Assembly: GCA_017451225.1 (NCBI GenBank)
Contig: JAFSPZ010000001.1
Span: 1-38,348, forward strand
Direction of reading: 5' to 3'
DNA length: 38,348 bases
Origin: Muribaculaceae bacterium
GTDB lineage: Bacteria; Bacteroidota; Bacteroidia; Bacteroidales; Muribaculaceae
In this document: piece by piece, positions 1-38,348 of the stretch
How positions within the stretch are numbered: the stretch's first letter is position 1
Layout: every line of letters starts with the position of its first letter
Program-made: the position numbers and the translations under genes
The notes under the pieces: generated by a model
Databases searched by the model: none
What the model was told of the DNA's origin: nothing
The model's input: only the letters and a program-made list of their open reading frames with translations

Positions 1-126
1 ATCGTAGTAGGTATAGTCGCCGATGATGATACGCGGGTTCTTCACCACGTTCTTGATGAAGCAGAGGCTTGGAATCTTCGGATTCGGAAAAGCCTCATTG
101 GGGTTGGGTCTATTATTGATTTCCAT
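1..126 (-). CDS. Vat/CatB-like (xenobiotic) acetyltransferase, N-terminal fragment
   Basis: An ATG at 126 reads leftward without a stop to base 1, giving the first 42 residues; the rest lies outside the window. The fragment carries CFIKNVVKNPRIIIGDYTYYD, where the stretch ending IIIGDYTYYD matches the conserved N-terminus of the hexapeptide-repeat xenobiotic acyltransferases (Vat streptogramin and CatB chloramphenicol acetyltransferases). These are trimeric left-handed beta-helix enzymes that transfer acetyl from acetyl-CoA to a hydroxyl of the drug. A TACCTTTG box on the minus strand at 157-164 gives it its own promoter, diverging from the phage tail fibre gene. The catalytic His is not visible, so function and substrate are inferred from the family. 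It may be cargo of the phage element or a neighbouring chromosomal gene. Confidence 0.68.
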   Translation of the reverse strand, partial: MEINNRPNPNEAFPNPKIPSLCFIKNVVKNPRIIIGDYTYYD

Positions 127-156
127 AAATTCCGATTTATCGTTCTAATTACGCCG

Positions 157-164
157 CAAAGGTA
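157..164 (-). promoter_or_regulatory. Bacteroidetes -7 promoter box (TACCTTTG) for the acetyltransferase
   Basis: TACCTTTG reads on the minus strand about 30 bases upstream of the acetyltransferase ATG at 126 and fits the Bacteroidetes TAnnTTTG consensus. I see no clear -33 TTTG at the right distance. Confidence 0.6.
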
Positions 165-190
165 CTATTTTTTGCCAAATTATCGTGTCT

Positions 191-221
191 TTTGCGCCAC
201 CATTCAATCAATGTAGTTTTG
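191..221 (+). promoter_or_regulatory. Promoter of the tail fibre/lysis operon, overlapping a 12-bp inverted repeat
   Basis: TTTG at 191-194, a 19-base spacer, then TAGTTTTG at 214-221 make a perfect Bacteroidetes promoter. The -7 box lies in the left arm of a perfect 12-bp inverted repeat (ATGTAGTTTTGC at 211-222, GCAAAACTACAT at 233-244, 10-base loop). Because transcription should start near 228, within the loop, the dyad is more likely a DNA-level operator than an RNA hairpin; that is inference. Confidence 0.75.
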
Positions 222-248
222 CACAAGAAATCGCAAAACTACATTCTT

Positions 249-1739
249 ATGATTGACGTTAACCAACTCACAGAACTTATCTCGGCTTTCCGTGTCGAGA
301 CAGAAAAGGAATCTATCTCGCCCGAGACAGTCGGCAAGATACTCCAAGACATCACCGACCTGCTCGCCACCGCATCGACGGACGCGGAGCGTCAAATCCT
401 CGATGACTGGAAAGCCATGTTGTCGCAGTTCTATGTCGTCTATGACGTGGCGGATGCCAATATGCCCGACCCGCAGAACATGTTCCTGCGGTTGAAGGCT
501 CGCAACCTAGGCAACGGCAACTCCTATTCATCGTCGGTGCCCATCGCTGGAGCAACCGACATGAAAGCAGGAGCGATGACGGCCACTCACGTTCAGACCA
601 TCATGGCCCTGCAAGCTGCCGTGAGCCAACTGCGTTCCTCGGTCACATCGTTGCAGACCGCAAGCAGTCAGCATGGCAACCAGCTGTTCATCATCCAAGC
701 CGCAGGCTATGTCGTGACCGGCATAGCCCAGGGAAATCCTCACTCGTCGAGGGTGAACCTGCGGATCACCCAGCACGACGTGCGCACGGGTGAGGACTTC
801 GTGTTTGACGGCAGCACCTATCTCACTGGCGCAACCAATGAGAAAGCCGGTGTGATGACAGCCCAACAATGCAACGCGCTGAATGTCGCCAAGACCGACA
901 TCACCGCACTTCAATCCGCCATGCGCAAGGTGCAGGGCGCAGGGTGCGTCGTGGATGGCGCGACCGTGTTCCACATCGCCACCGACAGAATTGGCATCAT
1001 GCTGTTCGGCTACAACCTCGCCACTGGCGAGCGAGAGGTGGAATTGCAGCAACTCTACCTCTCGGCAGCCTCCGAGTATGGCGCAGGAGTGATGACCGCC
1101 CGACAGGTCAAAAGGCTCAACGAGCTTTATCAGGCGGTGTTCGGTTCAAGCAACAACGCCACCTCGTTCTTCAACTTCGGCATTGAAATCGGCGAGGGAA
1201 AGAGAGAACTCTTTCTGAAGCACGCCGTCAAGTTGGTCGAACTCGGCTATGTGCCGTACCTTTTCCGCTATTCGCGCAAGCGTAACCGCAAAATCGACAA
1301 TGAAGGCATCAAAGGCCACGGCGATTTGCGCAAAGGCTGGAATGTCGTCGGCAAAGGCGAGACCATACAAATCGGCAACAACGGCCAGGTGAGCATCAAC
1401 AAAATCGTGTTTGAACACGAGGAGTACAACGACGAGCAGATGCAGAGCATGGCGCAGTTCCAGAGCGAGGCGAAGTTCTTTGTCGCCGACAAATACGACG
1501 AAGCCATGGGTATAAGGTATGTGCCATTCGGCAAGAACCGAATCAACCTGCACGTGAAGATAAACAACGAGTACCAGCTGCGCAAGGTGCGCTTGCAGTA
1601 CGGCATCGCCTTCGCCTCGTACCGTGCGGGCAAGCGGGAACTGCTCGACAAGACACGCCTTGTCACGCCTATTGTGCCGTTCCACATCGCCAACGTGCCG
1701 TTCCGCAACGGCGGCTACCGCTGGGTGTTCGAGCGATAA
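249..1739 (+). CDS. Phage tail fibre-like structural protein
   Basis: This 496-residue protein is probably a tail fibre or minor tail protein. Three copies of a short motif are visible: IAGATDMKAGAMTATHV near residues 99-115, LTGATNEKAGVMTAQQC near 192-208, and LSAASEYGAGVMTARQV near 271-287. Such (G/A)AT-x-x-KAG-x-MTA units recur in fibre proteins of Bacteroidetes phages. Between repeats are beta-rich segments, and the C-terminal 200 residues form a separate, basic, beta-rich region ending GGYRWVFER. There is no signal peptide. The ATG at 249 is chosen because it lies 28 bases after the promoter box; the longer reading from 192 would begin upstream of the transcript start. It is first in a rightward series with the holin, amidase and spanin. 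Host-binding is inferred, not shown. Confidence 0.75.
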   Translation: MIDVNQLTELISAFRVETEKESISPETVGKILQDITDLLATASTDAERQILDDWKAMLSQFYVVYDVADANMPDPQNMFLRLKARNLGNGNSYSSSVPIAGATDMKAGAMTATHVQTIMALQAAVSQLRSSVTSLQTASSQHGNQLFIIQAAGYVVTGIAQGNPHSSRVNLRITQHDVRTGEDFVFDGSTYLTGATNEKAGVMTAQQCNALNVAKTDITALQSAMRKVQGAGCVVDGATVFHIATDRIGIMLFGYNLATGEREVELQQLYLSAASEYGAGVMTARQVKRLNELYQAVFGSSNNATSFFNFGIEIGEGKRELFLKHAVKLVELGYVPYLFRYSRKRNRKIDNEGIKGHGDLRKGWNVVGKGETIQIGNNGQVSINKIVFEHEEYNDEQMQSMAQFQSEAKFFVADKYDEAMGIRYVPFGKNRINLHVKINNEYQLRKVRLQYGIAFASYRAGKRELLDKTRLVTPIVPFHIANVPFRNGGYRWVFER

Positions 1740-1745
1740 CGGCAC

Positions 1746-1842
1746 AAAAAAAATGATGAGCTAGGGCACATCATTATAAAGGACGGTGAACTACGGTACA
1801 CCCTTATGAGTCGGAGAGAGCTACGGCACCCTCTTACTGATA
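1746..1842 (-). ncRNA. Candidate small RNA with three 30-base repeats, between fibre and holin genes
   Basis: A strong promoter on the minus strand (boxes at 1846-1853 and 1874-1877) should start a transcript near 1840. It ends at a hairpin with arms AATGATG and CATCATT followed by eight U (A-run at 1746-1753), a classic intrinsic terminator. The roughly 95-base RNA has no useful open frame. It is built of three direct repeats with an exact 30-base period (plus-strand units 1758-1787, 1788-1817, 1818-1847), each holding a version of GTGCCGTAGCTC. Three copies of one single-stranded motif suggest a multi-site base-pairing RNA or a protein-binding RNA. Function is unknown; the promoter, repeats and terminator are read directly. 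Confidence 0.55.
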
Positions 1843-1845
1843 CTG

Positions 1846-1877
1846 CAAAGGTACTCACTTTTTCAATAACCACCAAA
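1846..1877 (-). promoter_or_regulatory. Promoter of the phage small RNA, near-copy of the SRP RNA promoter
   Basis: Minus-strand TTTG (1877-1874), 20-base spacer, TACCTTTG (1853-1846). The stretch from TTTGGTGGT through AGTACCTTTGCAG is nearly the same as the SRP RNA promoter at 19046-19076, differing by a few spacer bases. This points to strong, constitutive sigma-70-type transcription from inside the prophage. Confidence 0.7.
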
Positions 1878-1893
1878 AAATCAGCAAAAAAAT

Positions 1894-2382
1894 ATGGATT
1901 TTTTCGTAGAAACGCTCAAAAACGCATCACTCCACATCCATGCCGTGTGGCTTGCCATCGCATACGTTGCCGTGATACTGGCAATGGCCGTCGATTTCAT
2001 CGCCGGACTGCGAAAGGCGAAAATCGCTGGCAAGGTCACAACAAGCAGGGCATTGAAAATGACCACCGAGAAAGCAACCAAGTACTTTCTCCCTATGTTG
2101 TGCCTCTCCTGCATTGACGTTCTGACTTCCGTTGTCCTGCCAGCACCGTTTTTTACGCTGCTCATGGGCGCGTTCAACATCTTCTGCGAATGGAAGTCGG
2201 TGCTCGAAAGCACCCACGACAAGCAGGAGTTGCGCGAGGCAGCCAACACCTTCAACGTCATTGTCAAGAACAAGGACGACATCGCTGGCATCATCATGCA
2301 AGCGATGGAGATGATGGAGAAAAAGCAAGCCATCGAGAGTAATAACAAGAATATCAACCCCCAAACAACCGAAGAAACATGA
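1894..2382 (+). CDS. Phage holin-like membrane protein
   Basis: This 162-residue protein starts MDFFVETLKNAS and has a first membrane segment near residues 15-35 (VWLAIAYVAVILAMAVDFIAG), followed by a basic loop (LRKAKIAGK) and two further hydrophobic stretches near 70-105, then a soluble charged tail. The VDFIAGLRKA pattern followed by K-rich loop and later membrane segments resembles the toxin-secretion/phage lysis holin family (Holin_4 type, D-x-x-x-G-x-x-KA). Holins make lesions in the inner membrane that let the endolysin reach peptidoglycan. The gene is just upstream of the amidase and putative spanin in one rightward unit, and its TGA overlaps the ATG of the next gene (ATGA). Its sequence similarity is judged by eye only. 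Confidence 0.7.
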   Translation: MDFFVETLKNASLHIHAVWLAIAYVAVILAMAVDFIAGLRKAKIAGKVTTSRALKMTTEKATKYFLPMLCLSCIDVLTSVVLPAPFFTLLMGAFNIFCEWKSVLESTHDKQELREAANTFNVIVKNKDDIAGIIMQAMEMMEKKQAIESNNKNINPQTTEET

Positions 2383-2990
2383 AGAATAAGACATTCATCA
2401 ACATCCAGCCCCAGGAAGTCACCGAGGGTGGCGAGCGGTCGGTGCGCTACAAAGGCAGCGACGGCAAGCTGCATGACATCACCGCCAAGCAGAAGCTGCC
2501 AGCACTCTCCATCGAGGAGAAAAGAACGTCGGTCAAAATCACTGTCAATGATTTACAGACCTCGGTACTAACCATCAATGAGTTCCTGATGAAATTTCAA
2601 GGAACGAAGTTTGCCGACTTCCAAATCATCAACGCTAGTTACACGTCATCGTCGGCAAACAAGATCTATTTCGCCAACAGCATCAAGGGCACGTTCAACT
2701 ACTACTATGACCTCGGCAACTCGGTCGTGGAGTTCCGTAACGGAAACACCGTGCTTGACCAAATGTCACGCAGTGATTTCTCGTCGGACATGGCGGCTGT
2801 CAAGGCGTTCTTCGAGCGCACCATCGCCAGCATCATCGACCAACTCACGCCGTACTACTTCTTCTACTTCATGAAGAACGCTGGCATGGTTATCAAGTCA
2901 TGCCGATTCACCGCAGTAGAGCAGCACGTCATCGTGGCCAAATCCGACGGCACTAGAACTGACCTCGGTTCTCTCAACCGCAGTTATTAA
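2379..2990 (+). CDS. Shared-N-terminus array protein 1 (unknown phage protein)
   Basis: This 203-residue protein is the first of three tandem genes sharing an N-terminal module of about 35-40 residues: FINIQPQEVTEGGERSVRY, KGSDGKLHDIT. The rest, from about residue 45, is unrelated to the other two: a hydrophilic region with NDLQTSVLTINEFLMKF, aromatic-rich YYYDLGNS and a C-terminal basic part. There is no signal peptide or membrane segment. Start ATG overlaps the holin stop in ATGA, so it is translationally coupled. Lying between holin and amidase in a late operon, it may be a virion-attached decoration or fibre protein in which the shared N-terminus docks to a common partner. The function is not recognised; that interpretation is inference. 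Its N-terminal DNA is the most diverged of the three copies. Confidence 0.8.
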   Translation: MKNKTFINIQPQEVTEGGERSVRYKGSDGKLHDITAKQKLPALSIEEKRTSVKITVNDLQTSVLTINEFLMKFQGTKFADFQIINASYTSSSANKIYFANSIKGTFNYYYDLGNSVVEFRNGNTVLDQMSRSDFSSDMAAVKAFFERTIASIIDQLTPYYFFYFMKNAGMVIKSCRFTAVEQHVIVAKSDGTRTDLGSLNRSY

Positions 2991-3010
2991 CCATCAAACA
3001 AGTTTGAATT

Positions 3011-3463
3011 ATGAAGAAGAAATTCATGAACATCAGACCGCAGGAAGTCACCGAGAACGGAGAGCGGTCAGTCCAGTACAAGGGCAGCGACGGTAAGATG
3101 CACGGCATCGCACCAGCTGGCAATGGCAGTGACACCGCCCAATCGAACATCGTGCTTGAAGTCAATTTTGCCGACGACGGCAAAGCGTTCACCGAAAGTG
3201 AACTGATTGACTATCTAACACAGTTCATGAGCGGCAAGTGCATTATCTGCATTTCCGACAACAACTGGGGCACGCAGAACGAGCGTCGCGTCGCTCTCGT
3301 CACACGTGCCAAAGGCTTCGAGGTCGTTGACGGAAGCATCGTCATCGGCAACTCGCTTACTTTCGAACTTTCAAGCCCTTCGTCTTTCGGCGACCTCGAC
3401 GAAGTTATGTTCCTCAAACAGCAGGACGGCAGCTTTGAGTTGTCTCACTATTTCAACAAGTAA
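3011..3463 (+). CDS. Shared-N-terminus array protein 2 (unknown phage protein)
   Basis: This 150-residue protein opens with the same module as its neighbours (MNIRPQEVTENGERSVQYK, GSDGKMHGIAPAGNG). From about residue 45 it changes to an unrelated mostly beta sequence with VLEVNFADDGKAFTESELI, a CIICISDNNWG stretch and a C-terminal FLKQQDGSFELSHYFNK. It is 20 bases after array protein 1 and 3 bases before array protein 3. Its first 120 bases are close to those of gene 3, with a block of about 53 identical bases at roughly 3060-3112, while the C-terminal regions show no resemblance. That contrast is what recombination or duplication within the shared 5' part, followed by replacement of the 3' part, would give. 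Function unknown. Confidence 0.8.
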   Translation: MKKKFMNIRPQEVTENGERSVQYKGSDGKMHGIAPAGNGSDTAQSNIVLEVNFADDGKAFTESELIDYLTQFMSGKCIICISDNNWGTQNERRVALVTRAKGFEVVDGSIVIGNSLTFELSSPSSFGDLDEVMFLKQQDGSFELSHYFNK

Positions 3464-3466
3464 GCT

Positions 3467-4054
3467 ATGAAAAAGAAAGTCATGAACATCAGACCGCAAG
3501 AAGTCACCCAAGGCGGTGAGCGGTCAGTCCAGTACAAGGGCAGCGACGGTAAGATGCACGGCATCGCACCCGCTGGCAACGGCGGCAGCACCGTCCAATC
3601 GCAAGACGTGCATCTTAAGGATGCCTTCGTCATCTACCGAAATAACTTGGCACTGCTAGGCCAAAGCGACCAAGTCGTCATCTACAAGATGAACGATTGG
3701 GTAAGAACGGAAGTCGATGTCGACACGCTCATGCAAGCACTGGAGCAGAACCCATCGCAGCCAATCCTTATACAATTAGAGTCAATGGAAGAAGGCTTCA
3801 ATGTGGTGGCAAGAGTAATCAGCCTTGCATTGAGCCAAAACGAGGAAGACGAATCTTATTCGGCTTCGGTTATTTGTCTCCAATGGTGGGCTTACGAGGG
3901 TAATGTAGTGGATATTTTCAATGTTGTCCTCGAAAAGAATGAGCAAGGCTCCACCATTGAGTTTATCCCACAGGCATTTGCAATAGGTAACGATGATTCA
4001 GGCAATGGTCAAATCGCTAGCGGCACAGAACTTGGAGGCAATGGAAAGTTATAA
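3467..4054 (+). CDS. Shared-N-terminus array protein 3 (unknown phage protein)
   Basis: This 195-residue protein has the N-terminal module MNIRPQEVTQGGERSVQYK, GSDGKMHGIAPAGNGGS, followed by a third, different C-terminal region: DVHLKDAFVIYRNN, an acidic helix-prone part (DTLMQALEQNPSQPILIQLE), ICLQWWAYEGN and a Gly/Asn-rich tail. No signal peptide is present. The last 14 bases overlap the amidase start at 4041. As with the two upstream genes, size and placement fit a small virion accessory or a lysis-linked protein, but I recognise no family. The shared module is rich in polar beta-type residues and ends in a Gly-rich hinge in genes 2 and 3, which suits an anchor joined to a swappable domain. 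Confidence 0.8.
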   Translation: MKKKVMNIRPQEVTQGGERSVQYKGSDGKMHGIAPAGNGGSTVQSQDVHLKDAFVIYRNNLALLGQSDQVVIYKMNDWVRTEVDVDTLMQALEQNPSQPILIQLESMEEGFNVVARVISLALSQNEEDESYSASVICLQWWAYEGNVVDIFNVVLEKNEQGSTIEFIPQAFAIGNDDSGNGQIASGTELGGNGKL

Positions 4055-4658
4055 AAACAAAGTAGTCATACTCGGCACGGCGCACGGCAGCAACGTGCCG
4101 GGGAAATGCTCGCCCGACAAGAAGTTCCGCGAGTATAAGTTCAGCCGTGAAGTCATCAAGCAGCTGAAGCCGCAACTCGAAGCGCTCGGCTTGCTCGTCT
4201 TTGTCGATATGCCAGGCGACGAGGTGCCACGCCCAGGCAACACCGAACTTTCTCTCCGTTGCCGGTACGTCAATGGAATATGCTCAAAGTTCGGCACGCA
4301 GAACTGCGTCTATGTGAGTATTCACGTCAATGCCGCAGGTTCTGACGGGCAGTGGCACACAGCACGAGGCTTCGCGGTCTATGTGGCACGCCAATGCTCG
4401 GCGGCGAGCAAGCGGCTCGCAAAATCCTTTTGCGAAACCGCTATCGCCATGGGATTGCGCGGCAACCGCTCCATCCCCAAAGAGCATTACTGGCAAGCCA
4501 ATTTCTACGTTGTAAAGAACACCGCCTGCCCTGCGGTGCTGACCGAGAACTTGTTCCAAGACAACCACGACGACGTGGATTTTCTCGCATCACCAGAGGG
4601 CAAGGCGAAGATCGTAGAACTCCATCGCACCTGCATCGCTAAACATTTTGGACTATGA
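4041..4658 (+). CDS. N-acetylmuramoyl-L-alanine amidase (phage endolysin)
   Basis: This 205-residue Amidase_3-type enzyme cuts the amide bond between MurNAc and L-Ala of peptidoglycan. Zinc ligands are visible as H15 (LGTAHG), E31 (REYKF) and H95 (VSIHVNA), with the catalytic E169 in VLTENLF. The catalytic domain fills the protein, with no separate wall-binding domain and no signal peptide, so export to the wall would depend on the holin. The ATG at 4041 is chosen because the family begins a few residues before VVILGTAHG; a longer reading from 3993 would only add the shadow of array gene 3. It overlaps array gene 3 upstream and the putative spanin downstream (ATGA), forming a compact lysis cassette. 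Confidence 0.9.
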   Translation: MESYKNKVVILGTAHGSNVPGKCSPDKKFREYKFSREVIKQLKPQLEALGLLVFVDMPGDEVPRPGNTELSLRCRYVNGICSKFGTQNCVYVSIHVNAAGSDGQWHTARGFAVYVARQCSAASKRLAKSFCETAIAMGLRGNRSIPKEHYWQANFYVVKNTACPAVLTENLFQDNHDDVDFLASPEGKAKIVELHRTCIAKHFGL

Positions 4659-5206
4659 ATGCACTCTCACTCGCTGCAACCACGGCAATGCTTGCTGTGG
4701 TATTGCTCGCGTCGTGCCACTCCAAAAAGGAAGTCACGGCTACCACGAAAGAGCAGTACGACATCGAGACGGCTGGCTCAATCTGTACTGCAACCGACGA
4801 GCGGTTGCAGTGGTTGAGCCGCTTATCGCTCGACATCGACAGCTTCGAGGTGGTGATACCCACACGCCATTTTGCTGAAATCGGCAAGATGGCTGGTGAC
4901 ACGGCGATGGATCTGCCTGAACAGTTTGCCCTGTCCGCAAGCCAACCTCGCCCTGGCTCGGTTGTCCTGCGAGGCAAACACGCACGATTGGGCAAGGCCG
5001 ACATCGTTCAGCGCAACGCTGCGCGTTGCACTTCACAGGTTGACACACTGTCGGCTCACCGCTCAATCGACAAGGCTGACCATTACGCTCGTGACAACGT
5101 GGGCATCATGAAGCCCCCCGATGTGACGTGGTGGCCGTGGCTCCTGCTCACAGGTCTGCTTGTGGGTTCCATTATCATCATTTGGCTGAAAGAAAGAGGT
5201 AAATAG
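4655..5206 (+). CDS. Putative one-piece spanin (lipoprotein with C-terminal membrane anchor)
   Basis: This 183-residue protein has a lipoprotein signal, MNALSLAATTAMLAVVLLASC, with lipobox LLASC at residue 21, a periplasmic middle part of about 135 residues, and a C-terminal membrane helix (TWWPWLLLTGLLVGSIIII, about residues 158-178) ending in the charged tail KERGK. An outer-membrane lipid anchor and an inner-membrane helix in one chain is the plan of unimolecular spanins, which join the two membranes and fuse them in the last step of lysis of Gram-negative hosts. The gene follows the amidase with an ATGA overlap, where Rz-like genes are expected. The first two Cys outside the lipobox (residues 44 and about 129) could form disulfides. 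Spanin identity rests on topology and position, not sequence similarity. Confidence 0.65.
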   Translation: MNALSLAATTAMLAVVLLASCHSKKEVTATTKEQYDIETAGSICTATDERLQWLSRLSLDIDSFEVVIPTRHFAEIGKMAGDTAMDLPEQFALSASQPRPGSVVLRGKHARLGKADIVQRNAARCTSQVDTLSAHRSIDKADHYARDNVGIMKPPDVTWWPWLLLTGLLVGSIIIIWLKERGK

Positions 5207-6419
5207 TTTTTTCATTATTGAAGTTTTTAAGGTTAATTGGGTAAAGGCTTTGCCGTGAGGCACGGCCTTTACTGCTTCAAGGTGTAAACACATGGCAACC
5301 GACCCCACAAACCCGCCCTTGACACAATGCAAGCATTGCCAATTTGCCCAACCCCACACCCCGATGTGGGCGGCGTTCCGGACTGGCTCGGCATGGCGGC
5401 GATGAGCTTTACGCTACGGACACCGGCTTACGGCTCACTACATCAGTCGGGTATCGAGGCGGCAAGCCGTTTCGACACCCGATTTCGCCACCGCCAAACC
5501 CGCGCACTCGGCTCTTATCGGTCGCTACTATTGCGCACCGCGTCTCATTACGACATCGAAAGTGCCACGCCTTCGGCTTGTATGCCTCTCTATTGACGGC
5601 GTTAGGAAGCGCATTAAGTCTGCCTCGTTACATCGGGTATCGGTTCGACAAGTCTCACTGACACCCGATGGTTTTCCTCTATGTCAGACACAATGCTCGA
5701 CAGGTCGTTCCGTAACGCCTATGGTTCGGCAAGGGCACACTCAATGCTCCAATCGTCTTGTGCTCCATTACCGCTCCCTGCAAGCCCAGTGCTCTCGCTG
5801 CGCTCGGGGATTGTCGGTGGGGTGAGCCTATCCGAAGTCCTCCACTATGTTCGTCGCACGCAATGCATCTCACCGCCCATTGAACACTCGCCCACATCGC
5901 CTAATCACGAAATTGAGCCTTGAAGCGAGTTCGAGGCACGATTTCGTCAGAAAAGCGGAATCGACAAGCGTGGGTGAAAACCGATACTCCGTGTCGGTTT
6001 CACTCACGCACGTCAGCCTCATCACCGCACATTCCGCTCGGTCGAAAAGGCAATTTGCGAAAGCGAGGAAGAGGGTGGTCGGGGGGTCTTTGCAGACAGC
6101 AACGGGGCGCAGCCCCGTACCCCACAAAATGCTGTAAAACAGCCTTTTGACTTTTTCAACTTTGGAAATTTCGCACGTTTTTTCAAAACTTCTCCTAAAT
6201 TTAACCAAGTAACTTGCTGATATAGGTATTTTTGAGCCTCTTTGAGGGCAAGAGAACGAAAAACACCTAAAATATTGTTGTTCAGTGAAATAGTGATTTT
6301 ACATATCATCGAGGAACCCTCGCCACCCTCACAATAGAAAATTACTTGCCGTCGCTGTCTTTTACCGCCTCAATCGTAGTGCCGAAATTTGCACAACATC
6401 ACCAATAAAAACATCGACA
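5207..6419 (+). other. 1.2 kb hairpin-rich region without convincing genes
   Basis: No open frame here has a recognisable protein. The stretch to about 6125 is GC-rich and carries a series of hairpins on the same strand as the late genes. Examples: GTAAAGGC/GCCTTTAC at 5241-5272 with inner CCGTG/CACGG; TCGGGTATCGA with TCGACACCCGA at 5447-5482; CATCGGGT/ACCCGATG at 5632-5670; ACGAAAT/ATTTCGT at 5907-5947 enclosing GCCTTGAA/TTCGAGGC; a GTGAAAACCGA/TCGGTTTCAC arm pair at 5974-6003; and ACGGGGC/GCCCCGT at 6102-6118. A small hairpin GCTGT/ACAGC near 6130-6143 followed by T-rich sequence may end a transcript. After about 6140 the base composition turns AT-rich up to the tape measure gene. This could be a long structured RNA, a cis-acting DNA site, or decayed sequence; the data do not decide. 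Confidence 0.5.
6379..6394 (+). promoter_or_regulatory. Possible promoter box with dyad before the tape measure gene
   Basis: GAAATTTG at 6384-6391 differs from TAnnTTTG at one base and is framed by GTGC (6379-6382) and GCAC (6391-6394). It sits 26-41 bases before the ATG at 6420. A better -7 match, TATTTTTG at 6227-6234, lies further upstream. Either could start a tape measure transcript. Confidence 0.35.
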
Positions 6420-9400
6420 ATGAGCAACATAAACAGTCAAGCAACCGTCAACCTGACCGTGAACGGTCAGCAACCCCTCCAAGTCCTGCAAATGCTGAAG
6501 CAGCGTGCAATGGAGTTGGAGAACGCCATCGCTAAAGCGGCTATGGCAGGGAACAAAGTGGAGCTACGCAAACTACGCAGGGAGTTGAGCGACACCAAGC
6601 GGCAAATGCGTGAGATAGAGACAAGCACCCAGCAGGTCGAGCGAGTAATGCTACGCCTCGACCGAGCCACGCCCAAAGAGTTGAACAAGACCTTGCAGAC
6701 CTTGAACCGACAACTCGAATACATGGAACGTGGCTCTGCGGCTTGGAACGCACACGTGGCTAAAATCCAGCGTGTAAAAGCCGAACTCGCAAAGGTCAAT
6801 GCGGAACTCCGAACGCAGGAGTCGTTCTGGACCCGCTTCAATCGTAAACTCAACGATTGGCAGACATCGCTCATGGGCATCGCCGCTTTGGTCACCGGCC
6901 TTGTCATGGCAGGACGCAAAGCGGTGAACTCCTATGCCGAGATGGAAGAAGAAATCGCCAACACCATCAAGTACACAGGCATGGCTCGTGACGAGGTGGT
7001 GGCGATGAATGATTCATTCAAGGCGATGGACACCCGTACCGGGCGAGACAAGCTCAACGAGCTGGCGCAGGAAGCAGGACGCTTGGGCAAGAACACCAGG
7101 GAAAGTGTTCAAGGCTATGTCGAGGCAGCCGACATCATCAATGTGGCATTGGTGGACTTGGGCGAGGGAGCGACCCAAGTCATCGCCAAGCTCACCAACA
7201 TCTTCGGTGTCGAGCAGATACTCGGCACCAAAGACGCAATGCTCGCTGTCGGCTCCACGGTGAATGTCCTCTCGCAGAACTGTACCGCGGCGAAACCCTA
7301 CCTTGTGCAGTTCGCCCAACGCATGGCTGGTGTGGGCGCACAGGCGAGAATGACAATCCCCGAAATCCTTGCCTTCGCCGCCACCCTTGACGCTAACGGT
7401 CAAAAGGTGGAGATGTCGGCATCGGCAATGTCGCGCCTCATCATGATGTTGTTCCAAAAGCCGCAGGAGATAGCAAAGACCGTCGGGCTTGACGTGGAGA
7501 AGTTCACCGAGACGCTGAACCGCAGCACCAACGAGGGCGTGCTGATGTTCCTCGGCAAATTGCAAGAGATCGGTGAGGCTGACGCGCTCGCCGCACTCTC
7601 GCCCTTGTTCAAGGACTTGGGCATGGACGGCATCCGCATGGCCCAGGTCCTCGCCACGCTCGCCACCCACCTCGACATGGTGAAGTGGGAGCAGAAAGAG
7701 GCGAACAAGGCATTTACCGAAGCCACGTCGGCGACCCGTGAGTACAACATCTTCAACAATACAGCCCAGGCAGGTATCGACAAGGCACGCAAGCACATCC
7801 ACGAGCTCGCCATTGAGTTAGGAGAGAAACTCCTGCCTCTATACAAGCATATCATGACGAGCGGAAGCGCGATGCTGCGTTTCCTGAATGTGCTTGTGAA
7901 CTTCTTTATCCAGTACAAGGGAGTGATTGTGACCTTCACGGCATCGTGGATTGCCTACAAGGTGGCGGTCAACGCCAGCAATATCGCTTTCAAGGCTCAT
8001 TACTACTGGCTCGTCATCACAGAGGGAGCGCAGAAGTTGCTCGGAACGGCAACGCTGGCTCTTAAAATCGCCTTCTACGCTCTCACGGGGCAAGTCGAAA
8101 AGGCAAAGGCGGCATACACCGCTTTCCACCTTCTCACCAAGACCACGCCGTGGGGCATCATCCTCGCGGCTGTCACCGCATTGGGCGTGGGCATCTACAA
8201 TCTCTGCACACGCACCGACGAGCTGACGAAGAAGACCGACGAGGCCGTCAAGGCAGCCAAAGGCTACAATGCCGAAGCCGTGAAAGAGCAGCACGAGCTT
8301 GACGTGCTTTTCGGCAAGCTCAAAGGTGCCGAAAAAGGCACGAAGGAGTATGAGGACGCGAAACGCGCCATCATCAACCAGTACGGCAAGTACCTCTCCG
8401 GTCTTATCAACGAGAAAGGCGAAATCCTCAATCTTGAAGCCGCCTACAACCGCTTGACACTGGCGGTGAGGCGGTCAGCCCAAGAGCGAGGCATCGCGGC
8501 AGCGCGTGAGCAGATAGACCAGGAATATTACAAGTCTCTCGCTTCGGGCTTGACAGACCTGCAAGCTGCGCTCGAAAGTGCCGGCGCTACCACAAGGGAC
8601 GCAGCCGAGATTGTCGCAGCCGTCAGTTCTGCGATGGCGGCTGGAAAGCCCATTTCGCAGAACTATATCAATAGAATCAACGGCTACTCCAAAGGTATCG
8701 AATGGCGGTTGTTGCCCGACTGGGTGGGCGGCAGCCAGCACCCTTTCTGGGGCGGTGACAGCCGAAAGCCGGCTCCCATCGTCAATCGTATGTATAATGC
8801 ATACGAGACCCACCGCAAAGGGCTTGCGGCTCTTGACGCTATGGAAGACGGCGTTTCACCATTGAGGCACATAGACAACTATTACCTCAAAGGCACCATC
8901 GGGCAGCTGGAGAAGATAGTGAAGAACAATCAGGCGGGCAACGCCATCGTGTTCATCGAAGGCACGCAGCAGGGAGAGTACAAGGAAGTCTCGGTTGCCG
9001 AAGCCAAGCAGCTCCTCACGCAGTACCGTGAGGAACTTGCCTACCGTGGCGCCAGCAAGACCGATGCCACTGGCTTGAACCTCGACACCACTGGCGGCAC
9101 CGGCGGTGCGGCTGGCGGCGTGGGCGGCGCAACGCCCAAGACCACCAAAGGCGGCGGTCGTGGCGGCTCGCAGAAGTCCGAGGACAAGTTCAAAGCGGAG
9201 AAAGACTGGCGAGAGTACCAGGAAGCCTTGAACCGCATCGCCTACGCCACTGGAGAGAAGAACTACGAAGAATACACCAAGCGTATGCTGGAGATAGAAC
9301 AGCAATTCTATGAGAAGCAGCTTGCCCATGCTGACCTCACCGCCAATGAGAGAATAACCATCCAAGCACAGCTTTATGAGGTGTTGCGAAAGCAGACCGA

Positions 9401-11222
9401 AGCCGCCAACAAGAAGACCATCGAGGACGAGAATCGGCTGTATGCGCTCCGAAAGTCGGAAACGCAGCAGCAGTACATCGACGGCTTGTTGTCGACCGAG
9501 GCGTACAACGAGCAGATGCAGCGCATCGAGCTTGAACACCTCAAAGCCATCAAGGACATCTACAGTGACCAGGCGTTCGCACCCATCACCGAGTGGGAAG
9601 AAACCAAGCGGCAAGCCGCAGAAATGATGCAGACGCAGTTCAACGGCAACGTCGACCTGCTCAACAGACCCGTCATTGACGCTCACGAGCTGACAAAGGC
9701 GGGCTGGAAAGGCAATCCGCAAAGCGAGGGAGAGGCCACCGCAACGGTGTACTCATCCCAATACGGCATCAAGGATGCTTCGGGAACGGTAAGGGAGATA
9801 TTGGTGACTCCAATTCTCCCTGATGGCTCAGTCCTTACAGAGAAAGAACTGAAAGATTACGTCTACAAGACACTGCAAGGTGCAGAGGACATTCTCGAAG
9901 CCGATGACAAAGGATTGGTCATCGCCGTGGACGTAAGTGCTGACGGCAAGGCTGGCGAGAATCTGCACACCATGCAGGAAGCCTACTATTCGACAAAGCC
10001 GAATGTAGACGAGAAGGCATGGGCTAACTTCCTCGCTGCCGAAGAAGCATATCAGAACAAACTGATAGCCGAGCAGCAGAAGAAGCAACGTGAAGCAGAG
10101 GAAACCGAGCAGAAGCACCAGGCTGAACTCAAACGTATCAAGGACGAGTATTTCGGCAACAACGCAGCCGAAAACAAGGCTCTCTACGACGAAGCCTTGT
10201 CGAACCTTGATAAAGTGTACCAAGCCGAGGTCGCGGCGGCTGGCGACAATGCGGCAGAGAAACTGCGCATTGATGAAGCATACGAGAAAGCCAAGCTCGC
10301 CTTGAAGAAGAAGTACAATCAGCTGGGCGGCGAGGAAGACCGCAACGCCATGCAGAAGTGGAACCAGGATCTGCTCGACTGGCTCAATGGCGACGGCGGG
10401 CAAGCCGTCACCAAGAGCGTAGAGACACTGACATCGGGAATGTCAAGTATCTTCTCGCAGCTCTCCTCACTCGTGCAAGCCGAGATGGAGATTGAGACCG
10501 CTGCCGTGGAGAAACGCTACGAGCGTGAGGTGTCCATGGCAGAGGGAAACAAGTACAAGACCAAGCAGCTTGAAAAGCAGAAGCAGAAAGAGATTGCAAA
10601 GGTCAAGGACGAGGCGAATAGGAAACTGTTCGCCATGCAGGTAATCCAAGCCGTGGCGCAGACGGCGACCGCCGCCTTGAACGCCTACTCATCGGCTGCC
10701 GCTATTCCTGTGGTGGGCTACATACTCGCGCCTATCGCCGCAGCGATGGCCATTGCCGCTGGCGCAATACAGATTGCGACCATCAAGAAGCAACAGCAAG
10801 CCAGCACCGCGCAGGGCTATGCCCAGGGCGGTTTCACCAAGCAGGGCGCAGTCGACGAGGTGGCAGGTGTCGTTCACGCAGGAGAGTGGGTGGCAAGTCA
10901 GAAACTCCTTGCCTCGCCGGTGGCTCGCCCACTCATCGAGGCGCTGGACTATGCGCAGCGGACAAACACAATCGGCAGTCTCCGTCAGTCCGATGTGAGC
11001 CGCACGATTACTGCTCCCGCAGTACTGGCGCAGTCGCAAGCCCCGACGGTCATTGTTCAAGAGAACAAGACACTGCGTGAAACACTCGCTCGCTTGAATG
11101 AAAGGCTAAATGAGCCTTTCGTTACAGTGAACACCGTAACTGGTGATCTCGGTATCAAGCAAGCGCAGGACGATTACCAGCGACTGATGAACAATAAATC
11201 CCCGAAGAATAAACGCAAGTAG
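6420..11222 (+). CDS. Phage tail tape measure protein
   Basis: This 1600-residue protein sets tail length and takes part in DNA ejection. It begins with a long coiled coil (about residues 20-130), then a TP901-type tape-measure core (about 170-475, including YAEMEEEIANTIKYTGM and the AAKPYLVQFAQRMAGVG, IPEILAFAATLDANG stretches), followed by hydrophobic helices near 480-600. A Gly-rich linker lies near 890-918 (GGTGGAAGGVGG). A second coiled-coil part is interrupted near residues 1070-1190 by a compact-looking segment with EGEATATVYSSQYGIKD and LVTPILPDGS. A hydrophobic Ala-rich stretch lies near 1410-1455, then a QGYAQGGFT motif common near tape-measure C-termini. A siphovirus- or myovirus-like long tail is implied. 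It comes directly after the structured gap and before the moron genes. Confidence 0.92.
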   Translation: MSNINSQATVNLTVNGQQPLQVLQMLKQRAMELENAIAKAAMAGNKVELRKLRRELSDTKRQMREIETSTQQVERVMLRLDRATPKELNKTLQTLNRQLEYMERGSAAWNAHVAKIQRVKAELAKVNAELRTQESFWTRFNRKLNDWQTSLMGIAALVTGLVMAGRKAVNSYAEMEEEIANTIKYTGMARDEVVAMNDSFKAMDTRTGRDKLNELAQEAGRLGKNTRESVQGYVEAADIINVALVDLGEGATQVIAKLTNIFGVEQILGTKDAMLAVGSTVNVLSQNCTAAKPYLVQFAQRMAGVGAQARMTIPEILAFAATLDANGQKVEMSASAMSRLIMMLFQKPQEIAKTVGLDVEKFTETLNRSTNEGVLMFLGKLQEIGEADALAALSPLFKDLGMDGIRMAQVLATLATHLDMVKWEQKEANKAFTEATSATREYNIFNNTAQAGIDKARKHIHELAIELGEKLLPLYKHIMTSGSAMLRFLNVLVNFFIQYKGVIVTFTASWIAYKVAVNASNIAFKAHYYWLVITEGAQKLLGTATLALKIAFYALTGQVEKAKAAYTAFHLLTKTTPWGIILAAVTALGVGIYNLCTRTDELTKKTDEAVKAAKGYNAEAVKEQHELDVLFGKLKGAEKGTKEYEDAKRAIINQYGKYLSGLINEKGEILNLEAAYNRLTLAVRRSAQERGIAAAREQIDQEYYKSLASGLTDLQAALESAGATTRDAAEIVAAVSSAMAAGKPISQNYINRINGYSKGIEWRLLPDWVGGSQHPFWGGDSRKPAPIVNRMYNAYETHRKGLAALDAMEDGVSPLRHIDNYYLKGTIGQLEKIVKNNQAGNAIVFIEGTQQGEYKEVSVAEAKQLLTQYREELAYRGASKTDATGLNLDTTGGTGGAAGGVGGATPKTTKGGGRGGSQKSEDKFKAEKDWREYQEALNRIAYATGEKNYEEYTKRMLEIEQQFYEKQLAHADLTANERITIQAQLYEVLRKQTEAANKKTIEDENRLYALRKSETQQQYIDGLLSTEAYNEQMQRIELEHLKAIKDIYSDQAFAPITEWEETKRQAAEMMQTQFNGNVDLLNRPVIDAHELTKAGWKGNPQSEGEATATVYSSQYGIKDASGTVREILVTPILPDGSVLTEKELKDYVYKTLQGAEDILEADDKGLVIAVDVSADGKAGENLHTMQEAYYSTKPNVDEKAWANFLAAEEAYQNKLIAEQQKKQREAEETEQKHQAELKRIKDEYFGNNAAENKALYDEALSNLDKVYQAEVAAAGDNAAEKLRIDEAYEKAKLALKKKYNQLGGEEDRNAMQKWNQDLLDWLNGDGGQAVTKSVETLTSGMSSIFSQLSSLVQAEMEIETAAVEKRYEREVSMAEGNKYKTKQLEKQKQKEIAKVKDEANRKLFAMQVIQAVAQTATAALNAYSSAAAIPVVGYILAPIAAAMAIAAGAIQIATIKKQQQASTAQGYAQGGFTKQGAVDEVAGVVHAGEWVASQKLLASPVARPLIEALDYAQRTNTIGSLRQSDVSRTITAPAVLAQSQAPTVIVQENKTLRETLARLNERLNEPFVTVNTVTGDLGIKQAQDDYQRLMNNKSPKNKRK

Positions 11223-11234
11223 GGAAATTATGCC

Positions 11235-11242
11235 TACCTTTG
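11235..11242 (+). promoter_or_regulatory. Promoter box of the moron genes, inside a dyad
   Basis: TACCTTTG at 11235-11242 lies 12 bases after the tape measure stop and 48 bases before the next ATG. It is framed by TTATGC (11228-11233) and GCATAA (11242-11247), an exact 6-bp dyad. The -33 region has no clear TTTG. Confidence 0.6.
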
Positions 11243-11289
11243 CATAAACGAATGACTTTATACAAAGTCTAATATATAAAGAGAAGTTT

Positions 11290-11583
11290 ATGAGCAACTA
11301 TCCATATACAGCAGGCGTTAGGCTACTGATTATACCAGTAGCTATCGCTGTTGGCATAGTTGTTGGTCTGCTTGTAAAGTGGGATGCTGGATTATTGGCA
11401 GGTATTGCCACCATAATCCTTGCCCCTGTTTTATTCATGGTTTTCTCAAAGAGATTGCGCAAGCCTCTCATGGATGAGGAGGCAGAAAGAAAAGAAACGA
11501 AAGAAGTCAAAAAGTATGAGCGCAAGGAGAGAATCAATGAGCTAATCGACGGTGACGACATGGACTTTGTTCCTATGAATTGA
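11290..11583 (+). CDS. Small membrane protein of the moron (unknown)
   Basis: This 97-residue protein has two close membrane segments (about residues 9-27 and 31-52: LLIIPVAIAVGIVVGLLV, and AGLLAGIATIILAPVLFMVF) and a charged cytoplasmic-type tail rich in K and E (AERKETKEVKKYERKER). No family is recognised. Its codon use is clearly more AT-rich than the tape measure gene before it and the tail gene after it, and it has its own promoter at 11235, so it appears to be an independently acquired and expressed insertion (a moron). It pairs with the lipoprotein gene four bases downstream. Expression from a lysogen and a role in altering the host envelope are inferences. Confidence 0.75.
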   Translation: MSNYPYTAGVRLLIIPVAIAVGIVVGLLVKWDAGLLAGIATIILAPVLFMVFSKRLRKPLMDEEAERKETKEVKKYERKERINELIDGDDMDFVPMN

Positions 11584-11587
11584 CAAT

Positions 11588-12007
11588 ATGAGAATAAAAG
11601 TATTTCTACATATTATCTTCATAATGATGGTCTTTGTCAGTTGTGATGACTATGACTATGACGAAGAAAACTATGTGCCACTTCATTTGGAAACGACTCT
11701 AAAGGATAATTGGCATACAACCATAGGTTATGCCTATACCGGAGGCGTTGTGAAAGACAAACATTACGACATGATTGGTAATGTGTTTTCAGATGGAAAA
11801 GTATTAGACAAGAATTATGACAGAGCTGGCACCATTATTAAACAAACCGAAACGACATATAAAGTCGAAGACAGCCATTATAATATCGTAGGCTATGTGA
11901 ATATAGCGACTGGAGAAGTCAAGGATAGACATTATGATATTGTAGGCTACGGCAGTGGAGAAAACATTTGGAAAGCTGGAGTCATCTTACTCTTGTTTGA
12001 CAAGTAA
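11588..12007 (+). CDS. Surface lipoprotein with beta-flower-like repeats (moron)
   Basis: This 139-residue lipoprotein has a signal peptide ending in VFVSC (Cys19), followed by the acidic run DDYDYDEE. In Bacteroidetes an acidic tract right after the lipid Cys is a known export signal to the outer face of the outer membrane. The body has about four short repeats of the type VKDKHYDMIGNVFSDGKV, DKNYDRAGTI, EDSHYNIVGYVNIATGEV, DRHYDIVGYGSG, resembling the 4- or 5-fold beta-flower repeats of other Bacteroidales secreted proteins. It is AT-rich like its partner at 11290. A surface lipoprotein made from a prophage could block further phage infection; this is inferred from location and topology only. 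Confidence 0.75.
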   Translation: MRIKVFLHIIFIMMVFVSCDDYDYDEENYVPLHLETTLKDNWHTTIGYAYTGGVVKDKHYDMIGNVFSDGKVLDKNYDRAGTIIKQTETTYKVEDSHYNIVGYVNIATGEVKDRHYDIVGYGSGENIWKAGVILLLFDK

Positions 12008-12032
12008 GTGCCTCGTCTTTTACAGCCATAGC

Positions 12033-12066
12033 CGGTTGAGTTACCTTTGCGTATCTCAACCGCTTT
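12033..12066 (+). promoter_or_regulatory. Dyad containing a promoter box, and possible terminator of the moron
   Basis: CGGTTGAG (12033-12040) and CTCAACCG (12055-12062) form an 8-bp stem whose loop carries a TACCTTTG promoter box at 12042-12049. The stem is followed by CTTTTATT, so RNA coming from the moron could also end here. The ATG at 12071 follows at once. Confidence 0.55.
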
Positions 12067-12070
12067 TATT

Positions 12071-14089
12071 ATGGCTATATCACTACAAATCGACGGCAAG
12101 CAAGCAGCCTTGAAGAAAGGCTCGTCAATAGAGTATGTCTCCGAGAATCGTGCGTTTACCGACGCTGACGATTACAGCATGGAGATAGAACTGCCGCTTG
12201 CCGACTGTCCGCAGAACATCGCCATCTTCGGACTGATAACGCGCAAGGACATCGACACAGAAGAAATCTTCTTTGACGCTGTGTTGCAGGACACCAACTT
12301 CTACAAGCGTGGTGCAGTCGTTATCACAGGCATCACCAATGAAGCCGTCAAGGTGCAGTTCTTGGAGAAAAGAAGTTACCAGAACTTCTTTCCCCGCTTT
12401 GATGAGACATACATTGACGAACTCGACTTGGGAAGCTGGCCCGACATTTACCCCGACAATCTAAGCAGCGGTGGAATGAGCGGCAGTCCATCAGGACAGC
12501 AGCACACCTACGCCAGCCCTGCCCAGGTGTGGGCGAGGTGGCAGGACTACACCGCTTTGCCGTGGGTCAATAACTATTCGGGCAATCTTCAGAACTGCGC
12601 TCGCTGGAACGCTTCGCTCAACAAGTACGAATGGAAAGTCAATCCCGATGACGACGAGGACACGGACTATACCCGTGGCCTCTCGTTCCAGCCCAATCTG
12701 CTATGGCTGACAAAGCAGATCTGCGAAGCGTTGGGCTATGGTTATGACTTCTCATCGTGGGAGAACAGCGATTACAAGTACCTGCTTGTGGTCAACACCT
12801 TGCCTTATACTTGGGCGAACCGCAAGTGGGCGGCTGCGCTGCCGCACTGGACGGTCAACGAGTTTTTCAAGGAACTGGAAAAGCTCTTGCTCTGCGAGTT
12901 TGACATTGACCACGCAAAGGCTCTCGTCACCTGCTCGGTCACGAGCGAGAACGTGGGCAATGCCGGCACCATCTATATCGACAAGGTGATTGACGCTTTC
13001 TCGGTGGAAGTCTCCACCGACGAGGACAAAGACGGTTACAAGCCAATGCTGAATCAAGGCTTCGCAGAGGGCGGTCATAGATTGGATAACATCTATAACG
13101 CACAGTGGTACATCGACAAGAAGACACGAGCAGACGGTACGGTGACTTGTACCGAATGGCCCACGCTGCAAGACCTTTTCAACAGCAACTTGCCGCAGGA
13201 TTCCGTCAGCGACACTGGCGGCGGTCGAAGCGACTACGCCCAATATCCAGGCGGCAAGTGGGGCTTGCACCATGTGCAGGACATAGATACTTACTTCGTT
13301 CTCGAAGTGATGAAACGTGTGGAGTACAGGACTACTCCTTTCACGATACACTCCGAGCACATGAAGTGGGGGAATGTGTGTAGGATGGTACCAGTGAACC
13401 GCTTCGGTCCAGTCATTCTCGACAAGGAGAATGAGGACGATGTAGAGGAGATAGGCATCATTCCTGCTTGGATAGACGAGACCGACGAGACCTATGGCAA
13501 CGTCGTTTTCCTTGACTGCGGAGAGAGCGGTGACGACGACACGAACTCGGCACATCAGACACACCAGTACGTTCCCGATGGTGTGACGTGGCAGGAGCAC
13601 GTCGAACCCGATGTGCCTATCCAGTTCGGGGCATTTTCAGCAGTGAGTGATGGAGAGAAAGAGAAGTCGGGTGCCGTGTTCGACAAGCTCTTTGTCGCCT
13701 TTTGGTGGGGCGACTACCTGCGCAACAAGCCGCAGTTGCCCCATCCGTGGACGGACACCTTCGACATGACCTATTCCTATGTCGCTCCCACAGTCCTCAC
13801 GGACACGAGCCAGCTCACAATCATTTGGGGAGTGATATACAGCGGTCGCAACTACTCCCTGCGTATAAACAACAACGCCTACGGACAAAGCAGCGAGCGG
13901 TCAACCTACATCGAGGTTGACCAGAAGAAGAAGTACTCCTTCTCCTTCCTCGCTGATGAAATCCCCAATGTCCGCAGTCTGTTCTACATTGAGGGCAAGA
14001 AATACTTGTGCGAGAAAATAACTGCGACATTCACCGAGGCAGGAATGTCGCAATTACTGAAAATGACTTGTTACATGGTCAAGGAGTGA
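12071..14089 (+). CDS. Phage tail/baseplate-like protein
   Basis: This 672-residue protein follows the tape measure region, a usual place for distal tail or baseplate proteins. It starts MAISLQIDGKQAALKKGSS, continues with a beta-rich N-terminal domain (YSMEIELPLADCPQNIAIFG), and is rich in Trp, Tyr and Asp throughout, with no signal peptide or membrane segments. I recall similar openings in tail-region proteins of Bacteroides prophages but cannot confirm a named family. The ATG at 12071 is preferred to the upstream one at 12047 because the latter lies inside the promoter box-bearing dyad. It ends five bases before the stop of the converging integrase gene. Confidence 0.65.
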   Translation: MAISLQIDGKQAALKKGSSIEYVSENRAFTDADDYSMEIELPLADCPQNIAIFGLITRKDIDTEEIFFDAVLQDTNFYKRGAVVITGITNEAVKVQFLEKRSYQNFFPRFDETYIDELDLGSWPDIYPDNLSSGGMSGSPSGQQHTYASPAQVWARWQDYTALPWVNNYSGNLQNCARWNASLNKYEWKVNPDDDEDTDYTRGLSFQPNLLWLTKQICEALGYGYDFSSWENSDYKYLLVVNTLPYTWANRKWAAALPHWTVNEFFKELEKLLLCEFDIDHAKALVTCSVTSENVGNAGTIYIDKVIDAFSVEVSTDEDKDGYKPMLNQGFAEGGHRLDNIYNAQWYIDKKTRADGTVTCTEWPTLQDLFNSNLPQDSVSDTGGGRSDYAQYPGGKWGLHHVQDIDTYFVLEVMKRVEYRTTPFTIHSEHMKWGNVCRMVPVNRFGPVILDKENEDDVEEIGIIPAWIDETDETYGNVVFLDCGESGDDDTNSAHQTHQYVPDGVTWQEHVEPDVPIQFGAFSAVSDGEKEKSGAVFDKLFVAFWWGDYLRNKPQLPHPWTDTFDMTYSYVAPTVLTDTSQLTIIWGVIYSGRNYSLRINNNAYGQSSERSTYIEVDQKKKYSFSFLADEIPNVRSLFYIEGKKYLCEKITATFTEAGMSQLLKMTCYMVKE

Positions 14090-14094
14090 ACTCT

Positions 14095-15330
14095 CTATGA
14101 ATCAGTTGGAGTGTCTTCGTCATCTAGTGAACCCTTGAACTGCTTGACCCCATCATGGACGAGCATACTATGCTCTTGGATGTAGCGGTTGGTGGTACTC
14201 ACATCGCTATGGCGTGCCTGGTCACGTGCCACAACCACACCCTGCTCGTTGGCAAGGTCTCGAATACCACTATCTTTCAATGAATAGAACTGGTATTCAT
14301 CGCTCCAGCCCAATGCCTCACGCATCTTCTTCCATCGGCGGTTGTACTGGTCGGCATTGCATCGCTCAGGAGCAGGACGGAAATCTTTGCCAAAGAGGAA
14401 ATAAGATGATGGATGAGCAAACACATTCAACTCAACCATAAGCTTCAGCACGGTATCATTGAGAGCGACCTTTGCGCTCTTTTTGTTCTTGCTGAAGTCC
14501 TCGCTCACAAAGATGGTCTTATCTTTGAGCGATATGTCGCCAACTTTTAGATAAGAAAGTTCGGTTGGGCGAATGAAAGTATAGTATTCCATGTAGCAAG
14601 CCAGCAGGAAGCATTTGTCTTCTCGCTTCAAATACTGACGCATTTGTTTGAGCTTAGTGGGCGACAAGTCCTTGCGGTGTTTCTTCTTCTCGTCAAGGGC
14701 AGGGATGTGGTCAACAGGATTGCTCTCGATGTACTTGCGAGAGACCATGAACTCGGCGAAGCTGTAGCACCAGCCACGATAGTTGTTGCGTGTTCGCTCG
14801 GTCACTCCACGGTCAAGGTAGAGCCAATCCAAGTAGTCGTTAATGAAAGCGCCATCAAACTGATAGGCGTACTTGATTGGCACTACACAAGAGGAGAGAT
14901 ACTGGTTGAGGATGTTCACTCGTGACTGATAAGTATGTTTGGTTTTGGACCTCGCTTTCTTATCAACATATTCCATATATCTTTCTAAGACATCTGATAA
15001 TAAAGTAAACCCTCGGCTCTCTTGGGTGTTCACCCAGGGATTCCAGCCACCACGTAATTGATGGGTGACAGTCTCGATTATTTCCGCCGCTTTTCTTCTT
15101 CGCTCGCTCTTTTTTGGAATGCCATCGAGCATGTATTTCTTTCGTCTCATTTGACCAGTTGCGGGGTCAAAAGCGAAGAAATCGACGAACCAATTCTTAC
15201 CTTCATGAAGTCTCGGATAGGTATATCCGAGCATTTCAGCAGCTGTGCTACATTTTTTTTGATACGACATTTTTTTAACATTTTTTGTCGGAACTTCCGG
15301 TTCGTCTAAAAAATGCAAGCCTGTAATCAT
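14095..15330 (-). CDS. Tyrosine-type phage integrase
   Basis: This 411-residue site-specific recombinase catalyses integration and excision at the tRNA-Ser site. A DNA-arm-binding N-terminal part (HEGKNWFVDFFAFDP) is followed by a SAM-like core-binding domain (about residues 105-210) and the catalytic domain. Catalytic residues visible: R254 in FIRPTEL, a Lys in the beta-hairpin near 284, K352 in the LKDSGIR box (in place of the usual His, as in many Bacteroidetes phage integrases), H374 in QARHSDVS, and nucleophile Y383 in TTNRYIQ. The protein is complete. A second Met at 15270 (MSYQKKC) is an equally likely start. The gene points away from the tRNA and meets the tail gene tail to tail. Confidence 0.93.
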   Translation of the reverse strand: MITGLHFLDEPEVPTKNVKKMSYQKKCSTAAEMLGYTYPRLHEGKNWFVDFFAFDPATGQMRRKKYMLDGIPKKSERRRKAAEIIETVTHQLRGGWNPWVNTQESRGFTLLSDVLERYMEYVDKKARSKTKHTYQSRVNILNQYLSSCVVPIKYAYQFDGAFINDYLDWLYLDRGVTERTRNNYRGWCYSFAEFMVSRKYIESNPVDHIPALDEKKKHRKDLSPTKLKQMRQYLKREDKCFLLACYMEYYTFIRPTELSYLKVGDISLKDKTIFVSEDFSKNKKSAKVALNDTVLKLMVELNVFAHPSSYFLFGKDFRPAPERCNADQYNRRWKKMREALGWSDEYQFYSLKDSGIRDLANEQGVVVARDQARHSDVSTTNRYIQEHSMLVHDGVKQFKGSLDDEDTPTDS

Positions 15331-15366
15331 GAAAATTTACTGTCCGAATTTTGTCCGAGTAAATTT

Positions 15367-15410
15367 AAAAAAATCGGGCTAAATTTCTGATTTGTAGAAA
15401 TTTAACCCGA
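15367..15410 (-). terminator. Intrinsic terminator of the tRNA-Ser gene
   Basis: Arms at 15374-15388 and 15396-15410 pair over 15 positions with one mismatch around a 7-base loop. On the minus strand they are followed by seven U (A-run 15367-15373). It starts four bases after the tRNA CCA end and so separates the tRNA transcript from the integrase gene. Confidence 0.85.
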
Positions 15411-15413
15411 GTT

Positions 15414-15503
15414 TGGCGGAGAGGACAAGATTCGAACTTGCGGTAGAGTTACCCCTACGGCAGTTTAGCAAACTGCTGGTTTCAGCCACTCACCCACCTC
15501 TCC
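15414..15503 (-). tRNA. tRNA-Ser (anticodon GCU), likely phage attachment site
   Basis: The 90-base gene has the acceptor stem GGAGAGG/CCTCTCC, discriminator G and encoded CCA. The anticodon arm is GCAGT-TTGCTAA-ACTGC giving anticodon GCU for AGC/AGU codons. The T arm has GTTCGAATC, and there is a long variable arm as in type II tRNAs. Its 3' end faces the integrase and phage genes, as expected for an attB in the 3' part of a tRNA. The gene is complete, so integration restored it. Confidence 0.95.
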
Positions 15504-15541
15504 AGTGCCATTATAAGTGCTGAATTTTCATTAAGCGACTG

Positions 15542-15572
15542 CAAAGTTAGTGCTTTTTTTTATATCTGCAAA
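15542..15572 (-). promoter_or_regulatory. Promoter of tRNA-Ser
   Basis: Minus-strand TTTG (15572-15569), 19-base spacer, TAACTTTG (15549-15542), an exact Bacteroidetes promoter placed about 40 bases before the tRNA 5' end. Confidence 0.85.
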
Positions 15573-15631
15573 ACTTTTTTGAAAAAAAAGATTTTTTTCT
15601 TGATTTTGAAGCTCCGAAGGATTTTTTAATG

Positions 15632-15663
15632 TTGCTGATGGTGTGCGTGTTGTTATTACTTTG
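15632..15663 (+). promoter_or_regulatory. Probable promoter of the orphan terminase gene
   Basis: TTG at 15632-15634 and TTACTTTG at 15656-15663, one base off TAnnTTTG, stand 18 bases before the ATG at 15682. It would give a very short leader. Confidence 0.45.
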
Positions 15664-15681
15664 CAAGAAAAATAGCACATC

Positions 15682-17655
15682 ATGGAAGCACACAATAATA
15701 TATATAATACTGGCCGGGAGAGTGATGACGCCTCTCCTTTTGAAATAGACGCGATGACTGTCGGGCAGATTGTGGCGGCCAACGAGTTGCGCAATCATGA
15801 GCTTGAGAGCTGTGGGCATTACGACCCTGTTTCGGGGGCTGGATGCTGTGGACCGCGCGTGGAACGCAAGGTAAGGTTGGGCGACAAGCTCAACGGCACA
15901 TTCTTTATTCCCGAGGCGATGGCGCAGGAGTTTGACGAGGTGGGCTGCGCCACCCGCGAGCAGTGGGAGATGCTGCGCATCAAGCATGACTTTGAGTACT
16001 GGTGCGCCACTTGCGTGACAATTCTCGACAAGGTGAGCGGACGGCTGGTGAACATGGTGCTGAATCGTCCGCAGCGACGTGTGCTTCGTGTGCTTGAGCA
16101 ACAGCGGCTCTCGGGCAAGCCGTTGCGACTTGTCATGCTCAAGGCTCGCCAGTGGGGTGGCAGCACCCTGGTGCAAATCTACATGGCATGGATTCAACTC
16201 GTGCTCAAAACAAACTGGAACAGCCTCATATGCGGACATTTGCATCAAACCTCGGCTGCCATCAAGTCGATGTATACGCGTGCTTTGCGTTCCTATCCTG
16301 AGCATCTGGCCCGCAACGGCAAGGTTCCTCGACTGGTGGCTTTTGAAGGCAGCCGCAATGTGCGTCAGCTCAGTGGCAGCGAGTCGCTGGTGATAAGCAG
16401 CTCGGCTCAGAGCCAGGATGCCGTGCGTGGCTACGACGTGAAGATGGCTCATCTCACTGAGGTGGCCTTCTGGCCCTCCACGCCTCGGCATTCGCCCGAA
16501 GATGTGATACGTTCGATAGGCGGTACCATACCTCTTGAACCTCTCACTATGCTAGTGCTGGAGTCCACCGCCAATGGTGTGGGCAACTATTTTCACGAGG
16601 AGTGGCTGCGCGCCAAGGCAGGCCTGAGCGACAAGGAGCCGGTGTTTGTGCCCTGGTATGAGATTGAGATTTACCGCATGCCTGTGGCGAGTGTGGAGGA
16701 GCTCGTCGCCCAGATGGACGACTATGAGAAGTGGCTGTGGCAGGAATGCCACTGCACGCTCGAGATGATAAACTGGTATCATCTCAAGCGCCGTGAGTAT
16801 GCCAACCAGGGGCTTATGGCTGCCGAGTTCCCCACGACCGACATCGAGGCGTTTACCAGCACCTCTCACAACGTGTTTGCCACCGAGATGATAGAGCGCA
16901 TGCGTCATGCCACAGTAAATCCCGTCAAGCGCGGTGATATAATGGCCAAGGGTGCCAAGTCGCTCGACAGCATCGACTTTGTGGAAAGCGAAAACGGACC
17001 ATTTGAGTTGTGGAAACGTCCCGAGAAGACTGCGTTCCGCAACCGATATATGGTAGTGGTTGACATTGGCGGAAACTCGCCCAGGGCCGATTGGTCGGTA
17101 ATCGCGGTCATTGACAGGCATCGGGGCGAAGAAGGCCTGAACAGCAACAGGCCCGAGGTGGTGGCGCAGTGGCGTGGCCATCTCGATCATGACATTCTTG
17201 CGTGGAAAGCGGCACAGATAGCGCGTTACTACAGCAACGCGTTGCTTGTGTTTGAGAGCAACTCAATCGACAGCAAAGGCGAGGTGGGTGATCTCATCTT
17301 CAATCAAATCAAGGCAGTATATAATAATGTATACCACCGCAGAAATGAAAACGGGGAGATGAAGCCTGGATTCCAGACCAACAAGAAAACCAAACTCAGC
17401 GCAATCTACAACCTCATCGCCTATGTGCGCGACGGTTCTTACGTTGAGCGAGACAATAAGGCGGTCGATGAAATGGCGTGCTACGAACTCAAGCCCGACG
17501 GCAAGAGCTTTGGAGCGAGGCGCGGCAAGCACGACGATATTCTCATGACGCGAGCCATAGCACTCATGATTGTCGAGGAAATGCGACTCAACGAGGGGCG
17601 GTCAAGGGCTGTCAACCCCGACTACTTTGTGAAAAATATGGTGCTGAACATGTAA
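15682..17655 (+). CDS. Phage terminase large subunit (isolated gene)
   Basis: This 657-residue protein has the features of TerL, the ATP-driven DNA packaging motor and headful nuclease. The ATPase has a Walker A-like loop KARQWGGST (about residues 154-162), a Walker B-like VKMAHLTEVAFW (253-264) and motif C LVLESTANG (291-299). The RNase H-like nuclease has its acidic residues D461 (VVVDIGGN), E525 (LVFESNS) and D618/D619 (GKHDDIL). All key residues are present, so nothing suggests decay. It stands alone: no small terminase, portal or capsid gene is beside it. It lies on the 5' side of the tRNA, outside the element whose integrase abuts the tRNA 3' end. Base use resembles the chromosomal genes more than the prophage. 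It may be a relic of an older phage, part of a satellite, or a domesticated gene. Confidence 0.85.
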   Translation: MEAHNNIYNTGRESDDASPFEIDAMTVGQIVAANELRNHELESCGHYDPVSGAGCCGPRVERKVRLGDKLNGTFFIPEAMAQEFDEVGCATREQWEMLRIKHDFEYWCATCVTILDKVSGRLVNMVLNRPQRRVLRVLEQQRLSGKPLRLVMLKARQWGGSTLVQIYMAWIQLVLKTNWNSLICGHLHQTSAAIKSMYTRALRSYPEHLARNGKVPRLVAFEGSRNVRQLSGSESLVISSSAQSQDAVRGYDVKMAHLTEVAFWPSTPRHSPEDVIRSIGGTIPLEPLTMLVLESTANGVGNYFHEEWLRAKAGLSDKEPVFVPWYEIEIYRMPVASVEELVAQMDDYEKWLWQECHCTLEMINWYHLKRREYANQGLMAAEFPTTDIEAFTSTSHNVFATEMIERMRHATVNPVKRGDIMAKGAKSLDSIDFVESENGPFELWKRPEKTAFRNRYMVVVDIGGNSPRADWSVIAVIDRHRGEEGLNSNRPEVVAQWRGHLDHDILAWKAAQIARYYSNALLVFESNSIDSKGEVGDLIFNQIKAVYNNVYHRRNENGEMKPGFQTNKKTKLSAIYNLIAYVRDGSYVERDNKAVDEMACYELKPDGKSFGARRGKHDDILMTRAIALMIVEEMRLNEGRSRAVNPDYFVKNMVLNM

Positions 17656-17761
17656 ATGGGTCATTTGTGTAGTAAATATGATAAAAAACAACCAAATCAG
17701 GCAAAAAAGCATTGATTTTGCAGAAAAATCTCAAAAAAAGTGATATTTTTTTATGAAAATA

Positions 17762-17792
17762 TTTGTTTTTTCAAAAATAATACATAAATTTG
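17762..17792 (+). promoter_or_regulatory. Promoter of an intergenic small RNA candidate
   Basis: TTTG at 17762-17765, 19-base spacer, TAAATTTG at 17785-17792: an exact Bacteroidetes promoter with no gene directly after it. Confidence 0.75.
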
Positions 17793-17798
17793 CAACGT

Positions 17799-17925
17799 AC
17801 TTATTGGTGAAAGCCTTGAAATGCTATCACTATATAAGTTAGGTAAAATAAGAAAAATAGTTGTTTTATAGATAATTGTGTATTTAAAGGAACGGGGCAG
17901 TCGGGAGACTATCCCCCTTTTTTTT
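17799..17925 (+). ncRNA. Candidate small RNA upstream of DUF4286-ruvC
   Basis: A consensus promoter should start transcription near 17799. About 95 bases on is a nested hairpin (GGGG at 17894-17897 with CCCC at 17913-17916, inner AGTC/GACT) followed by eight U (17918-17925), giving an RNA of roughly 127 bases. The only reading frame from an ATG has 16 codons. The body is AT-rich with a possible GTGA/TCAC stem near its 5' end. I cannot match it to a known family; it is shorter than a usual 6S RNA. Promoter and terminator are read directly, the RNA itself is predicted. Confidence 0.6.
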
Positions 17926-17957
17926 GCCCAAATCTTCATTGTTTAAGTTTTTATTCT

Positions 17958-17965
17958 TAATTTTG
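17958..17965 (+). promoter_or_regulatory. Promoter box very close to the DUF4286 start
   Basis: TAATTTTG ends only five bases before the ATG at 17971. With the usual spacing, transcription would begin at or near the first codon, so the mRNA may be leaderless. Confidence 0.55.
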
Positions 17966-17970
17966 CATTG

Positions 17971-18276
17971 ATGATAATCTACAACACTACCTATCATGTG
18001 GATTGCACCGTGAGCGGTGACTTCCTCGACTGGATGCGGGAGCGATATGTGCCTCAGGCTGTAGCTAGCGGCATAGTGTCATGTCCGCGCCTGATGAGGC
18101 TCATGGGCCACAACGAGGGCGGTGTGTGCTTCGCTCTGCAGCTGCAAGCTCCCACGCTGCGCGACCTGCAGCAGTGGAATGCACAGGTGGGCAAACCGCT
18201 GCACGAGGAGTTGACACAGCGCTTCGGCGACAAGGTAGCAGGATTCACCACTTTTATGGAAAATGTAGATATCTAA
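17971..18276 (+). CDS. DUF4286 family protein
   Basis: This 101-residue cytoplasmic protein (MIIYNTTYHVD, then DFLDWMRERYVPQAVASG, ending GFTTFMENVDI) fits DUF4286, a small ferredoxin-like alpha/beta fold found in Bacteroidetes next to ruvC. The biochemical role is unknown. The ATG at 17971 is used; a TTG three bases earlier is the only nearby alternative. It is six bases upstream of ruvC and presumably in one transcript with it, starting from the TAATTTTG box that almost touches the start codon. Confidence 0.85.
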   Translation: MIIYNTTYHVDCTVSGDFLDWMRERYVPQAVASGIVSCPRLMRLMGHNEGGVCFALQLQAPTLRDLQQWNAQVGKPLHEELTQRFGDKVAGFTTFMENVDI

Positions 18277-18282
18277 GTCGTT

Positions 18283-18855
18283 ATGGAGAATAAGGATTTT
18301 GACAAAATAATAATAGGCATCGACCCTGGAACGACTGTTATGGGCTACGGGCTGCTTGGAGTGAAAGACTCGAAGCCGTTGCTCATTGCCATGGGGGTGC
18401 TGCAGCTGAGCAAGCTCGAAGACCATTACCTGCGATTGCGTCGCATCTATGACCGCGTGACTAGTCTGGTCGACGAGTTCCTGCCCGATGAGATGGCTAT
18501 CGAGGCACCGTTCTACGGCAAGAACGTGCAGTCGATGCTCAAGCTGGGACGCGCCCAGGGTGTGGCGATGGCAGCGGCCCTGGGACGGCAAGTGCCTATC
18601 GCCGAGTATGAGCCACGCAAAATCAAGATGGCGATTACCGGCAACGGAGCTGCAAGCAAGGAGCAGGTGGCTATGATGCTTCAACGCCAACTCAATATAG
18701 ATAAAAAGGATATGCCGCAACTGCTCGACGCTACCGACGCCCTGGCTGCAGCACTGTGCCACTACTACGAGAGCAAAAAGCCAATTGCTGCAAGTGGCTC
18801 TAAATCATGGAAAGATTTCATCAAGAAACACCCTGACAGAATTCACAATTCATAA
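18283..18855 (+). CDS. ruvC: Holliday junction resolvase RuvC
   Basis: This 190-residue endonuclease cuts Holliday junctions symmetrically and works with RuvAB in recombinational repair. The RNase H-type acidic centre is complete: D14 in [10 protein letters not shown]74 in MAIEAPFYG, and D149 and D152 in [14 protein letters not shown]. The Lys/Ser-rich loop [16 protein letters not shown] typical of RuvC is present near residues 84-99. Length agrees with the family. It follows DUF4286 by six bases and is followed by simple repeats and the converging SRP RNA gene. Confidence 0.97.
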
Positions 18856-18892
18856 TGCAAAATGCATAATGCACAATGCGCAATTCACAATG
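18849..18892. repeat. Degenerate short repeats after ruvC
   Basis: A run of imperfect ATGCAnAATGCA / CAATTCACAATG units follows the ruvC stop. Such low-complexity runs recur between genes in this window and in Bacteroidales; no function is visible. Confidence 0.6.
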
Positions 18893-18937
18893 TGTGAGGG
18901 TATTAACTGAGAAAAGGGAATGTTGATGTAGGGATAC

Positions 18938-19042
18938 AAAAAAAGGGTAAGAAGACTACATCGCGCCGCTACAACCTGTTACCCTTGCTTCGGTCAAGAC
19001 CTGGGGGATTGGCAGGGAGCTGGCCGTGTAGGACTTACCCGG
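18938..19042 (-). ncRNA. ffs: Signal recognition particle RNA (small 4.5S type)
   Basis: The roughly 100-base minus-strand RNA begins near GCCGGGTAAG and ends CTTACCC followed by seven U (A-run 18938-18944). The two ends pair (GGGTAAG with CTTACCC). Its apex has the SRP domain IV pattern: AGGU, a CUUG tetraloop, ACC, then GAAGCAAGGG, corresponding to the conserved AGGUC...GGAAGCAGC of bacterial SRP RNA that binds Ffh. The terminal T-run acts as terminator. A perfect promoter lies just upstream (19046-19076). SRP targets nascent membrane proteins to FtsY/SecYEG. Confidence 0.82.
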
Positions 19043-19045
19043 CTG

Positions 19046-19076
19046 CAAAGGTACTACTTTTTTCGTTACCACCAAA
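19046..19076 (-). promoter_or_regulatory. ffs: Promoter of the SRP RNA
   Basis: Minus-strand TTTG (19076-19073), 19-base spacer, TACCTTTG (19053-19046), with the RNA start six or seven bases on. It is nearly the same as the phage small RNA promoter at 1846-1877. Confidence 0.88.
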
Positions 19077-19145
19077 CTTTTTCGCCTTTTTTCCGTTATT
19101 TCACCTGGAAACGATGCTCAAAACTTGTGGCGACAAAGCTGGTAG

Positions 19146-19727
19146 TTATTTGTTTAATGCATCTCTAAGATTTTTGACATCAGATTTTTTCTTGGCATCC
19201 TTCATGATTGTGCCAATCTCTTTGCGAGACTTTTCGGGATTAGGTTCTTCTTCCTTAGAATCTTTAGAATCCTTATTGTTTGCCTCATCTTTATGCTTGC
19301 CTAACTCTTTGCTGGCTTTGTGGCTTGACTTACTGTGAGACCTAGCCTCTTTAGACGACTTCTCGTTGTGCACAGGATGGGTGACCGAGTCGGTTTGTGC
19401 GGTTGAGTATGTAATCTCGTCTTCGTCGAAAGGTGGTACTAACAGAAAATAAGATGCCAATGCGCCCAGTACAAATCCTAGTAGCAATCCAAGGAAGAAT
19501 TTTCCCCAGGAGCCTTTCTTTTTGGGCTCAACTATACGTTTAGTGGCCGGCATTGGCTCAACTTGTTGCTGTTGCACAACCTGTTGCGGTTGTTGTGGTG
19601 GTTGCTGTAGCTGTTGCAGTTGTTGTTGCGGTGGAGTAATGCTATCGATGGGCGCTCCACATCGTGGGCAAGTCTTGGCCGAAGTCGAGACTTCCTGTCC
19701 GCAGTCTATACATTTAGTTAATGCCAT
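19146..19727 (-). CDS. Zinc-ribbon membrane protein of unknown function
   Basis: This 193-residue protein has an N-terminal zinc ribbon with C6-x2-C9 and C20-x2-C23 (KCIDCG, TCPRCG), a Gln/Pro-rich linker (about residues 32-57), one membrane segment (about 74-97, FFLGLLLGFVLGALASYFLLV) and a highly charged tail rich in K, S, E and D. Similar zinc-ribbon plus membrane-helix proteins are common in Bacteroidales and have no assigned role. The tail has low complexity. It stands 60 bases downstream of speA on the same strand, with AT-rich TTAGTTATTAG-type repeats between the two. Confidence 0.75.
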   Translation of the reverse strand: MALTKCIDCGQEVSTSAKTCPRCGAPIDSITPPQQQLQQLQQPPQQPQQVVQQQQVEPMPATKRIVEPKKKGSWGKFFLGLLLGFVLGALASYFLLVPPFDEDEITYSTAQTDSVTHPVHNEKSSKEARSHSKSSHKASKELGKHKDEANNKDSKDSKEEEPNPEKSRKEIGTIMKDAKKKSDVKNLRDALNK

Positions 19728-19786
19728 GGTTTTTAGTTATTAGTTATTAGTTTTCAGTTATTAGTTTTTTGCTATGGTTTTGTGGA

Positions 19787-21706
19787 TTATTCTTTCTCGA
19801 GGTAGGTGTAGCCGTAGAGGCCGGAGCGGTAGTTGCGGACGAACTCGTTTCCTTCCTCGGCGGTGATTTTCTTTGCTCTGATGGATTCAGCTACCCATGA
19901 CTCGACGTTGCGTACCAACTCTTTGGGGCTGAACTGGGCGTAGTCGAGTACCTCGGCAACTGTTTCGCCGTCAATTACTTGGTCAATCTCGTAATGGTCT
20001 TTATAGACGTCGATGTGCACGGCGTTGGTGTCGCCAAAGAGGTTGTGTAGGTCACCCAAGATTTCCTGGTAGGCTCCCACGAGGAATACTCCCAGATAGT
20101 AGTGCTCATCGTCGTTGAGGGCATGGACTGGCAGGTAGTGTGAGAATCCCTGGTTGGAAATGAAGTTGCCTATCTTGCCGTCGCTGTCGCAGGTGATGTC
20201 CTGAATTGTGGCTAAACGGTCGGGGCACTCGTTGAGACGTCCCAGCGGCACCACGGGGAATACCTGGTCGATGGCCCATGAGTCGGGCAACGACTGGAAG
20301 AGTGAGAAGTTGCAGAAGTACTTCTCGGGCAGCATCTTAGCCACACTTCGAAGCTCTTGGGGCGCATGCTTCATGTCACTGGCAATCATGTTCACCTCGC
20401 GTGCCACGCTCCAGAAGAGTTTCTCAACCATGGCTCGTGTGCGCAGGTCGAGCAGTCCCAGGCTGAAGAGGTCGAGCGCCTCTTCGCGTATCTGCAAAGC
20501 GTCGTGCCAGTCCTCGAGGAGCCTAGCTTTGTTTATCTTGTCGTAGATTTCGTAAAGGTCGCGCACGAGTTCGTTCTCATCTTCACGCAGCTTGTCCTTG
20601 TCATCGTTCCACTGTGGCAGACTCGCTGTCTCAAGCACTTCGAGCACAAGCACAGAGTGGTGGGCCGTGAGGCTGCGTCCGCTCTCGGTGATGATGTTGG
20701 GGTGCTTTATTTCGTTTTTGTTGCAAGCGTCAACGAGTTGATAAACCGAGTCGTTGACATACTCCTGGATGGAGTAGTTCATGCTGTTCTCGCTAGAGCT
20801 GTTGCGGGTGCCGTCGTAATCCACGCCAAGACCACCGCCAATGTCGATGAAGTCGATGTCAAAGCCTAACTTGGTGAGCTGGACATAGAACTGGCAAGCT
20901 TCGCGCAGAGCGTTCTTGATGCGGCGTATCTTGGTTACCTGGCTGCCAATGTGGAAATGGATGAGCTTGAGGCAGTCTATCATCTCGTGAGCTTGCATGA
21001 AGTCCATGGCTGTTTGGAGTTCGCTCGTGTTGAGTCCGAACTTGCTTCGGTCGCCTCCACTCTCTTCCCACTTGCCGCTGCCGCTACTTGAGAGCTTGAT
21101 GCGAATGCCCAGGTTTGGACGCACGTTCAAGCGCTTGGCGACGCTGGTGATGAGCTTGAGCTCGTTGAGTTTCTCCACAACGAGGAAGATGCGTCGTCCC
21201 ATCTTCTGCGCCAGCAGGGCTAGCTCGATGTAGTTCTCGTCCTTGTAGCCGTTGCAGATGATGAGCGAGTTCTCGCTAATCTTGCCCATGTTCATTGCGA
21301 GCACGGCGTGCAGCTCGGGCTTGGAGCCAGCTTCCAGACCAATGTTGAACTTGCGTCCGTGGCTAACGATTTCCTCTACCACAGGCTGCATTTGGTTCAC
21401 CTTGATGGGGTAGATGATGAAGTTTTTGGCCTGATAGTCATATTCCTTGGCCGCCTTCTTGAAGCAGCTCGATATTTTCTCGATTCGGTTGTCGAGGATA
21501 TCGGGGAAACGCAACAGTACCGGCGCACCAATGTTGCGCTGCCTGAGTTCGTCCATCACTTCCACCAGATCAACGCCGGTGTAGGTTTGCTTGGGCGTTA
21601 CTGTCATGTGTCCTTTCTCGTTGATTGAAAAGTATTTAAGACCCCAACCATTGATGTTGTACATTTCGGCGCTGTCCTCAATGCGCCACTTGTTGATGCT
21701 GCTCAA
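19787..21706 (-). CDS. speA: Biosynthetic arginine decarboxylase
   Basis: This 639-residue PLP enzyme converts arginine to agmatine, the first step of agmatine-based polyamine synthesis. The PLP-binding Lys is K102 in FIIYPIKVNQM. The Gly-rich phosphate-binding region DIGGGLGVDYDG, the IGLEAGSKPEL strand and the C-terminal substrate/PLP motif TCDSDGKI are all visible, and the length is the usual one for the fold III SpeA type rather than the acid-inducible AdiA type. It has its own promoter (21769-21800) and a leader of about 60 bases containing a small AGCTTC/GAAGCT hairpin. The reading is complete. Confidence 0.96.
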   Translation of the reverse strand: MSSINKWRIEDSAEMYNINGWGLKYFSINEKGHMTVTPKQTYTGVDLVEVMDELRQRNIGAPVLLRFPDILDNRIEKISSCFKKAAKEYDYQAKNFIIYPIKVNQMQPVVEEIVSHGRKFNIGLEAGSKPELHAVLAMNMGKISENSLIICNGYKDENYIELALLAQKMGRRIFLVVEKLNELKLITSVAKRLNVRPNLGIRIKLSSSGSGKWEESGGDRSKFGLNTSELQTAMDFMQAHEMIDCLKLIHFHIGSQVTKIRRIKNALREACQFYVQLTKLGFDIDFIDIGGGLGVDYDGTRNSSSENSMNYSIQEYVNDSVYQLVDACNKNEIKHPNIITESGRSLTAHHSVLVLEVLETASLPQWNDDKDKLREDENELVRDLYEIYDKINKARLLEDWHDALQIREEALDLFSLGLLDLRTRAMVEKLFWSVAREVNMIASDMKHAPQELRSVAKMLPEKYFCNFSLFQSLPDSWAIDQVFPVVPLGRLNECPDRLATIQDITCDSDGKIGNFISNQGFSHYLPVHALNDDEHYYLGVFLVGAYQEILGDLHNLFGDTNAVHIDVYKDHYEIDQVIDGETVAEVLDYAQFSPKELVRNVESWVAESIRAKKITAEEGNEFVRNYRSGLYGYTYLEKE

Positions 21707-21768
21707 GATAGTAACTTTTTAAAAGGTGAATAAAATGCTGAGCTTCAAGAAGCTTAGTTTCTAACTTG

Positions 21769-21800
21769 CAAAAATACAATTAAAAACTCAAAAACCCAAA
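21769..21800 (-). promoter_or_regulatory. speA: Promoter of speA
   Basis: TATTTTTG on the minus strand at 21776-21769, with TTTG at 21800-21797 after a 20-base spacer. Confidence 0.7.
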
Positions 21801-21817
21801 AAAACGATGAAATAAGT

Positions 21818-21905
21818 GATAAGGGTTAAGTGATAAGTGTTAAGTGTTAAATGTTAAGTGTTAAGTTTTAAGTTTTAAGTTTTTGGTTTTAGGTTTTAAG
21901 GGTTA
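21818..21905. repeat. Heptamer-like simple repeat (GTTAAGT type)
   Basis: About ten imperfect copies of a 7-base unit (GTTAAGT, then drifting to TTTTAAG) lie between speA and the glycosyltransferase gene. Low complexity, probably replication slippage. Confidence 0.75.
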
Positions 21906-21952
21906 TGAAAAGCTGCATTGGGCTAATTGGACTAATTAGTTTTATTGATAGT

Positions 21953-22681
21953 TCAGAATTTTCTTGAGAGGTGGCGGAGGGCGAATTTCAGGTGTCGCAG
22001 GGTGGTGGGGATGGTGCCGTAGTAGTGGCACATGATGCGGTAGCGCTCCTTGAGCGAGCGTTTGTGGTTTTGGGTTGTAAGGCCGTCGGTTAGGAAGCTG
22101 ATGATGGGAGTGTCGCCCACATAGGCGCAACGGTCGCTCTTGCGCAGCACCTTGATGCACCAGTCGTAGTCGGCACTGAAACGGTAGTTGAGGTCGTAGT
22201 GCGGACAAATCTCTCTCTTGGCGATGAAGGCCTGATGGCACACGAGCATGCCGTCTTTGAAGCTCTTCCAATCGAGCCTTTGCGGTGCAGTGAGATGACG
22301 CATTCCCACCACGTTGCGGTCGCTGTCAACGAGCTGAGTCTGTCCATAGATAACGTCGGGATTGTCCTGAGCCTTGAGTGCGATGAGGCCTAGCGTCTCG
22401 GGGCTGGCAAAAGCGTCGCCGGCATTGAGGAAGATGATGTATTTGCCTTGTGCCCGGTCAATAGCCTTGTTCATGGCGTCGTAGAGTCCCTTGTCGGGCT
22501 CGCTCCACACGGTGGTAGTGGCAATGCCTGCATTGTCTACGAGCTGGATAGTGTTGTCGGTCGACGCCCCATCGATGACAAGATACTCAAAGTCGCGAAA
22601 AGTTTGCTCTCTCACGCTCTCGAGTGTGGGAGGGAGTACTTGCTGTGCGTTATAGGTGACGGTGATGATTGAGAAAAGCAT
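21953..22681 (-). CDS. Family 2 glycosyltransferase
   Basis: This 242-residue GT-A enzyme transfers a sugar from a nucleotide-sugar donor, probably to a cell-surface polysaccharide or lipid. It opens with the typical FSIITVTYNAQQVLPPTLESV, followed by LVIDGASTDNT (donor-binding Asp), EPDKGLYDAMNKAI, IIFLNAGDAF (the metal-binding DxD-like position) and FSADYDWCIK (catalytic-type acidic region). It resembles the WcaA-like subgroup. No membrane segment is present. It is third in a minus-strand run: GYF_2/CD225 protein, DUF2752 protein (18 bases upstream), then this gene. The acceptor is unknown. Confidence 0.9.
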   Translation of the reverse strand: MLFSIITVTYNAQQVLPPTLESVREQTFRDFEYLVIDGASTDNTIQLVDNAGIATTTVWSEPDKGLYDAMNKAIDRAQGKYIIFLNAGDAFASPETLGLIALKAQDNPDVIYGQTQLVDSDRNVVGMRHLTAPQRLDWKSFKDGMLVCHQAFIAKREICPHYDLNYRFSADYDWCIKVLRKSDRCAYVGDTPIISFLTDGLTTQNHKRSLKERYRIMCHYYGTIPTTLRHLKFALRHLSRKF

Positions 22682-22699
22682 GACTTAAATGTAGACGTT

Positions 22700-23086
22700 T
22701 TACCAATTGAAAATGTTACGGGTTATCCACCATATTATCATTGTGATGACCAGCAAGGCAATGGTGACAGGGTGCTTAAGCACTTTGTCGAGCCACTTGG
22801 GAATGAGCTTAGTGTAGTCGCTGAGCAGGTAGAGTGCAATAATGGGTATGGCTCCAAATAGGAATGCATTGTAATGGGCTGCCATGCGCAAGTCGCCATT
22901 GAGCAAGGAGTGGAAAAAGCGCTGGCTGCCGCATCCAGGGCATTTGAACCCTGTGAGTTTCAAGAAAATGCACTTGGGGAACAAATGGCTCGTGGCAGGA
23001 TTGATGAGCATGTATACACCCACCACCGCCATGACGATTATCACGACTAGAATGATGCTAAACACACGTTTGCGACTCATTGTCAC
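22700..23086 (-). CDS. DUF2752 membrane protein
   Basis: This 128-residue protein has three membrane helices (about residues 8-28, 72-90 and 105-123) and the DUF2752 signature KCIFLKLTGFKCPGCGSQR followed by FHSLLNGDLRMAAHYN. The CPGCG Cys pair and following RxxH-like residues are the conserved core; the biochemical role of the family is unknown. It starts four bases after the end of the GYF_2/CD225 gene and is followed by the glycosyltransferase. DUF2752 next to CD225-type proteins is a recurring arrangement in Bacteroidetes. Either of two Met codons at the start (MTMSRKR) could be used. Confidence 0.88.
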   Translation of the reverse strand: MTMSRKRVFSIILVVIIVMAVVGVYMLINPATSHLFPKCIFLKLTGFKCPGCGSQRFFHSLLNGDLRMAAHYNAFLFGAIPIIALYLLSDYTKLIPKWLDKVLKHPVTIALLVITMIIWWITRNIFNW

Positions 23087-23090
23087 GGCA

Positions 23091-23807
23091 TTACTGCATG
23101 AAGCTCATGCTTTGCATTGCGCAAGAGAGAGGCGTGCTGATTAATCCCAAGATGATGGAAAAGATGATAGCCCATGCTCCATAGTCGCTCATCTTTTGAG
23201 CTTTCTCGTAATTGCCCTCTCTGTAGTGTTTCTTGGTGAGGATGGCAAAGACAATACCCACGATACCTGCAGGAGCACAGCACAGTACTGTGGTGATGAT
23301 TGCCCACACTAGGTTGGTGGGAGGGCATTTGGGAAGCTCCTCTTGGTTAAGTGGTGTGACATAGCCTTGAGGCTGCTGTGCCTCAAGAGGATAGCTTACT
23401 TGAGGCATTTGTGGTGGAGTTTCTTGCTCCATGGGTTGCTCTTGAGGCATCTCGGGAGGATTGCTCTCTTCCTCGGCAACAACTTCCACATCATCGTCAA
23501 CCTCTGGTTCTTGAGGCATCTCGGGTGATGCCTCTTGTTGGTCGGGTTGTTCCTGAGGCATTTCTTGAGTTTGCTCCTGTGGCAGCTCGGGTGCCTGTTC
23601 CTGTGGCATGTAGGCCACATGGTTGACGGCTGCTTCGCGAGCTCGTTGCAGCATGTCGTTAAGTTCGGGAACAGCAGTTATTTTCACCCAGTCGGGCAGC
23701 CCGCTGTGCCATACATAAGCCGACTCGTCAATCCCCATCGCTGCCATCTGCTCGAGCGACATGGGACCTTCTTGTTTTCCATTGTAATTTATCCAGTATT
23801 GCCTCAT
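23091..23807 (-). CDS. GYF_2 and CD225/dispanin domain membrane protein
   Basis: This 238-residue protein has an N-terminal GYF_2 domain (residues 1-50, YWINYNGKQEGPMSLEQM, WHSGLPDWVKI). A Pro/Gln/Glu-rich low-complexity linker follows (about 68-160, repeats of MPQEQ and EMPQE), then a C-terminal CD225-type region with two membrane helices (PPTNLVWAIITTVLCCAPAG, IVGIVFAI, and SDYGAWAIIFSIILGLIS). GYF_2 is a bacterial relative of a Pro-rich peptide binding fold, and CD225 is the family of eukaryotic IFITM proteins, which affect membrane stiffness. Role in bacteria unknown. It has its own promoter box TATCTTTG at 23837-23844 and begins the operon with DUF2752. Confidence 0.85.
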   Translation of the reverse strand: MRQYWINYNGKQEGPMSLEQMAAMGIDESAYVWHSGLPDWVKITAVPELNDMLQRAREAAVNHVAYMPQEQAPELPQEQTQEMPQEQPDQQEASPEMPQEPEVDDDVEVVAEEESNPPEMPQEQPMEQETPPQMPQVSYPLEAQQPQGYVTPLNQEELPKCPPTNLVWAIITTVLCCAPAGIVGIVFAILTKKHYREGNYEKAQKMSDYGAWAIIFSIILGLISTPLSCAMQSMSFMQ

Positions 23808-23836
23808 GTTATTGTCATTTAAAAATAAACTAACTG

Positions 23837-23844
23837 CAAAGATA
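23837..23844 (-). promoter_or_regulatory. Promoter box of the GYF_2/CD225 operon
   Basis: TATCTTTG on the minus strand, about 30 bases before the ATG at 23807, matches TAnnTTTG. Confidence 0.6.
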
Positions 23845-23885
23845 GTAAATAGTTTTCAGTTTTTAGTAATTAGTTGTTAGTTTTT

Positions 23886-24650
23886 TTAGATGGTGATAGT
23901 CTCGCTCAGCGAGAAGCCTTCTTCGCCACCGTGGGTTAGGTATCCCATTTGGTTGGTGAGCAGGATGGTGTCGCCCAGCCTTGTGCCTCGCTTGGCGTTC
24001 CAATGGGTGTGGCCGAAAATCCAGTAGTCGATGCCGCTCTGCTTGATGAAGTCCTCGAGATTGATGACAAATGCCGATGAGAGTCCATTGTCGGCATAAC
24101 GCGGATCTTCGGCGACGATGGGGCAGTGGTGGGTGACCACTACTTTGTGGGCGGCGGTAGAGTTGCTCAGGGCTTTCTTGAGCCAATCGAAGCACTTGTC
24201 GTGGGCGCGTGCATAGTCGGTGGCCAGCATGACGTGGTCGCCAAAGGCGATGCGGTGGCAATCGGTCATGTGAATTTGCACTCCAGCAAGGTCTTCATCG
24301 CTGACGCGCGTCCACAACGTGGAGAAAAAAAGCTCGGTGTCGCCCAGCGTGATGCTGCGGTTGTTGATATAGGTGACATTGCGGCGCAACAGATAGGTGA
24401 AATTGTCGAGGGTGGCGAGCACATCCACACGGTTGTAGTACTCGTGGTTTCCCGGCACAATGAAGGTGTGGGCATAGTGGTCGCTGCACCAGTCCCAGAA
24501 GGGGTGCTCATTGATGAGTTTCTCGCCAAAGAGCAGTATGTCGCCTGCTAACACAAGTATGTCGCCTTTGACTTCAAACGGGTTATCGCTCAAGAACTTG
24601 GTGTTGGCATCAAACTCCAGATGCAAGTCGCTGGCATATTGGATTTTCAT
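23886..24650 (-). CDS. Metallophosphoesterase
   Basis: This 254-residue calcineurin-like phosphoesterase has all the family motifs: D8-x-H10 (ASDLHLE), G36-D37 (LAGDILL), G67-N68-H69-E (VPGNHEYY), the VVVTHHCP His motif and the FGHTHW motif near the C-terminus. The two metal ions bound by these residues hydrolyse phosphoesters. Substrate is not evident; relatives act on nucleotides, proteins or lipid A precursors. There is no signal peptide, so it is cytoplasmic. It is 66 bases downstream of the large CGG-type protein, separated by a hairpin. Confidence 0.9.
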   Translation of the reverse strand: MKIQYASDLHLEFDANTKFLSDNPFEVKGDILVLAGDILLFGEKLINEHPFWDWCSDHYAHTFIVPGNHEYYNRVDVLATLDNFTYLLRRNVTYINNRSITLGDTELFFSTLWTRVSDEDLAGVQIHMTDCHRIAFGDHVMLATDYARAHDKCFDWLKKALSNSTAAHKVVVTHHCPIVAEDPRYADNGLSSAFVINLEDFIKQSGIDYWIFGHTHWNAKRGTRLGDTILLTNQMGYLTHGGEEGFSLSETITI

Positions 24651-24665
24651 GATTTATAATATAAT

Positions 24666-24696
24666 TCTGCACATCGCCAAGATGACGATGTGCAGA
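24666..24696 (-). terminator. Stem-loop between the 698-residue gene and the phosphoesterase
   Basis: Perfect 11-bp arms TCTGCACATCG and CGATGTGCAGA flank a 9-base loop. No U-run follows on the minus strand, so it may be a processing or attenuating stem rather than a full intrinsic terminator. Confidence 0.5.
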
Positions 24697-24716
24697 GTGT
24701 GAAATGATTGTCAAAA

Positions 24717-26813
24717 TTATTTGAAAGCCATGAAGCGCTTCAAGATGTCGCACTTGGTGACATAGTCGGGAGTGAGCTCGGGATGCTGATTGTTGAAGTC
24801 AACAAGGCGTGTCATTGAGCGGTAGTGTGGCACGTTTTCATCGAGAGTGTAGGTTGTCTTGTTGGTCTCCCAGTTATAATTTGGGATAAGGCAGTAGCCT
24901 GTGGTCTCACCAGTGATGAAGGTCTGTGCAAATACACACTTCTGCATCAACTCCAGATTTGTGGTGTTGCGCTCTACTGTGCGGAGCAGTCGGCGAGTAG
25001 TGCCGATGAAGTCATACTCGCTCTTGGCTGGCTCGGAGTAGACACCGTTGCTGTAATGCGCCAGATACCAGCAGTCGCCCTTGTGGCTAGCCTGATAGAG
25101 CAGGTTGGCTTTCTTGTAGAGAAGTTCGTTCTTTTGTTCGCCAGTAGCTTGGTTGATTTGCTCGTCGAGGGCAATCATGTCGCGGCAGAAGTCAAGCTTG
25201 GCATTGGTTTTAACCGGTGTGTTCTCGGCCTTGAGGAAGCTCAGGAACTGGCGTTTGATCCAAATTTCTGTGTTGTAATCCTTGCGAGCCATGTAGTAGC
25301 TGATGCCTTGTTCGGAGATGTAGCTTGTGGGCACTTTCTCAAGGTAGTTGATGGCACCTCTGAACTCGCCTTCTCTCACAAGCTTCGTGCCCATGAGGTC
25401 GTTGAAGTCGGTTGCATTGAAGTGGCATTCACTTGCCGCCCATTTCTCGAAGTTGTTGTGGTCACCTTCTCTGATGTAGGCGTCGAAAGCTTCAAGTTCG
25501 CTCGAAGAGATGTTGTCGAGCATCTCCACATAGGTGTAGCCCGAAGGCAGCATTTTAGAGTTGCCCATGCCGAGCAATGCCATGGCCAGATAAGGCTCTC
25601 CCCATTGCTGGAGTTGCGGCACGAGGTTGTCGTAGGTTACCCTTTCGATGACGTCGCAATAGTGCCAATCATTGTCATTCTCGTCGCTGGTGTTGAGACC
25701 AGCCTTGTCTTCGAGCCACTTGTATTCACCAAGCAGGTAGTTGTAGTAATCGTTGGTGGGTTGTGCGCTCTTGATGCTAGCTAGCATGAGGCAAGCGCGG
25801 GCATTGTCCTTCATGCGCTGAGTGCCGTCAAGATTCTGTGCGTTCTTAAGCTGAGTGATTGCGTCGTTCTGGTTTCCTGCCATGTAGTTGACAAAACCTC
25901 TTGCAGCTTCCCACATTGCTGGCGACTTGGTTTTCCCCTCGGCAAGCACTTGTCCTGCAAACTCGATGAAGTCATTCATTTCTTGCTCATAGATTCCTGT
26001 GGCTTCCACGTTTTTCATCACCTCGGGGTCGCTGCCGTTGTCGAGAGTCTCCTGAGTGTTGTTCACAAAGTCCTGAACGAGGAAGGTGAGGGTGTGTGAA
26101 TTGGGATTGGCGGCATATTCTTCCTTGATGCCTTTGAGGTTGCGTTTCTTGCGCACGCAGTACTTGATGCTTGTCATGTCGCCAAGTTCAGCATAAATCT
26201 CGCAAGCTTCATCCTTCTTGCCAGTGTTGTAAAGCGCTCCGGCATAGATGTCTTTCATCCAGCGCTTGTAGACGTTCTCCTTGAGTTTACTTGCTGTTTT
26301 GTTCCAATAGTTGATGTTGTCCTGATGCTTCTCGGTAGTCATGTTGCATCGCATGACCAGCAAAGCATACTGACTCTTGTATTTCGAGCCTTTGTAGGCG
26401 ATGGCTTGAGTTCTCACTTTCTCGACAGCTGCTTTGTCTTGGGCAATCTGTTCCTTGCTGGGGTAGTCCCAACGGTTGTAGGCCGAGCCGTCGTGGTTGA
26501 GATACTGAACCAGCAGACGCAGGTAGTTGAGGGTCTCCTTGTCGCCTCTCTTGCGAGCTGTTTCGATGATAATGTTGTCGGACTTGTCGAACTCTTCGGG
26601 CTTGGTGTATCCGAGACTCTCACAAGCATACTCGGCACTTTCTTTACCTGTGTAGTCTACCCAGTACTGCTTAGTGTCTTTCAAGAATGGATTATCCATC
26701 AAGTCGCGATTGAACACGCTGAACATGTAGTAGTTGGGCCTTACCCATCCACCACATGCCCATGACTGCAATGCTGCCATTGCAATCAAGCTAAGGACGA
26801 TATATTTTTTCAT
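24717..26813 (-). CDS. Large exported helical-repeat protein (CGG type), function unknown
   Basis: This 698-residue protein has an N-terminal signal peptide (MKKYIVLSLIAMAALQS, WACGG) with a Cys at about residue 20, so it may be a lipoprotein although the lipobox is weak. The mature part is alpha-helical, rich in Trp, Tyr and Asn, and has TPR-like stretches (AAGALYNTGKKDEACEIY, AARGFVNYMAGNQNDAITQL). The opening CGGWVRPNYYMFSVFNRDL resembles a widespread but unnamed family of secreted proteins beginning CGG. It overlaps the end of the upstream DUF3142-like lipoprotein by 23 bases, so the two are translationally coupled and likely act together in the envelope. Function unknown. Confidence 0.8.
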   Translation of the reverse strand: MKKYIVLSLIAMAALQSWACGGWVRPNYYMFSVFNRDLMDNPFLKDTKQYWVDYTGKESAEYACESLGYTKPEEFDKSDNIIIETARKRGDKETLNYLRLLVQYLNHDGSAYNRWDYPSKEQIAQDKAAVEKVRTQAIAYKGSKYKSQYALLVMRCNMTTEKHQDNINYWNKTASKLKENVYKRWMKDIYAGALYNTGKKDEACEIYAELGDMTSIKYCVRKKRNLKGIKEEYAANPNSHTLTFLVQDFVNNTQETLDNGSDPEVMKNVEATGIYEQEMNDFIEFAGQVLAEGKTKSPAMWEAARGFVNYMAGNQNDAITQLKNAQNLDGTQRMKDNARACLMLASIKSAQPTNDYYNYLLGEYKWLEDKAGLNTSDENDNDWHYCDVIERVTYDNLVPQLQQWGEPYLAMALLGMGNSKMLPSGYTYVEMLDNISSSELEAFDAYIREGDHNNFEKWAASECHFNATDFNDLMGTKLVREGEFRGAINYLEKVPTSYISEQGISYYMARKDYNTEIWIKRQFLSFLKAENTPVKTNAKLDFCRDMIALDEQINQATGEQKNELLYKKANLLYQASHKGDCWYLAHYSNGVYSEPAKSEYDFIGTTRRLLRTVERNTTNLELMQKCVFAQTFITGETTGYCLIPNYNWETNKTTYTLDENVPHYRSMTRLVDFNNQHPELTPDYVTKCDILKRFMAFK

Positions 26814-27825
26814 AATCGCTAGGTGTGTAATTGTTGATACTACTTTTATTTAAACTGTAAATTATTACTTGATTGTTGATGCCAGGTCGCTCGTGGCTTA
26901 GGGCATCATGCACTTGGACTATAGTTTGTGCATCGGGTTTAACCACCATGACAGTGTCGCCGGCATTTAAATAGGTGTAGCTGCTGTTGCTGCTCAAGTA
27001 GTTGGGCAGGTCGATGCTGCTGATGACAAAATATTTGTTCTCATCTACCTTGCGGTAGAGGGTGGTGTCGTTGAGGTCCTCGCTGTAGAGGATGTCGCGG
27101 AACTTGTTGCCGGTGTAGAGCAATTGCCACCCAAAGTTGGGGTAGGCGGCACACAACGGGAGTGTGTAGGCGGCAAGATTTTTGAGATAGGGCTCCACGT
27201 CGCGCTTGTCGAGGATGGGGTTGCGCTGTTTGCTGTTCTTGAGCTCGCCTGTGTTGTACATCATGAGCACGCCGTAGTCCACTGGAGGCGCTGGCATCGA
27301 CAGCTGGTGAAGCCTGATGGTTGCGCTTAGCGTCATGTTCTTGTCTTTGAGCAGTTGCCGCACTTGTTCAAGGAACTTGAAGTAAGCGTCCTGGGTTTTT
27401 GCTGTCCAGTCGCAGTCGATTTGCAGCTCTTTCACTCCCTTGATGTCGTTGGTCTCATTCATTTTGAGCACTCGGTCTACGAGTAGTTGCGCTATTGTGT
27501 CGAGGTTGTGCTTGCAGCACTCGTTCACGATGAAGATGGTGGGGATTACCTCGATTCCGCTGGGAATGGAATCTTCAAACCTGATTGTGGCATTGGGGCT
27601 AAGCTGTCGGTCTTTATCGAGCACAACGTCGAAGTATCGCACATACATCTTGCCCACCTTGTGCTGTTGCATGAACTGGCGCTCGGTGGAGTCAAGGTAA
27701 AGAGAGGTGCGCCAGTAGTAGACTGCAGGCTTGGCATTGTCTACCCACTTGCCCGAGGGCTTGCAGCTGGTTGCTGCAGCAATGAGAGCAAAAGTGAGAA
27801 GTAGATATGTAAAAGCTTTTTTCAA
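26791..27825 (-). CDS. DUF3142-like lipoprotein
   Basis: This 344-residue protein starts at a TTG (27825), giving the signal peptide (L/M)KKAFTYLLLTFALIAAATSC with a lipobox at Cys20-21. The longer reading from 28020 would start inside the aspartate aminotransferase terminator and upstream of this gene's own promoter box (27888-27895), so it is rejected. The body resembles DUF3142, a barrel-like family related to glycoside hydrolases: YYWRTSL, the strand GVKELQIDCDWTAKTQ with its acidic cluster, LSATIRLHQL, and VDYGVLMMYNTGEL. Substrate unknown. It overlaps the start of the large CGG-type protein gene downstream, forming an envelope pair. Confidence 0.7.
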   Translation of the reverse strand: MKKAFTYLLLTFALIAAATSCKPSGKWVDNAKPAVYYWRTSLYLDSTERQFMQQHKVGKMYVRYFDVVLDKDRQLSPNATIRFEDSIPSGIEVIPTIFIVNECCKHNLDTIAQLLVDRVLKMNETNDIKGVKELQIDCDWTAKTQDAYFKFLEQVRQLLKDKNMTLSATIRLHQLSMPAPPVDYGVLMMYNTGELKNSKQRNPILDKRDVEPYLKNLAAYTLPLCAAYPNFGWQLLYTGNKFRDILYSEDLNDTTLYRKVDENKYFVISSIDLPNYLSSNSSYTYLNAGDTVMVVKPDAQTIVQVHDALSHERPGINNQVIIYSLNKSSINNYTPSDYEKIYRP

Positions 27826-27887
27826 GAAAGTGGTTATTATTCTGTGAGATAAATATAGATGTATAACAAAACATCTCGCTTGCAATG

Positions 27888-27895
27888 CAAAGATA
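27888..27895 (-). promoter_or_regulatory. Promoter box of the DUF3142-like/CGG pair
   Basis: TATCTTTG on the minus strand, 63 bases upstream of the TTG start, matches TAnnTTTG. No clear -33 box. Confidence 0.55.
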
Positions 27896-27982
27896 AGCAA
27901 TATTTTTAAAATTAAGAAGGAAAAAGTAGGAAGTGTGAAGGAAAAAATGCAAAGAGCTACATTCTTTATGTTTTTCAGAAAG

Positions 27983-28021
27983 AAAAAATGAGACAAAGGG
28001 GTTGATTCTCTTTGTCTCATT
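27983..28021 (-). terminator. Intrinsic terminator of the aminotransferase gene
   Basis: Perfect 12-bp arms AATGAGACAAAG and CTTTGTCTCATT (27987-27998, 28010-28021) followed on the minus strand by a run of U. Confidence 0.9.
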
Positions 28022-28041
28022 TAGTGATTGTGTGGAGTAAA

Positions 28042-29235
28042 TTACTTCAGCTCGGCGAGTGCGGCTTTGATGCGTGCTACTGCCTCGACGATGTTCTCGT
28101 CGCTGGTTGCGTAGCTCATGCGCAGGTAGCCAGGGCAGCAGAATGCGTCGCCTGCCACGCTTGCCACGTGGGCCTTCTCGAGCAGGTAGATGGCGAGGTC
28201 ATTGGCATCATTGATGACAGTGTCGCCACAACGCTTGCCAAAGAATGCGTCAACCTTGGGGAACACGTAGAATGCTCCGTGAGGCACACGCAGCTCAATG
28301 CCAGGAATTTCCTGGAGCAGGCCGGTGATGAGGTCGCGGCGGCGCTGGAATGCCACGCGCATGTCCTCAACGCACTGCTGCGAGCCACGATAGGCAGCCT
28401 CGGCAGCCTTTTGAGCGATAGAAGAGGCACCGCTGGTGTATTGTCCCTGGAGTTTGTTGACAGCCTTAGCAAGCCACAATGGGGCTGCAACGTAACCGAT
28501 GCGCCATCCGGTCATGGCATAGGCCTTAGACACACCATTGATTACTGCCACGCGGTCCTTGAGCTCGGGGAACTGAGCGAGCGACTCGTGCTTGCCCACA
28601 TAGTTGATGTGCTCATAAATCTCGTCGGCAACAATCATCACCTGTGGGTGACGTGCCAGCACATCGGCAAGAGCTTTGAGCTCGTCGCGGCTGTAGATGC
28701 TGCCGGTGGGGTTGGATGGTGAGCAGAGTATGATAAGTTTCGACTTCTCGGTGATTGCATTTTCGAGCTGCTCGGGAGTAATCTTGAAATCGGTCTCGAT
28801 GGTTGCAGGAACGAGGACGCTCTTGCCGCCGCACAGGTTCACCATCTGCACATAGCTTACCCAAGCCGGAGTGGGGATAATCACCTCATCGCCTTCATTG
28901 ACGAGGCACAGCACGGTGTTGCACAGCGACTGCTTTGCACCATTGCCCACAACGATTTGCTCGGGAGCGAAGTCGAGATTGTTCTCATTCTTGAGCTTGT
29001 CGCTGATGGCTTGGCGTAGTGACAGATATCCTGGCACAGGCGAGTAGAACGAGAAGTTGTCGTCCACAGCCTTCTTGGCGGCCTCTTTAATGTGGTCGGG
29101 TGTGAAGAAATCGGGCTCTCCCACGCTCAGGTTAATCACGTCAATGCCTTGAGCCTTGAGTTCGGTACTCTTTTGCGACATCGCCAGAGTGGCCGATGGC
29201 GACAATGCTTTGAGTCGTTGCGAAATGAAATCCAT
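28042..29235 (-). CDS. Aspartate aminotransferase-like PLP enzyme (class I/II)
   Basis: This 397-residue fold I aminotransferase most likely moves an amino group between aspartate and 2-oxoglutarate. Visible: NLSVGEPDF near residue 35, the substrate-side NPTG at about 175-178, the PLP ring-binding D204 in VADEIYEH, the Schiff-base K237 in INGVSKAYAMTGWRIGY, and the phosphate-binding R244 after it. Length and motifs fit the 1-gamma AspC/AspB type of Bacteroidetes, which may also act on aromatic or branched substrates. It has its own promoter box (29285-29292) and a strong terminator and so is a single-gene unit. Confidence 0.92.
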   Translation of the reverse strand: MDFISQRLKALSPSATLAMSQKSTELKAQGIDVINLSVGEPDFFTPDHIKEAAKKAVDDNFSFYSPVPGYLSLRQAISDKLKNENNLDFAPEQIVVGNGAKQSLCNTVLCLVNEGDEVIIPTPAWVSYVQMVNLCGGKSVLVPATIETDFKITPEQLENAITEKSKLIILCSPSNPTGSIYSRDELKALADVLARHPQVMIVADEIYEHINYVGKHESLAQFPELKDRVAVINGVSKAYAMTGWRIGYVAAPLWLAKAVNKLQGQYTSGASSIAQKAAEAAYRGSQQCVEDMRVAFQRRRDLITGLLQEIPGIELRVPHGAFYVFPKVDAFFGKRCGDTVINDANDLAIYLLEKAHVASVAGDAFCCPGYLRMSYATSDENIVEAVARIKAALAELK

Positions 29236-29284
29236 AGTTGTCTTACTTTAAATTGTTTTTAGGTTTTATTGGTTCTTTGATTTG

Positions 29285-29292
29285 CAAAGTTA
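29285..29292 (-). promoter_or_regulatory. Promoter box of the aminotransferase gene
   Basis: TAACTTTG on the minus strand, about 50 bases before the ATG at 29235; a GTTG sits at the -33 distance (29314-29311). Confidence 0.65.
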
Positions 29293-29418
29293 CCAAGAAA
29301 ATCGCAATTCCAACAATTATTCATATTAAAAAACGGAAAAATATTTTTTTTCAAAAAAAGTGGCTGAATTGTGCAACTTTTTTGAGGGTTTGTGCGTCTA
29401 ACGGTAAAATGCAAAAAA

Positions 29419-30132
29419 ATGAGAACAATTAAGACATTAGCAATTGTTGTATTATCAACAGTATTATTAAGTTCTTGTGTGATGAAGAGCAACACCAGCA
29501 ACCACAAGACACAAGTGAAAAACATTGATCAGGAGACCACAATGAGCAGTTTTGACGCAATCAGCGTCGCAGGCTCGATGAATGTGGAGCTCATTCAGGA
29601 CGACAAGTACAGCGTTGTCGTTAAGGGTGCCGACAGCAACACCTTTGACAAACTTATAATCTATGTAGAAGACAACACGCTGAACATCGAGACAAAGAAA
29701 GCATTATTAGGGCTCATTGACGGCAGCTACGTGATGGGAGTTAAAGTCTATGTAACCACTCCCGAAATCAAGAAAATCTCGCATGCAGGCGCTGGAACTC
29801 TGGTTGCTAACAAGCCAATAGATGCCGAGCAACTCAGCTTGTCGATTGCTGGCTCGGGCGATGTGGCCTTCAACGACCAGTTAAGTTGCGCCGGCCTTAA
29901 TGTGGATATTGCCGGCACAAGCGATGTGACGTTTAAGCATCTCAAAGCAGGCAAACTGCGCACCTCGATCGCTGGCACTGGAAGCGCTGTTTATAAAGAC
30001 ATGGATGTGGACAACGCAATCAGCAGCATGGCAGGCACAGGAAAAATTGTGCTGCAAGGCAAAGTCGCGAAACACAGTGAGAGCATGGTTGGCACTGGCA
30101 GCATCGACACATCGGGGATTACACCCAAATAG
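29419..30132 (+). CDS. DUF2807 (auto-transporter adhesin head GIN type) lipoprotein
   Basis: This 237-residue lipoprotein starts at 29419 (MRTIKTLAIVVLSTVLLSSC, Cys20); the earlier in-frame ATG at 29392 would spoil the signal. The rest is a right-handed beta-helix of the DUF2807 type, with repeated turns ending in AGTG-like loops: ISVAGSMNVELIQ, HAGAGTLVANKPI, LSIAGSGDVAF, VDIAGTSDVTF, TSIAGTGSAVY, SSMAGTGKIVL, SMVGTGSIDTS. Such proteins are common in Bacteroidetes envelopes and have no known enzyme activity. It stands alone between the divergent aminotransferase and the methyltransferase. I see no clear promoter. Confidence 0.88.
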   Translation: MRTIKTLAIVVLSTVLLSSCVMKSNTSNHKTQVKNIDQETTMSSFDAISVAGSMNVELIQDDKYSVVVKGADSNTFDKLIIYVEDNTLNIETKKALLGLIDGSYVMGVKVYVTTPEIKKISHAGAGTLVANKPIDAEQLSLSIAGSGDVAFNDQLSCAGLNVDIAGTSDVTFKHLKAGKLRTSIAGTGSAVYKDMDVDNAISSMAGTGKIVLQGKVAKHSESMVGTGSIDTSGITPK

Positions 30133-30246
30133 GTCATGATTTCATCATCATATTTCCAGCTCCATGATTCTGTGTCAAAACAGAGTTGTGGAGTTTTTTT
30201 ACACCATTCAGGTCAAGAACGAATGCAAAAATCACATTATTTGGGT

Positions 30247-30279
30247 ATTGTGGCGAGTGTGATTCCAAGTGTAATTTTG
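30247..30279 (+). promoter_or_regulatory. Promoter of the methyltransferase gene
   Basis: ATTG at 30247-30250 and TAATTTTG at 30272-30279, spacer 21 bases, about 30 bases before the ATG at 30311. Confidence 0.6.
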
Positions 30280-30310
30280 CAACCGATTAACACATTAAAT
30301 CTATTGCAAA

Positions 30311-30922
30311 ATGGGACTATTAAAATCATTCTTTACTAATTGCGCCAATCCTCAAGGACGGATGGGGCGCGCGATGTTGCGATTTATGAACCTTTGTCAC
30401 GCTCCGTTGACAAACTGGGGTCTGAGTTTAATTGATTTTCAAGATGGCTGGACAATGCTCGACATTGGCTGTGGCGGCGGTGCTACACTGCGACGGCTGC
30501 TCAAGCGAAGCAAAGGCAGCCAGGTTTATGGTATCGACATCTCGCAAGAGAGCGTTGAGAAGGCAAGCAAGTTCAATGCCGAATGGCTTAACAAACGGGT
30601 GTTTGTGAGTCAAGGTTCGGCCGATAAGTTGCCTTATGGGGACATGAAATTTGACCTTGTCACAGCTGTTGAGACCGTATATTTCTGGCCAGAGCTGCCA
30701 GCATGCATGAAAGAGGTTGGACGTGTGTTGAAGTCGGGTGGTAGTTTTGCTATTATGGTGGAAGTTGTTGACTCCGACTCGAAATGGACCGACCTGTGTG
30801 AAGGCATGACCGCCTATTCTCCCGAGCAGCTGAAGAAGATGCTCGATGAAGCAGGTTTTGTAAAAACAGAAATCCACCGCAAGAAGCCATCAAACGCTAC
30901 AATCATTGGGATGAAGCCATGA
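30311..30922 (+). CDS. SAM-dependent class I methyltransferase
   Basis: This 203-residue enzyme has the class I Rossmann motifs: MLDIGCGGGATL (motif I, residues 49-60), VYGIDISQESVEKA (acidic end of strand 2), GSADKLPYGDMKFDLVTAVETVYFW (motifs II-III) and VLKSGGSFAIMVE. It resembles the Methyltransf_11/25 type acting on small molecules or lipids. The short N-terminal helical region (GRAMLRFMNLCHAPLTNWG) is shared with many Bacteroidetes paralogues of unknown substrate. It stands alone with its own promoter. Confidence 0.88.
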   Translation: MGLLKSFFTNCANPQGRMGRAMLRFMNLCHAPLTNWGLSLIDFQDGWTMLDIGCGGGATLRRLLKRSKGSQVYGIDISQESVEKASKFNAEWLNKRVFVSQGSADKLPYGDMKFDLVTAVETVYFWPELPACMKEVGRVLKSGGSFAIMVEVVDSDSKWTDLCEGMTAYSPEQLKKMLDEAGFVKTEIHRKKPSNATIIGMKP

Positions 30923-31012
30923 TGTGGCATCATTTTATGCAACTGAGTCGCACTTGTGAATGAGAAACTTTGTACTGGCAGAAAAATAATTCAGAGATAA
31001 AAAGAACAGTCT

Positions 31013-31792
31013 ATGACAACACTGATTATAGGACTTCTCATCCCTTTGTTTGGCACTATGCTTGGCTCGTCGTTCGTCTTTATGATGAAGGGTGAAATGT
31101 CGGTCAAGCTGCAAAAGGCATTGCTTGGCTTTGCATCGGGGGTGATGGTTGCAGCCTCGGTTTGGTCGTTGCTGATTCCCTCGATGGAGATGAGTGAGGC
31201 AGGGGGCGCTTGGGCAGTGGTTCCTGCCGCCGTGGGGTTCTTGTTGGGTATAGGATTCTTGTTGCTGATTGATGTGTTGACTCCTCACCTGCACATAGGA
31301 ACCGACAAACCCGAAGGCTTGCGTTCACATCTGTCGCGTACAGCAATGCTTGCCTTGGCGGTGACAATTCACAATCTTCCTGAGGGTATGGCAGTGGGCG
31401 TGGTATTTGCCGGAGCCGACAGTGGCGTGACCAACATCTCGCTGGCAAGCGCCATCGCAGTGTCGCTGGGGATAGCCATTCAGAACATTCCCGAGGGCGC
31501 TATCATCTCAATGCCGATGCGAGTTGCAGGAAACAGCCGCTGGCGATCGTTTTTTATAGGGTCGCTGAGCGGTGCAGTCGAACCTTTAGGAGCTCTTGCC
31601 GTGTTGTTGCTGGCTTGGGTGGTGATGCCTGTATTGCCCTATATGCTCGCTTTTGCTGCTGGGGCAATGTTTTATGTTGTAATCGAGGAGCTGATACCCG
31701 AAGCGTCAAGCGGCCCACACACTAATGTGAGCACCATTGGCTTTGCCATTGGTTTTGTGTTGATGATGGTTCTTGATGTCGTGATGGGATAG
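31013..31792 (+). CDS. ZIP family divalent metal transporter
   Basis: This 259-residue inner-membrane protein has about eight membrane segments and the ZIP metal-binding signatures in helices 4 and 5: H120-N-L-P-E124-G and Q157-N-I-P-E161-G. A His-containing loop (PHLHIGTDK) lies between helices 3 and 4. The family takes up Zn2+ or other divalent ions; ZupT-type proteins of similar length are close relatives. An AAACTTTG box, one base off consensus, lies near 30962-30969. The gene converges with mtgA and ends 11 bases from it. Confidence 0.88.
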   Translation: MTTLIIGLLIPLFGTMLGSSFVFMMKGEMSVKLQKALLGFASGVMVAASVWSLLIPSMEMSEAGGAWAVVPAAVGFLLGIGFLLLIDVLTPHLHIGTDKPEGLRSHLSRTAMLALAVTIHNLPEGMAVGVVFAGADSGVTNISLASAIAVSLGIAIQNIPEGAIISMPMRVAGNSRWRSFFIGSLSGAVEPLGALAVLLLAWVVMPVLPYMLAFAAGAMFYVVIEELIPEASSGPHTNVSTIGFAIGFVLMMVLDVVMG

Positions 31793-31803
31793 ACCGCGAT
31801 AAA

Positions 31804-32499
31804 TTACTTGGTTCCCCAGCCTGGGTCTTTGATGGCGTTCATCTCGCGCTGGATGCGCTTGCTGTGCTTGAGGACATACTTGCTGGGATTGGCCGAGTCG
31901 CGCTCAAGGGGATTGGGCAGTGTGGCTGCGATGAGTGCACACTCGCTGCGTGTGAGGTCTCGAGCGTCCTTGTGGAACTTCTCCTGTGCGCATGCCTGCA
32001 CCCCATAGATGCCCCTGCCCATCTCGATAGAGTTGAGATAGACTTCCATGATGCGCTCTTTTCCCCAAATGTTCTCGATGAGAATAGTGAAATAGGCTTC
32101 AAGTCCTTTTCTTATCCAGCTGTGCCCTGGCCACAGGAATACATTCTTGGCCGTTTGCTGTGAAATGGTGCTGGCACCACGTTCACGTCCTCCTTGCAGG
32201 GCTTGAAGTCTAGCTTTAAGAATCTCTTTTTCCTCAAAACCGTTGTGCTCGGTGAAATGAGTGTCTTCGCCTCCCATCACCGCCAAAGGCATGTTGTGCG
32301 AAATCTGGTCGAGGTCTACCCACTCGTGCTTGATGTCGGGTGCCTTGCCTTCGAGCCAGCGTATGTACATGAGCGGAGTGTGGTAGACGGGTACCCACTT
32401 GAATGCTATGACCGACAGAATTGAGGAGACAAAGAAGAAGATAAGGATGTTTCTCACCCAAATCCAGAATCGGTTCCAAATGAATTTTATGTCGCCCAT
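31804..32499 (-). CDS. mtgA: Monofunctional peptidoglycan transglycosylase
   Basis: This 231-residue GT51 enzyme polymerises lipid II into glycan strands at the inner membrane. It has one N-terminal membrane helix (about residues 14-34) and the GT51 motifs: catalytic E78 in VMGGEDTHFTEHNGF, GASTISQQTAKNVFLWP, RKGLEAYFTILIE, and IMEVYLNSIEMGRGIYGVQ with the second Glu. No transpeptidase domain follows, which separates it from class A PBPs. The ATG at 32499 is chosen because it directly precedes the membrane helix and lies 30 bases after a promoter box; a longer open frame to 32985 covers the divergent promoter region and is not used. Confidence 0.94.
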   Translation of the reverse strand: MGDIKFIWNRFWIWVRNILIFFFVSSILSVIAFKWVPVYHTPLMYIRWLEGKAPDIKHEWVDLDQISHNMPLAVMGGEDTHFTEHNGFEEKEILKARLQALQGGRERGASTISQQTAKNVFLWPGHSWIRKGLEAYFTILIENIWGKERIMEVYLNSIEMGRGIYGVQACAQEKFHKDARDLTRSECALIAATLPNPLERDSANPSKYVLKHSKRIQREMNAIKDPGWGTK

Positions 32500-32528
32500 G
32501 TCTTGAGTCTTTGACGGTTTATAATTTG

Positions 32529-32562
32529 CAAAAGTATTACATTTTTTGTTAGCCACAGCAAA
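32529..32562 (-). promoter_or_regulatory. mtgA: Promoter of mtgA
   Basis: TACTTTTG on the minus strand at 32536-32529, with TTTG at 32562-32559; the 22-base spacer is slightly long. Confidence 0.6.
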
Positions 32563-32637
32563 AATGAGTGATATTTTAAGAAAGATTGATATTTTGGTGC
32601 AATCGAGAGATTTTTGATGTGAAATAACGGATAAATT

Positions 32638-32668
32638 ATTGAGGATTGAATTATTTGTTGTAGTTTTG
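32638..32668 (+). promoter_or_regulatory. Promoter of the GYF_2 membrane protein gene
   Basis: ATTG at 32638-32641, 19-base spacer, TAGTTTTG at 32661-32668, 36 bases before the ATG at 32704. Confidence 0.75.
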
Positions 32669-32703
32669 TGCATTAAATAACTATAAACGAGTAGTGATGT
32701 ATT

Positions 32704-33483
32704 ATGAAACAGTTTTATTTTCTTAAAGATGACCAGCAATTGGGACCTTTCCCGGTTGACCAGTTGCTGCAAAACGGATTGGAGCCCTCGATGCAGGTGT
32801 GGGCCGAAGATATGTCTGAATGGGTAGCTGCCGACCAAGTGCCTGAATTGCAAGAGCTTTTTGAGTCGGAGCAAACAGTGGCTGAACGGCAGCCCGAAGC
32901 TCCACATGTAGCCCCTGCTGTTGAGCCACAGCGTCGTTATAACACGGCTCCTCGGGAAGATGCCCAAATGAATAGCACGCAACAAAATGTGTTCAAGATA
33001 ATCCTTTATGTGCTGTTGGGATTAACGGTATTGGGCGGTGTGTCCGCTTTCTTTGGCGCCTTCCGCTATTTTCGTGGTTGGTTCAGCCGTCCCATGCTAG
33101 GCATGGTAAGTATACTTAATGCAGCTGCGGTGATTGCCATAGGTGTTATTTCCATTATCAGAATGGCGAGGAATGAGAAATTCGGATTCTTGACCATTGG
33201 TTACTATGTTCTTGCGTTGTTGTTGTCTATGGTGAGCTTTTTAATCTCAAGAGTATTGGGAGTTGGGATTTTGACTGTTTTCTTGTGCGTTGCCGGACTG
33301 CTAGTGTCGATACTGGCGTCAATTCCAAGCAGCAGGATTGGTGATGTGAACAGCTACAAGAACCTGCTCAAGGAAGCAGTACCCTTTGACTTTGTGCTGC
33401 TTGGTGTGTTTGTGGTTGCAAATATATTCACGATGATTTGGTTATTGTCTTTTCTAAAACGACTCAACAGCATAGTTGTTTAG
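32704..33483 (+). CDS. GYF_2 domain multi-spanning membrane protein
   Basis: This 259-residue protein starts with a GYF_2 domain (residues 1-55: FYFLKDDQQLGPFPVDQLL, VWAEDMSEWVAADQVPEL), then a polar linker (about 60-95) and five or six membrane helices (starting KIILYVLLGLTVLGGVS). It shares the domain at the N-terminus with the CD225 protein at 23091 but has a different membrane part. GYF_2 domains are thought to bind peptides; the function of these bacterial membrane versions is unknown. It has its own promoter and a terminator (33516-33555), so it is transcribed alone. Confidence 0.83.
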   Translation: MKQFYFLKDDQQLGPFPVDQLLQNGLEPSMQVWAEDMSEWVAADQVPELQELFESEQTVAERQPEAPHVAPAVEPQRRYNTAPREDAQMNSTQQNVFKIILYVLLGLTVLGGVSAFFGAFRYFRGWFSRPMLGMVSILNAAAVIAIGVISIIRMARNEKFGFLTIGYYVLALLLSMVSFLISRVLGVGILTVFLCVAGLLVSILASIPSSRIGDVNSYKNLLKEAVPFDFVLLGVFVVANIFTMIWLLSFLKRLNSIVV

Positions 33484-33515
33484 TAAACGGGATGTTTTTT
33501 TATGGACATGATAAT

Positions 33516-33555
33516 AGATGCCAGCTCCAGTAGTGAGATGGCATCTGTTTTTATT
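33516..33555 (+). terminator. Intrinsic terminator of the GYF_2 membrane protein gene
   Basis: Arms AGATGCCA (33516-33523) and TGGCATCT (33539-33546) followed by GTTTTTATT. Confidence 0.85.
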
Positions 33556-33626
33556 GTTTATTGAAGATTTTGCCTATCTTGCTGAAATTTATTTGCAAAA
33601 AGAGGGCTTGTTGATGTTTTTTTGAT

Positions 33627-33634
33627 TAAATTTG
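33627..33634 (+). promoter_or_regulatory. Promoter box of the VTC gene cluster
   Basis: TAAATTTG matches TAnnTTTG and lies 32 bases before the ATG at 33666. Confidence 0.65.
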
Positions 33635-33665
33635 CCGTTCAATTGGTTAAAAAGTCCAAAGTGCT

Positions 33666-34427
33666 ATGCTTAACAACACGGTTTTAGACAGTTTTGCTCC
33701 CATCAGCCTCGACGAGATGAAGTCGGTGAGGTTGATGAATCGTGTTGACAGCAAGTTTGTGACAACCATCCCTCGACTGCTGCAATTGCTTGAGCTCGCC
33801 AAGGAGGAGTATTTCATGCAGGAAATAGACGGCAAGCGCAATAGCGCCTATACCACACTCTATTACGATACTCCCTCGCTTGACATGTATATCATGCACC
33901 ACAACGGATGCCTGGGCAGGCAGAAGGTGCGTGTGAGGCAATATGTCGACTCGGGGCAGATGTTCCTTGAGGTGAAGAACAAGAACAACCACCGCCGCAC
34001 TCGCAAGAAACGCATTACGATTGATGAGTTCAATATTGAAGGTGAAGAGAAGCACGATTTTCTCGCGCCGCTGTGCTGGTGGGACGTGGACTCGCTGCGT
34101 CCAGCGCTACGCAACTGGTTTGACCGCATCACGCTTGTGAACAAGGCAAAAACCGAGCGCGTGACCATTGACACCGGTCTGCGGTTCCACAATTTTGTAA
34201 CTGGCAAGGATGAGAGTCTTGACCAGGCTGTGGTTGTTGAACTCAAGCGCGACGGCAACCAGCCTTCGCCGCTGCTGGCAATGCTCCGTGAGCTTCACAT
34301 TCATCCGCATGGTTTCAGCAAGTACTGCATTGGCACTGCGTTGAGCAACCCCGGTGTTAAGCAAAACCGCCTCAAGCCCAAGCTCCACTATGTGGACAAG
34401 TTGATATCGATGGACTGCAATGATTAA
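33666..34427 (+). CDS. VTC-domain polyphosphate polymerase-like protein
   Basis: This 253-residue protein has the VTC tunnel fold (triphosphate tunnel type) that in yeast Vtc4 makes polyphosphate from ATP. Tunnel residues are visible in order: R26-x-D28-x-K30 (NRVDSKFVT), Y67-D-T (LYYDTP), K87/R89/R91 (QKVRVRQY), E102-x-K104 (LEVKNK), R111/R113 region, E192-x-K194 (VELKRD) and S218-K-Y (FSKYCIG). Acidic and basic pairs alternate as in the family. No membrane segment. It is first in a cluster with DUF4956 (30 bases downstream) and DUF2490 genes, a recurring grouping. PolyP synthesis is inferred from the fold. Confidence 0.87.
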   Translation: MLNNTVLDSFAPISLDEMKSVRLMNRVDSKFVTTIPRLLQLLELAKEEYFMQEIDGKRNSAYTTLYYDTPSLDMYIMHHNGCLGRQKVRVRQYVDSGQMFLEVKNKNNHRRTRKKRITIDEFNIEGEEKHDFLAPLCWWDVDSLRPALRNWFDRITLVNKAKTERVTIDTGLRFHNFVTGKDESLDQAVVVELKRDGNQPSPLLAMLRELHIHPHGFSKYCIGTALSNPGVKQNRLKPKLHYVDKLISMDCND

Positions 34428-34457
34428 AAAACTAACTAAGAAAAAACTATAATATAT

Positions 34458-35126
34458 ATGGATTTAGACAATATTTTTGAGGGTATTACTCCCGACTACT
34501 ATGCAATGCTGATAAGGTTCTTTATCAGTGTTGTTGTGAGCTGGATTATCATCGACAGGCTCTACTATCGCAAGAGTAAGCGCCGTGATTTCTATTTCAC
34601 ATTCATGCTAATCAGTATCGCCATTTTCTTCCTGGTGTTCTTCATGATTTTCGTGCTAGAAGACATGAAAGGCAAGGCTGGAATTGGATTGGGAATAGGC
34701 TTGTTTGGTATTTTCAGCATCATGCGTTACCGCACCGACACCATGCCGGTGCGCGAGATGACCTATCTGTTTGTCATCATTTCGCTGGCTGTTGTCAATG
34801 CCTTGGCATCGACTATGCCGCTTATAGAGCTTGTAATCACCAATGTGCTGGTTATAATAGCTATTATAGTGTGCGAGTGGCGACTCAAGACCGAGAGCGT
34901 GAAGCTCATCCAGTATGACAAGATAGATTTGATCACACCCGACAAGCGCGAGGAACTTATAGAAGACTTGAAGAAGCGCACAGGCCTTGATGTGACCAAG
35001 GTTGAGGTGGGCGCTATCGACATGCTGCGTGACATGACTATGTTGCGCGTGCACTACCGCAGCACCGAGAGCGGTAGCAACAGTGTGGATAAGAAGACTA
35101 AACTCTATAGGCAGGATTTACAATGA
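34458..35126 (+). CDS. DUF4956 membrane protein
   Basis: This 222-residue protein has four membrane helices in its N-terminal two thirds (about residues 18-36, 48-66, 74-86 and 100-141) with the DUF4956 signature GLGIGLFGIFSIMRYRTDTMPVREMTYLF. A cytoplasmic C-terminal domain follows (KIDLITPDKREELIEDLKKRTG...). DUF4956 proteins are frequently encoded beside VTC-domain proteins and are thought to work with them at the membrane, though no activity is proved. It overlaps the DUF2490 gene by ATGA. Confidence 0.88.
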   Translation: MDLDNIFEGITPDYYAMLIRFFISVVVSWIIIDRLYYRKSKRRDFYFTFMLISIAIFFLVFFMIFVLEDMKGKAGIGLGIGLFGIFSIMRYRTDTMPVREMTYLFVIISLAVVNALASTMPLIELVITNVLVIIAIIVCEWRLKTESVKLIQYDKIDLITPDKREELIEDLKKRTGLDVTKVEVGAIDMLRDMTMLRVHYRSTESGSNSVDKKTKLYRQDLQ

Positions 35127-35887
35127 TACGAGTTATGAAATGTGCTGCTGCTGTGGCGATGTGCCTGGCTGTGGCGATGCCTGCATGGGCACAGTTTGAT
35201 GGCAAAGAAGGCAAGGACTTCGGCCTGTGGATGACTGCGGGTGTGGAGAAGAAGCTGAGCAAGAAATGGAGCGTGAACGCCGAGTTTGAATACCGCCTCA
35301 GGGACAATATCGAGGCTGGTAAAGGGTGGGGCGCACCCAGCCGCTGGAATATTGCAGTGGGCGCTGAGTACAAGGTGCTTCCCACGTTGAAACTTGATGC
35401 CGGCTATAAGTTCATGCGCGACTATTCGCTGCCCGAGTGGAACGAGGCACAACAAGAGGAGACTGAGGCTTACTGGGGCACCAAGCACCGCATCTATGCC
35501 TCGTTCACAGCAACTTTCAAAGCGAGCAATGTGAAAATCTCGCTGCGTGAGCGCTGGCAGTACACCTATCGTAAAGAAGTCCCCGATGTAACTTACGACT
35601 GGAACAAAGACCGCCTTGAGCCTGTGAAGGGCAAGGGAAAGAATGTGGTACGCTCCAGGTTGCAAGTGTCGTACGACAAGAAGAAGGCTTGGTATGAGCC
35701 CTATGCTTCGGTCGAGGCTTATATCTCCAACGACTTCAAGGCGCGCTACACCGCCGGTTGTGAGTTCAAGCTCAACAAGCACAACGTCGTTGACGTGTTC
35801 TACCGCTATCAAGACATCTACGAGGACGACAACTACAACAACCGCGATTCCCACATCCTGGGAGTGGGGTATAAGTTCAAGTTCTAA
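35123..35887 (+). CDS. DUF2490 outer-membrane beta-barrel-like protein
   Basis: This 254-residue protein has a signal peptide (MIRVMKCAAAVAMCLAVAMPAWA, cleaved before QFDGK) and a body of alternating amphipathic strands (WSVNAEFEYRLRD, RWNIAVGAEYKVL, LKLDAGYKFM, RIYASFTATFKA) ending in an aromatic residue (GVGYKFKF), as expected for an outer-membrane barrel of the DUF2490 family. It is translationally coupled (ATGA) to the DUF4956 gene. A place in the outer membrane for the third gene of a VTC cluster is unexpected if the system is only for cytoplasmic polyphosphate. A terminator follows at 35916. Confidence 0.87.
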   Translation: MIRVMKCAAAVAMCLAVAMPAWAQFDGKEGKDFGLWMTAGVEKKLSKKWSVNAEFEYRLRDNIEAGKGWGAPSRWNIAVGAEYKVLPTLKLDAGYKFMRDYSLPEWNEAQQEETEAYWGTKHRIYASFTATFKASNVKISLRERWQYTYRKEVPDVTYDWNKDRLEPVKGKGKNVVRSRLQVSYDKKKAWYEPYASVEAYISNDFKARYTAGCEFKLNKHNVVDVFYRYQDIYEDDNYNNRDSHILGVGYKFKF

Positions 35888-35915
35888 AAGCGAATTGATA
35901 AGTATGTTATAAAGT

Positions 35916-35949
35916 AAAGAATCGCAGCTTAGGTTGCGATTCTTTTATT
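35916..35949 (+). terminator. Intrinsic terminator of the VTC cluster
   Basis: Arms AAGAATCGCA (from 35917) and TGCGATTCTT (to 35944), followed by TTATTT. Confidence 0.88.
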
Positions 35950-35951
35950 TA

Positions 35952-36203
35952 ATTAATGTCGGTTAGACGAAATTATTGTTTGATAATCATTGTGTTAGCA
36001 ATTCTCCCTCTAAGGTTCCTACACCTCTGCCTTTCAGGCACCTCCCCTCGGGCAGGGGAGGGATTGGGGTAAGGGGGAATATGATAGACTCAAGGAATTA
36101 TAATATCGCAATTGTCATACCCCTCAGTCACTTGGTGCCAGCTCCCCTATCTTAGGGGAGCAGCTGGAACACAGCAAGTAATTTTCGTCGAACTCACATT
36201 AAT
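35952..36203. repeat. MITE-like element with imperfect terminal inverted repeats
   Basis: The left end (35952-35979, ATTAATGTCGGTTAGACGAA...) and right end (36176-36203, reverse complement ATTAATGTGAGTTCGACGAA...) match over about 28 bases with few differences. Between them are GC-rich hairpins: CCTCCCCT/AGGGGAGG near 36043-36063 and AGCTCCCC/GGGGAGC near 36140-36164. No coding sequence and no clear target duplication. It fills the gap between the VTC cluster and the Nudix regulator. Similar CTCCCCT hairpins are commonly dispersed in Bacteroidales genomes. Confidence 0.55.
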
Positions 36204-36220
36204 GGGATGTTCCGATATCA

Positions 36221-36910
36221 TCAAAACTCAAGCATGAAGCTCTTGTGCTTGAGTTCGTTGTATTTTTCGGCGTTGAACTCAAAGAGGAATGGCTGCTTGG
36301 GGGAGTCTTCTCCTGGGCGTTTTACTTGAGTGAGCAGTTCCAGATGCTGCATCTTCTTGTAGAAGTTGCGGCGGTCGAATTTTACGCCCAATATTGCCTC
36401 ATAGAGCAACTGCAGCTGCTTGATGGTGAACTGCTTGGGCAGCAGTTCGAATCCTATGGGCTCGAAGTGAATCTGCTTTCGGAGTTCATTGGAGGCCATG
36501 CGCAGTATCAAGTCGTGATCAAAAGCCAGGGCAGGCACTCTTGTGAGGTCGAACCACTCGGCTCGTGCCGCATCGTCGCCCCCCTTCACCTCTTGCAGTC
36601 GCACCAGTGCATAGAAGGCAATTGTGATTACCCGCTCTCGTGGGTCTCGGTCGGGTGTGGTGAAGGTTTGGAACTGTTTTATATAGGCCGTCTCTAGTCC
36701 AGTCTCTTCTTGAAGCTCACGTCGAGCTCCCTGCTCGGCGTCTTCGTCCATGCGCAGGAAGCCACCTGGGAGCGCCCATTTACCCTTGTAGGGTTCTATG
36801 CCTCGCTCCACAAGGAGCACTTTGAGATTGGTTCCGTCAAATCCAAAAATCACGCAGTCGGTAGTGACCGCAGGATGTGGATATTTATAGCAATATTTTT
36901 TTTCTTCCAT
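36221..36910 (-). CDS. NrtR-type Nudix regulator
   Basis: This 229-residue protein has an N-terminal Nudix hydrolase domain (about residues 10-145) and a C-terminal winged helix (about 155-229: PKQFTIKQLQLLYEAILG, DRRNFYKKMQHL), the plan of NrtR-type repressors, which bind ADP-ribose or related ligands and control NAD or sugar genes. The Nudix box is complete: G50-x5-E56-x7-R64-E65-L-x-E68-E69-x-G71-L, so the enzyme may be active. No target operon is next to it; the regulon cannot be named. It has its own promoter. Confidence 0.88.
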   Translation of the reverse strand: MEEKKYCYKYPHPAVTTDCVIFGFDGTNLKVLLVERGIEPYKGKWALPGGFLRMDEDAEQGARRELQEETGLETAYIKQFQTFTTPDRDPRERVITIAFYALVRLQEVKGGDDAARAEWFDLTRVPALAFDHDLILRMASNELRKQIHFEPIGFELLPKQFTIKQLQLLYEAILGVKFDRRNFYKKMQHLELLTQVKRPGEDSPKQPFLFEFNAEKYNELKHKSFMLEF

Positions 36911-36931
36911 AACTGATGTGTATTATTTACG

Positions 36932-36963
36932 CAAAGGTACAAGGTCTTTTTCAATTATCCAAA
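36932..36963 (-). promoter_or_regulatory. Promoter of the Nudix regulator
   Basis: Minus-strand TTTG (36963-36960), 20-base spacer, TACCTTTG (36939-36932), 22 bases before the ATG at 36910. Confidence 0.8.
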
Positions 36964-37000
36964 TTTTCTGTGTAATTTATGGTGGATTGGGGAACAAGAT

Positions 37001-37036
37001 TTAAAAACACCGCAAGAGGAATGTGTCTTGCGGTGT
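37001..37036 (-). terminator. Intrinsic terminator of the FISUMP protein gene
   Basis: Perfect 11-bp arms ACACCGCAAGA (37007-37017) and TCTTGCGGTGT (37026-37036), followed on the minus strand by UUUUUAAA. Confidence 0.85.
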
Positions 37037-37183
37037 AATAGAAAATGCCCTCAAAAGAACCGTCCCTTTGGGGATGACTCTATGGAGTATAGGAGTAATG
37101 GAGGACTCATTAACTCCTCAAACTCCGTAGAAATAAATCGTGTTGGTTAGACTGACAAGTCACTCTCAGTAGCTCATGTGCCT

Positions 37184-38348
37184 CTACTCTTGTTCAACAT
37201 ACACAGGACGAACGCTCGCACCGACATAACGATTGAAATAGTATCCCGTTAGTCCGCTATTAGTACGGAACCCCAAGATATAACCAAGGTCTGGTCTAAC
37301 ATCGTAGTAATAACCGCTAGACCAATAGCGGCCATCAGTACCTAAATCCTGAACCCCATTATAGCCCCAACCGGCAGCTGGGAGGAAAATGGCTCTGTCG
37401 TTAGTATTGCTCTTGAAAAGAAAACCACCCATACCATTCACATTAGTCCACTTAGTTGTGCAGTTGTTCATCAGCTCGTAAATCTGTCTCAACGTAGGCG
37501 TGCGCCACTCAGGACCCCAATTCACATAGGCCGCATCGTCTTCTGGTTCAAGTTCGGTCCTGTTATCAACAGTTCCATAATCACTGTTACCACAATACTT
37601 CGTGATATTATGGACGTCACCACCGAGGTACCACTTGTAGTTATATTTAGTATAAGACGATTTTGTAGCTGTTTCTCCCCAGGCGAAATAATTTCCACAT
37701 TCTGTAGGTATATTGGCGCCAACATTACAGCAAGCCCATTTTGTCCCTGATGGCAAGCCCAAGTCAATAATGTGCGGATGATTTGTGTCGGGGCAGTACT
37801 CATTAGAGAAATACAGGGCGGTTCCGTCCCAGTTGATCTCCATGTAATAGGCATTGCCGCGCGCTTGAGTCTTATAGGATATCATTGCGTCAACGGTGGT
37901 TACATCCTTTCCATTGACAACAGCTTTGAGCTTGGCATTGTCGATTGTCACATCGGTTATAATAGTAATTGGAATGTACCATGACACTATTGTGCCCGTG
38001 CCTCCAGCGGGAATTGTGATTTCATCACTCTCGGCGTCGTTTTTCACATCTTTCCCACCTGCTATAGAACCATCGGAGAGCAATATAGAGGCACTATATA
38101 GGTACCACCTAGAAAGCACCTTAAATCCTGAATGCTTGAACGTGATGCTCGCATCCGATACATTATTGACATTGAGGACCTCGTAGCTACACAGGTGACG
38201 AAACTTAGCTTGGGTGCTGCCCTTTTTGCAGGTGAACCACATGGGCAGTGAGACTGAGCCATTGCCATCAATGCCCAATCGCGTCAGGGTACAAGTGGCG
38301 ATTACATCGGTGCCATCGATATAGGCTTCCACCCCAGTCACACCAATA
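37184..38348 (-). CDS. FISUMP-domain surface protein, C-terminal part
   Basis: The frame is open to the right edge (the GTG at 38341 is unlikely to be the real start), so only the last 387 or so codons are seen. The N-terminal half is beta-rich and Ig-like (SVSLPMWFTCKKGSTQAKF, ITIPAGGTGTIVSWYIPI). The C-terminal 180 residues are a FISUMP domain (Fib_succ_major): HIIDLGLPSGTKWACCNVGA, YFAWGETATKSSYT, WGPEWRTPTLRQIYELMNN, IFLPAAGWGY, DGRYWSSGYYYD, and the ending RYVGASVRPVY. This fold is close to C-type lectin/sulfatase-modifying domains and is common in Bacteroidales surface proteins, probably binding a ligand. A signal peptide would lie outside the window. Terminator at 37001. Confidence 0.82.
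   Translation of the reverse strand, partial: IGVTGVEAYIDGTDVIATCTLTRLGIDGNGSVSLPMWFTCKKGSTQAKFRHLCSYEVLNVNNVSDASITFKHSGFKVLSRWYLYSASILLSDGSIAGGKDVKNDAESDEITIPAGGTGTIVSWYIPITIITDVTIDNAKLKAVVNGKDVTTVDAMISYKTQARGNAYYMEINWDGTALYFSNEYCPDTNHPHIIDLGLPSGTKWACCNVGANIPTECGNYFAWGETATKSSYTKYNYKWYLGGDVHNITKYCGNSDYGTVDNRTELEPEDDAAYVNWGPEWRTPTLRQIYELMNNCTTKWTNVNGMGGFLFKSNTNDRAIFLPAAGWGYNGVQDLGTDGRYWSSGYYYDVRPDLGYILGFRTNSGLTGYYFNRYVGASVRPVYVEQE

Follow-up and report, generated by a model that had tools for sequence, protein, structure and literature searches.

Three adjacent prophage genes open with the same short N-terminal module and continue into C-terminal domains, or heads, that share no detectable sequence similarity; comparison of related prophages shows that these heads are exchanged at the module by recombination. 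We propose that the module is a virion-docking tag bearing exchangeable binding heads on the particle—a reading to which we give a probability of roughly 0.48. If so, it would most likely follow, on a small scale and in several copies, the way receptor-binding proteins combine an anchor with a variable head. The window, meaning the whole stretch of 38,348 nucleotides that was analysed, comes from a Muribaculaceae-like genome (2.28 Mb, 70 contigs), probably of a gut bacterium; it holds the end of a prophage on which the integrase lies, and carries the following features:

249..1739, forward strand: putative tail fibre, so labelled from its repeats and neighbours; N-terminal motif AFRVETEKESISPETVG
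1894..2382, forward strand: holin (Phage_holin_4_1; Pfam E 8.7e-5, 23.0 bits, cut-off 22.2)
2379..2990, forward strand: gene 1, module plus head A
2379..2483, forward strand: module copy 1
3011..3463, forward strand: gene 2, module plus head B
3011..3115, forward strand: module copy 2
3467..4054, forward strand: gene 3, module plus head G
3467..3571, forward strand: module copy 3
3062..3114 and 3518..3570, forward strand: 53-base identical runs, gene 2 versus gene 3
4041..4658, forward strand: endolysin, N-acetylmuramoyl-L-alanine amidase (Amidase_3; Pfam E 2.7e-21; PHROG 435 endolysin, E 9e-34)
4655..5206, forward strand: spanin-like protein with a lipoprotein-like N-terminus and a hydrophobic C-terminal segment, read by eye from sequence alone
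6420..11222, forward strand: tail tape measure protein (PhageMin_Tail, E 1.3e-17)
14095..15330, reverse strand: integrase, prophage end (Phage_integrase, E 3.6e-16)
15414..15503, reverse strand: tRNA-Ser beside the integrase, marking the prophage end

The holin also matches PHROG 20732 (unknown function) at E 2e-27. Neither the putative fibre nor the spanin-like gene gave an informative match in Pfam or PHROG; the product of the spanin-like gene, which combines a lipoprotein-type N-terminus with a hydrophobic stretch near its C-terminus, resembles a single-protein (u-)spanin. The reading frames of holin and gene 1 share 4 bases, and the end of gene 3 runs past the likely start of the amidase gene (4041, chosen from the sequence). 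Past the prophage end lies a chromosomal gene (23091-23807, reverse strand) with GYF_2 and CD225 domains.

The shared N-terminal module

The block common to genes 1-3 reads MKKKVMNIRPQEVTxxGERSVxYKGSDGKMHxIAP. When the first 40 residues of gene 3 were searched against the whole genome, gene 2 matched at 92% (E 2e-20); for gene 1 the figure was 72% across 32 residues (E 6e-12). Both matches are far beyond chance. At the DNA level genes 2 and 3 are the closest, their longest identical run being 53 bases; the module of gene 1 is more diverged, with ungapped shared runs of 15 and 11 bases. Beyond the module, no pair among the three genes gave a blastp match at E<=10. An earlier, sequence-only reading of this DNA had described three open reading frames at 2379, 3011 and 3467 with a common N-terminal module, about 53 identical bases in genes 2 and 3, divergence after the module, no signal peptides, and a position between holin and amidase. 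Each of these points was borne out: the frames lie where they were placed, the proteins start with MKKK followed by polar residues (read by eye) and have a negative mean hydropathy, and the array overlaps its neighbours at both ends. The shared start that it gave as 35-45 residues long also stood, with its extent now refined to ~33-35 residues.

The module is under purifying selection, with dN 0.11 and dS 0.74 (15 copies, all pairs pooled). The heads are under purifying selection as well, and dN was lower than dS in all eight ortholog pairs computed.

AlphaFold models of gene 1 (9 sequences) and of a 322-residue module protein from a related locus (L026) suggest how the module may be built; both models are weak, with module blocks at pLDDT 28-57. 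For gene 1, the best model reached a mean pLDDT of 63 (the other four, 42-52), with predicted module strands at residues 12-16, 19-25 and 31-33, a stretch below 50 at residues 35-59, and an alpha/beta head from ~60 to 198 that includes one stretch above 90. For the L026 protein (best mean 54, others 48-53), module strands are predicted at residues 5-14, 18-25 and 30-36 with pLDDT 28-42; its head C is fair (~residues 50-190) and its head B unusable. A fold search with the models gave no known-fold match that stood out. A module integral to the fold of the heads would have counted against the sequence-only reading; in both models it instead appears as a small strand-rich unit set apart by a low-confidence stretch.

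Distribution of modules and heads

The close form of the module occurs in 16 distinct loci, comprising 22 genes and one headless stub after removal of duplicates, and wherever the host is known it belongs to a single genus. Six of these loci (G009, G035, G036, G049, G087 and G088) form a group of close relatives. The window's own array is also present in IMG/VR (L001 and repeats), and that copy is left out of the count; IMG/VR contig L070, taken from its equal length to be the same record as G088:C50, is counted once. The module was found in 12 of 200 near-relative genomes and in 13 of 397 genomes of a family sample, the latter all within the window's own genus. Within that genus, 14 of 101 genomes match at E<=0.01, including the remote form in G094 and an unconvincing match in G014, which was dropped as a carrier (34-codon frame, E 3.5e-4). 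Three of 393 genomes in an order sample matched, namely the window's own genome and two weak matches (E 0.005 and 0.008) that were dropped. IMG/VR yielded 6 loci, among them the window's own array, what is apparently the G088 record, and a single locus with the remote form. Six named genome records carry the module (five Muribaculaceae, one Prevotellaceae), and a ruminant is named for five of them. Searching with the module alone, as had been proposed, showed several different C-termini attached across genus genomes and IMG/VR; the 50,697 phage records searched contained no match. That several head classes sit on the module also answers the concern that it might belong to only one full-length family.

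Seven head classes, A to G, occur singly or in tandem. Head A is found in window gene 1 and L027; seven further loci (L070/G088, L071, G009, G035, G036, G049 and G087) have a diverged version of it. Head B is found in window gene 2, in L025 and as the C-terminal domain of the L026 protein, whose order is module-C-B; head G occurs in window gene 3, L025 and L026. Head C, besides L026, is present twice in tandem in L030, in the order C-C-D, which ends with head D. Head E has two diverged forms, in L002 and L028, and head F occurs in L003 and L029. Most heads measure ~105-185 residues; head F has ~335. Genus-wide searches placed head A in 8 genomes, always within a module gene, and head E only in G012; for head B they gave 3 module genes plus a single decayed remnant. 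The head B match in G038 was considered as a module-free context and rejected, being a piece of a C-B fusion in a decayed stretch.

Comparison of eight head sets by hhalign gave a probability of at most 2.2% in every one of the 28 pairs. When columns were shuffled 25 times per pair, 6 of 21 head pairs scored above nearly all shuffles, no more than one of which came up to the real score. By eye, several heads have a short helix at the start and a hairpin at the end; a single fold common to all heads was not accepted, since no pair exceeded 2.2%. The heads are thus unrelated at the level of sequence, and a distant common fold is possible. Family and fold searches assigned neither any head nor the putative fibre to a known receptor-binding domain. 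The module proteins that lack the repeat domain described below have a pI of 4.5-6.1 in 20 of 21 cases, the exception being window gene 1 (pI 9.2).

The slot after the holin is a recurrent place for module genes. Among 18 holin matches in the 101 genus genomes, 12 are followed by a module gene, and these are all of the holins with an intact 3' end (12/12). The other six (G027:C83, G039, G012:C17, two in G079, and G034) are cut short or frameshifted: either the similarity gives out between residues 62 and 136 of the holin's 162, or the frame is disrupted. No module gene was seen after them. Stretches in G038:C46 (13919-14078, L098), G079:C35, G039:C45, G034:C31, G012:C17 and G027:C83 are remnants of the same prophage lineage, carrying the damaged holins and a C-B head fragment. 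L030 is an exception to the slot: its module gene follows a putative fibre after a gap of ~275 bases with no such holin between, as judged in a list of open reading frames of 100 aa or more. In L070, holin and module gene are kept, and the endolysin candidate (5657-6076, 135 aa) looks different from that of the window at 4041-4658.

Recombination at the module

The clearest record of exchange comes from loci L002 and L028. Positions 5097-5523 of L002, which take in head E and run into module 2, differ from L028 at 1 position in 427 bp. To the left, identity falls to 91.8% in the holin end and 84.4% in module 1; to the right, it is 74.2% in the rest of module 2, 56.3% in head 2 and 81% in the amidase start. 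The flanks of this cassette differ by 8-44%, and its two ends fall in two successive modules. Fisher values of 4e-12 (left) and 6e-60 (right) are descriptive, as the limits were set after seeing the alignment.

Loss of heads is visible as well. L025 has no gene 1, its holin/module junction is intact and both sides are 93-94% identical to the window. Between the two modules of this locus there is a single difference in 90 bases; the module preceding its head B is 94% identical to that of window gene 3 and 91% to that of gene 2. In L027, a headless module stub of 45 codons (1020-1139) lies between the head A gene and the endolysin, and looks like a deletion product. More generally, 13 of 15 pairs among six loci (of the 13 loci in the blastn) lose the DNA similarity that they share upstream either inside module 1 or within 29 bases beyond it, and the remaining two pairs have the same first head. 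The head differences observed are whole-domain replacements. With a cassette bounded by modules at both ends, a clean absence of gene 1 alongside homogenised modules, a stub and varied heads, the swap system envisaged in the sequence-only reading gains direct support.

Docking and its alternatives

Under the docking reading, a tag of ~33 residues, probably a few beta strands with a flexible linker, would fix small heads to the particle, most likely next to the putative fibre, whose gene lies immediately upstream, and the heads would vary which surface structures the particle binds. All genes begin with almost identical DNA, and homologous recombination between copies of the module, whether in one array or between phages, could therefore delete, add or exchange heads while the tag is kept. 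The common module, its various heads, their exchange at the module, the recurring slot and the purifying selection are observed; the virion location, the structure of the module and the binding of receptors or glycans we infer. Support for attachment to the virion is indirect, from repeat-rich tail-like homologues and the nearness of a putative fibre gene. More tentatively, we suggest that in this one-genus prophage lineage the ~33-residue tag might serve as protein anchor and DNA crossover site at once; a multi-slot array of small heads that are added, lost, tandem-fused and traded might then allow one particle to display several accessory binders simultaneously.

A link to the tail is suggested by a remote form of the module. 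A profile of the close copies finds the module opening a 447-aa protein of NTFGNxC repeats in G094 (E 4.6e-5), directly after a putative fibre gene; "beta-helix-like", for these repeats, and "fibre" are our own labels, given without a firm family match. Once G094 was added, the profile picked up a further two genomes and an IMG/VR contig; all keep the same gene order, which in L086 runs from a tape-measure-like gene through two small genes and the putative fibre to the module/repeat gene. For one of these module/repeat proteins, a tail collar fibre PHROG came up as a weak match (E 0.005). By eye, no holin or endolysin was seen beside the repeat-protein genes of L073 and L086, and a spanin-like lipoprotein gene lies upstream of the putative fibre in L072-L074. 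Two further viral contigs have this repeat domain joined to different N-termini; the module thus occupies the place where repeat proteins otherwise carry different N-terminal parts—parts that may be virion anchors, following the general plan of receptor-binding proteins. This tail link rests on a match of 28-35 residues.

Several considerations speak for other roles. That recombination takes place at a homologous stretch is not in itself proof of docking; the heads are small for receptor-binding proteins, and in the loci read the genes that accompany a holin sit in the lysis region, both of which count against the docking reading. The proteins could stay outside the virion altogether, as late or lysogenic cargo (morons) acting in the host, with the module as an interaction or stability element. 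The holin-endolysin position with its overlapping gene ends, the lack of a signal peptide by eye and of any known virion domain, and the presence of the spanin-like gene upstream in L072-L074 as well would all agree with this; we nevertheless consider it less likely than docking, as every holin match with an intact 3' end has its slot filled, unlike optional cargo, and module genes stand behind a putative fibre in L030 and four repeat-protein loci. An N-terminal tag could also direct proteins into the particle, and contractile-injection effectors do carry N-terminal signals. The module would then be a packaging signal like the T4 capsid targeting sequence, and the variable parts would travel inside the virion and be ejected into the host, for example to block defence; the strong turnover of heads would also fit such an intracellular arms race. 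T4 IPI-IPIII, as described in PMC9026906, offer a precedent, with a short related N-terminus on divergent small proteins. The signal described there is, however, only ~10 residues long and cleaved, against ~33 conserved residues with predicted strands here, and the proteins of T4 relatives are basic, against the mostly acidic pI values given above. The remote form of the module on repeat-rich proteins behind a putative fibre also speaks against packaging, to which we give a slightly lower probability than to cargo; both are live rivals of the docking reading.

The two remaining explanations we regard as improbable. Modules might be remains of gene duplication without a docking role, left by ordinary phage mosaicism, which is general in phages and for which any homology is usable in recombination. 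Against this, the module is under purifying selection, it persists on heads that show no recognisable similarity as well as on repeat proteins, and similarity ends at the 3' end of the module in the 13 of 15 pairs noted. Least probable of all is a part in lysis, with antiholin-like proteins or partners that regulate the endolysin: holin, module genes and endolysin do overlap or nearly touch, and a module gene precedes each of the different-looking endolysins of the window and L070 types. Head A, however, occurs with both endolysin types; the second heads of L002 and L028 are only 56% identical where the holin end stands at 92% and the amidase start at 81%; Pfam and PHROG matches up to E 1 include no lysis family for genes 1-3; and the repeat-protein genes of L073 and L086 lack a visible holin or endolysin beside them.

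The statement in the sequence-only reading that no described family has this layout was too strong, in view of tailspikes (PMC10408124, PMC11414711) and T4 internal proteins (PMC9026906). For tailspikes and fibres, an anchor with an exchangeable head is established (PMC10408124, PMC11414711, PMC10684548); tailspike and tail-fibre receptor-binding proteins, including the multi-tailspike complexes of Ackermannviridae, resemble the present genes in having a conserved N-terminal part, unrelated C-terminal parts and several genes per phage, and conserved DNA around the heads has been proposed as sites of recombination, with recombination and deletion seen in engineered phages (PMC10408124, PMC11414711). 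The module genes share with this plan a conserved N-terminal part on non-homologous C-terminal parts and breakpoints near the N-terminal part. Unlike in tailspikes, the shared part is ~33 residues long and similar in every copy, most heads have 105-185 residues, most genes lie behind a holin, and the searches turned up no known depolymerase, lectin or trimer domain. T4 internal proteins (PMC9026906) are likewise small and variable between related phages, with a related short N-terminus on divergent bodies; they differ in the short, cleaved targeting signal. Domain mosaicism in receptor-binding proteins and endolysins of related phages also joins a near-identical N-terminus to a non-homologous C-terminal domain (PMC10684548); the tandem array, the differences in copy number and a cassette with both ends in modules set the present case apart. 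Tentaclins (PMC10743442) are gut-phage accessory proteins with proposed receptor binding, as we propose here; they have an N-terminal C-type lectin domain diversified by a retroelement, whereas here whole heads differ. Our literature search found no published description of this array, and what is unusual about it is the size of the tag, its tandem repetition within the lysis region, the small heads of no recognised family and the trace left by crossovers. As a natural case of the way in which phages may vary their accessory proteins, the array is unusually clean, with a minimal tag, a row of exchangeable heads and cassette ends inside the tags; if the tag does dock on the virion, it would point to a compact group of domains that bind gut Bacteroidales, which are poorly studied.

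The putative fibre has a conserved N-terminal motif of its own, LxxLIxAxRxETexxSIxPExxG (window 249-345; L066 478-580; L061 486-588), on proteins that differ elsewhere—a second anchor-like module in the same phages. It lies upstream of the module genes in 11 of 15 loci scanned. Among the four misses, L086 can be seen by eye to have the motif with a single residue changed, the fibre of L030 begins differently, and the sequences of L026 and L012 end early. Right after the module/repeat gene, L073 (9944-10174) and L086 (7724-7957) carry a conserved gene of 76-77 aa, whose product is perhaps a chaperone or a tail accessory protein.
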